A stretch of DNA of 48,463 nucleotides from Nitrospirales bacterium (GTDB taxonomy: Bacteria; Nitrospirota; Nitrospiria; Nitrospirales; UBA8639). Position 1 is the stretch's first letter. The number at the start of each line of letters is the position of its first letter. Positions 1 through 48,463 of the stretch are shown piece after piece. Location of the stretch: NCBI GenBank assembly GCA_021604005.1, contig BQIV01000036.1, positions 1-48,463 of the forward strand. Reading direction: 5' to 3'. The notes below the pieces were generated by a model. That model was not told the origin of the DNA, did no database searches, and saw nothing but the letters and a program-made list of their open reading frames with translations. The position numbers and the translations under genes were made by a program.

Positions 1-2679
1 TCAGGTGCTGTGCAGACGAGTTTAGGTGCCCAGCAGGGTGTTCAAGTGATCGGAGAGTCTGTGAGCAACCCGTTTGTAGATCAAAATGCTCCATGGCGTA
101 TTCAAGAATTTCAAGCCAATCCACAACACACAGGAACACCAAGAGAGGCCCAAGTTCAAATTGTAGAAGAGCAGCAACGCCAAGCCGATAATTTAGTGGC
201 AGCCTTGTTTGAGCCGGACCCAGCGGCGAATATCGAGCCAACGTTACCGCCGTCTCTAATTGTTGAAGATGATCGTATTCCCACAACAGAATTTAGGCAG
301 TCTGGAGATGAAGTAATAGAAGTAGCAGAAGGTCCAAATTCAGAGGGCCCAAGTTCAGAGGGCCCCAATACGGGGGATCCAACCTCGTCACCACCGCCTC
401 CTCCTCCGCCGCCACCGCCACCGGCCCCAGTGCCTCCTCCTCCTCCGCCACCGCCGCCTCCTCCGCCACCACCACCGGCTCCAGTGCCACCGCCTCCTCC
501 TCCGCCGCCACCGCCACCGGCCCCAGTGCCACCGCCTCCTCCTCCTCCTCCTCCTCCTCCTCCTCCTCCGCCACCACCGCCGCCTCCTCCGCCACCACCA
601 CCGGCCCCAGTGCCACCGCCTCCTCCTCCGCCGCCGCCTCCTCCGCCACCACCACCGGCCCCAGTGCCACCGCCTCCTCCTCCTCCTCCGCCGCCACCAC
701 CGGCCCCAGTGCCACCGCCTCCTCCTCCTCCGCCGCCGCCTCCTCCGCCACCACCACCGGCCCCACCTGGCCCTGGTGAGTCCGGATTTCCGGCTGGTTC
801 CGGAAGTCCAACAATCATACTTTCCGGCGGGAGCACGATGGGAATGAATGCACCGTTTGTGGCATCGACAGGCGGGTCTTCAGCAAGCAATGGACCTCCG
901 GTTATTCTGGCTTTAGACAATTACTCTGGAGACATATCCAATATTCCCCTGTCTTCTGTGGGGACTATTGCTCCATCTGTTTCCTCCGATTTGTTGTCGG
1001 CTTTTGAGGATCCCAGTAACGCCGGCACTCTCTTGGCTGCTATTCGTACTCAAAATACGCCGACTGGACAGGCCACAATTTTAGGGGGACTCGCCCTTCA
1101 AGACTCGACGGTGAATGCCTCGGTCGATGTAGCACAATTCACTAATGCGAATGTGGAGATAGAAGGCACAATTCTTGATCTAGACAATAGTACGTTCACT
1201 GCCTCAAATGACCTGCTCAATGTCGCGAATAGCACCGTAGATGTTTCAGCCAGCACGGGGTTGGTGCGCGTACTTGGGGGGAGTACTCTGACTGTCGATG
1301 GAACCGTGGTGTCTGCGAACGGGAGTCAACTCAATGTAGACAACGGTTTGCTTGATATTCAAGATGGTGGAACAATGAATGTTTCCGGAAATCTCTTGAT
1401 GAACGAAGGGCAGAATGTGATGACAGCCGGGGATACGTTCATTACGGTTGAGGAAGGGACGCTCACCGCTGATAAATTTTCCGGCCGGAGCTCAGATATG
1501 AACTTGACGATCGACAATGGTGGGTTCTTGGCGCTGTCGAACAATAGTGAGGTGTCCATTGTCAACGGGTTTGGGTTCGTGATTCGAAATATCACGAGCG
1601 ATGAAACCTTTGTGACGGTTGATAACAGTGTGCTCGAAATGGGGTTGCCGACGAATGGTGTCCTGGCAAGATTGGCCGAATCTTTTACCGTGAATTCCGG
1701 AGGCGTTTTGGATGTCAATAATTCCGGAGAAGTGTCGGTCGCATCTATTATTCGAGGAAGTGGGACGACACCAAGTGCCGGAACGCTGAACGGCACGGCT
1801 GTCGTCGTGAATAATCAAAGTCAAGTGACGGCCAATCGCGTCGTGTTTCTCGATAATTTAATTTCTGCGACGGATTTGAGCCTGACGGTGAACGATGGAG
1901 GGCTTCTTGATCTGCAAAATGGTAGTGCCGGAAGTTTTGATACGGTTGCGACAGTAGCCGGGAGTTCGATCGTCACCGATGAGACGTTGGTGCGTGTCGA
2001 TCAAAGTACATTGGCCATGGGATCCGAAATGCTTTCAGTGACTCAGAAGGGCCTTCCCAGTAACGTGACGGTGAATAACGGAGGCGTACTGTCACTGTCG
2101 AACGGCAGTCAGTATGTGGATGCTCAACTTCTTGATGCAACGAGTCCATTGGTTGTTCTGGTTCAAAGCACAATGTCGACAGGATCACATTTTCTTGACG
2201 TGAATAGCGGATCGACATTGGTCGCGAGTTTGCCGAATGATGCATTGGTGTCATTGGATGCCAGTCGCCTCACCGTCAATGGCTCGCTCGTCAATGTGAC
2301 CGGCGTTAATAGTGCTGTGAATGTGACGGGGGCAATTTTTAGTCTACAAAATGGAAGCGTGTTAGAGATTGCCGGTGGCGCATTAGTGGAAACCAGTGCC
2401 GGTGGTCTCTTTAATTTGACCGGTCCTTTAGGGCAATTTAGTGGAGGGACTGCGGCCAATCCCAATATTTTAAGTGTGACCAATAATGTCTGTGCCAGCA
2501 GTGCCTGTCAGGCTCCATTCGCGGCCTTCCCCGAGCTGCGGGTTTCAGGTCCTGTCACTGTTCAACCGGGGTTCAATCCGCTGGAAGGGTTTGACCCTTC
2601 AGGCAATCAACTGAATATCAGTGACGATGCGGCGGTGTTGGTAAACACTGGAGGGACGATCAACCTTAACACTAATTAA
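1..2679 (+). CDS. Proline-rich surface protein with beta-repeats (5' partial)
   Basis: The frame is open to the window edge, so the gene very likely starts upstream; the GTG at 10 has no clear ribosome-binding site. Four parts can be seen. The first is an acidic, glutamine-rich N-terminal part of about 125 residues. Next comes a stretch of about 125 residues that is almost pure proline, broken by A-P-V units. A Gly/Ser spacer follows. The last part is about 560 residues of short beta-type repeats with the recurring theme V-N-x-G-G-x-L-x-L-x-N-G-S, like a beta-solenoid adhesin or FecR-associated surface protein. Only two cysteines occur, close together near the C-terminus (VCASSAC), and could form a disulphide. 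There is no C-terminal aromatic residue or barrel domain of the classical autotransporter kind. A surface or extracellular role is inferred from composition. No enzyme motif was seen. Confidence 0.6.
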   Translation, partial: SGAVQTSLGAQQGVQVIGESVSNPFVDQNAPWRIQEFQANPQHTGTPREAQVQIVEEQQRQADNLVAALFEPDPAANIEPTLPPSLIVEDDRIPTTEFRQSGDEVIEVAEGPNSEGPSSEGPNTGDPTSSPPPPPPPPPPPAPVPPPPPPPPPPPPPPPAPVPPPPPPPPPPPAPVPPPPPPPPPPPPPPPPPPPPPPPPPAPVPPPPPPPPPPPPPPPAPVPPPPPPPPPPPPAPVPPPPPPPPPPPPPPPPAPPGPGESGFPAGSGSPTIILSGGSTMGMNAPFVASTGGSSASNGPPVILALDNYSGDISNIPLSSVGTIAPSVSSDLLSAFEDPSNAGTLLAAIRTQNTPTGQATILGGLALQDSTVNASVDVAQFTNANVEIEGTILDLDNSTFTASNDLLNVANSTVDVSASTGLVRVLGGSTLTVDGTVVSANGSQLNVDNGLLDIQDGGTMNVSGNLLMNEGQNVMTAGDTFITVEEGTLTADKFSGRSSDMNLTIDNGGFLALSNNSEVSIVNGFGFVIRNITSDETFVTVDNSVLEMGLPTNGVLARLAESFTVNSGGVLDVNNSGEVSVASIIRGSGTTPSAGTLNGTAVVVNNQSQVTANRVVFLDNLISATDLSLTVNDGGLLDLQNGSAGSFDTVATVAGSSIVTDETLVRVDQSTLAMGSEMLSVTQKGLPSNVTVNNGGVLSLSNGSQYVDAQLLDATSPLVVLVQSTMSTGSHFLDVNSGSTLVASLPNDALVSLDASRLTVNGSLVNVTGVNSAVNVTGAIFSLQNGSVLEIAGGALVETSAGGLFNLTGPLGQFSGGTAANPNILSVTNNVCASSACQAPFAAFPELRVSGPVTVQPGFNPLEGFDPSGNQLNISDDAAVLVNTGGTINLNTN
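391..768 (+). repeat. Polyproline-codon repeat tract
   Basis: About 126 codons are nearly all CCN, arranged as proline runs of 11 to 25 separated by Ala-Pro-Val. The longest run is 25 prolines and contains a perfect (CCT)11 at 535-567. Units resembling CCGGCCCCAGTGCCACCGCC recur six times, so the tract grew by duplication of a longer unit as well as by triplet slippage. All length changes would keep the reading frame. The complementary strand is a long G-rich GGN tract. Confidence 0.95.
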
Positions 2680-2786
2680 TGTTGACCGAGTTTTGCCGGA
2701 GTACACCAAGATGTCTGCCTCATGCAGTTCTCGTCTGGTGAGGACCGGTGTGGTACAAGCGTAAGTTTCTAAGGAGTGCGAACCGT

Positions 2787-3287
2787 ATGGCGACGAGACA
2801 TGGATTTGTGTTTTCTATATGGCTGATCGCAAGCGTCTTATTGCTCGTGTGTAGTGGAAGTGCGTTTGCAAACAAGGAACAGGCAAAGGAGCAGATTATC
2901 GAACACCTAGAATTTTTGGGGTATGAGTGCGATCCCATGAATCAAGGGGTGAAAGTCACACATCCGTCGAAGATCGGGTTTCTCTTAGTCCCTCTCAAAG
3001 ATGGTATTATGGTGCAGTCGGCCTTTGCCGGCATTGAGTCGCAGTCGAGTTCCGAGGCTCATGATGCGATGGACAATGACCTGTCACAGCTTTCGCTTAT
3101 CAACGACTTGAATCGGCATGCCTCGGTCTCCAGATTTTTCTGGGCCGATACCGGCGAGCTAGTGATTCGAGCTTCTATCCTCGGGAGTTACGATAAGCGC
3201 CGGTTTTCGACATTTATGCAAGCGTGGGAAAAGGATGGCCACACATTAGGACAGAACTACGAAAATTTACGGCCGTATTTAAAGTAA
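2787..3287 (+). CDS. Exported YbjN-like protein
   Basis: This is a protein of 166 residues. I chose ATG 2787 because AGGAG lies at 2772-2776, ten bases upstream; the in-frame GTG at 2748 would add 13 basic residues without a ribosome-binding site. Residues 1-29 form a signal peptide: a basic start, a hydrophobic core and an A-F-A-N cleavage region. The mature part has an alpha/beta pattern with L-I-N-D-L-N-R-H followed by a strand carrying R-F-F-W-A-D-T-G-E-L. This recalls YbjN or type III secretion chaperone-like domains. I infer a periplasmic protein of unknown function. It stands alone, 107 bases after the surface protein gene. The YbjN assignment rests on pattern only. Confidence 0.55.
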   Translation: MATRHGFVFSIWLIASVLLLVCSGSAFANKEQAKEQIIEHLEFLGYECDPMNQGVKVTHPSKIGFLLVPLKDGIMVQSAFAGIESQSSSEAHDAMDNDLSQLSLINDLNRHASVSRFFWADTGELVIRASILGSYDKRRFSTFMQAWEKDGHTLGQNYENLRPYLK

Positions 3288-3650
3288 GGTCTTCCTGACC
3301 AAAGTTTTAATCTCAGCATTGTCCAATTCAGGTTAGGCGTTACACAAACAACCCATCCCAGTATCACTTCTCATTTCATCAGTATTTCCACTTGATTTTT
3401 CATGGAGTTCTTTCTTGCAAAGATGGGAACCCTGCTGGATTTTTCTGTTATCCGTAAGAATCAGTACATAAATGGGCGTGTCATTTGACAGTACGTCTGA
3501 TGCATCGTTGTCACAGAAAGCTCAATGAAATTAGGGTGGTGAGTATTCTTGGCTATGAAGCTGTGAATGTGTATTTAAGGAGCAGTGAGTTGAAACCGAC
3601 AAGATCATCAAACATTGTGACGTTTATTGGTTGCTCCGCACATTCGAATC

Positions 3651-4019
3651 ATGCCGCTTGTTTTCATAGCTCAGGGTCACACGATAGTTCGATTGGGTTG
3701 CTTGTTGCTCTTGTTGCTGATGTTCAGTGGCATGCTGGGCTGTGCGACTGACGGTCGCTATCGAGAAGCCTATGACATTCAACATCTCAATGTCGTGTTT
3801 CTGGATCAACAAACCTTACATGAAGAGTGGGAAGGCCGGACGGGGCAGAGCGGTGTTCAATTCATGCCGTCTCATGGAGGCGGCATGCCGTCTCTCAAAA
3901 CGCTGAAAGGGTTTTTTGATTTCACGACCAACACCTTATATTGTCCTAAATGGAATTTTGCGGTCTGTGGTCATGAATTGCACCATGCGGCCTTAGGCCA
4001 TTTCCATGACAAAGAATAA
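3651..4019 (+). CDS. Small HExxH lipoprotein, putative metalloprotease-like
   Basis: This is a protein of 122 residues from ATG 3651 (a TTG at 3627 in the same frame is possible; neither has a good ribosome-binding site). Residues 15-31 form a very hydrophobic stretch ending in a lipobox, G-M-L-G-C, so Cys31 is probably lipidated. The last residues contain H108-E-L-H-H112 followed by G-H-F-H (H117, H119). HExxH is the zinc-binding and catalytic core of many metallopeptidases, but the spacing is not the metzincin one, and only 10 residues follow. A cysteine (C106) precedes the motif and C99 lies nearby. With about 90 mature residues it is very small for a protease, so it may only bind metal. 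It has no operon partner. Confidence 0.55.
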   Translation: MPLVFIAQGHTIVRLGCLLLLLLMFSGMLGCATDGRYREAYDIQHLNVVFLDQQTLHEEWEGRTGQSGVQFMPSHGGGMPSLKTLKGFFDFTTNTLYCPKWNFAVCGHELHHAALGHFHDKE

Positions 4020-4022
4020 CGT

Positions 4023-4047
4023 GTGTGAACGCTGAAGGCGCTCACAT
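4023..4047 (+). terminator. Possible weak terminator hairpin
   Basis: Just after the lipoprotein stop codon, GTGTGAACGC and GCGCTCACAT can pair over ten positions with one A-C mismatch and one G-T pair around a five-base loop. No T-run follows, so this is at best a weak or factor-dependent terminator. Confidence 0.3.
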
Positions 4048-4650
4048 GTCTATCGGTATCTCCGGTGTGGTGTTGCATTGAATCGTTAGCCAACCTTTCC
4101 TTTTCTTGCCATATCTTTTGGTCTCCACGTTCTCCCTGTCGCCATGTTCGCATTCTAACCACGTGTTCACGCGATTGAGTTGTTTGCCGTTTGAGGGTAT
4201 TGGCAATATTTTACAACGGAATGTCGTTCAAACTTGACGCATGCATGCATGAAAACCTGTTGGCTCAGGGGTCGCAATCATGCATAATAGGTAAAGGGTT
4301 TTCTTGACAAAGGAACGTACAGCCAAGCTGAGGTTCATGAGGATATATTGATGGACAATGCGGCAGGTTTTCGTTTGTTGGTGAATGGAGAGGGGGTTAT
4401 TGGGCGTTCGTGTTCACACGGAATCGAATGCGTAATGTGCCTTTGTTAATATTTGGCTATCGTGACCGATACAGTAATTGACCTGATGGTTTTTGTCGGA
4501 TCTGACGAAATCTTTTTTCCATAGAATGCACGAGTGGGTCGTGTGACAATAATGGCGTCGCTACAGATGAGAACAATAATGCATTTCAGTCATGTCTGCG
4601 AGTGCTATGCTTGTCAGGTTTCAGTCCCATGCTAAGCCGGTGAGGAGCCT
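4048..4650. other. Long intergenic region, no convincing gene
   Basis: No convincing gene lies in these 600 bases. A 32-codon reading frame at 4351-4449 starts with ATG, has AGGA seven bases upstream and contains two C-x-x-C-like cysteine groups. It is too short to judge and may be chance. A short GCATGCATGCATG repeat lies near 4240. I did not find a convincing promoter for the SWIM gene that follows. Confidence 0.4.
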
Positions 4651-5520
4651 ATGCGTAATCGAATCGCGTGTTCGGCACAAACGCTCACACAACTTCAACC
4701 TGATATGATTCATTCTGTCGTTGGCGGGCAAGTCTATAAACTTGGCAAGCAATACTTCGCCGAGAGCCGAGTCCAAATTCTTGAGGCGGGAGCGAGTTCG
4801 GTTACGGCTGAAGTGAGTGGGACGTTTGGTGTCTATTCGCAAACCATCAAGTTGCGGTCTGGCGTGTTGTCGACCAAATGTTCGTGTCCTTCAAATGAAA
4901 AGCCATTTTGCCGTCATTGCGTTGCGGTGCTACTTCAACATTATGATGGTATGGCGGATGACCAGGAGCCAACTGATGAGTCGGATCATCTGGCCACACC
5001 GGTGGTGGTCTCGTCGGGACAAGAGCAGAGCAATGGGGGGCATTCGACGTCGAGCGATTTTAATTTCCGAGACGTGACCGTCTTTGTTGATTGGCTGGAA
5101 TCGTGTGTGACCAAGCTTGGGCAGGCTGAGGCCTTGCCTGCTCTACCCAAGTTGCCAGGAGGAGCCGTGCGGGATTGGAGTATCGCGATCGATTCACTCC
5201 ATCGACAATTTCTGAAGAACGAAGAAACGCACAGCGAAACGCAAGCCAGTCTTGAGGCGGCTCAGGAGCAAATTGTACGATTGACTCAAGATCTGGAAGA
5301 AGCGAGACATGATGCTAAAAATGCGCAAGCGGCGTCTGAAGAATTAAAAGCGGAAATCCATAAATATCAAGCCTCGCTTGCAGACTCAGATCGTGTTGGT
5401 CAAGAGCGAGATGGGCTTGCTCAGCAGCTCAAAGGGGTTCGTGAAGAACTTGAAAAGAAAGGCGCTGAGCTAGGCGGTCTGTCGGAGGCACTTACCACAT
5501 TGTCAAAAAGTCTTCCATAA
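4651..5520 (+). CDS. SWIM zinc-finger protein with coiled-coil C-terminus
   Basis: This is a protein of 289 residues. Cys77, Cys79, Cys87 and His89 give the CxCx7CxH signature of a SWIM zinc finger, a fold known to bind DNA or proteins. The preceding residues 17-75 (V-V-G-G-Q-V-Y-K-L-G-K-Q-Y-F) match the usual SWIM lead-in. Residues 105-140 are acidic and low-complexity, and about 185-285 form a long charged coiled coil rich in E, Q, A and L. GAGGAG lies only three bases before the ATG, a short spacing. The gene converges on the ParA-type ATPase gene. I infer a nucleic-acid or partner-binding scaffold. Unlike many SWIM proteins, it is not fused to a SNF2 helicase. Confidence 0.65.
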   Translation: MRNRIACSAQTLTQLQPDMIHSVVGGQVYKLGKQYFAESRVQILEAGASSVTAEVSGTFGVYSQTIKLRSGVLSTKCSCPSNEKPFCRHCVAVLLQHYDGMADDQEPTDESDHLATPVVVSSGQEQSNGGHSTSSDFNFRDVTVFVDWLESCVTKLGQAEALPALPKLPGGAVRDWSIAIDSLHRQFLKNEETHSETQASLEAAQEQIVRLTQDLEEARHDAKNAQAASEELKAEIHKYQASLADSDRVGQERDGLAQQLKGVREELEKKGAELGGLSEALTTLSKSLP

Positions 5521-5662
5521 AGTCTGCAATTTCTAGGTTTCTGGTATTCTGCTGCCAGCGACCCTCTAAGAATCTTTTCCTTGTTTTTCCCATTTTACTT
5601 GTTAAATTTTCCCTGTTCACGCTGTGTAGCGGTGAGATGTCTGAGGGCGTATTTTACGTGAC

Positions 5663-6538
5663 TTAGAGTCGAGCTGCGATATTCTCTGCGATGTGCTCAA
5701 GGGCTGTGGCTGGAGGGGATGTGGGATCGAGGTCGACGACTGGTAAATATTTATGAACCGATCGGACAATTGATTCATGCTCAGGAATATTTCCAAGTAA
5801 GGTAAGGTCGGTTCCGACGTATTGCTTCAGAAGACTCTGAAGTTGCAGCGTATTAATTCGTGAGCCACTTGTCATCCGGTTGAGAATTAAATAGGGCTGA
5901 AAGTCGTGTAGCGCCTGCTGTGCCACGGGTACTCCCTCTTCATTGGTTTCTCTTACAGCTTCCAAGACTTCCGACATGCTTTGAAATTCCTGGTCAAGGA
6001 GCGCATTGGCGACGGGATCTCGCGTGGCAAATGCAGTCAGAACTTTTCGGATGGCGGCGAGTTTGATGAATCGATAGAGGTCGAGGACTGAGGTTGGGTC
6101 AGGGGTGGCAACCGCTAAATGATGATCCGCTAACAGGAAAAAGTCCAGCGTATGATAATGTGTGCCTGCTCCGACATCCACAACGATAATATCCGCATCA
6201 AGTTCCTTGAGGTGGCGGATCAGTCGTTTTTTTCTGGCATGTTGAAGATTGGCCGTGCGCAAGGTATCCCCGGTTCCGGGGATCAGCCGAAGATTCTGAT
6301 AGCCATTGACGGGTTGAGCCACCTCTTCGAGTGTTTTAATACGGTGACTTAAGAAGTCCGTCATCGTGACGGTTGGATGAAACAGGCCAAATAAGACATG
6401 CTGATTGGCCCCACCAGTATCAAAGTCCGTTAAGACAACCCGTTTTCCTTGTTTTGTAAGAAGAAGCGCAAGGTTACTGCTAATGACACTTTTCCCTACG
6501 CCACCTTTGCCGGATGCGATTGACAGGATTTTGGCCAT
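5663..6538 (-). CDS. MinD/ParA-family ATPase (FlhG/FleN-like)
   Basis: This is a protein of 291 residues. I chose the ATG at 6538 because AAGGA lies five bases upstream; an ATG eight codons earlier has no such site. Residues 10-17 (G-K-G-G-V-G-K-S) are the deviant Walker A motif of the MinD/ParA family. D-F-D-T-G-G-A-N follows as the switch region and V-V-D-V-G-A-G as the Walker B region. A long helical insert (about residues 160-205) and P-Y-L-I-L-N-R resemble the FlhG/FleN and MRP-like branches. Such proteins act as ATP-dependent dimeric switches that position cell structures. No flagellar, chromosome-partitioning or division partner lies next to it, so the cargo is unknown. It is transcribed away from the rimP operon. 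Confidence 0.8.
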   Translation of the reverse strand: MAKILSIASGKGGVGKSVISSNLALLLTKQGKRVVLTDFDTGGANQHVLFGLFHPTVTMTDFLSHRIKTLEEVAQPVNGYQNLRLIPGTGDTLRTANLQHARKKRLIRHLKELDADIIVVDVGAGTHYHTLDFFLLADHHLAVATPDPTSVLDLYRFIKLAAIRKVLTAFATRDPVANALLDQEFQSMSEVLEAVRETNEEGVPVAQQALHDFQPYLILNRMTSGSRINTLQLQSLLKQYVGTDLTLLGNIPEHESIVRSVHKYLPVVDLDPTSPPATALEHIAENIAARL

Positions 6539-6610
6539 ACTCGTCCTTGAAAATGGATGCATTATGAGTCTAAACGCCTGTGCTGGCTTGGCGTCGACGT
6601 CGTGCTCTCG

Positions 6611-6639
6611 TTGCCATCTCGTTGTCTTCAGTCTATCAT
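6611..6639 (+). promoter_or_regulatory. Sigma70-type promoter of the rimP-nusA-infB operon
   Basis: TTGCCA (6611-6616) and TATCAT (6634-6639) each match consensus at five of six positions and are separated by exactly 17 bases. This predicts a start near 6646 and a 5' leader of about 230 bases before rimP. Confidence 0.6.
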
Positions 6640-6645
6640 AGGGGT

Positions 6646-6879
6646 GGTCTTATGCCCATGGAGTGTTTCTTCTCGTGAACGTCGCGTTAGATTGAGATTG
6701 CTCCACAGATGATCGGGTCGTGATAGCCCACGATCGTGGTCGTGTCCGCCCTTGCGTTTAGACTGAAGAAATGCTAGGGTCCCAGAAGGTGGAGTGGGCG
6801 AAGGCCCACTTTTTTTTGTTCTTAAACGACTGAAAAAATAGCGGATGCGAATAGAACGCCAAGCTATTCGTATTTGAGT
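6646..6879 (+). promoter_or_regulatory. Putative rimP leader with attenuator
   Basis: Between the predicted promoter and rimP there is no gene, but a complete intrinsic terminator lies at 6793-6817. GCCCAC at 6726-6731 is perfectly complementary to the 5' arm of that terminator (GTGGGC, 6794-6799), which offers a possible antiterminator pairing. An eight-codon reading frame starts at 6651. A leader upstream of rimP has been described as a conserved candidate attenuator in Proteobacteria, as I recall. Regulation here, for example by NusA levels, is inference. Confidence 0.5.
6793..6817 (+). terminator. Intrinsic terminator inside the rimP leader
   Basis: AGTGGGC (6793-6799), loop GAAG and GCCCACT (6804-6810) form a perfect seven-base-pair stem followed by eight T residues. 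No plus-strand gene ends upstream, so it most likely acts as an attenuator for rimP-nusA-infB rather than as the end of an operon. Confidence 0.85.
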
Positions 6880-7365
6880 ATGACGGTTCCTGGTCACAGT
6901 GTCGAGCAACGAATTGAACAGGTTGTCACTCCGCTGGCTCAAGCGCTACATGTGGAACTGGTTGAAATCCGTTGTTTGGGAAGAGGAGCTGGCTCTTGCA
7001 TTCGCGTAACCATTGATAAGCCGGGTGGTATTGGGATTCAAGATTGTGAAGAGCTCCATCATTCCTTGAGTCGCGCACTTGACGTTCTCGATCCCCTTCC
7101 TTATGCCTATAGACTTGAGGTATCTTCGCCAGGATTAGATCGGCCTCTTACGCATCGTCAAGACTATCAACGGGCACTGAATAAGTTAATACGCGTGAAC
7201 CTGCTGAACGACGAGAAGAAGAAGTCTTGTATCGTTGGGCATTTACAAGAGGTAACCGACGAAGGTATCTGTCTAAAGCCTGTCGCGTCTAAAGGGGGGG
7301 CGAAGCCCCTCGTGACGCTCGCGTGGGGCATGTTTGACAAGGGTAGGCTGGAAATAGAGTTCTAA
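6880..7365 (+). CDS. rimP: Ribosome maturation factor RimP
   Basis: This is a protein of 161 residues from ATG 6880 (TTG 6874 is two codons upstream in frame). RimP helps late assembly of the 30S ribosomal subunit. The family hallmark is clear in the middle: R-V-T-I-D-K-P-G-G-I, then a helix with D-C-E-E-L-H-H-S-L-S-R-A-L-D, then L-E-V-S-S-P-G-L-D-R-P-L. A C-terminal SH3-like part follows. Length is normal. It is the first gene of the operon that continues with nusA and infB, an order shared by very many bacteria, and it sits directly downstream of the attenuator-like leader. Confidence 0.96.
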   Translation: MTVPGHSVEQRIEQVVTPLAQALHVELVEIRCLGRGAGSCIRVTIDKPGGIGIQDCEELHHSLSRALDVLDPLPYAYRLEVSSPGLDRPLTHRQDYQRALNKLIRVNLLNDEKKKSCIVGHLQEVTDEGICLKPVASKGGAKPLVTLAWGMFDKGRLEIEF

Positions 7366-7430
7366 GATGACGACAGTATCAAGATGGGTTGAATGTCCAA
7401 CCATTATTCACTTTGATCGGGAGCTGATAC

Positions 7431-8645
7431 ATGAAGCGTGAATTAATGGCAGTGATTGAGCAAATTGGCCGTGAGAAAGGCATTGATAAAGGGCGTGTTC
7501 TTGCTGCTGTAGAATCGGCTCTCGTAACGGCGGCGAAAAAGCGTTATGGACATGGTGAGAATATCCAAGTGGATGTTGATCAGGAAACGGGGGAAATCTC
7601 CATTGTTTCAAAGAAAACGATTGCAGAGACGGTGACGGATGCACGCACTGAAATTTCGCTCGAAGAGGCTCGTCAAATTGATAGTGATGCGGAAATGGGC
7701 GATGAAATTGGCTCGTTAATCGATATGGAAGAATTTGGCCGGATTGCCGCACAAGCAGCAAAGCAAGTCATTTGCCAGAAGGTCCGAGAAGCCGAGTGGG
7801 AAGCGGTTGAGCGTGATTACTCCAAACGACAGGGTGATCTCGTTCATGGAGTGATTCTTGGACAGGAACGCCGAAATTATCTTGTTGAAATTGGCAAGAC
7901 CGAGGCACTTCTGCCATTGCAAGAACAAATTCCTCGTGAAACGCATCGTCGTGGTGATCGAATTCGAGCGTATCTGCTTGAAGTCCGCCGGACTCCTAAA
8001 GATGTGCAGGTGATCTTGTCGAGGGCTCATCCGCAGTTTGTCGTGAAGCTGTTTGCTTTAGAGGTGCCGGAGGTGTCGGAGAAGATTGTTGAAATTAAAG
8101 GCGTTGTGCGTGAGCCTGGAGATCGAACCAAGATTTCCGTTGCCTCGCGTGATAAGGCCGTGGATCCTGTCGGAGCGTGTGTGGGTATTAAGGGGTCACG
8201 TGTCCAAGCGATTGTCCGGGAGCTTCGCGGAGAGAAAATTGATATTATTCCCTGGACGAACGATCCCAGAGTATTTATTGGAGAAGCCCTGAATCCTGCG
8301 TCCATTGAAAAAGTTGGCATTGATGAGGAAAAGAAAGCGGCTTTGGTCGTGGTTGCCGATTCCCAGCTTTCACTTGCTATCGGCAAGAATGGACAAAATG
8401 TGCGATTGGCCGCCAAATTGACCGGATGGAAAATTGATATCATTAGTGCGACAGAGTACGAAAAAGAAAAACTTGAACGAGATAGGGATATTAAGGCTGC
8501 TCTTGCAGAAGAAACCGCAGCCCATTTGGGTCCCGATGAGTCTTCAGGGCAGAAGGCTGTCGAACCAGAAGAGTCGGACGCCGCCAATGCTGGAGATTCC
8601 GAGAAGTCGAGTGATGAGCCGGCACCAACAACTGAAACCGTCTAA
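7431..8645 (+). CDS. nusA: Transcription termination/antitermination factor NusA
   Basis: This is a protein of 404 residues; GGGAG lies seven bases before the ATG. NusA binds RNA polymerase and controls pausing, termination and antitermination. The N-terminal polymerase-binding domain covers about residues 1-125 (R-V-L-A-A-V-E-S-A-L). The S1 domain lies at about 135-198. Two KH domains follow, with GxxG loops at 252-255 (G-I-K-G) and 317-321 (I-G-K-N-G). After residue 345 there is an acidic, low-complexity tail instead of the repeated acidic domains of E. coli NusA. Rising NusA could act back on the leader terminator upstream of rimP; that is speculation. Confidence 0.97.
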   Translation: MKRELMAVIEQIGREKGIDKGRVLAAVESALVTAAKKRYGHGENIQVDVDQETGEISIVSKKTIAETVTDARTEISLEEARQIDSDAEMGDEIGSLIDMEEFGRIAAQAAKQVICQKVREAEWEAVERDYSKRQGDLVHGVILGQERRNYLVEIGKTEALLPLQEQIPRETHRRGDRIRAYLLEVRRTPKDVQVILSRAHPQFVVKLFALEVPEVSEKIVEIKGVVREPGDRTKISVASRDKAVDPVGACVGIKGSRVQAIVRELRGEKIDIIPWTNDPRVFIGEALNPASIEKVGIDEEKKAALVVVADSQLSLAIGKNGQNVRLAAKLTGWKIDIISATEYEKEKLERDRDIKAALAEETAAHLGPDESSGQKAVEPEESDAANAGDSEKSSDEPAPTTETV

Positions 8646-8665
8646 CGTGTGAGGGTGATAGCTGG

Positions 8666-11239
8666 ATGAGGGTGTATGAGTTAGCCAAAAAGCTAGGGAT
8701 GGAAAGTCGAGTCCTTATCCCGGAATTGGTTCAGCTAGGGATCGAAGTCACGTCTCATAGCAACACGCTGGATGACGAAAGTGTTCGGCGGGCAATTGAA
8801 GTCATTCAAGGGAAAAAGCCTCTTGATGGCGTGGATGATGCCAAGAAGTTTGGACGAAAAGTAGGGGGAAAGGCCGCGGGTGCTACCGGTAAGAAAACCA
8901 AGGGGCATGGCGGACCTTCGTCTACGGTTGACGAACCGAAAAAACCTGAAAAGAAACACATTCTCATAAAACGGAAAAAAGTTGAAGAAGAAGAGCCGGC
9001 ACCTGACATGCCAGTCGGAGAGGCCGATGAACACACAATTGACAACGAACTAGAGCCTGAAGTGGCTGTCATTTCAGATAGCCCAGTGGAAGACGTTCCT
9101 GAGTCAGTAGTGATGACTCAACCGGAAGCGGAGACCGAACTTCCACCTCCGCTTCCTGCTGCGACCGAGCAGGTCCGTGTGGTACAGCCTGAACAGCCCA
9201 GCGCGCCTGAGCCTGCTTCAACGCGAGACGAACAGCCGTTCGTAAGTGCAAAGGCTGACACGAAGGATGTGCCCAAACCGTCTGGTGCCGACCCAATTGA
9301 AGAAAAAATCAAAAAGCCCAAAAAAGCTGGGAAGAAACGTGATGACGATCTCTTTGCCGCTAAGTATGAAGACGCCGCTCGGTGGCAAGACCTGCGTCCC
9401 CTGCCAGCGTTGCGTCGTGAAGAGCGGTCGCGTCCCAGTCAATCCGCGTCAGCTACTGAAGTCACGAAGCCAAGAAAGAAGGGAATAAAAGTTCATGCCG
9501 GCATCTCGGTCAAGGAGTTTTCCGAGTTATTGGGGCAACGTCCGGCTGAAGTGATGAGAAAACTTATGGATATGGGAATTGTTTTGGCAATGAATCAGCC
9601 CATGGATTTGGACGCAGCGGCCTTAATCGCGGAGGGGGCAAACGTCCATATTGAAATTGCAGCTGAGAAACAAGGGGAAGATCTTCTTGAGGAAGTTCTA
9701 GAGGAAACCACCGAGAAGCAATTGGTGCCTCGAGCGCCGGTTGTGACAATTATGGGGCATGTGGACCATGGGAAAACCTCATTGCTCGATGCCATTCGTC
9801 AAACGCACGTGACGGATCGCGAAGCTGGTGGCATTACACAGCACATCGGGGCCTATTCTGTGAAAGTTGGTGAGAAGCGCGTGACCTTCTTGGACACGCC
9901 GGGTCACGAGGCGTTTACGGCCATGAGGGCACGCGGAGCGCAAGTGACGGATATTGTCGTCCTTGTTGTTTCGGCCGATGATGGCGTGATGCCACAAACG
10001 GTCGAAGCCATTCATCATGCGCAGGCTGCCAATGTTCCTATTGTTGTCGCCGTCAATAAAATTGATAAACCCGACGCCAATCCAGAGAGAGTGAAGCAGG
10101 GTCTCAGTGAGCATGGCCTGATTTCCGAGGCCTGGGGAGGGCAAACGATTTTTGTCGAAGTATCCGCCAAAGAAAAGCAAGGGCTAGATCAACTGTTGGA
10201 AATGATTCTCTTGCAAGCTGAAATTCTTGAGCTCAAAGCCGATATTGCCTGTTCGGCAAGAGGTGTGGTGTTAGAAGCTCGATTGGACCGAGGACGAGGA
10301 CCAGTGGCGACGGTGCTTGTTCAACATGGGGTACTCAAAACGTCTGCTATATTCGTAATGGGGGCAGTCAGTGGCCGAGTCCGAGCATTAAATTCTGACA
10401 CCGGCGCGAAGCTCAAGGAAGCTGGTCCCTCCATTCCTGTGGAAGTGATTGGTCTGTTGAGTGTGCCGGCGGCTGGCGATCAATTAGTTGTCGTGAAAGA
10501 TGAGCGAATGGCTCGGGGTATTGCGGAAGGGCGCCAAGAAAAGCAGCGGACGGCTGATTTGGCTACGACGGGACCGCGCCGAACTCTGGATGAATTTTAT
10601 GCGGAAATGCAAGATGGTGAAGTCAAAGAGCTTGCCATACTCATCAAGTCGGACGTCCAAGGTTCGGCTGGAGCTATTCGTGATGCCGTGGAGAAGTTTT
10701 CTTCAGACCTTGTCCGTTTTCGCGTGATTCACTGCGGTGTCGGTGGAATTAGCGAGTCTGATGTGTTGTTAGCTGCGGCTTCGCAAGCCTTAATCATTGG
10801 CTTTCATGTCCGTCCAGAACCAAAGGCGGCAGCCTTGGCTGAGCGTGAAGGCGTCGAAATTCGATTGCATACGGTCATTTATAAAGTTATGACTGAACTC
10901 AAGTCGGCTGCCGAGGGCCTACTGGCGCCGACATTGAAAGAGCGAGTGTTGGGACGCGCGGAAGTGCGACAGTTGTTTACGGTCCCGAAAATGGGAACGA
11001 TTGCCGGTTGCTATGTCACTGATGGAATGGTGGCGCGGTCAAGTGCGGGGATTCGAGTTTTGCGAGACAATGTGCTGGTGTATGAAGGGAAGCTTGGGTC
11101 CTTGCGGCGATTTAAAGACGATGCTCGCGAAGTTCAGCAAGGCTACGAATGCGGCATTGGCGTCGAAAACTTTAATGATCTCAAGGTCGGCGATATTCTT
11201 GAAGCCTTCGTCTATGATGAGGAAGCCGTCAAGCTGTAA
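8666..11239 (+). CDS. infB: Translation initiation factor IF-2
   Basis: This is a protein of 857 residues. IF-2 is the GTPase that brings fMet-tRNA to the 30S subunit and promotes 50S joining. The N-terminal IF2_N domain starts at once (V-Y-E-L-A-K-K-L-G). A long charged linker, about residues 55-280, is rich in K, E and P. A second IF2_N-like domain lies at about 275-330. The GTPase domain has G1 G-H-V-D-H-G-K-T near 365, G3 D-T-P-G-H-E near 410 and G4 N-K-I-D near 462. The beta-barrel domains and the IF-2 C-terminal domain complete it. It lies 20 bases after nusA in the classic order. Confidence 0.97.
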
Positions 11240-11325
11240 TTATCTGACAATCTGTTGTTATTGTAGTTGCCTGCGACCTGAGGATATGAGGTTGAGGCTG
11301 CGGGATTTTATGGCGATGATGCAGA

Positions 11326-11607
11326 ATGGTCATTGGATTGTGTACGGTTGAATTGTACTTTCCTGACAGCCAATCGTTAAAGGCGAAGCGCCAAATTCTT
11401 TCCAGTGTAAAGGCTCGGCTTCATGGGAAGTTCAATGTCTCCGTGGCTGAAGTCGATGATCAAGATCTTTGGCAGAGCGCGGTCCTGGGCATTGCCTGTG
11501 TGGCCAACGAAACAGGGCGAGTCAACCAGGTATTAGATCAGGTTCTGAATACTATTCAATCGAATCCGATATTGGAATTGCGTCGATCGCGTATTGAACT
11601 ATTATAA
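11326..11607 (+). CDS. DUF503/YlxP-family protein
   Basis: This is a protein of 93 residues that matches the small DUF503 (YlxP-like) family: an initial strand V-I-G-L-C-T-V-E-L, then S-L-K-A-K-R-Q-I-L, a ferredoxin-like alternation of strands and helices, and V-A-E-V-D-D-Q-D-L-W-Q. Genes of this family commonly sit between infB and rbfA, as here, which suggests a link to ribosome assembly or RNA handling; the biochemical role is not known to me. No strong ribosome-binding site precedes ATG 11326, and the gene starts 86 bases after infB. Confidence 0.85.
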   Translation: MVIGLCTVELYFPDSQSLKAKRQILSSVKARLHGKFNVSVAEVDDQDLWQSAVLGIACVANETGRVNQVLDQVLNTIQSNPILELRRSRIELL

Positions 11608-11627
11608 GAGGGTTCTCTCGAACGTGT

Positions 11628-12038
11628 ATGCTGATGGCCAAACCGGGGTACAAACGGGCGGAGCGGGTTGCGGATCAAATTCGCATGGAGGTGGCTGATA
11701 TACTTGCCCGCAAGATCAAGGATCCTCGTATCGGTTTTGTCACCGTGACGGATGTTGATCTGAGTCCAGACCTCCGGTTCGCTAAAATTTATGTGACATC
11801 GCTTCGTGATGACGAATCGGATGAGGTGGCATTGCATGGACTTTCGAGTGCCGTGGGGTTTGTTCGCGGAGAGCTGGGGCGGCGTCTTGAATTGCGGTAT
11901 ACTCCTGAAATAATGTTTTGCGAAGATGGCAGTCGCCAGCATGGTCGACGGATCGATCAGTTATTGGATTCATTGCATCGTGAAGATGACGCTCCGCTTC
12001 CGTACCATGCACAGGACGAAAAAGGAACGAATCAGTAG
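11628..12038 (+). CDS. rbfA: Ribosome-binding factor A
   Basis: This is a protein of 136 residues from ATG 11628; a second ATG two codons later is also possible. RbfA binds immature 30S subunits and is needed for 16S rRNA 5'-end maturation and cold adaptation. The family pattern is clear: R-A-E-R-V-A-D-Q-I-R at the start, I-L-A-R-K-I-K-D-P-R-I-G-F-V-T-V-T, then L-S-P-D-L-R-F-A-K-I-Y-V-T as the KH-type core. The end is R-I-D-Q-L-L-D-S-L followed by an acidic tail. It lies 20 bases downstream of the YlxP-like gene and seven bases before truB. Confidence 0.95.
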   Translation: MLMAKPGYKRAERVADQIRMEVADILARKIKDPRIGFVTVTDVDLSPDLRFAKIYVTSLRDDESDEVALHGLSSAVGFVRGELGRRLELRYTPEIMFCEDGSRQHGRRIDQLLDSLHREDDAPLPYHAQDEKGTNQ

Positions 12039-12044
12039 TTTTCT

Positions 12045-13046
12045 ATGGAAGTTACCCTCGCTACGACTTCACAAGGCCTCTCCAAGATTGAGCCACGTCA
12101 TTTCCATGGAATTCTGAATGTTCGGAAACCTGTTGGATGGACATCTCATGACGCTGTGCTTCGCCTTCGACGGGTGTTCGGTATCCAGAAAATCGGTCAT
12201 GCTGGAACCCTAGACCCGGCAGCCACGGGGGTGCTCCCTGTTTTGCTTGGCAAAGGGACGAAAGTTGCGAATTATCTGTTGGAGTGGGAAAAGGAGTACG
12301 TCGCGGTTCTGCGTCTGGGGCAAGCAACCGATACCCAGGACGCGACAGGGACGATTATACAAGAGTCGTCTGTTGAGGGATTGGCTGAAGCAGACATTCG
12401 AGCTGCTGTTCGTGAGTTCGAAGGTGAAATCCAGCAAATCCCACCAATGTACTCAGCGGTCAAGGTCAAGGGGCAGCCTCTCTACCGGGCAGCTCGACGT
12501 GGAGAAACTGTCGAGCGACGACCACGGCTTGTCACGATTTACCGACTGGAGACATTGGCGGTCAGGGGATGTGAGGTTGATTTACGAGTGCACTGTTCCA
12601 AGGGAACGTACATTCGTACTCTCTGTGCAGATATTGGCAATCGGTTACACGTTGGAGGTCATTTGTTCTGGCTTGAACGAAGTCGGGTCGGGCCGTTTCG
12701 TGTTCAAGATGCCCTTGATATCGACGAGTTGACCGACGATGATGGTCTTGCTTCAACAATGCGTCGCGCATTCCTGACAATTGATGAGGCGCTTCCTCAA
12801 TTACCTGTCGTGGAGGTAAAGGACGAAGACATGAAAAAAGTCATGAATGGCGTCCCGATTCCATGGCGAGACGTCTTGGTGAGTCACGATGATTGTACGA
12901 GTCAACTGCGTGAGGGGCAACGAGTTCGAATGCGCGATCAACAGGGGCGGTTGGTGGCCATTGGTATTACCGTGTCGTCGGCTCGGTCCCCGGGAGGGCA
13001 TGAGGGCCGAAGCGTACGAGTTGAAACCATGTGTATCGAGAGATAA
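12045..13046 (+). CDS. truB: tRNA pseudouridine-55 synthase TruB
   Basis: This is a protein of 333 residues. TruB converts U55 of the T-arm of tRNAs to pseudouridine. The catalytic aspartate is Asp57 within G-T-L-D-P-A-A-T-G, and H-A-G-T-L-D is intact. The motif following it, P-V-L-L-G-K-G-T-K, and the conserved R-L-G-Q-A-T-D-T-Q-D-A are present. From about residue 255 a PUA-like RNA-binding part follows (G-Q-R-V-R-M-R-D-Q-Q-G-R-L-V-A-I-G). The first 18 residues are an extension relative to many homologues. rbfA ends six bases earlier, so the two are probably translated together. Confidence 0.96.
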   Translation: MEVTLATTSQGLSKIEPRHFHGILNVRKPVGWTSHDAVLRLRRVFGIQKIGHAGTLDPAATGVLPVLLGKGTKVANYLLEWEKEYVAVLRLGQATDTQDATGTIIQESSVEGLAEADIRAAVREFEGEIQQIPPMYSAVKVKGQPLYRAARRGETVERRPRLVTIYRLETLAVRGCEVDLRVHCSKGTYIRTLCADIGNRLHVGGHLFWLERSRVGPFRVQDALDIDELTDDDGLASTMRRAFLTIDEALPQLPVVEVKDEDMKKVMNGVPIPWRDVLVSHDDCTSQLREGQRVRMRDQQGRLVAIGITVSSARSPGGHEGRSVRVETMCIER

Positions 13047-13079
13047 ATTCAGAATAGAGTATACGAGGAGGGACATGCG

Positions 13080-13349
13080 ATGGCATTCACAAAGGAAGCC
13101 AAGGTAGCCGTTGTACAACAGTATCAACGCAATGAGAAGGACACGGGTTCATCGGAGGTTCAGATTGCGGTGTTAACAAGCCGGATCACAGATTTGACGG
13201 AACACTTTAAGCAACACAAAAAAGACCACCATTCTCGCCGAGGCCTATTGAAAATGGTGAGTCGGCGACGTCGTTTATTGGATTACGTTCGTCGGGTCGA
13301 TCGTGCGAAATACCAGACATTGTTAGCGTCGCTGGGTTTGCGCAAATAA
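13080..13349 (+). CDS. rpsO: 30S ribosomal protein S15
   Basis: This is a protein of 89 residues, the normal S15 length. S15 binds the central domain of 16S rRNA early in 30S assembly. The signature [16 protein letters not shown] and [18 protein letters not shown] is intact. GAGGAGGG lies about seven bases before the ATG, a strong site fitting high expression. It is followed by pnp, the usual arrangement. Confidence 0.98.
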
Positions 13350-13410
13350 TTATCACGCAATGCCGATTGTCATAATGGTCTTGAGGCACAACTATTGGAT
13401 GCCAAGTTGG

Positions 13411-13436
13411 CGAGTGCGGAAACCGCTCGAGAGGAG
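13411..13436 (+). promoter_or_regulatory. Hairpin next to the pnp ribosome-binding site
   Basis: CGAGTGCGG (13411-13419) pairs with CCGCTCG (13423-13429) around an AAA loop, with one bulged T. The stem ends two bases before the AGGAGAG ribosome-binding site of pnp. In enterobacteria the pnp leader hairpin is processed by RNase III and PNPase represses its own translation. A comparable role here is only a suggestion. Confidence 0.35.
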
Positions 13437-13442
13437 AGAGCA

Positions 13443-15539
13443 ATGATACATGCCGTGGAGATCGAAGTTGGTGGGCAGACCCTTCGCTTAGAAACCGGAA
13501 AAATGGCGAAACAAGCCGATGGTGCCGTATTGGCTTCGTATGCAGATACGGTGGTATTGGCGACGGCGGTTTCAGCAAAAACGCTTAAGCCACAAACAGA
13601 TTTTTTGCCTTTGACCGTGAATTACCAAGAGAAAACCTATGCCGCGGGTAAGATTCCCGGTGGATTTTTTCGTCGTGAAGGCGCGCCTAGCGAGAAAGAA
13701 GTGTTGACCAGCCGTTTAATCGACCGGCCAATTCGTCCGCTCTTCCCCGAAGGGTATCACTACGAGACCCAGGTCATTGCGTCCGTCCTTTCCGTAGATC
13801 AGACGTTGTCCTCGGATGTTGTTGCCATGACGGCATCGTCCGCCGCCCTAGCCATTTCCGATATTCCCGTAGGCGGGCCGTTGGCCGGGGTGAAAATCGG
13901 TCGATCCAATGGCCGGTTTGTCGTGAATCCTGATCTCAAGACCATGGAAGAGAGTGATTTAAATCTTGTTGTTGGAGGGACGGCTGATGCAGTGATGATG
14001 GTCGAAGCCGGGGCTCACGAACTATCGGAGTCGACAATGCTTGAGGCCATTGAATTAGCCCATGCAGAAATACAAAAAATTGTTGCAAAAATCGTCGAAT
14101 TACAAAAGCTTGTTGGTCGGGAAAAACGGGCGTTCGAGGTTGAACCGGTTGATGCCGAATTGGAAGCTCAAGTCCGTGCGATCGTGGCCGATCCCATTCG
14201 AAAGGCGATTGTGATTCCGGATAAAAGCGCTCGACAGGAACAGCTTGATCAAGTTTGTCAGGATGCCGTCCAGAAGCTTGCCGAAGACGATGAGGCTCGA
14301 GCCGAGCACGTCAAACACATTTATCACGATTTAGAATATTCAGAAGTGCGGAATATGATTTTAGATGGGAAGGTCCGGGCAGATGGGCGTGGGCCTGCAG
14401 ATATCCGTCCCATTACATGCGAAGTTGGGTTACTTCCGAGAACGCACGGCTCCTCTCTCTTTACAAGAGGAGAGACGCAAAGCCTGGCCGTTGTGACCTT
14501 GGGTACGAAAGAAGATGAACAACGTATCGATGCATTGGAAGGGGAGTATTTTCGAAGATTTCTGTTGCATTACAATTTTCCGCCGTTTTGCGTCGGCGAG
14601 GCCAGGCCGCTTCGCTCTCCTGGACGCCGTGAAGTTGGACATGGGAAGCTGGCTGAGCGTGCCTTATCATCTATCCTTCCCACGCAAGAAGAGTTTCCGT
14701 ACACGATTCGAATTGTCTCAGATATTTTAGAGTCCAATGGGTCATCATCCATGGCGACGGTGTGTGGTGGGACGTTAGCGATGATGGATGCCGGTGTACC
14801 AATCAAGGCTCCTGTTGCAGGCATTGCCATGGGTTTGATTTTGGAAGAAGGGCGTTCGTTGATTCTTTCGGACATTTTAGGGCTTGAAGATCATTTAGGA
14901 GATATGGATTTTAAAGTGACTGGGACAAAAGATGGCGTTACGGCGCTTCAGATGGATATCAAAATCTCTGGCATCACGTCAGAGCTGATGAAGGAAGCGT
15001 TAGCCCAGGCTCGAGATGGACGGTTGCACATTTTAGAGAAAATGGACGAGGCTCTTGCGATTCCACGCGAAACGCTTGCCCCCTATGCGCCACGGATTTT
15101 TAATTTACAAGTGAAGCAAGATCGGATTCGCGACGTTATCGGTCCAGGTGGAAAAACCATACGCAGTATCATTGCTGAATGTGGTGTGAAAGTGAATGTG
15201 GATGATTCCGGTCTGGTCACTATTGCCGCTGTCGACGGTGAGTCTGCGGAAAAGGCAAAGGAAATGATCAATCGCTTGGTTGAAGAAGTCGAACCTGGGA
15301 AAATTTATCTCGGTACCGTCAGGAAAATTGTAGATTTCGGTGCCTTTGTGGAAATTCTTCCGAATGTTGATGGTCTGGTGCATATTTCGCAATTGGCCCC
15401 CCATCGGGTCCAGGCTGTGTCTGATGAAATCTCAGAGGGCGAACAAATTCTTGTCAAAGTCCTTGAGGTGGATAGACAAGGCAAAATTCGCCTAAGCCGA
15501 AAAGATGCAATGGGTGAAAGTGCTCCGGCGGAAGCGTAA
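13443..15539 (+). CDS. pnp: Polyribonucleotide nucleotidyltransferase (PNPase)
   Basis: This is a protein of 698 residues. PNPase degrades RNA from the 3' end using phosphate and is part of the RNA degradosome in many bacteria. I chose ATG 13443 because AGGAGAG precedes it and M-I-H-A-V-E-I-E-V-G-G matches the family start; the frame is open upstream to a TTG at 13395. Two RNase PH domains are separated by the helical domain. The second contains G-L-L-P-R-T-H-G-S-S-L-F-T-R-G-E and the D-I-L-G-L-E-D-H-L-G-D-M-D-F-K region. A KH domain (I-G-P-G-G-K-T-I) and an S1 domain (G-A-F-V-E-I-L-P) complete the normal architecture. Confidence 0.97.
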   Translation: MIHAVEIEVGGQTLRLETGKMAKQADGAVLASYADTVVLATAVSAKTLKPQTDFLPLTVNYQEKTYAAGKIPGGFFRREGAPSEKEVLTSRLIDRPIRPLFPEGYHYETQVIASVLSVDQTLSSDVVAMTASSAALAISDIPVGGPLAGVKIGRSNGRFVVNPDLKTMEESDLNLVVGGTADAVMMVEAGAHELSESTMLEAIELAHAEIQKIVAKIVELQKLVGREKRAFEVEPVDAELEAQVRAIVADPIRKAIVIPDKSARQEQLDQVCQDAVQKLAEDDEARAEHVKHIYHDLEYSEVRNMILDGKVRADGRGPADIRPITCEVGLLPRTHGSSLFTRGETQSLAVVTLGTKEDEQRIDALEGEYFRRFLLHYNFPPFCVGEARPLRSPGRREVGHGKLAERALSSILPTQEEFPYTIRIVSDILESNGSSSMATVCGGTLAMMDAGVPIKAPVAGIAMGLILEEGRSLILSDILGLEDHLGDMDFKVTGTKDGVTALQMDIKISGITSELMKEALAQARDGRLHILEKMDEALAIPRETLAPYAPRIFNLQVKQDRIRDVIGPGGKTIRSIIAECGVKVNVDDSGLVTIAAVDGESAEKAKEMINRLVEEVEPGKIYLGTVRKIVDFGAFVEILPNVDGLVHISQLAPHRVQAVSDEISEGEQILVKVLEVDRQGKIRLSRKDAMGESAPAEA

Positions 15540-15572
15540 TTTCTATTCCCGGCCAATCCAAAGATCGAGTGC

Positions 15573-16838
15573 ATGTATAAAAAAGTCATATTAGACAATG
15601 GTGTGCGAGTGGTACTTGAGCGGATGTCTTCCCTCAAATCCATTGCGATCGGTATTTGGGCAAACGTGGGGAGTCGTGATGAGGCTATCAGTGAGTCCGG
15701 CTATTCTCACTTTATCGAACATATGATGTTCAAGGGAACGAAACGAAGAACGGCTGCGCAAATATCCAATGAAATTGATGCTCTTGGTGGAGAAATGAAT
15801 GCGTTCACCACCCATGAGGCCACTGCGTTTTATGTAAAGGTGTTGGACCAACATGTTGGTCACGCCCTCGATCTGCTGGCCGATTTATTCCATGAGTCCC
15901 GATTCAGCACGGCGGAGATTCAAAAAGAAAAACAGGTGATATTAGAAGAAATTCGTATGGTCAAGGATGATCCGGAAGATCTCGTTCATGAACTTCACGG
16001 GAAAGACGTTTTAGGAACACATCCCTTGGGGCGCCCCATATTGGGTGAACCCGAGATAATGTCGACATTGCAGAGACGTGATTTGATTCGGTACCTACAA
16101 GCTCAATATCATCCAGAAAAAACCGTTGTTTCTATTGCGGGTAACTTTAAAGTCGAGGACTTGCTTCCTCAATTGAATCAATACTTTGGTGTGTGGTCGC
16201 GAAATCAATCTTCTCAGTCAACTCAGACTTTTGAGCCTTGGCCAGAAAACGGTTCGACGAAAGCACGCGTGTATCGTAAAAAGCTTGAGCAAGTTCATCT
16301 TTGCATGGGTTTTAAAGGGTTGCCAGTTGGACATCCGGACCGTTACACCGCCAATGTATTAAACACCATTCTTGGAGGAGGCGTCAGCTCTCGATTATTT
16401 CAACAGTTGCGAGAAAAACGTGGGTTGGCCTATACCATCTATTCACACCTGTCCGGGTTCTCTGACGGAGGATTGCTGACGGTCTATGCGGCGACACGAT
16501 CAGAGGAAGTGGAATCCGTTGTTCATGTGGTCTGCAAAGAAATTCAGAAACTTTGCCGGCGCGGGGTAACAAAAGACGAACTGCAGCGCACCAAAACGCA
16601 ACTCAAAGGGAATCTTATGTTAGGGTTAGAAGGTACCTATGGGCGCATGAATAAATTGGCAAAAAATGAGTTGTATCAGGGGCGATACGTATCACTGCAA
16701 GAAATGATTAAAGAAATTGACCGGATTTCCATCGATGATATTAACCGATTAAACAGACAACTCCTTGATTTAAATGGACTTGTGGTCACGGCTTTAGGGC
16801 CGGTTCCCAAGAATGTCACATTAAATGAGGTTCATTAA
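15573..16838 (+). CDS. M16-family zinc peptidase (processing-peptidase-like)
   Basis: This is a protein of 421 residues. The inverted zinc motif H-F-I-E-H (His46, Glu49, His50) is the HxxEH signature of M16 peptidases, and E-K-Q-V-I-L-E-E-I near 117-125 supplies the third-ligand region. The C-terminal M16_C half contains G-G-G-V-S-S-R-L-F-Q-Q-L-R-E-K-R-G-L-A-Y, the glycine-rich loop used in substrate binding. It has no signal peptide, so it is probably cytoplasmic, as for the PqqL/YmxG type found downstream of pnp in many bacteria. It is the last gene of the plus-strand operon, 33 bases after pnp. The natural substrate is unknown. Confidence 0.92.
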   Translation: MYKKVILDNGVRVVLERMSSLKSIAIGIWANVGSRDEAISESGYSHFIEHMMFKGTKRRTAAQISNEIDALGGEMNAFTTHEATAFYVKVLDQHVGHALDLLADLFHESRFSTAEIQKEKQVILEEIRMVKDDPEDLVHELHGKDVLGTHPLGRPILGEPEIMSTLQRRDLIRYLQAQYHPEKTVVSIAGNFKVEDLLPQLNQYFGVWSRNQSSQSTQTFEPWPENGSTKARVYRKKLEQVHLCMGFKGLPVGHPDRYTANVLNTILGGGVSSRLFQQLREKRGLAYTIYSHLSGFSDGGLLTVYAATRSEEVESVVHVVCKEIQKLCRRGVTKDELQRTKTQLKGNLMLGLEGTYGRMNKLAKNELYQGRYVSLQEMIKEIDRISIDDINRLNRQLLDLNGLVVTALGPVPKNVTLNEVH

Positions 16839-16866
16839 ATACCATAGGGTTTTCATGAATAATTGC

Positions 16867-16895
16867 TTGACAACCAGATCGTGGATAAGTAGCAT
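16867..16895 (+). promoter_or_regulatory. Promoter candidate for the exported-protein pair
   Basis: A perfect TTGACA (16867-16872) and TAGCAT (16890-16895, four of six) are separated by 17 bases. The predicted start near 16902 would leave an untranslated region of about 130 bases before the gene at 17034. The intergenic space 16839-17033 holds no gene. Confidence 0.55.
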
Positions 16896-17033
16896 GGTCC
16901 TCTAATTTCCGTAGAGAAAAATCGTGTGCACTATGCAAAAGAATCGAGTCCTGTTTTTGAAAAAAGAGTGTTCCCAAAAGATTGTTGGTATCCTTTATTT
17001 AAGTCATTCTAACATCAGTGAAGGAGGGAGGAG

Positions 17034-17585
17034 ATGAACAAGTCATCTTTTCGTGTTGGGGTCGTAGCGCTCGTTGCCTTCGGTCTTCTGACATTTGGTA
17101 TGACCGGTATTTCCCTTGCTCAAAAAGGTCCAGCTGACAAGAATCCAAAAGCAAAGGGTCAGCCAGGGGATGTTGCTAGCCAAGGAAAAATCACCTACAA
17201 AGGGAAAAAGGCCACGAGCTTAAAGGGGCGGTTGTACGCTCACTGGGCGGATAATCCCGAGGGTGAAGTGCTGTTTGGCATTCAGTATTGGAATTCGACT
17301 GATCCTGCAGAAACAGGAAACTTCCCTGGCCGGGCTTCCGATGATCGAAGCGTCGCGTTGCCTGACCCGCTCGTTGCCTGCTGTAGCTGGGGCTTCACTG
17401 GCGGAGAAGACAACAACAAAGCCTATGCCGGTTGGTACAATCCACAAACAACCGTTCGTTTACGGGTAAAAGACAAGGCGTTGTTGGATCAAATCACGAA
17501 GGCCGCACAAGATTTTGTTGCCATGGAAGTGCAGCTTGCTGATGGAGATACTATTACAGGCTTCAAAGTCATGGAAGAAGAGTAA
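17034..17585 (+). CDS. Exported protein of unknown function, first of a tandem pair
   Basis: This is a protein of 183 residues. GGAGGGAGGAG immediately precedes the ATG, a very strong ribosome-binding site. Residues 1-29 form a signal peptide ending S-L-A-Q. A basic linker rich in K, G and P follows (about 30-55). The core is probably beta-rich: S-L-K-G-R-L-Y-A-H-W, then V-L-F-G-I-Q-Y-W-N, a vicinal cysteine pair in V-A-C-C-S-W-G-F, then T-T-V-R-L-R-V-K-D with a helix and a final strand F-V-A-M-E-V-Q-L-A-D. I do not recognise the family. The order of elements parallels the next protein, which suggests distant paralogy. It is probably periplasmic or secreted and well expressed. Confidence 0.75.
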   Translation: MNKSSFRVGVVALVAFGLLTFGMTGISLAQKGPADKNPKAKGQPGDVASQGKITYKGKKATSLKGRLYAHWADNPEGEVLFGIQYWNSTDPAETGNFPGRASDDRSVALPDPLVACCSWGFTGGEDNNKAYAGWYNPQTTVRLRVKDKALLDQITKAAQDFVAMEVQLADGDTITGFKVMEEE

Positions 17586-17661
17586 TACGGTCTGTGTACG
17601 TGAAAAGAATTTTGAAACTTTATTATATTCAATGAAATTCTTTAAGAGGAGGGAAGGCATT

Positions 17662-18288
17662 ATGAAAGGTCGTAAGACTCGGTGGGCATTACTGGCTGCC
17701 ATTGCCCTAGTTGGTGGAATGGCCTCCAATGCCATGGGTATTGAGGCATTTCAAGAACGCTTTGAGTGGGGTGACCTAAGCAAGCCAACAACTCTACATG
17801 GTCGAGTTGCCGTTGTTGATCCGTATGACAAGGCTGCATGGATCAACGTCGCTGTTTTCGGGGGAAATGCCGAAAGTGGTTACTACTGGCAGAAGTATTA
17901 CCCTGGAAAAAATATCAAAGTATACGCTGGGAATGATGAAGTCTGGAACCAGTTGAAATTTCTCGGTAAAGATTCTCATAGCCAGGCTGTGATGACAGGG
18001 ACAAAGCCTTCGAAGTATTCGTTAGTTGAAATTACAATTCAAGAGACTGAGCAGAACCACCGGGTTGTGCAATCGTTGAAGGTCGTCGATGACAATGCCG
18101 GGACTCCTGAAAAGCCAAGAAATATTGCCAGTCTTCGATCAAAAACGATTCAGCAGGCTATGATCGATGATTCTTGGCCCCAGAACAGAAAAATGCTCTA
18201 TGATGTTTTGATTCCAGGCGGAACACCGGTTTCAGGTATCATCAGAAACTCTAATCAAGGTGTTGAATACCGTCAACTCACTCCATAA
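17662..18288 (+). CDS. Exported protein of unknown function, second of a tandem pair
   Basis: This is a protein of 208 residues. I placed the start at ATG 17662, where AAGAGGAGGGAAGG lies just upstream and a signal peptide begins at once (M-K-G-R-K-T-R, hydrophobic core, S-N-A-M-G); the frame runs further upstream into the preceding gene without meaning. The core has T-T-L-H-G-R-V-A-V, then I-N-V-A-V-F-G-G, then N-I-K-V-Y-A-G-N-D-E-V-W-N-Q-L and L-V-E-I-T-I-Q-E-T. These line up with elements in the upstream gene. The C-terminal 60 residues are unique to this member. Function is unknown. The pair ends at a strong terminator, so it forms its own transcription unit. Confidence 0.75.
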   Translation: MKGRKTRWALLAAIALVGGMASNAMGIEAFQERFEWGDLSKPTTLHGRVAVVDPYDKAAWINVAVFGGNAESGYYWQKYYPGKNIKVYAGNDEVWNQLKFLGKDSHSQAVMTGTKPSKYSLVEITIQETEQNHRVVQSLKVVDDNAGTPEKPRNIASLRSKTIQQAMIDDSWPQNRKMLYDVLIPGGTPVSGIIRNSNQGVEYRQLTP

Positions 18289-18313
18289 GATTAGAAACGC
18301 ATTTCAGTTAATC

Positions 18314-18352
18314 AAAAAGGGAGCAGCTTCGATGTGAGCTGCTCCCTTTTTT
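18314..18352. terminator. Strong bidirectional intrinsic terminator
   Basis: GGGAGCAGCT (18319-18328) and AGCTGCTCCC (18337-18346) form a perfect ten-base-pair stem with an eight-base loop. Five A residues precede it and six T residues follow, so it can stop transcripts from the exported pair and from mutS on the other strand. It touches the mutS stop codon. Confidence 0.93.
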
Positions 18353-20993
18353 ATTCTTTCTCTTCTTGCTCGAGTCGATGCTTCATATCAGCCAATCGGT
18401 TAAGGGCTTCAAGCGGAGTCATAGCAAAGAGGTCCATTTGCTTGACTTCATCAAGAATGACATGCGCCGGCGGTGTTGTTTGATCAAGAAGAGGCTGTTG
18501 CTCGTTTGTTGTATATGTAGACCTGGATGACTCTTGTTCAAGTTGTCTTAAAATGTTTTCTGCCCGTTGAATGATTGTCTCTGGAAGTCCCGCCAATTTT
18601 GCGACATGAATTCCATAGCTTCGATTAGCCTTTCCTTTAATGATTTTTCTTAAGAACAGGACATCTTGGTTTTTTTCTTTTATCTGGACGGTGTAATTTT
18701 TTAACCCTTCGCGTGTTTCTTCCAGTTCTGTCATCTCATGATAGTGGGTGGCAAATAGCGTACGTGCTCCGACATGACAGCGATCAAGAATGTATTCAGC
18801 CACAGCCCACGCAATGCTGAGTCCATCGTAGGTGCTCGTTCCTCTTCCAACTTCATCAAGCAAGATGAGGCTTTTGGATGTTGCGGCTGAAAGGATCTTA
18901 GATGTTTCTGCCATTTCGACCATAAAGGTACTTTGGCCTGCCGCAAGGTCGTCAGACGCACCAATTCGTGTAAAAATTCTGTCGACTAATCCAATACGCG
19001 CAGTTGTCGCTGGGACGAAGCTTCCGATTTGTGCCATAAGGACAATCAACGCCACCTGACGAAGGTATGTACTCTTTCCGGCCATATTCGGCCCCGTGAT
19101 TAACAAGAGTCGCTGTTGATCAAGGTCGAGATGTGTATCGTTTGAAATAAATCCACCGGAAATTTCCGTTTGTTCTATTACCGGATGACGTCCTTCAGTG
19201 ATGGAAATGACACTGCTTTGATCGACATCTGGCTTGACGTAACGATTTTGTGCCGCCGTTTCAGCTAAGCCGGAGAAGACATCAATTTGCGCAATGATGC
19301 CAGCGATATGCTGAATACGTTGTGTCGATTGAGTTATGTGAAGTCGGAGTTGTCCAAAAAGAGAGGTTTCGAGATTCTTGATCTTCTGATCGGCCCCCAT
19401 GATTCGATTCTCAAGTTGGGTTAATTCATCAGTTGTAAACCGTTCGGCATTGACGAGTGTTTGTTTTCGGATGTAATCATCGGGAATTTTGGCGAGATGG
19501 GTCTTCGTGACTTCTATATAATAGCCAAATACACGATTGTATTTAATTTTGAGTGTTTCGATGCCGCTACGCGCTTTCTCACGTCGTTCAAGTTCTGCAA
19601 TCCATCGAAGACCGTCTCGGGCGACCTTTCGAAGCTCATCGAGTTCGCTGTGAAATCCTTCTTGTATGATACCTTCATACCCTGAAGTGGGAGGAGTGTC
19701 AGTATTGATGGTCTGCTCAATGATCGTCTTGATATCGTCCAAGTTATCCCAGTGACTTCTGAGTTCTTTGGCAAGAGGACTTTCTAGGGAGTCAAGTAGA
19801 CGTTGAAGATCGGGAAGGACGTTCAGTGAGCGTTGTAACCCGAGCACGTCCCGAGGCATCGCAACTCCTAAGGCAATGCGGCTATTTACGCGTTCAAGGT
19901 CCTGGACGTCTCGCAAGTACGTGCGAAGTTCACTTCGAACCCGGATATTCGAGACAAATTCATCAATGACCGACAATCGAGCGTGAATGTCTGTCACATC
20001 TATCAAAGGGCGGACGATCCACTGCCGGAGTAAACGTCCGGCCATGGCTGTTATGGTTTTATCTAAAATTGTGAGTAGGGTAGAGCTGTCACGGTCATGG
20101 GAAAATGGTTTAATCAGCTCTAAGTTACGGATCGTGACTCCATCAAGTTTCATTTCTCTCTGAGCAGAACGAAGCCGAGGTCTTTGAATATGTTGATGAT
20201 GCATGCCTGGCTGTGTTGTCTGGAGATAATGCAGCAGGCTTCCTGCGGCCTCTATTCCTCTCGTCAACGTCGGAAGCCCGAGTTCGTGTACGCTCTGAAC
20301 GTGAAAATGTGTCGTCAGAAGCGACTGATTGTTCTCCGCATGAAACCAGCTTTCATCTTGGTGTACGAGTCTTGATTGACGGAGCTCTTTGAGGGATTCA
20401 CGCATCTGTGGAGGTGCGAAGCTGGGAAGAATAATTTCTCGTGGTTCTAGTCGAACTAATTCATCAAGAAGTGATACGTGCTGTTGAGGCGTTTCATATT
20501 CCACGATCCAATATTCTCCAGTCGACAAGTCGAGCGTGGCCAGACCGTACTGTATTGCGTTGGTAGCGTCATCACCCGCAGACGGAGGGAGACAGGAAAT
20601 AGAGGCAAGAATGTTGGCTTCCTTCGCAGGTAAGAGGTCGCTATCAAATAAGGTGCCAGGGGTGTAGAGACGGACGACTTCTCTCCGTACAAGCCCTTTG
20701 GTGGCCTTGGGGTCTTCCACTTGCTCGCAAAGGGCGACGGTCCTTCCAGCCTTCAGGAGTCGCGCAATATATCCTGTGGCCGCATGATAAGGAACACCGC
20801 AAAGCGGTATAGGCGTATCGTTATTTTTGCCGCGAGAAGTCAGGACAATGTCCAGTAATTGTGATGCCTCTTCGGCATCTTCAAAAAACATTTCATAGAA
20901 GTCACCGACACGAAAAAAAACTATCGCCTCTTGGTGCTTAGCTTTTACCTCTCGAAATTGTCGCATCAATGGGGTTGTGTCAGTTTCGGCCAT
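18351..20993 (-). CDS. mutS: DNA mismatch repair protein MutS
   Basis: This is a protein of 880 residues from the ATG at 20993; a GTG eight codons upstream is possible, and neither has a good ribosome-binding site. MutS recognises mismatches and small loops after replication. The mismatch-binding motif F-F-R-V-G-D-F-Y-E-M-F lies near the N-terminus. The ATPase domain shows Walker A G-P-N-M-A-G-K-S-T-Y-L-R-Q, L-L-D-E-V-G-R-G-T-S-T-Y-D-G and A-T-H-Y-H-E. The C-terminal helix-turn-helix dimer region is present. mutL is not in the window. It is the last gene of the minus-strand group that begins with pdxJ. Confidence 0.97.
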   Translation of the reverse strand: MAETDTTPLMRQFREVKAKHQEAIVFFRVGDFYEMFFEDAEEASQLLDIVLTSRGKNNDTPIPLCGVPYHAATGYIARLLKAGRTVALCEQVEDPKATKGLVRREVVRLYTPGTLFDSDLLPAKEANILASISCLPPSAGDDATNAIQYGLATLDLSTGEYWIVEYETPQQHVSLLDELVRLEPREIILPSFAPPQMRESLKELRQSRLVHQDESWFHAENNQSLLTTHFHVQSVHELGLPTLTRGIEAAGSLLHYLQTTQPGMHHQHIQRPRLRSAQREMKLDGVTIRNLELIKPFSHDRDSSTLLTILDKTITAMAGRLLRQWIVRPLIDVTDIHARLSVIDEFVSNIRVRSELRTYLRDVQDLERVNSRIALGVAMPRDVLGLQRSLNVLPDLQRLLDSLESPLAKELRSHWDNLDDIKTIIEQTINTDTPPTSGYEGIIQEGFHSELDELRKVARDGLRWIAELERREKARSGIETLKIKYNRVFGYYIEVTKTHLAKIPDDYIRKQTLVNAERFTTDELTQLENRIMGADQKIKNLETSLFGQLRLHITQSTQRIQHIAGIIAQIDVFSGLAETAAQNRYVKPDVDQSSVISITEGRHPVIEQTEISGGFISNDTHLDLDQQRLLLITGPNMAGKSTYLRQVALIVLMAQIGSFVPATTARIGLVDRIFTRIGASDDLAAGQSTFMVEMAETSKILSAATSKSLILLDEVGRGTSTYDGLSIAWAVAEYILDRCHVGARTLFATHYHEMTELEETREGLKNYTVQIKEKNQDVLFLRKIIKGKANRSYGIHVAKLAGLPETIIQRAENILRQLEQESSRSTYTTNEQQPLLDQTTPPAHVILDEVKQMDLFAMTPLEALNRLADMKHRLEQEEKE

Positions 20994-21044
20994 ATCTGTC
21001 GTTTCTTTCTGCGGCACGGGTGGATGAAGACGGGGAATAGAGTC

Positions 21045-21548
21045 TCACAAAATTTTTACAACAAGATCTCGGCTTTTTGTCCCTGTGGCTCTCAGAGAGG
21101 CTGTTCTTCTGGACCGTTGTTGATGTTCGAGTAGAATGTCAAGTCGGTCAGCAGGCAGATGGTCTTTCATTCGCTCTGCCCATTCAATCACCACTACCGA
21201 GGATGCATGCATATAGTCGTGTAGCCCGATTTCAGCAAGTTCACGGAGATGTTCCAGTCTATACAAGTCAGCATGAATAAGTTGAAGGTGTCCAGAATAT
21301 TCATGAATGAGTGTGAATGTCGGGCTGGTGACCACTGCCGGGTCAATTTGCATACCGGAGGCTATTCCCCTTACCAAAACGGTTTTCCCTGCTCCCAATT
21401 CTCCTCTAAGCGCTATGACTTCTCCTCCCGTGAGTTGTTGCCCCAGACACTGCCCTAATGATTCGGTCGCTTGGACCGATGGAAGGCGAGCGGTCCACGC
21501 ATTACCCTCCGCATGCAAAGAGAATAGACGTCCATGGCGTGTGTTCAT
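21045..21548 (-). CDS. tsaE: tRNA threonylcarbamoyladenosine biosynthesis ATPase TsaE
   Basis: This is a protein of 167 residues. TsaE is the ATPase that works with TsaB and TsaD to make t6A37 in tRNAs reading ANN codons. The Walker A is G-E-L-G-A-G-K-T, followed by T-S-P-T-F-T-L-I-H-E-Y and H-A-D-L-Y-R-L, and then V-V-V-I-E-W-A-E-R, all family hallmarks. The ATG overlaps the nnr stop codon by four bases (ATGA), so the two are translationally coupled; this neighbourhood is common. About 20 basic residues at the C-terminus are extra. tsaB and tsaD are not in the window. Confidence 0.95.
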   Translation of the reverse strand: MNTRHGRLFSLHAEGNAWTARLPSVQATESLGQCLGQQLTGGEVIALRGELGAGKTVLVRGIASGMQIDPAVVTSPTFTLIHEYSGHLQLIHADLYRLEHLRELAEIGLHDYMHASSVVVIEWAERMKDHLPADRLDILLEHQQRSRRTASLRATGTKSRDLVVKIL

Positions 21549-23167
21549 GTTTTTGCATGCTCACGACATGACAACCATGCATACTGCAAGGCGTGTGGAA
21601 GATGGTCAATAAGGTCGCTGGCGATCAAACCAGCTTGTCCGAGCTGCTTTGCGGCCAAATCTCCAGCCAGCCCGTGGAGGCAGACTCCAGCCCGTGCGGC
21701 ATCCCAAGGAAGAAGACCTTGAGCAAGAAAACTGACAATGACTCCTGTGAGAGCATCTCCCATCCCCGCGCTTGCCATCCCTGGATTGCCTGTTGCGCAG
21801 ATGGCCGTTTGGCCATCTGGATGAGCGACAATGGTTCGAGCCCCTTTCAGTACGAGAATGACCTTGTGGGTGTTGGCAAAATTCTGGGCGAATCCAAGGC
21901 GGTCTTGGTTGATGGTATGGGCGGATGTGTGCCCAAGGAGCCTGGCCATTTCTCCTGGATGAGGTGTCAGGATTGGGATATTTTTGCAAGAGGATAGGAG
22001 GGGAAGATGTTCGGCAAGGACATTTAATCCGTCGGCGTCAATGACGCAATGCTGCGTAAGGGTGGGCAGTAATTGTCTAATGAGTTTTCCCGTTTCGACA
22101 TGGGTACTGATTCCCGGTCCGAGCGCAATGGCATCACGTTCTTTTGCGAATGCAAGAAGAGGTTTGAGGGCTGTGCGACTAAGGGTTCGAGACTTGGTTT
22201 CCGGCATACCCAACGTCATGACTTCGAATAGCTTGGCGTCAAGACTGGCCTGTGCCGATTGAGGGGTCGCAATTGTGACTAATCCGGCCCCCGTTCGAAG
22301 AGCGGCTTGAGCAGCTAATGCCGCTGATCCGGTTTTCCCCGGCGAACCGGCAATTAGCCCAGTATGTCCACATGTGCCTTTGTGCGAGTCTTGGCTTCGC
22401 TGGGGAAGCAGTCCCACGAGAGACTCGGGAATTAGAAGGTGAAGTTTGACATCCAATTCTTGGATATAGGTTTGAGGGATGCCGATATCAACTGTCTGAA
22501 TATTGCCTGTATGGTTCACGGCCTTTCCAATGTATAGGCCGATTTTCGGGCAACCAAATGTGACCGTCGTGTGCGCATTGATCGCGAGTCCCAGAATTGC
22601 TCCGGTGTCGCTATGAATTCCTGATGGAACGTCAACGGCAATAGTCGGTGCTTGTGCGTCATTCATGCTCTTGATCGTCGTGTGATAGGGTTCTCTGACA
22701 GCAGACGACAGTCCCGTTCCCAATATGGCGTCAATTAAGAGAGAGGCCTTGTGGGTTGAGGCATGAATGGCTGCAGCCGAGGGTGCAATAGCGATTGTTG
22801 AGGAGGGGGTCACCCTGCGTAAGCGTTGATACATGCCCCGCGCATCTTGTGTCAGATCTTTGGGCTGGGCCAGGAGAAGAACGTGAATTTTGGCGCCTCG
22901 CTGTTTTAACAGTCTGGCAATGACAAGGCCATCGCCGCCATTATTGCCTTTTCCGCACACGATCGTGACCGGTTGTCCCGAATGCGATCCAAACTGTTGT
23001 TCAAGGACATGAACGACACCCTTACCTGCCCGTTCCATGAGGATCTTTCCGGGCGTCTTGTATTCCTCTATGGTACGTCGATCTAGTGCCTGCATTTGAG
23101 AGGCCGTGACAAGTGAAGGGAAAGGAGGATGTCTCACCGGTGTTGTCATTGGAACGGAAGTACGCAT
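21545..23167 (-). CDS. nnr: Bifunctional NAD(P)HX epimerase/dehydratase
   Basis: This is a protein of 540 residues that repairs hydrated NADH and NADPH. The N-terminal epimerase domain (about 20-230) has Q-M-Q-A-L-D-R-R-T, M-E-R-A-G and G-K-G-N-N-G-G-D-G-L-V. The C-terminal ADP/ATP-dependent dehydratase domain (about 250-530) has G-S-P-G-K-T-G-S-A-A-L, I-D-A-D-G-L-N, L-T-P-H-P-G-E-M and N-P-G-M-A-S-A-G-M-G-D-A-L-T-G. Both active sites look complete. An ATG six codons downstream could also be the start. It sits between pdxJ and tsaE, and the genes are closely spaced on one strand. Confidence 0.95.
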   Translation of the reverse strand: MRTSVPMTTPVRHPPFPSLVTASQMQALDRRTIEEYKTPGKILMERAGKGVVHVLEQQFGSHSGQPVTIVCGKGNNGGDGLVIARLLKQRGAKIHVLLLAQPKDLTQDARGMYQRLRRVTPSSTIAIAPSAAAIHASTHKASLLIDAILGTGLSSAVREPYHTTIKSMNDAQAPTIAVDVPSGIHSDTGAILGLAINAHTTVTFGCPKIGLYIGKAVNHTGNIQTVDIGIPQTYIQELDVKLHLLIPESLVGLLPQRSQDSHKGTCGHTGLIAGSPGKTGSAALAAQAALRTGAGLVTIATPQSAQASLDAKLFEVMTLGMPETKSRTLSRTALKPLLAFAKERDAIALGPGISTHVETGKLIRQLLPTLTQHCVIDADGLNVLAEHLPLLSSCKNIPILTPHPGEMARLLGHTSAHTINQDRLGFAQNFANTHKVILVLKGARTIVAHPDGQTAICATGNPGMASAGMGDALTGVIVSFLAQGLLPWDAARAGVCLHGLAGDLAAKQLGQAGLIASDLIDHLPHALQYAWLSCREHAKT

Positions 23168-23223
23168 AGTTCGTTAAGAGTGAAGGCGGTTCGGTTGTGG
23201 CGAACGACTTGCTGGTGATTATG

Positions 23224-23946
23224 TTAGCGAAGAGGAGCGAGTAATGTTTTCATGTCTCTGACGGCTTTCTCCAAGCCAATGAAAATGGCACGGGAGATTA
23301 TACTATGGCCAATGTTGAATTCAGTAATTTCACGAATGTGCAACAATCGCCGAACATTCTGATAGTTCAGCCCATGGCCGGCATTCACGCCTAAGCCAAG
23401 TCTGTGTGCAAGTCTTGCTGCTTGCTCAAGGGCTTCGAATTCTGTTTGTTGTTCTTTCCTATTTCTCGTGTTGGCGTACCGCCCCGTATGCAGTTCGATG
23501 GAATCGGCGTGAATCTTGTGTGCAGCCCGAACCTGTTGCTGGTCAGGATCGATGAAGAGACTCACTGGTATTCCTCCGTCATGGAGAAGTTGAATCATAG
23601 CCTGTATGCGGTCTTTGCGTTCAACGACGGCTAGGCCTCCTTCGGTTGTCAGTTCCTGTCGTCGTTCCGGGACGAGTGTGACCATGTCGGGTTTAATGCT
23701 GAGCGCCATCTTCGCCACGGCTTCATCGGCAGCCATTTCTAAATTTAATTGAATATGAACGGTTTCTTTTAACAGGGTAAGGTCGCGGTCTTGTATATGA
23801 CGCCGATCTTCACGCAGGTGAACGACGATGCCATCTGCGCCGGCTAACTCGACCAGCGTGGCTGCAGTAATGGGGTCTGGTTCATGACCGCCTCGTGCTT
23901 GTCGAAGGGTGGCGACATGGTCTACATTGACACCGAGTTTGGCCAT
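23224..23946 (-). CDS. pdxJ: Pyridoxine 5'-phosphate synthase PdxJ
   Basis: This is a protein of 240 residues. PdxJ condenses deoxyxylulose 5-phosphate with 3-amino-2-oxopropyl phosphate, the ring-closing step of DXP-dependent vitamin B6 synthesis. The start L-G-V-N-V-D-H-V-A-T-L-R-Q-A-R, then H-L-R-E-D-R-R-H-I, T-L-V-P-E-R-R-Q-E and G-V-N-A-G-H-G-L-N-Y are family signatures, with the catalytic His and Glu present. AGAGGA lies five bases before the ATG. It is the first gene of the minus-strand group and supplies the cofactor used by, among others, the aminotransferase encoded divergently upstream. Confidence 0.97.
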   Translation of the reverse strand: MAKLGVNVDHVATLRQARGGHEPDPITAATLVELAGADGIVVHLREDRRHIQDRDLTLLKETVHIQLNLEMAADEAVAKMALSIKPDMVTLVPERRQELTTEGGLAVVERKDRIQAMIQLLHDGGIPVSLFIDPDQQQVRAAHKIHADSIELHTGRYANTRNRKEQQTEFEALEQAARLAHRLGLGVNAGHGLNYQNVRRLLHIREITEFNIGHSIISRAIFIGLEKAVRDMKTLLAPLR

Positions 23947-23997
23947 ATGATTCCTCTTGTTGGTCGCAGTCTCTTTTCATGAAGAGATGGGGAACGC

Positions 23998-24027
23998 ATT
24001 ATGTCAGAAGTGAAAATATGGCTGCAA
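23998..24027 (-). promoter_or_regulatory. Promoter candidate for pdxJ
   Basis: On the minus strand TTGCAG (24027-24022) and CATAAT (24003-23998) lie 18 bases apart and match consensus at four and five positions. It is divergent from the alaC promoter about 60 bases away. A 36-codon plus-strand frame (24001-24111) overlaps the site and is probably chance. Confidence 0.4.
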
Positions 24028-24085
24028 GAAATGTACGGGCTCACCCATTCAGTATTGGCTCATTTGCAAAGAGGGGAATTGAAAA

Positions 24086-24114
24086 TTGACTGCTTGAATC
24101 AGCTGATCTAAAAT
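24086..24114 (+). promoter_or_regulatory. Promoter of the alaC-hom-thrC-lysC-cimA operon
   Basis: TTGACT (24086-24091) and TAAAAT (24109-24114), each five of six, are separated by 17 bases. The expected start near 24121 gives a leader of about 65 bases, too short for a large riboswitch. I see no leader terminator. Confidence 0.6.
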
Positions 24115-24185
24115 ACGAAATTGTTGAAATACGAAGGATTTTTTACTTCCTTCCCAGCGGCTCTATTCAATTTTTTACGGACATC

Positions 24186-25376
24186 ATGACACCATTTTAT
24201 CGAATTGAACGTTTGCCACACTACGTATTTGCCCAGGTCCAATCGTTGAAGCTGGATGCGCGACAGCGAGGGGAGGACATTATTGATCTCGGTATGGGTA
24301 ATCCTGATCAACCGACTCCTCCGCATATCGTGAATAAGCTGACTGAAGCGGCGGGAAATGGACGAAATCACCGGTATTCTGCCTCCCGAGGTATTACGAA
24401 GCTTCGTCATGCGATTTCCGGGTGGTATAAGCGAAACTATGATGTTGATATAGATCCCGAAACGGAAGCGATTGCGACATTGGGTGTCAAAGAAGGGTTG
24501 GCCCATCTGGCGCTGGCTATGGTTGGTCCTGGCGATGTGGTCTTGACCCCCACGCCTACCTATCCGATTCACATGTATAGTGTCATTATTGCCGGGGGAG
24601 AGGTGCGTGGGGTTGAACTGAATCCGGCGGCTGGGGATTTTTTCGAAAATCTCACGCGAGTCTACCGTCAAACGCAACCGCGACCCAAAATACTCATTAT
24701 GAGTTTTCCCCATAATCCAACCACGAGTGTCGTGGACCTGGAGTTCTTTAAAAAAATAGTGGCCTTTGCGTTGGAAAATGAAGTATGGCTGGTTCATGAC
24801 TTAGCCTATGCCGACCTGGTCTTTGATGGGTATCGGGCCCCAAGCCTCCTGCAGGTTCCAGAAGCCAAGCACGTCGGGGTTGAGTTTTATTCTTTGTCCA
24901 AAAGCTATAATATGCCGGGATGGCGAGTCGGGTTTTGTGTGGGCAACCAGGAGATGATTGGCGCACTGACCAAAATAAAAAGTTATTTGGATTATGGCAT
25001 GTTTCAGCCAATTCAAATTGCGAGCATTATTGCGTTGAATGGACCGCAGGATTGTGTTGGAGATATTGTGGAGCGGTACAAACGACGACGGAATTCGCTG
25101 GTGGATGGGTTGAATCGAATCGGATGGGAGGTGGATTATCCACGAGCAACGATGTTTGTGTGGGCGCGCATTCCGCCTGCGTTTCGAGGAATGGGGTCGC
25201 TTGAGTTTTCCAAGTTATTGTTGCGCGAGGCGAAGGTCGCCGCGTCTCCTGGGGTCGGGTTTGGAGAGGGTGGCGATGAGTATGTGCGTTTTGCGCTGGT
25301 GGAGAACGAGCATCGTATTTATCAAGCCGTTCGAGGTATGAAACATGCGCTTAAACTTGGGGATGTGAACCGATGA
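24186..25376 (+). CDS. alaC: Alanine transaminase AlaC-type aminotransferase
   Basis: This is a protein of 396 residues, a class I/II PLP-dependent aminotransferase. The PLP lysine is Lys239 in [15 protein letters not shown], and [12 protein letters not shown] and S-F-P-H-N-P-T-T match the AlaC branch, which makes alanine from pyruvate. Its stop codon overlaps the hom start (ATGA), so it is cotranslated with the aspartate-family genes. Given that setting, aspartate or another amino acid cannot be excluded as substrate, but the sequence style is that of AlaC. Confidence 0.9.
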
Positions 25377-26686
25377 AGTCCAAGATAACTGTGGGAATGA
25401 TAGGGTTGGGAACCGTGGGATGTGGCGTGGCCAAGGTGTTGTATGGGAATGCCGCACTGATTGCCAAGCGGGTTGGAGCACCGATTGAGCTTGTTCGAAT
25501 TGCCGATTTAGACATTACGACAGATCGAGGATTGGCGATACCTGATGGCGTACTTACCACCAATGCCCAATCCGTACTTGAAGATCCCGCAATTGATATT
25601 GTTGTGGAATTAATTGGTGGGTATGATCCGGCGAAGCGTTTTATCCTCAAGGCTATTGCCAAGGGGCAATCCGTTGTCACGGCCAATAAAGCCCTATTGG
25701 CCGTGCATGGAGAAGAAATTTTTCATGCGGCAGCATCGGGCGGTGTTGATCTTGGCTTTGAGGCCAGTGTCGGCGGAGGGATTCCAATTATTAAAGCGTT
25801 GACGGAGGGCTTAGTTGCCAACGACGTGACATCGATGTTCGGAATTATGAATGGGACATCGAATTATATTTTGACGCGAATGACCGAAGATGGCAACAGT
25901 TTTGAAACTGTGCTTCAGCAGGCGAGAGACGAAGGGTATGCCGAAGCGGATCCGACGTTTGATGTCGAAGGCGTTGATGCTGCGCATAAACTGGCTATCC
26001 TGGTCAATCTGGCGTTCGGAACAACAGTCAATATTAAAGACATCCATACTGAAGGGATATCGCGTCTTTCAACGGTGGATTTTGAGTTTGCGCGAGAGTT
26101 TGGCTATACCATTAAATTGTTAAGTATTGCGAAGTGCGTAGATCATGAAATTGAAGCGCGGGTCCATCCGACGCTCGTTCCGTCTACATCGCCTATGGCT
26201 CAGGTTGGCGGGGTCTATAACGCCATACATATCGTGGGAGATGCCGTCGGCGATGTCGTGTTATATGGACAAGGGGCTGGGTCGCTTGCGACGGCCAGCG
26301 CTGTGGTAAGCGATATTGTAGATATCGCACGGAACCGACTGAAGAATATTTCTGCGCGTGTGCCGGTTGCGTCGTACCACTGGGATTGCCGTGCCCCTAT
26401 TCGTCTGCGTCCCATAGAAGAAATTTCGAGTATGTACTATTTACGATTTATGGTGTTGGATCAACCTGGTGTTCTCTCGCATATCTCGAGTACCTTGGGC
26501 GAACAGAATATTAGTATTTCTTCGGTGTTACAGAAGGGGCGGCAGCACGGTCAGGCCGTCCCGTTAGTTATTATGACGCATCGCTCGTCGGAGCGGGCGG
26601 TTCAAGCGGCGATTCAAACTATTACAGGCATGCCGTTTGTCTCTGAAGCACCCATGCTTCTGCGGATAGAAGGGGCAGACGCATGA
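25373..26686 (+). CDS. hom: Homoserine dehydrogenase
   Basis: This is a protein of 437 residues. It reduces aspartate semialdehyde to homoserine, the branch point to threonine and methionine. The NAD(P)-binding start is [13 protein letters not shown]. The catalytic region includes [22 protein letters not shown] and [22 protein letters not shown]-terminal ACT domain (about 355-435, D-Q-P-G-V-L-S-H-I) suggests feedback control, usually by threonine. It is four bases overlapped with alaC. Confidence 0.97.
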
Positions 26687-26714
26687 CGTTACGTCGTCCA
26701 CTCATGGTGACTGT

Positions 26715-27773
26715 ATGATTCCTTGGCGAGGAGTGATCGAAGAGTATCGGAAGTTTTTGCCGGTGAGCGACTCGACTCCCATTGTCTCCTTACAAGAAGG
26801 GAATACCCCGTTAGTTCAAGCGAAACGGCTGGCAGAACGTATTTGTCCAGGGAAAGAGCTATTTTTAAAAATCGAGGGGGCCAATCCAACCGGTTCGTTT
26901 AAGGACCGGGGGATGACATTGACGGTTTCCAAAACGCTTGAAAAAAAGGCGCGAGCTGTCATGTGCGCGTCAACCGGAAATACCTCGGCGTCGGCAGCGG
27001 CGTATGGGGCGAAGGCTGGCATTCCTGTCTATGTGTTAATTCCTGCGGGCAATATCGCGCTTGGTAAGCTGACGCAAGCTATCATGCATGGGGCGAAAGT
27101 TATTCAAATCGAGGGCAATTTTGATCAAGCGCTCAACATTGTGAAAGAGCTGTGTCGGAATGATGAATTTGAACTTGTGAATTCGATTAATCCATTTCGA
27201 TTAGAAGGTCAAAAAACGGCGGCCATGGAGGTCTGTGATCAATTAGGAACGGCTCCAACGGTTCATGTGCTGCCTGTCGGAAATGCAGGAAATATTACGG
27301 CCTACTGGAAGGGGTACCAGGAGTATCATGCGGCCGGTCAAATCCGAAGTGTGCCGAGAATGATGGGCTTTCAGGCTGAAGGGGCGGCTCCTATCGTACG
27401 AGGACATGTGATTGAAGATCCCACCACCGTTGCGTCGGCAATCAGGATTGGAAATCCGGCAAGTTGGCAATTTGCCATAAATGCCGTTCAGGAATCAGAT
27501 GGTCTGATCAATATGGTTACCGACGATGAAATACTTGAGGCCTATAGAATGGTGGCGCGAGAAGAAGGGGTCTTTTGTGAGCCAGCATCCGCGGCATCCG
27601 TTGCGGGAGTGATAAAATTGCAAGCGTCGAACGAATTGTCCGAAGGTATGACGGTGGTATGTACATTGACAGGACACGGCCTGAAAGATCCTGATGCTGC
27701 GATGAAAATTTCCGTGCAACCGTTGACGGTCCGCGCGACTCGCGAGGAGGTTGCCGCCGTACTATCTTTGTGA
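26715..27773 (+). CDS. thrC: Threonine synthase
   Basis: This is a protein of 352 residues, the short PLP-dependent threonine synthase. It turns O-phosphohomoserine into threonine. The PLP lysine is Lys63 in G-S-F-K-D-R-G-M, and A-S-T-G-N-T-S-A-S-A-A-A-Y and P-V-G-N-A-G-N-I-T-A-Y are the phosphate and PLP contacts. No strong ribosome-binding site precedes ATG 26715. Since its substrate is phosphohomoserine, a homoserine kinase must exist in the cell; none of the usual GHMP type lies in this operon. Confidence 0.96.
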   Translation: MIPWRGVIEEYRKFLPVSDSTPIVSLQEGNTPLVQAKRLAERICPGKELFLKIEGANPTGSFKDRGMTLTVSKTLEKKARAVMCASTGNTSASAAAYGAKAGIPVYVLIPAGNIALGKLTQAIMHGAKVIQIEGNFDQALNIVKELCRNDEFELVNSINPFRLEGQKTAAMEVCDQLGTAPTVHVLPVGNAGNITAYWKGYQEYHAAGQIRSVPRMMGFQAEGAAPIVRGHVIEDPTTVASAIRIGNPASWQFAINAVQESDGLINMVTDDEILEAYRMVAREEGVFCEPASAASVAGVIKLQASNELSEGMTVVCTLTGHGLKDPDAAMKISVQPLTVRATREEVAAVLSL

Positions 27774-27848
27774 CATGTTTGCGAGACCGTGTGGGGATAC
27801 GGTGCATCAACGTTATGTGTATTCTTGATTAGAGATCTGTGATCGACA

Positions 27849-29078
27849 ATGAAAACCGTCATTGTCCAGGGCGATGGCCTCGCGTCTCGGGCTCTTCCAG
27901 AGCTTGATGGGCAGACGCTATTGCAAGTGGCCAACACCCCGAATTTAGATGAGGTGGCGACGCAGGGTGAGTTGGGAACGTTGACACTGCCCTCTTCTCA
28001 GGGTATTTCCCTTTCAAGCGCTGTCGTTCATTTGTCGCTGCTCGGCTATGATCCTGCCAAGTATTATTCAGGTTTGGGGCCATTCGAAGCCGCAAGTTTA
28101 GAGATTGTTCTCGAACAGCATGATATGGCGTTTCTCTGTCAATTCGTGACACTAGGGGCATCAAATGGCCGTGGAGATGACAAGAAATTAGGACCATCTC
28201 TGATCTTGCATGATGAGGAAGCCGGTGGGATAGATACGGAGGATGCGAGAGAATTAATCGATGTGGCGAATGAGCAACTCGGGTCAGAAGCCATCCAATT
28301 CTATACCGGTGAGCGACATCGCCATGTCATGGTGTGGATTGGATGTCCTGGCCGCTGCCGCTGTTATAATCCACGGATAGCACGAGGTCGGACGATAGAA
28401 CCATTCCTTCCATCCGGGAAGGGAGCCGATGTCCTCAAAGAACTCATGGAAGCCTCTCGCATTCTTCTCCGGCGGCACCCCGTGAACCTAGATCGTGAGC
28501 AGGAAAAGCGGAGTCCGGCTAATTGCCTCTGGTTGTGGGGGCCTGGAAAAGCCATTGAGTTGCCAAAATGGAATGAACGATGGTCGATATCAAATATGAC
28601 GCTTTCACCGTCGAGTGTGCACCGGGGTGTTGCCCTGTGTGCAGGGATGAACGTGCTGAATCATTTGGACTATGGCGGCAATCAGTCTGAAGTTTTTCGT
28701 CAATATGTGCACCGGTGTTTAACGGAAATTCAAACAAAAGACTTTGTGTATGTACATGTACCGATGACCGAAATTGAAAACACACAGACGATCCACGAAA
28801 CGATTACCATGATAGAAATGTTTGATGAACAAGTGATTGAACCTCTGCTTCGTTCACTTTCCGAGCGAGGCGATTGCCGTCTTGTTATTGTCGGAAGCCA
28901 TGCTGCAGAAGATGCACAAGACCCATTGCGTTCCCCAACACCCTATGCCGTATTCTCCACAAGCCAGACACGGCACGCAGAGGCACGATCATCATTTGAT
29001 GAACCCCATGCGGTGAAAGGTCCTGCTCGAGATGCGACGAGAATGCTTGTGCGGATGCTTGCGGCAGAGGCCTCCTAA
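27849..29078 (+). CDS. ApgM-like alkaline-phosphatase-superfamily protein with degraded active site
   Basis: This is a protein of 409 residues of the archaeal-type phosphoglycerate mutase family (PF10143), kept along its length: N-T-P-N-L-D, L-L-G-Y-D-P, G-P-F-E-A-A-S and P-A-N-C-L-W-L-W. Relatives beside hom and thrC are annotated as predicted analogues of homoserine kinase, as I recall. Here several catalytic positions differ from active members. Asp9 of the first D-G motif and Ser57 remain, but the Asp after the catalytic Ser is Ala58 and the GRGP arginine is Leu76. The D-E-A-G-H metal site reads E-I-E-N-T (308-312), and the late D-H pair reads S350-H351. It lies between thrC and lysC and overlaps lysC by one base. 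Function is open: a changed enzyme or a non-catalytic partner. Confidence 0.8.
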   Translation: MKTVIVQGDGLASRALPELDGQTLLQVANTPNLDEVATQGELGTLTLPSSQGISLSSAVVHLSLLGYDPAKYYSGLGPFEAASLEIVLEQHDMAFLCQFVTLGASNGRGDDKKLGPSLILHDEEAGGIDTEDARELIDVANEQLGSEAIQFYTGERHRHVMVWIGCPGRCRCYNPRIARGRTIEPFLPSGKGADVLKELMEASRILLRRHPVNLDREQEKRSPANCLWLWGPGKAIELPKWNERWSISNMTLSPSSVHRGVALCAGMNVLNHLDYGGNQSEVFRQYVHRCLTEIQTKDFVYVHVPMTEIENTQTIHETITMIEMFDEQVIEPLLRSLSERGDCRLVIVGSHAAEDAQDPLRSPTPYAVFSTSQTRHAEARSSFDEPHAVKGPARDATRMLVRMLAAEAS

Positions 29079-30310
29079 TGGCATTACTCATTCAGAAGTT
29101 CGGCGGGACTTCCGTTGGAAGTGTGGAACGAATCCATGCCGTTGCGAAGCTCATTGAACGGACGGTTCAAGCGGGGCATCAGCTCGTTGTTGTGCTTTCG
29201 GCAATGAGCGGGGAAACCGATCGGCTTTTGCGATTAGCACGCGATATCTGTACGGTCCCTGACGAACGTGAATTAGACATGTTGTTGTCGTCGGGCGAAC
29301 GAGTCACGATTTCGTTAATGGCAATGACGCTGAGGGAGCGGGGGATTTCAGCTCAATCGTTTACCGGTCGACAAGTCGGAATTGTCACCAACGATTCTCA
29401 TACAAAGGCGAGAATCTCCCGTGTTGCTGCCGACCGGGTAAAAACGGCTTTAGCCAATGGGATCGTTCCCATTGTGGCAGGTTTTCAAGGCATCAATGAG
29501 TCCTCGGATGTCACGACGCTTGGCCGAGGCGGATCGGACTTGACGGCCGTCGCGCTGGCCGCGGCTTTACAAGCCGATCGATGCGTGATTTATACCGATG
29601 TTGACGGAGTCTATACCGCTGATCCCAATGTCGTCCCCAATGCCAGAAGGCTTCGCGTACTTTCCTACGAGGAAATGTTAGAATTAGCCAGCTTAGGGGC
29701 AAAAGTCTTGCAGGCCAGGTCTGTGGAGTTTGCCGCCAGACATCATGTACCGTTAGAGGTCAAATCGAGTTTTACTGAAGGGCAGGGAACGCTTGTGACA
29801 CAAGAACATGCCGATATGGAACGGGTACTCGTTTCCGGTGTTGCCGGAGACTTGAATCAAGCCAAATTGACGGTTGTGGGTGTGCCGGATAGTCCGGGGA
29901 TTGCTGCTCAAGTATTCGGGGCTGTGGCTGAGGCGGGCTTGAATGTCGATATGATCATTCAAAACATCAGTCAAGATGCCTTGACCGATATTTCGTTTAC
30001 CGTCCCGCGAGCGGAACTTCCTCAAGCGCTGATATTGGTCGAAAAAGTCGCGGCGGCGATCAATGCTCGCGAGGTCGAAGTCAAAGAGGACATTGCCAAG
30101 GTTTCACTTGTTGGCGTGGGCATGCGATCGCATTCAGGGATTGCCGCTCGAATGTTTCAAGCCCTTTCCCGTGAAGGGATAAATATCATGATGATCAGTA
30201 CCTCTGAAATTAAGGTGTCCTGTGTTGTGGAAGAAAAGTATTTAGAATTGTCGTTACGATCGTTGCATAATGAATTTGAGTTAGATAAAGATCCATCCGT
30301 TTCCGCATGA
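29078..30310 (+). CDS. lysC: Aspartate kinase
   Basis: This is a protein of 410 residues. It phosphorylates aspartate, the first step towards lysine, threonine and methionine. The start L-I-Q-K-F-G-G-T-S-V-G (residues 4-14) and T-L-G-R-G-G-S-D-L-T-A-V and D-V-D-G-V-Y-T-A-D-P are kinase signatures. Two ACT domains follow (from about 265 and 345), with N-V-D-M-I-I-Q-N and I-N-I-M-M-I-S-T-S-E-I-K-V-S, as in feedback-inhibited lysC products. The ATG shares one base with the upstream stop codon (TAATG), so the two are coupled. Confidence 0.97.
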   Translation: MALLIQKFGGTSVGSVERIHAVAKLIERTVQAGHQLVVVLSAMSGETDRLLRLARDICTVPDERELDMLLSSGERVTISLMAMTLRERGISAQSFTGRQVGIVTNDSHTKARISRVAADRVKTALANGIVPIVAGFQGINESSDVTTLGRGGSDLTAVALAAALQADRCVIYTDVDGVYTADPNVVPNARRLRVLSYEEMLELASLGAKVLQARSVEFAARHHVPLEVKSSFTEGQGTLVTQEHADMERVLVSGVAGDLNQAKLTVVGVPDSPGIAAQVFGAVAEAGLNVDMIIQNISQDALTDISFTVPRAELPQALILVEKVAAAINAREVEVKEDIAKVSLVGVGMRSHSGIAARMFQALSREGINIMMISTSEIKVSCVVEEKYLELSLRSLHNEFELDKDPSVSA

Positions 30311-30355
30311 CGATAAACTTGTGCGCGTTGAACAACGCGATTGAAGATATTGACA

Positions 30356-31957
30356 ATGAATGATCATTCCTCCGTGAGACCAGCATTAGAAATTTACGAT
30401 ACCACGTTACGGGATGGATCCCAGGCGGAAGATGTCAGCTTCTCCGTCGAGGATAAAATCCACATCGCGTTAAAGCTTGATGAGTTGGGCATTCATTACA
30501 TCGAAGGAGGGTGGCCTGGAGCCAATCCCAAAGATATCGAGTTTTTTCGGGTGATCAAAACCACCCCATTAACCCACGCTGTCGTTGTCGCATTTGGGTC
30601 CACACGAAAGGCGGATAATGCGGTCCAGCACGATCCCAATCTCCAGGCTTTGTTGTCGGCTGAGACCGAGACGGTGACGCTGTTTGGAAAAAGTTGGACC
30701 TTACATGTGACGGAAGCGTTAGGGACGTCATTGAAAAAAAATGTTGAACTGATCGGGGATTCCATCGCATATCTCTGCGACCAACGGCGTCGCGTGTTCT
30801 ACGATGCCGAGCATTTTTTTGATGGATATAAAACCGATGCCGACTATGCGATGCAGACCCTGAGAAAAGCCGCAGAAGCTGGAGCCGAACGTATAATCTT
30901 ATGCGATACGAATGGCGGATCGATGCCGTGGGAAATTAAGACGATTTTTGAACAGGTCCAGGCTGAGTGCACCGTTCCCCTCGGCATTCATGCCCATAAT
31001 GATGCGGAAATGGGTGTTGCTAATTCACTGGTGGCGGTCAATGCCGGTGCACGGCAAGTTCAAGGAACGATGAATGGAATTGGAGAGCGGTGCGGGAATG
31101 CGAATCTGTGCTCGATTATTGCCAACCTCGAATTGAAAATGCAAACACCGGTATTAGGGGAAGGACGGTTGGCTCAACTTCGAAGCGTCGCCCTGTATGT
31201 CTCGGATATGGCGAACCTCTTGCCGAATAAACGTCAACCATACATTGGCGATACGGCGTTTGCCCACAAGGGGGGGGTCCATATTCATGCCGTGCAAAAG
31301 AACCCAGTCACCTATGAGCATGTTCGTCCAGAAGACATTGGCAACCACCGGCGGGTCTTGATTTCCGATAATAGCGGAAGAAGTGCCGTGCTTGGAAAAA
31401 TTGAAACCTTAGGGTTGAGTTTGCCGAAGGAGCATGCGCATGTGGAAACCCTGTTGTCTTCATTGAAGGCTCGAGAGTATGAAGGTTATCAGTTTGAAGG
31501 AGCCGAGGGGTCATTTGAGTTGATGGTCAAAAAGGCTCTGGGTGACCATACACCGTTTTTTGAATTATTAGGCTGCCGGGTGATCATTGAAAAACGGCAA
31601 GCGAATGAGCAACCGGTCATGTCTGAAGCGACAATTATGGTCAAAGTGGGGGAGGTAGTCGAGCATACTGCTGCAATTGGGGATGGTCCGGTCAATGCGT
31701 TGGATAATGCCCTACGAAAAGCCCTTGAGAAATTCTATCCACAATTACAGGATGTGAAGCTTTTGGATTACAAAGTCCGGGTGTTATCCGGCAGTCAAGG
31801 GACAGGCTCTCGAGTTCGGGTGTTAATCGAGTCTGGAGATCATAAGGGAAAATGGTCAACGGTTGGGGTGTCCGAGAATATTATTGAAGCGAGTTGGCAA
31901 GCATTAGTTGATGGAATTGAGTATAAGTTGTTACAGGAGGAACGGCCCCCCATGTAG
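30356..31957 (+). CDS. cimA: Citramalate synthase CimA
   Basis: This is a protein of 533 residues from ATG 30356 (an in-frame TTG at 30341 is less likely). It condenses pyruvate and acetyl-CoA to (R)-citramalate, giving a threonine-independent route to isoleucine. The N-terminal barrel has D-T-T-L-R-D-G-S-Q-A-E-D, G-I-H-Y-I-E-G-G-W-P-G, and the metal ligands in G-I-H-A-H-N-D. The A-E-D/E-G-G-W-P-G style separates CimA from 2-isopropylmalate synthase. The C-terminal regulatory LeuA-dimer domain covers about 400-533 and probably takes feedback from isoleucine. It closes the operon. Confidence 0.93.
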   Translation: MNDHSSVRPALEIYDTTLRDGSQAEDVSFSVEDKIHIALKLDELGIHYIEGGWPGANPKDIEFFRVIKTTPLTHAVVVAFGSTRKADNAVQHDPNLQALLSAETETVTLFGKSWTLHVTEALGTSLKKNVELIGDSIAYLCDQRRRVFYDAEHFFDGYKTDADYAMQTLRKAAEAGAERIILCDTNGGSMPWEIKTIFEQVQAECTVPLGIHAHNDAEMGVANSLVAVNAGARQVQGTMNGIGERCGNANLCSIIANLELKMQTPVLGEGRLAQLRSVALYVSDMANLLPNKRQPYIGDTAFAHKGGVHIHAVQKNPVTYEHVRPEDIGNHRRVLISDNSGRSAVLGKIETLGLSLPKEHAHVETLLSSLKAREYEGYQFEGAEGSFELMVKKALGDHTPFFELLGCRVIIEKRQANEQPVMSEATIMVKVGEVVEHTAAIGDGPVNALDNALRKALEKFYPQLQDVKLLDYKVRVLSGSQGTGSRVRVLIESGDHKGKWSTVGVSENIIEASWQALVDGIEYKLLQEERPPM

Positions 31958-32005
31958 TCTCACTGAGAAACGATGGGCTGAACAAGGATAAGTTGTTGTA
32001 ATTCC

Positions 32006-32034
32006 TTGACATTTCATGTAATCGCCTGTACGTT
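32006..32034 (+). promoter_or_regulatory. Promoter candidate for ihfA
   Basis: A perfect TTGACA (32006-32011) is followed after 17 bases by TACGTT (32029-32034), a weak -10 matching three of six. A short run of A residues follows. It would drive ihfA and the MerR-type gene. Confidence 0.4.
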
Positions 32035-32041
32035 TAAAAAA

Positions 32042-32065
32042 TGCCTCTCAGTAATCATTGAGGCA
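32042..32065. promoter_or_regulatory. Inverted repeat between the ihfA promoter and gene
   Basis: TGCCTC and GAGGCA form a perfect six-base inverted repeat with a 12-base spacer, just downstream of the predicted -10. The position, near the predicted transcription start, fits an operator or a leader hairpin. No regulator is identified. Confidence 0.35.
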
Positions 32066-32109
32066 AGCCAATGCGAATATCCATCGTCAATCGGGGGTTG
32101 AGGGGGATT

Positions 32110-32385
32110 ATGAGAAAGGCTGATGTTGCCAACATCATTTGTGAAAAGGTGGGGCTTTCAAAAACAGAAGCGATGGACCGAGTTGAGGATGTGTTGAACA
32201 TTCTCAAGGAAAGTCTCAAAAAAGGTGAAGCCATCAAGATAGCAGGATTTGGTAACTTTATTGTACGAAGTAAGGGTGAACGAAAAGGAAGAAATCCAAG
32301 AACGGGTGAAGAAATTGCCATCACTCCAAGGCGGGTTGTCACGTTTCGCCCAAGCCAGCTATTTAAGAAGCATGTAAACTCATAA
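32110..32385 (+). CDS. ihfA: Integration host factor alpha-type DNA-binding protein
   Basis: This is a protein of 91 residues. I chose ATG 32110 since GAGGGGG lies just upstream and M-R-K-A-D-V-A-N matches the family start; a frame extension to 32071 would add 13 residues. It belongs to the HU/IHF nucleoid proteins that bend DNA. The IHF-type features are I-K-I-A-G-F-G-N-F and the arm G-R-N-P-R-T-G-E-E-I-A-I-T-P-R-R-V-V-T-F, with R at the intercalating P-R-R. The order ihfA, MerR-type gene, tRNA-Pro resembles that in Proteobacteria and Geobacter as I recall, though pheT is not upstream here. Confidence 0.92.
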   Translation: MRKADVANIICEKVGLSKTEAMDRVEDVLNILKESLKKGEAIKIAGFGNFIVRSKGERKGRNPRTGEEIAITPRRVVTFRPSQLFKKHVNS

Positions 32386-32425
32386 GATTGCGAGAGGCCT
32401 GTATGGCCCTTCGGTGATAGTGCTG

Positions 32426-32773
32426 ATGAGGGTGGAGACGAAGCAAGCCGGAAAGACGTGTTATAAGATTGGTGAAGTCGCCGATATTACTAAGCTTCCG
32501 GCGTACGTCTTACGCTTTTGGGAATCTGAATTTAGCTTTCTTCGTCCCAAAAAGAGTCAAGGCCGTCATCGGGTCTATTCCCAGGCTGATATTGAAACGG
32601 TTATCGAAATTAAGCGAATGCTCTATGAAGAAGGCTATACCATTGCCGGGTTGAAACGGTATTGGTATCGTCGGAAGCGTATGTCATCGAATGTCTCACG
32701 TGTCAGCGGGGATCGAGTCAAGAAAGCCAAAACAGAGTTAAAGAATATCCTAAAGATGCTTGACGAGCGATAG
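32426..32773 (+). CDS. MerR-family transcriptional regulator
   Basis: This is a protein of 115 residues from ATG 32426; a GTG at 32414 is possible. The N-terminal winged-helix shows Y-K-I-G-E-V-A-D-I, L-P-A-Y-V-L-R-F-W-E-S-E-F and G-R-H-R-V-Y-S-Q-A-D-I, the canonical MerR DNA-binding domain. A basic coiled helix follows. There is no effector-binding domain and no cysteine cluster for metals: only one cysteine, near the start. It therefore fits the short MerR-type partners of ihfA, of unknown target. It begins 40 bases after ihfA, probably in the same transcript. Confidence 0.88.
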   Translation: MRVETKQAGKTCYKIGEVADITKLPAYVLRFWESEFSFLRPKKSQGRHRVYSQADIETVIEIKRMLYEEGYTIAGLKRYWYRRKRMSSNVSRVSGDRVKKAKTELKNILKMLDER

Positions 32774-32885
32774 CGTCTGTGTGTCGGTTGGGCGATATCA
32801 CAGAGAATGTGGATTTTGCTTACAGTGAACAGACGAGTGGTAGGTCTATTCGTTAGAGCCGGTTCATACAGTACATGTTTACCGT

Positions 32886-32962
32886 CGGGGCGTGGCGCAG
32901 CCCGGTAGCGCACTCGCTTGGGGTGCGAGAGGTCGGCCGTTCAAATCGGCTCGCCCCGACCA
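32886..32962 (+). tRNA. tRNA-Pro (anticodon GGG)
   Basis: The full cloverleaf can be drawn: acceptor CGGGGCG (32886-32892) with CGCCCCG (32952-32958), D-stem GCGC/GCGC, anticodon stem CTCGC/GCGAG with loop TTGGGGT and anticodon GGG at 32920-32922, and T-arm GGCCG-TTCAAAT-CGGCT. A discriminator A and an encoded CCA (32960-32962) end it. It reads CCC and CCU. Flanking sequence shows no integrase or duplicated tRNA end. Confidence 0.97.
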
Positions 32963-33033
32963 GCTCTTCTCCCGTGCCAAGGTGTAGAGACTTTCATCAT
33001 GAACGGATGCAACGTTACCAACAGACAGGGAAA

Positions 33034-33282
33034 CTACGCTTGGATGTCATCTTCAATAAGATCTTCGCTTTCCGGCATGCCATAGGCCACAAATTTTGCA
33101 TATGACAAGTAAATTCCACTGCTGTCCCGCATGGCTTTGGTTCCGGCCTTCATTCTTTCCAGTTTCGCGCTATCTGATCCACCGGTCTCGTGTAACTTGC
33201 TGACATATTCATTGAGAACGTCATTATAGGCTGCCATGGCTTTTTCAACGTTCAAATAGGCTTGCATAATTTGTTCGGTCAT
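33034..33282 (-). CDS. Small helical protein of unknown function
   Basis: This is a protein of 82 residues. GGAGGA lies nine bases before the ATG, a good ribosome-binding site. The sequence is strongly helical and amphipathic with many charged residues (V-E-K-A-M-A-A-Y-N-D-V-L, then K-L-E-R-M-K-A-G-T-K-A-M) and an acidic end. No cysteine, no signal peptide and no membrane segment were seen. It converges on the tRNA-Pro gene. I do not recognise the family. It is probably a soluble, maybe dimeric, cytoplasmic protein. Confidence 0.65.
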   Translation of the reverse strand: MTEQIMQAYLNVEKAMAAYNDVLNEYVSKLHETGGSDSAKLERMKAGTKAMRDSSGIYLSYAKFVAYGMPESEDLIEDDIQA

Positions 33283-33760
33283 TACAGGTGTTCCTCCATC
33301 ATTGTTGTATGAGCAAGACTCTCACCTTACATGAGCGTCAAATTTGCGGTCAACTTATCGCCATTGCAATTAAAATTGAACTTGTTCTATAGCCGATTCT
33401 AATTAACTTCCGTACCCCTGACGCATTTGATATTGGGTAGAAAATCCTCATAGTTCAACTGGAACGTATGTGGATTCGCTATAGTGTCTGCAGATATTGA
33501 GAATATGTGAAAGCGACGTGGTTTGACCGTCTTTCTTCAGATTCAGTAAAATGCCCACGCTTTACCTACGTACATGAACTGGGTTGTATACTGGTTCAGT
33601 GAACGTACGAAGAGTCCGTGCACACTTACCCTTAGTATCCCTCTCCTGTTTCATCAGATATGTCGGGTGTGTTTGACCGGGGCATCTGTGTGAGCCATGT
33701 GCGAATGGGGCAAGTGCTTCTTTTATCAAGAGAGTTTGTGATATCGCACTCGATCCTCCT
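33283..33760. other. Intergenic region with one promoter-like site
   Basis: No gene is convincing here. TTGAAC (33376-33381) and TCTAAT (33398-33403) lie 16 bases apart on the plus strand, matching consensus at four and five positions. This could start transcription of the glycosyltransferase group about 350 bases downstream. Reading frames on both strands in this part look like chance. Confidence 0.35.
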
Positions 33761-34555
33761 ATGATCTCTGATTCGCTCCCATGGATTTCGGTCGTCATCC
33801 CTATGAAGGATGAGCGAGACAATATTACGCCTCTCTCGAATCAGTTGCTTGCATTTTTGTCTAGTCGAGAAGAAACCATCCGTTCGCCTTTTGAAATTGT
33901 GTTTGTAGACGACGGCAGTACGGATGGGAGTGATCATGTGTTTCAAGACCTGGTTCATGAGCACCCGGAAATTCGTGTCATTCGGTTGGATCGAAATTAT
34001 GGGCAAACCGCTGCGTTTGATGCAGGATTTCGGCATGCTACTGGCGCGTTGATTGTCACATTAGATGGAGATCTTCAGTATGATCCTGCGGATATAGGGA
34101 AACTTCTCCCACTTGCCAGTCAGTTCGACGTTGTCTGTGGACGACGTCAACGGCGACATGACAATCTGATTCGACGGTGGTCCTCCCGTTTGGCCAACGG
34201 CGTACGCAACGCGGTTGTCCATGACGGCATTCATGATACGGGATGCTCCCTCAAGGTGTTTCAGCGTTCGGTTCTCGATCGAATTCCTTTGTTTCAGGGG
34301 ATGCATCGCTTCTTTCCAGCGTTAGCGCAAATGTATGGATTCTCTGTGACGGAAATACCCGTTCAACATTTTCCTCGGGTGCATGGACTCTCAAAATATG
34401 GTGTGGGTAATCGACTGTTTGCTAGCTTGTATGATCTCTTTGCCGTACGGTGGATGCAGAGTCGGTGCTTACACTACCATATTCTCGAGGAGCAACGTGG
34501 GGCGAACCTTCTTGCCCCGCGGCCAGCAAAGAATTCGTCGAACGACAACGCCTAA
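33761..34555 (+). CDS. GT2 glycosyltransferase, DPM1/ArnC-like catalytic domain
   Basis: This is a protein of 264 residues. It is a GT-A fold family 2 enzyme: V-V-I-P-M-K-D-E-R-D-N-I at the start, the D-D-G-S-T-D motif at 50-55 and the metal-binding D-G-D at 102-104 within L-D-G-D-L-Q-Y-D-P-A-D. The relatives transfer a sugar from a nucleotide to a polyprenyl phosphate. Unlike ArnC or GtrB, it has no C-terminal membrane segments and ends in a polar tail, so it is probably peripheral. It precedes a LAB_N protein and an ArnT-like transferase, so it likely makes the lipid-linked sugar used by the latter. No good ribosome-binding site is visible. Confidence 0.88.
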   Translation: MISDSLPWISVVIPMKDERDNITPLSNQLLAFLSSREETIRSPFEIVFVDDGSTDGSDHVFQDLVHEHPEIRVIRLDRNYGQTAAFDAGFRHATGALIVTLDGDLQYDPADIGKLLPLASQFDVVCGRRQRRHDNLIRRWSSRLANGVRNAVVHDGIHDTGCSLKVFQRSVLDRIPLFQGMHRFFPALAQMYGFSVTEIPVQHFPRVHGLSKYGVGNRLFASLYDLFAVRWMQSRCLHYHILEEQRGANLLAPRPAKNSSNDNA

Positions 34556-34623
34556 TTCCTCTCTCTCGTCAGTCTAGAAATCGAGCTGTTCATTAAGAAA
34601 TTCTATCTTCCCACGGTGAAACT

Positions 34624-34956
34624 ATGACAATGATTGATGGGCTTTGGCTTGCAATTGAGGCGTACTTTTCAAGTATGACTGGTGAGCAAATCGCGTGGAA
34701 ATGCGTTGGGCTCTTAGGGGTCCTGCTGTTTTTTTCGCGATGGATTATCCAATGGATTGCGTCTGAGCGCCGAGCGCAGAGCCATATGCCTCTCTTGTTT
34801 TGGTATTTGAGTTTTGCTGGCGCAGTGATGACCTTGGCGTATGTCCTGTATCTTGGAGACGAAATCCTTATACTCGGTAATAGTGCGAATAGTTTTGTCT
34901 ATGCCAGAAATCTCATGCTGATTTATCAAGGTCGGAAGCAGACTTCACATGGATAA
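34624..34956 (+). CDS. LAB_N domain membrane protein
   Basis: This is a protein of 110 residues with three likely membrane helices (about 24-41, 55-74, 78-94). F-F-S-R-W-I-I-Q-W-I-A-S-E-R-R and the F-W-Y-L-S-F-A-G pattern are typical of the lipid A biosynthesis N-terminal domain (PF07578), known from LpxB fusions and as separate genes. It overlaps the ArnT-like gene by eight bases, so the two are coupled. It may bind lipid A or undecaprenyl-linked substrate for its neighbours, which is inference. Confidence 0.85.
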   Translation: MTMIDGLWLAIEAYFSSMTGEQIAWKCVGLLGVLLFFSRWIIQWIASERRAQSHMPLLFWYLSFAGAVMTLAYVLYLGDEILILGNSANSFVYARNLMLIYQGRKQTSHG

Positions 34957-36655
34957 TATGTCTGTAGCGGCATCTCACCACCCCCAGGGTTTCTCTCTCT
35001 GGCATTTTTTAGCCATTTTCGCCCTGGCCAGTCTCTTGCTGTTCGTGAATCTCGGGGGTCTGGGACTGACCGACCGGGACGAAGGAAGCAATGCCGAAGC
35101 CGCGCGGGAAATGCTGGAAACCGGAGATTGGGTCTCGCCCACCCTCAATTATGAACCACGATTTGCGAAACCGGCTTTTGTGTATTGGATTATCAGTGCG
35201 TCTTATGCCGTGTTTGGAGTCAGTGAATTTTCAGCCAGGCTGCCGTCTGCTCTCTTTGGAGTCGGGCTGATTCTCTTGCAGTATAGTTTTCTTGCGAACG
35301 TGTGCGGAGCGCGAATTGCCCTCTTGGGTGCACTTATGCTGTTGTTGAACCTTGAAATGATTGGCGTCTGTCGAATGGTACTCACCGATCCGGAATTGGT
35401 ATTTTTTACGACGTTCGCCGGGTATAGCTTTTGGCTCGGCATGGAATCGGCTTACTCGAAGCGGTGGATATTCTTAGGGCTCTATGTGGGAATGGCCTGT
35501 GCGATGTTGGCGAAGGGGCCGGTGGGTATTCTCATTTCCCTGTTAGGAATTATTCCGTACCTCAGTCTCACGAAGCAATGGAAGCCCTTTTGGGAAAAAG
35601 GCTATCCACTCCTCGGGTTATGCCTTGTGGGATTGCTGTCGGTTCCATGGTATACGGTCATGTTCACCATTCATGGAGAGGCATATCTGGCTGCGGCGCA
35701 AGCGAACACGACAGGACGTTTTGCCAATCCCATGGAAGGGCATGGTGGGACGATCCTGTTCTATATTCCTGTGCTATTCGTGGGGTTTTTCCCATGGAGT
35801 GCGTTTCTTCCCATCTCCCTCTCTCACACGCTGAAGGGGATGACATCGTTTCGAATGATGACAATTGACGGAACGCCGGATCAACGACTCGCGGTATTTT
35901 CGGCATTGTGGATCGTGGGGCTGTTGATCTTTTTCACGCTCTCCGCGACACGATTGCCTCACTATATTTTCCCGCTGTTTCCGGTAGCCGCCATCCTTGT
36001 TGCGCTCTATTGGGACCGGTGTTTGAGAGAGGAGTCACCGCTGGGGTTGACGGCGTCAAAAAGATTTCTGCTCACAATTGGCTATACGCTAGGCTTAGCC
36101 TTAGCGGCTGCTCCAGCCGTGTACACACTATTCCTTGATACGATTACCAAAGAATTTCCTGCGGCAAGTCACATGGAGGTTCAAGCAATTCCCGTCCTGC
36201 TGGGTTTTCTTGTGATCCTCGGAACCATGGGGCTTCGCTATCTCCTTGCGTCGAAAGAGACGCGTCTCTATGGATTTGGCGTAGCGGGAGGTATGATGGT
36301 GGTGTTTGTGTTGGTGGTTGTGGTGTTTGCGCTTCCGAAGTTTCACACGTATTTTATTGCTCCTCCGCAACAATTAGCGACCATCGCCGGGTTGAATTTA
36401 ACGCAAGAGGATCGCTTGATTCAGTTCGGCCGAAAACGTCCGTCGCTCACGTTCTATTCGCAGAGAAAAGTCTATCAGATCAATCCTGGTGAAGATCATA
36501 AGTTTACCCCCCATCAGGATGCGCCCGGTCGAACAATGATCGTGTTGCAGTCACACCTTCGTCCGCAATTACCCGAATCGTTCTCAGACTATACCGTGAT
36601 GCTTGAACGAAAGGGATTTTCACTGCTGGTGAATCGATCATTACTGGAGCCATAA
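34949..36655 (+). CDS. ArnT-like polyprenyl-phosphate glycosyltransferase (GT83/PMT)
   Basis: This is a protein of 568 residues and an inner-membrane enzyme with about twelve helices. After the first helix the periplasmic loop carries D-R-D-E-G-S-N-A-E-A-A-R-E-M, the GT83 acidic catalytic motif. E-P-R-F-A-K-P-A-F-V-Y-W follows. ArnT moves aminoarabinose from undecaprenyl phosphate to lipid A; related enzymes use other sugars. The C-terminal periplasmic domain (about 450-568) is soluble and beta-rich. Since no arnA, arnB or arnD is present, the sugar is unknown. It works with the GT2 and LAB_N genes upstream. Confidence 0.87.
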   Translation: MDNMSVAASHHPQGFSLWHFLAIFALASLLLFVNLGGLGLTDRDEGSNAEAAREMLETGDWVSPTLNYEPRFAKPAFVYWIISASYAVFGVSEFSARLPSALFGVGLILLQYSFLANVCGARIALLGALMLLLNLEMIGVCRMVLTDPELVFFTTFAGYSFWLGMESAYSKRWIFLGLYVGMACAMLAKGPVGILISLLGIIPYLSLTKQWKPFWEKGYPLLGLCLVGLLSVPWYTVMFTIHGEAYLAAAQANTTGRFANPMEGHGGTILFYIPVLFVGFFPWSAFLPISLSHTLKGMTSFRMMTIDGTPDQRLAVFSALWIVGLLIFFTLSATRLPHYIFPLFPVAAILVALYWDRCLREESPLGLTASKRFLLTIGYTLGLALAAAPAVYTLFLDTITKEFPAASHMEVQAIPVLLGFLVILGTMGLRYLLASKETRLYGFGVAGGMMVVFVLVVVVFALPKFHTYFIAPPQQLATIAGLNLTQEDRLIQFGRKRPSLTFYSQRKVYQINPGEDHKFTPHQDAPGRTMIVLQSHLRPQLPESFSDYTVMLERKGFSLLVNRSLLEP

Positions 36656-37111
36656 GTCTTTAATCGCGTGGTTGGAGTGTCGATGATGCTTCACGAAGTA
36701 CTGTGAGTCTTGAATGATCAAGGACCTTGCTCAGAGGGTTGTGATACGGCTTTCCTTTGGCTGTTCCTGGCCATGAGCCTCAATTGGTCAGGCCGTTTAC
36801 GGTACGCAAGGCTCTTGTCTCTTGGGAGACTATGAGATATGCTTCATGTAATCGAGATGATAGGAAACGAGGTTGCTTACAATTTATATCGTGTACTTGG
36901 AATTATTTTTCAAATAATGTTTCACGAATCATACAACGTTTTTGGTGCCCCATCACGTTAGAATATGACTCCAGTTGGAGTCGATTTTCTCACCAAATAG
37001 CCTTCCTCCACGTTGTGTATCCGAATCATGTGCTTGTCTGCTTGATAGCTCAGCTACAAGAGGAATGTCGCTGAAATTACGAGCGGTCAGAATATACGGA
37101 GACTTTAGATC
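36656..37111. other. Long intergenic region before the malic enzyme gene
   Basis: No gene is convincing in these 456 bases. ATTATTT and AAATAAT (36902-36918) form a seven-base inverted repeat with a three-base spacer in an AT-rich patch. A -10-like TAGAAT lies at 36959-36964 without a good -35. The space probably contains the malic enzyme promoter and a long leader. Confidence 0.35.
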
Positions 37112-38503
37112 ATGGCATCCAGTAAAAAAAGAGCGGCGCAAGGCGGGAAGACCGAATTCATACGGATGGTCCGCTACAAGAGTGAAAACCAGGTTGGTGT
37201 CCTGGCGCAGTTTGTCTCGGCCATTTCGGAACAGGGAGGAAGCATCGGCGATGTGAAGACTCGCAAGCTTGGTAAGTTTTATATCTGGCGAGACGTTACG
37301 ATTATTGCCAATGACCGAGAGCACTTTGCCAAAATTCTCAAAGCCATTCGTGTATTAGAAAAAACCAAGGTTGAGCAGATTGTCGATGAAGTGCTCGAAC
37401 GGCACTTAGGTGGAAAAATTAAGATGGAGTTGAATCACCGAATTGAGACCATTAACGATATGCGGGCGATTTATACTCCAGGTGTCGCTGATGTCTGCAA
37501 GATTATCCAGAAAGATCCAAGCGAAGCGTACAATTACACGTGGGTGCATCATACGGTTGCACTCTTGACCAACGGGAGTCGAACGTTAGGGTTGGGAAAC
37601 ATTGGCCCGTTGGCGGCGATGCCCGTGATGGAAGGAAAAGCGGCATTATTTAGAAAGTTCACTGGCTATAACATGGTCCCGGTTCCGATTGATACGACCA
37701 ACTCTCAAGAATTTATCGATACCGCGATACGATTGTCGCCGGGATTCGGAGCGATTCACTTAGAAGATATTTCGGCTCCGGAATGTTTTGAAATCGAGAC
37801 CGAGCTGGTCAAACGTCTCAGTATTCCCGTTATGCATGATGACCAATACGGAACGGCTGTCGTTTGCTTGGCGGCTGTGATCAACGCGTGCCGCATCGTC
37901 AAGGGTGATCTTGAGAAGGTTCGGATTGGCCAAATCGGGCTTGGTGCAGCCGGAAGCGCCATTGCCCGTTTAATTATGGCCTATACGAACCGGACGATTT
38001 GGTGCTGCGATAAAAACCCTTCGGCGGTCGAACGTCTGGAAGTCTTTCGTCAGAACAGTGCCACGCTGGAGCAAGTCATGGAACGCTGCGATGTCGTGAT
38101 TTCAACGACAGGGGTGAAGGGATTGATTTCACCCGCCTTGGTGAAAAAACAACAAATTATCTTGGCTCTGAGCAACCCTATTCCCGAAATTACTGAGGAA
38201 GAAGCCATGAAAGCTGGAGCCGCGTTCTATTCCGATGGACGGTACGTGAATAACCTCTTGGCCTATCCGGGAATTTTTAAAGGAGCCCTGGAAACACGAG
38301 CCAGGAAAATAAATGATCCGATGCTTCTTGGGGCCGTTCAGGCTATCGTGGACGCGACGCCACAAGGGGAAATTGTGCCAAGTCCATTGGATCCTACCGT
38401 TCATGTGGCTGTGACCAAGGCGGTGGCGAAAGCGGCGATGACAAGTGGTGTCGCACAAAAATACTTTGAAGATGAATACTTTGATGTTGAGGAAAAATCG
38501 TAG
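37112..38503 (+). CDS. Malic enzyme with N-terminal ACT domain
   Basis: This is a protein of 463 residues. It oxidatively decarboxylates malate to pyruvate, linking the TCA cycle to pyruvate and alanine supply. Residues 16-95 form an ACT domain (N-Q-V-G-V-L-A-Q-F-V-S-A-I-S-E), suggesting allosteric control by a small molecule. The catalytic part has I-Y-T-P-G-V-A-D-V-C, L-G-L-G-N-I-G-P-L-A-A-M-P-V-M-E-G-K, H-L-E-D-I-S-A-P-E and H-D-D-Q-Y-G-T-A-V. The NAD(P) site is I-G-L-G-A-A-G-S-A-I-A. It is the short form of about 460 residues. GGAG lies ten bases before the ATG. No malate or pyruvate partner genes are adjacent. Confidence 0.94.
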   Translation: MASSKKRAAQGGKTEFIRMVRYKSENQVGVLAQFVSAISEQGGSIGDVKTRKLGKFYIWRDVTIIANDREHFAKILKAIRVLEKTKVEQIVDEVLERHLGGKIKMELNHRIETINDMRAIYTPGVADVCKIIQKDPSEAYNYTWVHHTVALLTNGSRTLGLGNIGPLAAMPVMEGKAALFRKFTGYNMVPVPIDTTNSQEFIDTAIRLSPGFGAIHLEDISAPECFEIETELVKRLSIPVMHDDQYGTAVVCLAAVINACRIVKGDLEKVRIGQIGLGAAGSAIARLIMAYTNRTIWCCDKNPSAVERLEVFRQNSATLEQVMERCDVVISTTGVKGLISPALVKKQQIILALSNPIPEITEEEAMKAGAAFYSDGRYVNNLLAYPGIFKGALETRARKINDPMLLGAVQAIVDATPQGEIVPSPLDPTVHVAVTKAVAKAAMTSGVAQKYFEDEYFDVEEKS

Positions 38504-38596
38504 AAACATACCCTCACGTTCATATCCATAGGATGAACATCCTGTCTACGCTGTTCTGGTCTGTCAAAAATCGTAGGTGAAAAGCCTTATGGCTCT

Positions 38597-39727
38597 TCAT
38601 GATATCAATGGCAGCACACCTCGTAATTGACTGATTCCTCCTACAACGAACACGATTCCCAATCCCAGTAGCACTTCGGTCGTGAGTATGGTGATTGTTT
38701 GTCCTGAGTCTTCGGCTTGACGATGCTCTGTCACCGTATGAAATTGATGCCTGCGCACGACCCACCACGACACGCCAGATAAGGCGGCCAATGTGGTGAT
38801 GAAGAAGGAACCTGAACAGACGGCTAGCCCTAAGGCCATGAATAACGAACTTGTGGTGAGCATGGCCTGTCTGCGTGTAGCGGAGTTCTGTGTTGAGAGG
38901 CGTGTTCGGAGTCGAATTCCATAGCCGATGGCTGTGACAAGGATACCTCCGCCAAGGATGATGTCATATAAAATTTCCATGTCAGGTTTTTGGACGGCAA
39001 TCCATAGTACGCCTAGTCCCCCCACAAAAAATGGCAGGCCCTGTGCGAGGGATTCGATGAGCGAGGTGCGCCAACTTCGAATGGGTCGTGCCAGGATATA
39101 GCCAATAATATATCCTAGGAACGCGCCAACACATGCGTCGGATGGAAAGTGGGAGCCCTTCATAATGCGGCTGAGTGCCACAAATGCTGCGCTTCCATAC
39201 AGTATCCACGCAAATCGTGGGAAATGTCTTGCGAACACAGCGGCAACGGCGAATGACGCGGACGAATGCCCGGACGGGAATGCATCCAGTCCACTTTGGA
39301 ATGAGGGGCCAATTTGCCAGTGCTCTTGATGGGCAAGCCGTGGTCGTGGACGTCCAATGGAATGTTTGATGATTTGTGTGATGAGTCCGGAGATGCCGTG
39401 GGCTACAAGTGTCTGGACGCCGATCTGTTGCAGCCGATGGGATTTCCAGACATAACCCGCAAGAAGAATGAGCAGGGAGATGATAATTAAGGTTGACCCG
39501 TGCCCAAGTTGATTTCCAATGTGACCGAGGCGTTCTATGGTGTGATTGTGCGTTGCACGAATGAACTGAATGATAGGGAAGTCGATGTGTGAGAGCGCGC
39601 CGACCCCTCCCACAACTACGATGGATGCGACGATGCACACCACAGTGGAGATATAGGGGGGGAATTGTGGTGGAACGGAAGCAGAGGAATTGTCGTCAAA
39701 AAAAGAATAAAGAAATGATGTATTCAC
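38597..39727 (-). CDS. PAP2-family membrane phosphatase
   Basis: This is a protein of 376 residues. It has membrane helices and the three PAP2 motifs: K-H-S-I-G-R-P-R-P (121-129), P-S-G-H (151-154) and S-R-I-M-K-G-S-H-F-P-S-D (186-197). Relatives remove phosphate from undecaprenyl pyrophosphate, phosphatidic acid or lipid A. The C-terminal half (about 215-376) has five or so further helices without motifs, an extension beyond the usual PAP2 core of about 200 residues. The GTG start has GGAG too close to act, so the true start may be later. It converges on the malic enzyme gene. The substrate is unknown; a lipid A or carrier-lipid role would fit the ArnT-like genes nearby. Confidence 0.85.
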   Translation of the reverse strand: MNTSFLYSFFDDNSSASVPPQFPPYISTVVCIVASIVVVGGVGALSHIDFPIIQFIRATHNHTIERLGHIGNQLGHGSTLIIISLLILLAGYVWKSHRLQQIGVQTLVAHGISGLITQIIKHSIGRPRPRLAHQEHWQIGPSFQSGLDAFPSGHSSASFAVAAVFARHFPRFAWILYGSAAFVALSRIMKGSHFPSDACVGAFLGYIIGYILARPIRSWRTSLIESLAQGLPFFVGGLGVLWIAVQKPDMEILYDIILGGGILVTAIGYGIRLRTRLSTQNSATRRQAMLTTSSLFMALGLAVCSGSFFITTLAALSGVSWWVVRRHQFHTVTEHRQAEDSGQTITILTTEVLLGLGIVFVVGGISQLRGVLPLIS

Positions 39728-39766
39728 TCCAACTCAGTATAAAAGGCTAACAGGGGCCCATGGAGC

Positions 39767-40864
39767 TTACGGAACCCAATCAGCAAGGAACACATTGAAT
39801 TCACGTGGGGTTACGGCATTTCTATCAGACACCCAGACGACTTTCGATCCATCCGGAGAAAACATGGGAAAGCTATTGAAATGACCCTGAGTCGTGATTT
39901 GTTCTAACTGTTCACCTTGGTCGTTAATCGAGTAAAGGTGGAAGGCTGGCCGGCCCTTACCTTCAGATTGTGATGAAACGTTTGATGAGAAGATAATATG
40001 TTTGCCATCTGGATGAAAGAATGGCGCAAAATTTGAGGCGCCATTCCTCGTAATCGCATGTTGATTCGAGCCGTCGGCGTTCATAATGAAGATCTCAAGG
40101 TTCGAGGGTTCAACCATATTTTTCGCAAGGAGGTCTTGATACGCTTTGATGGCTTCGGCTGTGTCAGGATGGCTTGCACGATACACGATGCGAGTGCTGT
40201 CAGGTGAAAAGAACGCTCCACCATCATACCCGATTTGCCGAGTGAGTCTCTTGATGTTGGTCCCGTTGATTTCCATGCTATAGATATCGAGGTCGCCTTC
40301 TCGCACGGAGGTAAACACGATCGTGCGTCCGTCGGGAGATACCGTGGCCTCGGCATCGTACCCCGGCGTTGCCGTGAGCCGTTGCAGATCCTTGCCGCTC
40401 ACATGCGCCGAAAAAATATCATAGTCGTCTAACGCCCATCGATAGTGTTTCGTTCGTTTGATGGCCGGCGGGCATTGTGGGGAGCGCATATGGGTCGAGG
40501 AAAACAGGACTCGGCGATCACCCGGGAAGTAGTATCCGCATGTGGTTCCGCCATACCCTGTACTCACACGTCGTTGATTCTTTCCCTCTAAATCCATCGT
40601 ATAGATTTGATAGCAGGGCAGAGGGGATTTTTGGTACGGATCGTGTGTGGATTGGAAGACCAGGTTATCTCCATCAAACGAAAAGTAAGCTTCGGCATTT
40701 TTGCCGATTGTTGTGAGTTGCCTGATATTTTTGAGGTGTGGTTCGGCTGATGGCGAGGGTTCATCTTTTGCCTCCGCAAGGGGAAGGGATGAAGCCATAA
40801 TCAGGACAATCATGAGGTAACCGTAACATACCGAGGGAAGACTGAGAGTTCGAAAGACGTTCAC
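39767..40864 (-). CDS. Periplasmic TolB-type beta-propeller protein
   Basis: This is a protein of 365 residues. I chose the GTG at 40864 because AAGGAG overlaps the upstream gene's stop codon and stands six bases ahead; an ATG at 40885 would lie before that site. Residues 1-32 form a signal peptide ending L-A-E-A. The rest has repeats of the PD40/WD40-like type, such as A-T-V-S-P-D-G-R-T-I-V-F-T-S, F-F-S-P-D-S-T-R-I-V-Y-R-A-S and M-F-S-P-D-G-S-K-V-V-W-V-S, each with a D-x-D-I-Y-S-M type strand. This is a six-bladed propeller of TolB-component style. Binding or scaffolding in the periplasm is inferred. It is coupled to the M1 peptidase. Confidence 0.85.
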   Translation of the reverse strand: MNVFRTLSLPSVCYGYLMIVLIMASSLPLAEAKDEPSPSAEPHLKNIRQLTTIGKNAEAYFSFDGDNLVFQSTHDPYQKSPLPCYQIYTMDLEGKNQRRVSTGYGGTTCGYYFPGDRRVLFSSTHMRSPQCPPAIKRTKHYRWALDDYDIFSAHVSGKDLQRLTATPGYDAEATVSPDGRTIVFTSVREGDLDIYSMEINGTNIKRLTRQIGYDGGAFFSPDSTRIVYRASHPDTAEAIKAYQDLLAKNMVEPSNLEIFIMNADGSNQHAITRNGASNFAPFFHPDGKHIIFSSNVSSQSEGKGRPAFHLYSINDQGEQLEQITTQGHFNSFPMFSPDGSKVVWVSDRNAVTPREFNVFLADWVP

Positions 40865-40874
40865 TGGATACTCC

Positions 40875-43115
40875 TTATGCGGCATTCACATTCAATAAGA
40901 TATCGAGGTTGTTGCTTGGAGGATCGAAGAGGCCTCGAGAGATCACATTCCCCTGTTGAAAGATGAGATAGCTATCCCATCCATAAAAAAATAGAAGCCG
41001 GGCTACCTGTGAAATCGCCGTCGAGGAGAATCCATGAAAATAACTCACCACATGGTCCGGGTTCGTTGGATTGGGGCATGATACGAGCCACGCGATATCA
41101 GGTCCGTTAAATTTTTCCCCTTGTATGGAAATCCAGTTTTCGCCGGTTTGGACAGCATCTCCACACCCTGCAAACCCCTGTTGTACGAGGTCACTTGTGA
41201 GTGGATAGCCGACTATCAGGAGCGATCTGTCCTGAATCGTCTTCTGAGTATCCGTCTCAAGTCTATTGGGGGAATGTTGGGATCGTAGGCGAACAAGGGC
41301 TGGCTGATAGGCTTCTTGAATTGCTGGCGGGCTGGTAGTATCAACCGCGATCGAATGGGATTGATCGGTTACCCAGGTATTGAGCATGGGTGGTAATTGC
41401 GCGCGAGGAATTCGCCGCAAGACCATAAAGTCTGGATCGATCACGAGTCGCGTCGGTTGAGATGGAGCGGAGAGAATTACGGTTTGTGTCCCATTCGTCA
41501 TCGTGATCACGGTGTCAAATATCGTTCCATCGGCAAGATAGAGCACTGCGGGAAGCCGAAGTCGATACACGGGTTGCAGTTGAGCCATGGTGACATTCAC
41601 GAGAAATTGTCCGGGATATTCAGGATCTGCCTGGACTGTTGTTTCTTCAATGCGTACAGAAGGGGAGCCTGCACGCTCTACCCATTGCTCAAAAAACCAG
41701 CTCAAGTCTTTGCCTGTGATGCCGCTGAAAATTTCTTGAATGGTATTCCAGTCGGCATGCTTCCCGGTCCATTCCTTAACCAGGGTGCGGATGCCTGTGA
41801 AAAAGTGTCCGTCTCCGATTTCCTGGCGTAACATATGAAACACCATGGCGGTTTTTTGATAACCAATGGCATTGTCGATGCGGGATTCTTTGTGATGGAA
41901 ATGTCTGACCGCATATTCCTGCGCTGTTGTGCCATATAAATTATATTCGAACAACATCTGTTGCCGTTTCTTGATTGCGGTCTCTTCCGAGGCATAGACC
42001 TCTTCATAATAATAGTTTGAAAGATAGGTTGTCAGGCCCTCAACCCAGTTTCCGTCTGAGAAATGATTGAGGATGGAATTGCCAAACCATGAATGCACAA
42101 TCTCATGGCCCAGCGAGTAGGGTTGCGTGTACCCGCGCTTGATAATTCGATTGCCGAGTAGCGTATAAGATGGAAGTCCGATGCCTGCCGGGAAAAAGTT
42201 TTCGACCACGGCGAACTTCGAAAACGGATAGGGTCCCAATAGTTTTGTATACATTTCAAGGTATTGTATCGTGGACTCCAGATACTGGTCGGCTAATTCT
42301 GCATCTTCAGGAAATAAGTATGTGGCGATCGTAATGCCTTTCCACACCTTTTCGTGTTTGACGAAGTGATTGGCAACTAGGGTCAGCGCTTCGCTTTTAT
42401 TGGTGATATTCCATGTCGACGTTGTTTCGTCTTCAGTTACTGTATGAGAGACTTCTTTGCCTTGAGTGACCGTTTCCCATCCAGAGGGGACTGTGGATGT
42501 GACTTGAAAGGTCGCTAAGGTATGAGGGATCGTTAGATACCATTGAGTTTCCGAGGTGAGGTAGACGCCTTCGGGGCCAATATACCCGGTGGTTTCATCA
42601 GGTTTGGTAAAGCGAAGACCTGGTGCCCCTTTCGGGTGGTCGTCGATCATGCCATGGTAGCGGACCTTGATCGTGTGGGAAGAGGCCTTGGCCTGAGAAT
42701 CAACAAGGGCAATTTGCAGGCGATGTTCTAAATCTTCAGAGGGAGAATGTGGTTGTTTTATAATTTCTTGAAGTTGAATGACGGAATCATTGAGCTGAAT
42801 TTCATCTATGACCAAGTTGTTATTTAAGGTTAGTTCAAGTGTGTCAGGGAAACTCGTTGCATCAGGGAAGGTGATCGTATCTTCAATGGTCAGGCTGTGA
42901 TTGGTTGGCTCAAGTGCCATGGTGAGATTGTGATGTGGGGTTAGGGGGTGAACGCTTCCCCAGGTCACGTCGACAGAAGCGAGGTTGAGACAACACACAA
43001 TAAAGAGGAGCATCATCGGCATGAGAGGCCATGGAGGTGTGAGTGATACATGGAGACTGTGACTGTCAATGCATGAACGTATGACTACATGCTGTTCCTC
43101 ACTCGAATGTGGCAC
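40875..43115 (-). CDS. Divergent exported M1-family metallopeptidase
   Basis: This is a protein of 746 residues. GAGGG lies seven bases before the GTG, inside the end of ftsY, so I keep this start; residues 33-50 are a hydrophobic export segment with a long N-terminal leader. The zinc motif is H337-E-I-V-H341 followed by W-F-G-N and E359, that is HExxH-x17-E, one residue shorter than the usual M1 spacing. In place of GAMEN there is V-V-E-N-F-F-P-A-G-I-G-L-P-S-Y-T. The sequence resembles an M1 subgroup with N-W-x-E-G-L-T-T-Y. A C-terminal domain (about 600-746) has no known motif. It is likely periplasmic. Substrate and exopeptidase activity are uncertain. It lies four bases after ftsY. Confidence 0.85.
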   Translation of the reverse strand: MPHSSEEQHVVIRSCIDSHSLHVSLTPPWPLMPMMLLFIVCCLNLASVDVTWGSVHPLTPHHNLTMALEPTNHSLTIEDTITFPDATSFPDTLELTLNNNLVIDEIQLNDSVIQLQEIIKQPHSPSEDLEHRLQIALVDSQAKASSHTIKVRYHGMIDDHPKGAPGLRFTKPDETTGYIGPEGVYLTSETQWYLTIPHTLATFQVTSTVPSGWETVTQGKEVSHTVTEDETTSTWNITNKSEALTLVANHFVKHEKVWKGITIATYLFPEDAELADQYLESTIQYLEMYTKLLGPYPFSKFAVVENFFPAGIGLPSYTLLGNRIIKRGYTQPYSLGHEIVHSWFGNSILNHFSDGNWVEGLTTYLSNYYYEEVYASEETAIKKRQQMLFEYNLYGTTAQEYAVRHFHHKESRIDNAIGYQKTAMVFHMLRQEIGDGHFFTGIRTLVKEWTGKHADWNTIQEIFSGITGKDLSWFFEQWVERAGSPSVRIEETTVQADPEYPGQFLVNVTMAQLQPVYRLRLPAVLYLADGTIFDTVITMTNGTQTVILSAPSQPTRLVIDPDFMVLRRIPRAQLPPMLNTWVTDQSHSIAVDTTSPPAIQEAYQPALVRLRSQHSPNRLETDTQKTIQDRSLLIVGYPLTSDLVQQGFAGCGDAVQTGENWISIQGEKFNGPDIAWLVSCPNPTNPDHVVSYFHGFSSTAISQVARLLFFYGWDSYLIFQQGNVISRGLFDPPSNNLDILLNVNAA

Positions 43116-43118
43116 CGA

Positions 43119-44036
43119 TTATCCCTCGACCTGTAACAAGGCATTAACAAATTCTTGGGCGTGAAAGTTTTGTAGATCGTCTTCTCCTTCCCCCACACCG
43201 ATCAGTCGAATCGGGATCTTGAGTTCCTCCGCAATGGCGACGACGACGCCACCTCGGGCCGTTCCGTCGAGTTTGGTGAGGGCGAGGCCCGTGACGCCAA
43301 GTGATTCATGAAACTGTTTAGCCTGAGCAATGGTGTTTTGTCCCAAGGTTCCGTCCAACGTAAGGAGCACTTCATGAGGGGCACCCGGGAGCTCGCGTGT
43401 GATCACACGTTTCATCTTTTCCAACTCTTGCATGAGATTGACTTTGGTATGAAGCCGCCCAGCTGTGTCGATTAACACGACGTCGCTTTTTCGAGCCTTG
43501 GCTGCGACGATTCCATCGAAGACGACGGCGGCCGGGTCTGCCCCTTGCTGATGGCGAATGACGTCAACGCCAATGCGATTTCCCCACGTGACGAGTTGTT
43601 CGGTTGCGGCTGCGCGAAAGGTGTCGGCGGCAACAAATAACGGTTGTAATCCGGATTGTTGTAATCGTTTCCCTAGTTTGGCAATTGTCGTGGTTTTGCC
43701 GACTCCGTTGATCCCAATCGCAAGCAGCACATAGGGGCGTGGCCCCTGTTGAATGACTGACTCCAGTAAGGGAGATTGAATGGGTTCAAAAATTTTCAGC
43801 AATGTTTCTTTAAATGGAGAGAGCGGGTCCTCGGAGTCAGTCGTCACCCCTTCTGTTCGGATCTGTTCCATAAGACGTTCGACGACGCGAACGCCTACGT
43901 CGGCTCCGAGTAAGGCCTCCTCGACTTCTTCCAGAACGGCGGGGTCGGGGCCAGAACCAATCAGACGTTGTAAGGATCCCTGAACACTCTTGCGGGTTTT
44001 CGTTAATCCATCTTGTAAGCGTTGCAACCATCCCAT
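43119..44036 (-). CDS. ftsY: Signal recognition particle receptor FtsY
   Basis: This is a protein of 305 residues. FtsY is the membrane-associated GTPase that receives SRP-bound ribosomes. The N-terminal four-helix part starts at once, with no long acidic A domain, as in many non-proteobacterial FtsY. The GTPase has G-I-N-G-V-G-K-T (108-115), A-A-D-T-F-R-A-A-A, D-T-A-G-R and L-T-K-L-D-G-T-A-R-G-G. The usual L-D-A-T-x-G-Q motif reads L-D-G-T-L-G-Q, a mild change. The M1 peptidase gene starts four bases after the stop. ffh is not in the window. Confidence 0.96.
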   Translation of the reverse strand: MGWLQRLQDGLTKTRKSVQGSLQRLIGSGPDPAVLEEVEEALLGADVGVRVVERLMEQIRTEGVTTDSEDPLSPFKETLLKIFEPIQSPLLESVIQQGPRPYVLLAIGINGVGKTTTIAKLGKRLQQSGLQPLFVAADTFRAAATEQLVTWGNRIGVDVIRHQQGADPAAVVFDGIVAAKARKSDVVLIDTAGRLHTKVNLMQELEKMKRVITRELPGAPHEVLLTLDGTLGQNTIAQAKQFHESLGVTGLALTKLDGTARGGVVVAIAEELKIPIRLIGVGEGEDDLQNFHAQEFVNALLQVEG

Positions 44037-44102
44037 AGTGAGTCAGCCGTATTGTCGTTCAGTGATATGCCAAGTGTTTTATTGGTTTACTGAAAAGTCC
44101 CA

Positions 44103-44570
44103 TTACCGGAGATGCCGTTTTTTTTTCAAGATTTTCGGTATCGGGTGCAGTGCCGTCAGAATGGTCTGTTCTTTCCGTTTCATGCGTCTGGCTTCCAGTG
44201 CTCCACGCTCATGATCGTAGCCGACGAGATGCAGAATGCCATGGATGAGGAGTTGTAGCAACTCTCGATCAATGGAGTGCCCATAGGCTGCAGCTTGACG
44301 CTTGGCTGTTGGTATGGAGATCACGACATCCCCGAGTAATGCCGTGCGAGGACCGGGTCCTTCCCATAAAGGGAACGCCAGTACGTCGGTCGGTCGGTTC
44401 TGATGCCGATACCGCCGGTTTAACGTTTGCATGCGAGTGTTCCCTACGAGCTCAAGACTCAGTTCAGAGTCCGGGACGCCGGCTTTGGCTAGCACGTCCT
44501 GCGCAAGAGTCCGAAGGGCGTGTTCGTTGATCCGTGTGTGGCGAAGCCGGGAGCGGAGGAGTACGGACAT
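44103..44570 (-). CDS. ybeY: Endoribonuclease YbeY
   Basis: This is a protein of 155 residues. YbeY is a metal-dependent endoribonuclease for 16S rRNA maturation and ribosome quality control. The metal motif H110-G-I-L-H114-L-V-G-Y-D-H120 is intact. N-R-R-Y-R-H-Q-N-R-P-T-D-V-L-A-F-P is the other family signature. The basic C-terminal tail (K-I-L-K-K-K-R-H-L-R) is normal for the family. It lies 72 bases after phoH and before ftsY; the phoH-ybeY order is widespread. Confidence 0.96.
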   Translation of the reverse strand: MSVLLRSRLRHTRINEHALRTLAQDVLAKAGVPDSELSLELVGNTRMQTLNRRYRHQNRPTDVLAFPLWEGPGPRTALLGDVVISIPTAKRQAAAYGHSIDRELLQLLIHGILHLVGYDHERGALEARRMKRKEQTILTALHPIPKILKKKRHLR

Positions 44571-44642
44571 CAGTCCGGTCTATTTCTCGGTAGAGCCCAC
44601 ATCAAAAACGGCCGTGCTTTCTTGGCGTGCAGCAGATGGGTA

Positions 44643-45620
44643 TCATCGGGATTCCTGTGTGTGTGAGGTTTTCTGTCCATATTGATCGTAGGCTTTAATA
44701 ATGGCTCGTACTAAAGCATGCCGGACCACATCGCGTTCTGTAAAATGAATAAATTTAATATCTTCAATGTCATGCAGGATTTCGGCGATTTGCACAAGGC
44801 CGGATGTCTGGGTTGGTGGCAGGTCGACTTGGGTAATGTCGCCGGTCACAATGGCTTTGGACTGAGTCCCCAATCGTGTTAAGAACATTTTCATCTGTTC
44901 CGCCGTGGCATTTTGCGATTCATCGAGAATCACAAATGCATCGTTCAGCGTTCGTCCCCGCATGAATGCTAACGGAGCAATCTCGATTTCCCCACGTTCG
45001 ACTAACCGGTTGGCGCGTTCAATATCCATCATGCTGTACAGTGCATCGTACAGTGGGCGAAGATATGGATGGACTTTGGCAATCATGTCACCGGGGAGAA
45101 AACCCAGCCGTTCTCCAGCCTCGACAGCCGGTCGTGCGAGGACGATTCGACTGACTTCGCGTTTGTTAAACGCGGCTAATGCCATGGCCATGGCCAGAAA
45201 GGTTTTGCCCGTGCCGGCTGGGCCAATGGCAATGACCAAGTCATACTGTTGAATGGCTTCAATATAGGCTTGCTGAGCCGGGGACTTCGGTACAATACCA
45301 CCCTTTTTCAGGCTGGCGGTGCTTGGCGATGGATCAAGTGTGAATTTTTTGAGCGGACGGTCAAGTTCCGTTTCGGTGGAACGAAGCGCACGAGTGATAT
45401 CGTCGGGTTTCAATTCATAGTAGTCGCGTGTCCAATCGCCTAATTCATGCAAGATGCGTTCTGCTCGCAGCACCGCATCGGGCTGGCCCTGTAATGTAAT
45501 TTCATCACCCCGGGCCGTCATATCGACATTGAGTTCGCCTTCAATCATACGGAGATGCAAGTCATGGGGGCCAAACAGGTTGGCGAGATCGACTCCTTCT
45601 TTGAGCTTCAGTTTTTTCAC
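44643..45620 (-). CDS. phoH: PhoH-like ATPase
   Basis: This is a protein of about 325 residues. PhoH/YbeZ proteins are P-loop ATPases linked to RNA handling and ribosome quality control with YbeY. The Walker A is G-P-A-G-T-G-K-T (133-140), followed by L-A-R-P-A-V-E-A-G-E-R-L-G-F-L-P-G-D and I-L-D-E-S-Q-N-A-T. The start is uncertain. The frame is open far upstream into the mutM end, but homologous sequence begins near K-K-L-K-L-K-E-G. I chose GTG 45620. AAAGGAA, the only good ribosome-binding site, lies about 20 bases earlier, next to an ATT codon. A TTG at 45653 is another option. Confidence 0.85.
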   Translation of the reverse strand: MKKLKLKEGVDLANLFGPHDLHLRMIEGELNVDMTARGDEITLQGQPDAVLRAERILHELGDWTRDYYELKPDDITRALRSTETELDRPLKKFTLDPSPSTASLKKGGIVPKSPAQQAYIEAIQQYDLVIAIGPAGTGKTFLAMAMALAAFNKREVSRIVLARPAVEAGERLGFLPGDMIAKVHPYLRPLYDALYSMMDIERANRLVERGEIEIAPLAFMRGRTLNDAFVILDESQNATAEQMKMFLTRLGTQSKAIVTGDITQVDLPPTQTSGLVQIAEILHDIEDIKFIHFTERDVVRHALVRAIIKAYDQYGQKTSHTQESR

Positions 45621-45666
45621 GTAGTGCGTCGACGCAATGTTCCTTTCCGGCAAATCCAGAGTAAGA

Positions 45667-45695
45667 AGTCTAGCAGAGGGAATGAGGTGAGACAA
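45667..45695 (-). promoter_or_regulatory. Promoter candidate for phoH
   Basis: On the minus strand TTGTCT (45695-45690) and TAGACT (45672-45667) are separated by 17 bases, each four of six. Transcription would begin near 45660, just before the AAAGGAA site. This supports a phoH start inside 45620-45655 rather than far upstream. Confidence 0.35.
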
Positions 45696-45834
45696 GATTG
45701 TGTCTATTGCCGAATTGAGATATTCCGCCGCACATCGTGGGTATCTGAATGAACGTACAAGGGGTATTTGAATGAATAGCATGGAGGGGGCAAACGGGAA
45801 CGCCAGTGCCTGAGCCCAGGGAACGGTTGTCCGG

Positions 45835-46665
45835 CTATCTGCGTTTTTGACACATTGGACAGTAAAACGACCTGCGTTCGGTAACAAGACGTCGAATGGT
45901 CGTGGGGCAGCCACGGACACAGGGGCGCCCGGTTTTTTGATAAATCACATGCTGTTTTTGGTATTGCCCTCGTGTCCCATCGGGAGCGCGAAAATCCCGA
46001 ATCGAAGAACCACCGCTCCGAATGGCTTTCCGAAGAATCGTGTGCATGGAATCGTACAGCCGAGCAATTGCGGCTTTCGATAGTCGACAGCCCTGCGTGT
46101 GGGGATGAATGCGGGCATCGTACAGAATTTCATTGGCGTAAATATTCCCAATTCCCGCAAGGTTGTGTTGATTTAAGAGGAAGGCTTTCAATCGTCCACG
46201 TGTGCGATGGATGCGATCATAAAAATTTTCTTGGGAGAGTGATAAAGGGTCAACCCCGAATCGACGCTGGGTAAATTGGTGTACGTGCTCGGCGTCGAAT
46301 AAATACACGCGCCCAAATCGTCTTGGATTCCAGTAGTGCAGCGTCGATTCGTGTGATGATGGGAATGTGAATGTTAGGTGGATGTGTTTGTGATAGCCGG
46401 CACTGGCTGAATGAAAGAGAAACAAGCCTGTCATGCCGAGTTCGGCAACCATATATCGTATATCTTGGTTCTTGGTACATGTGAAAATCAGACTTTTCCC
46501 TTTTCGAGTGATATCGGTAATACGCGACCCTCGATACCAATGGTGGGTGGAGAGTCCGGTTTGGATGATGTCCGATCGTCGTATGTGAAACTCGTGAATG
46601 GTGCTTCCACCAATATGTACCCGAAGTTGGTTGAGGATGACTTCAACCTCAGGAAGTTCTGGCAT
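45835..46665 (-). CDS. mutM: Formamidopyrimidine-DNA glycosylase MutM (Fpg)
   Basis: This is a protein of 276 residues. It removes 8-oxoguanine and other oxidised purines from DNA and cuts the strand. The N-terminus M-P-E-L-P-E-V-E supplies the catalytic proline and glutamate. K-G-K-S-L-I-F carries the conserved lysine. N-L-A-G-I-G-N-I-Y-A-N-E forms the helix-two-turn-helix. The C-terminal zinc finger has Cys249, Cys253, Cys269 and Cys272; the usual C-x2-C of the first pair is C-x3-C here. It is followed by phoH after 214 bases. Confidence 0.95.
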   Translation of the reverse strand: MPELPEVEVILNQLRVHIGGSTIHEFHIRRSDIIQTGLSTHHWYRGSRITDITRKGKSLIFTCTKNQDIRYMVAELGMTGLFLFHSASAGYHKHIHLTFTFPSSHESTLHYWNPRRFGRVYLFDAEHVHQFTQRRFGVDPLSLSQENFYDRIHRTRGRLKAFLLNQHNLAGIGNIYANEILYDARIHPHTQGCRLSKAAIARLYDSMHTILRKAIRSGGSSIRDFRAPDGTRGQYQKQHVIYQKTGRPCVRGCPTTIRRLVTERRSFYCPMCQKRR

Positions 46666-46733
46666 GGAGGGGCGAGACTTTCTGCTGAATGGGGTGCGAG
46701 GAATGAGTCATAATAGAGATTGAAGTTGGCAGG

Positions 46734-47150
46734 TTATGTGGATGTTTTTTGTCGTAAGAGTTTGACCTTTTCAATTGTGTGCTCGAGGCGAGGGAGCGGT
46801 GTTGTCCCTTCCCGGCGCTCCCGCACGAACTCTACGGCTTTCTCATAACTCATACCTTGCAGACAACAGAGGTACGCAATCATGACAGACACCGATCGTC
46901 CCATTCCCGCCCGGCATGCGATGAGAATTTGATGGTCTGGGAGGTGACGTTCGAGCCATGCCAGGGCAGACTCAATATCCATTGGCACGGCTTCGGTATA
47001 TTCGCGAAGCGGAATTCTGCCAAGCACAACACCTTTGGGGGGAATTAACTTGCTTTCAAGGGCCGTCCAGAGCAATGCCGAGATGACTGGAGGGGGGCTG
47101 TGGGCGTCATCAATGTTCCCGATGTATAGTGAACCAAGAAGGTTGTCCAT
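46734..47150 (-). CDS. Dual-specificity protein phosphatase-like enzyme
   Basis: This is a protein of 138 residues from ATG 47150; the frame is open further upstream but the domain begins at L-Y-I-G-N-I-D-D-A. The signature I-A-C-R-A-G-M-G-R-S-V-S-V (catalytic Cys79, R85) is the P-loop of protein tyrosine/dual-specificity phosphatases, with Ala in place of the usual His before the Cys. The upstream R-I-P-L-R-E-Y-T loop has Glu and no obvious general-acid Asp. A bacterial DSP could act on phosphotyrosine, phosphoserine or phosphoinositide-like substrates. It lies downstream of no partner on its strand; mutM follows 68 bases after it. Confidence 0.8.
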   Translation of the reverse strand: MDNLLGSLYIGNIDDAHSPPPVISALLWTALESKLIPPKGVVLGRIPLREYTEAVPMDIESALAWLERHLPDHQILIACRAGMGRSVSVMIAYLCCLQGMSYEKAVEFVRERREGTTPLPRLEHTIEKVKLLRQKTST

Positions 47151-47413
47151 TACGATACGTCTCGCGAGTGAGGCCCTAAATATGCCGATGTTATCTTGTT
47201 TGTAGCTTGGATGAAGGGTATACGGCAAGCATGTTGACGGGTAAAGCATTCCTCATGCGTTCATGTGATGCCGGAGTCATGGGTTCGTTGAGTGGTGCAA
47301 TGAGTTGCGGATGGTCGGATGGATACCTATACTATCCTTGTATACACGGCAAGTATCGGACAAGAATGTGTATGAACGCTCGTGTCTGTGCATGTTGATG
47401 AGGGAACACGAAC

Positions 47414-47767
47414 ATGATGACTGTACCGGAAGTTGAAGAACGTCTTGGCCTGGTAGAATGTGCCATTTGCAAATCCAATCGCTTTGGCATTGATAGTCGA
47501 ACAGTCAACGAGGGTGATGAATGGAAAGCGATTTGTCGTGATTGTTACTATACATTCCCCGTTCATACTGATATGGAGTTTTACCTGCGGACTCAACCTG
47601 ATGTCCCGTATCGCCTTCGTGATATTGCCTGCCGTTTTTGTGAACAACGTGGGGTGACACTCAATTTTCGTATCATTATGTCTGTCCGGGAGTCGATTTA
47701 TTTTGTCACATGCCAACATTGTCACAAAGAATTTCCTGAGCGCTCGTCACTTGAAGCCTTTGAATAA
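47414..47767 (+). CDS. Duplicated zinc-ribbon protein
   Basis: This is a protein of 117 residues. GAGGG lies about nine bases before the ATG. Eight cysteines make two C-x2-C/C-x2-C sets: C16, C19, C41, C44 and C73, C76, C100, C103. Each module runs A/E-C-x-x-C, a beta hairpin, then C-x-x-C-x3-F-P followed by an acidic helix, so it is an internal duplication. Two zinc ions are expected. Such small proteins often bind nucleic acid or another protein, but no family is recognised. The protein has no signal peptide. The gene is followed after 34 bases by a small acidic protein gene. Confidence 0.8.
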   Translation: MMTVPEVEERLGLVECAICKSNRFGIDSRTVNEGDEWKAICRDCYYTFPVHTDMEFYLRTQPDVPYRLRDIACRFCEQRGVTLNFRIIMSVRESIYFVTCQHCHKEFPERSSLEAFE

Positions 47768-47801
47768 TCACCAATCACTTGTCTAAGAATCGAGACGCAC
47801 T

Positions 47802-48014
47802 ATGGACAATGAAAAAGAATCCTCACCTCCCGAGCAAAATTCCGATTCCTCAACCTCATCGTCTTCGCCTCAGAAAGACTCTAAAGGCCGTAAAGAGCTC
47901 AATGTGGTATCCGTGCCAAATGATCGGGATATGATCGCAGAAGAGATGGCCGAGCTTTTCGAAGAAGATCAAGTCACGCATCAACATGGCAACAGCGAAC
48001 CCGAAGGTGACTAG
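47802..48014 (+). CDS. Small acidic, disordered protein
   Basis: This is a protein of 70 residues. The first 27 are rich in S, E, D and P, then a basic patch K-G-R-K-E-L-N, and a helix rich in E and A (M-I-A-E-E-M-A-E-L-F-E-E-D). It is probably mostly disordered. No strong ribosome-binding site is visible; only GAG lies near. It is 34 bases after the zinc-ribbon gene and may be cotranscribed with it. The function is unknown. Confidence 0.5.
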   Translation: MDNEKESSPPEQNSDSSTSSSSPQKDSKGRKELNVVSVPNDRDMIAEEMAELFEEDQVTHQHGNSEPEGD

Positions 48015-48063
48015 GGCATTTGTAATTTGAGGCCTTGAACGGCGTGATGCCTATTAATTGAAG

Positions 48064-48090
48064 GAATGGCGTCAAGGGCGTTCGCCATTC
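48064..48090. promoter_or_regulatory. Perfect inverted repeat of eight bases
   Basis: GAATGGCG (48064-48071) and CGCCATTC (48083-48090) are separated by 11 bases. No T-run follows, so an intrinsic terminator is unlikely; it could be a binding site or a leader hairpin for the small frame at 48107. Confidence 0.4.
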
Positions 48091-48106
48091 GGAACTACCA
48101 TACCCT

Positions 48107-48265
48107 ATGGGCATCTGCAATCAAGACTCCAAATTACTTGAGGATATTCGTGTAAAGTGGCACATCGCTAGAGCCCTAAATAAGCACAATAATGACCGTA
48201 CCCTTGGGCTCCTGTCACGAAAGCTTTTGATGGAGCAATTCATTGCTGAGCTAAATATCTGCTGA
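48107..48265 (+). CDS. Possible small protein of 52 residues
   Basis: This is an open frame from ATG 48107 to TGA 48263-48265. The residues are helical and balanced in charge (L-L-E-D-I-R-V-K-W-H-I-A-R-A-L, then L-L-S-R-K-L-L-M-E-Q-F-I-A-E-L), unlike a random frame. A clear ribosome-binding site is missing. It begins 17 bases after the inverted repeat. The family is not recognised, and chance cannot be excluded. Confidence 0.3.
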   Translation: MGICNQDSKLLEDIRVKWHIARALNKHNNDRTLGLLSRKLLMEQFIAELNIC

Positions 48266-48463
48266 GACCATCAAGCTCTCAAAATAATTGTACGCTTCTC
48301 TAATTGCGTCCAAGTCAAGAGGAAACGAGTTTCGTTCTCCCTTTTTAGAATCCTAGCAGGAACATGCGTCTCTCCGTGGTCATGCTCCCCATTCGTGGAA
48401 GTGCCACAAGATGCTGGCCGTAGCGGGCGAGGCAGAGCCATCTAAGCGACGTGGTCAGGATTC
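48266..48463. other. Window end, no gene seen
   Basis: I found no gene, tRNA or strong hairpin in these 198 bases. A gene crossing the window edge cannot be ruled out. Confidence 0.4.

Follow-up and report, generated by a model that had tools for sequence, protein, structure and literature searches.

The window analysed here, the whole 48,463-nucleotide contig BQIV01000036.1 of a Nitrospirales assembly (GCA_021604005.1), contains two neighbouring forward-strand genes, here called A and B, together with a set of associated signals (Table 1). An initial annotation made from the letters alone had proposed two adjacent genes at this site, and conservation across relatives confirms both reading frames as genes. 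For B, the start was placed at the ATG at 17662 rather than at the TTG at 17515 of a longer listed frame, a choice that both its ribosome-binding site and the aligned relatives support. Strong ribosome-binding sites, which the initial annotation had attributed to both genes, are present as well. Reading by eye, we found at the N-terminus of each protein a short basic stretch, a hydrophobic run and a plausible cleavage site, which would place the start of mature A near residue 30 and that of mature B near residue 27. Both proteins thus appear to carry a Sec signal peptide, in agreement with the export originally proposed for them. The Pfam-confirmed neighbours in the window are rbfA, truB, rpsO, pnp and an M16 peptidase gene on the 5′ side, and mutS, tsaE and a YjeF/NAD(P)H-hydrate-dehydratase gene on the 3′ side.

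Table 1. Features of the A–B locus, in window coordinates, and positions of the related C genes, in coordinates of their own loci
Feature	Position	Strand	Basis or remark
Sigma-70-like promoter of the A–B unit, TTGACA-17-TAGCAT	16867-16895	+	Motif scan; family conservation
Shine-Dalgarno of A, AAGGAGGG	17021-17028	+	Sequence; AGGAGG-type site also in relatives
Gene A, apparently exported protein of 183 aa	17034-17585	+	Conservation; matches in 183/196 Nitrospirales genomes
Predicted OB-fold core of A	17217-17570	+	AlphaFold2 model; SilF match
Vicinal Cys116-Cys117 of A	17379-17384	+	CC in f1 and f3 rows
Shine-Dalgarno of B, GAGGAGGG	17646-17653	+	Sequence
Gene B, apparently exported protein of 208 aa	17662-18288	+	Conservation; matches in 185/196 Nitrospirales genomes
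Conserved start of mature B, IEAFQERFEWGD, putative docking segment	17740-17775	+	Conserved residues
Predicted OB-fold core of B	17788-18084	+	AlphaFold2 model; SilF match
Intrinsic-terminator-like hairpin 3′ of B	18314-18351	+	16-pair stem, T-rich tail
C proteins	L155:7422-7799, L156:7347-7841, L157:7342-7716, L158:7451-7843, L159:7296-7709		Away from the A–B locus

Nitrospirales bacteria, NPIRA01 and OFTM51 among them, are the nearest named relatives of the window, and within this order the two genes are close to universal. They occur together in 180 of the 192 genomes of three families, here called f1 (the family of the window), f2 and f3 (41/48, 8/8 and 131/136, respectively), and in none of the four genomes of a further family, f4. 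Outside the order, B was found in 0 of 197 Nitrospirota genomes and A in 0 of 252, the totals with a match being 97 of 295 genomes of the phylum for B and 136 of 395 for A; these tallies do not name every match-free genome, and unlisted ones were assigned to the outside group because the lists are sorted by kinship. Both genes are generally present in single copy, with a second match in a few genomes. Moreover, A is directly followed by B, with a gap of 37-119 nucleotides, in 55 of 55 loci among L061-L120 in which both genes are complete; in the five loci excluded from this count (L061, L075, L092, L114 and L120), one gene is interrupted by a frameshift, by a run of N or by the end of the contig. 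One of the collected contigs, L067 (JAJDDC010000103.1), is labelled Phycisphaerales and carries a Nitrospirales A–B pair with 69% identity to A; it is probably mis-binned.

The surroundings of the pair are similarly stable. Across 29 large loci (the window, 8 from f1 and 20 from f3), mutS is present in all and the M16 peptidase gene in 28, the lone exception being L101, where a long opposite frame apparently masks it. All six f2 loci keep mutS convergent to B, and no M16 gene was found in these six within the 1.5-kb flank. Identity to f3 relatives amounts to 55% for A and 50% for B, values comparable to those of the M16 peptidase (56%), mutS (57%) and truB (51%). The pair is inherited vertically within this housekeeping block. 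A setting of this kind, among rbfA, truB, rpsO, pnp, M16 peptidase and mutS genes rather than beside nxr, together with a distribution that tracks phylogeny, fits an ordinary envelope-maintenance or surface pair that was kept from the Nitrospirales ancestor and has no link to nitrogen metabolism. Against this reading stands the absence of A and B from the four f4 genomes, f4 being the sole family of the order that yielded no NxrB, although phylogeny alone also explains that absence. We consider this possibility to fall only slightly short of an even chance, and it is compatible with the exported heteromer that we favour below.

With respect to transcription, the TTGACA and TAGCAT boxes of the promoter 5′ of A show no variation across the 15 upstream regions aligned from f1, and all 21 upstream regions examined from f2 and f3 contain a TANNNT box together with TTGACA (18 loci) or TTGACT (3 loci). 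A weaker promoter-like match (9/12) starts at 17600 in the gap between A and B, and the terminator-like hairpin lies between B and the convergent mutS. Taken alone, the motif scan performs at chance level, with 3 promoter sites against 2.6 expected and 2 terminators against 1.7 expected. Since it reported no terminator-like site between A and B, the two genes look like a single two-gene operon. The earlier proposal that each gene has its own promoter and terminator is therefore correct as to the existence of both elements, which are however common to the two genes.

Further conserved features were observed in the leader. The element GTCATNCTA, located in the stretch 16985-17033 immediately 5′ of the Shine-Dalgarno of A, does not vary among the 15 upstream regions aligned from f1 and is possibly a leader or translation signal. 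In ten f3 loci (L096-L100, L102, L104, L109, L111 and L112) a promoter-like box lies about 200-228 nucleotides 5′ of A, which gives a long leader, and several of the long f3 leaders contain the purine-rich AAAGGAGGT or AAAGGGGGTG. Rfam searches at gathering thresholds returned only a tRNA in the window, with no match at the A–B operon or in five f3 loci.

In terms of expression level, the suggestion that these proteins are made in large amounts is unsupported by codon usage. When 259 ORFs of the genome were scored with 20 ribosomal-protein genes as the reference, A ranked 103 and B ranked 6 by a log-ratio score, and 130 and 100, respectively, by CAI; these ranks carry little power, as codon bias is weak in this genome and rpsO itself ranks 112 of 259. 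A possible identity of A with NITMOv2_2496 was also considered, an exported Nitrospira protein that resembles A in its apparent export and in having no known function. In the available sections of the published study (PMC6606698), no other exported protein of unknown function named for N. moscoviensis is more highly transcribed, and it stands with nxrABC at the top of the transcriptome. Position rules this identity out, as A lies at 4.2165 Mb in genome G400, which interpolates to a tag near 4470 and not 2496. We took G400 to be N. moscoviensis because its five NxrB copies (at 243, 3799, 3808, 4274 and 4281 kb) fit the order and spacing of the NxrB tags 0254, 4027, 4032, 4533 and 4537 listed in Table 2 of the same study, as available (PMC6606698). 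Searching the 80 kb around the expected position of 2496 with the A and B profiles gave nothing convincing (lowest E values 0.064 with the A profile and 0.25 with the B profile).

Neither protein matched a Pfam or NCBIfam family, in keeping with the unknown family originally suggested, and Pfam searches with 26 members each of the A and B families returned scattered weak matches only. Likewise, no PDB sequence matched below E 0.27 with profiles or E 0.91 with the single proteins. Searches of openly accessible article text found no published description of the pair or its tags. AlphaFold2 models were built separately for A and B from 30 aligned rows each. Mean pLDDT is low overall (53.9 for A and 56.9 for B). 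By blocks, it reaches 78-85 in the C-terminal strand–helix–strand part of A and 71-93 across the strands and helix of B, and falls below 50 in a loop of A (mature 56-109) and to 29-52 in the loops of B. Within this low overall confidence, the better-predicted part of both models follows the order strand–strand–strand–helix–strand–strand of an OB barrel, with a long loop in A between strands 2 and 3. SilF ranks first among structural matches for both the B model (Foldseek E 2.5e-3; VIA Z 10.0, rmsd 2.7, 76 aligned) and the A model (Foldseek E 8.6e-2; VIA Z 8.3, rmsd 3.0, 73 aligned); in the VIA lists further OB proteins follow SilF, about 1 Z lower in the case of A. The two genes make up a widely conserved pair whose family is undescribed and whose predicted fold is of a familiar type.

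The initial annotation went further and read the two proteins as highly diverged paralogues, citing a common motif order (T-L-x-G-R, V-x-F-G, a charged strand and a final strand pair) that is indeed present in both. Unrelated folds, which it had named as the outcome that would speak against kinship, were not obtained, and the low-confidence models instead give the same strand–helix order. Comparison of the mature alignments (57 rows for A and 56 for B) by profile–profile methods yielded a probability of 33-37 and a score of 30.5, which was reached by none of 200 column permutations of B (maximum 26.9) and by one of 200 block shuffles. The alignment is gap-free from mature residue 85 to 130 of A, and it pairs A 111-116 with B 58-63 and A 119-129 with B 66-76. 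These stretches correspond in exact register to the third strand and the helix predicted separately in each model. The N-terminal halves disagree, as the alignment sets the Cys-Cys stretch of A on the second strand of B, and the model has the second strand of A at mature 49-54.

Several of these observations could also be accommodated if A and B were both exported OB-fold proteins but not paralogues, that is, unrelated barrels joined in an operon through working together. BLASTP detected no similarity between the two (E 1.0), the profile probability is modest, and OB folds are widespread. In addition, a set of short B-like exported proteins of 125-165 residues, here called C and found in genomes G094, G084, G096, G120 and G048, matches the B profile clearly (probability 98, E 2.6e-14), whereas comparison of C with A does not rise above controls, with 9 of 100 shuffles reaching the score. 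The excess over every column permutation and over all but one of the 200 block shuffles, the register of strand 3 and the helix, and the first structural match common to both models argue against unrelated barrels, which we regard as unlikely though a serious alternative. A common origin of A and B as diverged OB-fold paralogues is likely on this evidence, although not proven.

A carries a pair of adjacent cysteines, which the initial annotation had correctly described as present in A and absent from B. All 31 f1 rows and all 20 f3 rows have CC at residues 116-117, and all six f2 rows have GG there. Mature A contains no cysteine in 6 of 57 rows (f2), two in 37 and four in 14 (f1), such that CC is the sole cysteine pair in 37 rows; these counts are not independent events, as many f1 rows are closely related. 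Mature B is free of cysteines in f1 and contains two in each of the other families, f2 and f3. The even cysteine count of A, with CC as the only pair in most members, suggests that these residues probably form a vicinal disulfide in the oxidising periplasm, a metal or redox site being the alternative. Since the Cys-Cys is absent in f2, it is dispensable for the basic role of the A family. Conserved adjacent cysteines provide a sharp handle for biochemistry. The 14 f1 rows with four cysteines (for example, L071 and L077-L085) have, besides the Cys-Cys, an extra pair, CSSNKKC, near the start of mature A.

Taken together, these observations are best explained by a pair of strongly diverged, paralogous OB-fold proteins that are exported by Sec from one vertically inherited operon and form a soluble periplasmic heteromer, an interpretation to which we would assign an even chance of being correct. 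One constitutive-looking sigma-70 promoter would drive both genes, and the two chains, once exported by Sec, would fold as OB barrels in the periplasm and pack against each other or onto a common partner. Conserved adjacency and the common promoter are consistent with such a heteromer, which A and B may form. For B, residues I27, F30, E32, R33, F34, E35 and D38 are conserved across 56 rows from three families, and we propose that the first mature residues, IEAFQERFEWGD, serve as a docking segment through which B would contact A or a third partner. A, for its part, could present the long Cys-Cys loop between strands 2 and 3 as a rigid or redox-active surface. Besides the low model confidence, the commonness of OB folds and the discordant N-terminal halves, further points weigh against this interpretation: f2 does without the Cys-Cys altogether, and the C proteins, clear relatives of B in the profile comparisons, do not match A above controls. 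A and B are a clear target for study, being carried by nearly every member of the order under a conserved promoter of their own and undetected in the rest of the phylum, and may represent a neglected part of the Nitrospirales cell envelope or of nitrite oxidation.

Nitrospirales include the commonest nitrite oxidisers as well as complete ammonia oxidisers, and they oxidise nitrite in a periplasm that is poorly understood; the pair could be an envelope component specific to this lineage, or else a piece so far missing from the machinery of nitrite oxidation. At E 1e-60, NxrB was detected in 118 of the 192 genomes belonging to f1-f3, many of the misses being fragmented assemblies, and in 0 of 4 f4 genomes. 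Among the eight genomes with neither A nor B, two contain NxrB (G040 and G185, each in more than 500 contigs). The agreement between NxrB and A–B at the family level is real, but it is fully explained by common ancestry and hence establishes no role. In the genome from which the window derives (G000, a 100%-complete assembly), no NxrB was found with the narH profile TIGR01660, with TIGR03478 or with an NxrB protein. Its relatives carry up to five near-identical NxrB copies, and because the gene is multi-copy this gap is probably one of assembly. We judge it improbable that A and B form a so far undescribed module that assists nitrite oxidation in the Nitrospirales periplasm. If they did, an OB-barrel pair with a vicinal disulfide in most members would bind NXR or its electron acceptor and would be required by all nitrite-oxidising members of the order.

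A known companion of the enzyme, NXR-T of Kuenenia, was also compared with A and B. In the available text of its description (PMC8387239), NXR-T is a tubule-inducing NXR subunit, and the idea considered was that A and B might likewise be small partners of a nitrite oxidoreductase of the periplasmic type. This candidate was ruled out, as NXR-T is a four-helix bundle that binds c-type haem (PMC8387239, same text), whereas the models of A and B consist mainly of strands, are predicted beta barrels and contain no CXXCH.

Our preferred reading of A and B as exported OB-fold paralogues also invites comparison with SilF and CusF (PF11604), which are periplasmic silver and copper chaperones with an OB fold whose metal ligands belong to a WPxMTM motif. 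A role of the pair as such a chaperone, or as a sensor for copper or silver, with the two cysteines of A binding metal in place of the Met and His of CusF, is very improbable: SilF/CusF is the top structural match of both models and there is a weak alignment of the A profile to CusF over P-x-x-T-x-R (score 22.1, reached by 1 of 100 shuffles), but in this alignment both Met of the WPxMTM motif, which all five CusF/SilF rows contain, stand opposite Thr and Val of A, B gives no alignment to CusF, PF11604 finds nothing in the genome of the window at E 0.01, f2 lacks the cysteines, and the conserved neighbours are housekeeping genes and not those of metal efflux. In line with this, PF11604 matched neither A or B nor any of the 25 relatives searched for each, and the WPxMTM motif was not found in A or B. 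Although A and B resemble SilF/CusF as predicted small OB barrels that, judging from their N-termini, are likewise exported, they differ in the long Cys-Cys loop of A, in a C-terminal extension of B and in their location outside any metal-efflux operon.

Clear relatives of B are found in the C proteins, four of which were searched against Pfam with no match. They have an apparent signal peptide, as B does, share its barrel core, and differ in being encoded elsewhere in the genome, in lacking the C-terminal extension and in having no A partner that we could see. In three of the five loci (L155, L157 and L158), the C gene is adjoined by a gene for an ABC-F-like ATPase.
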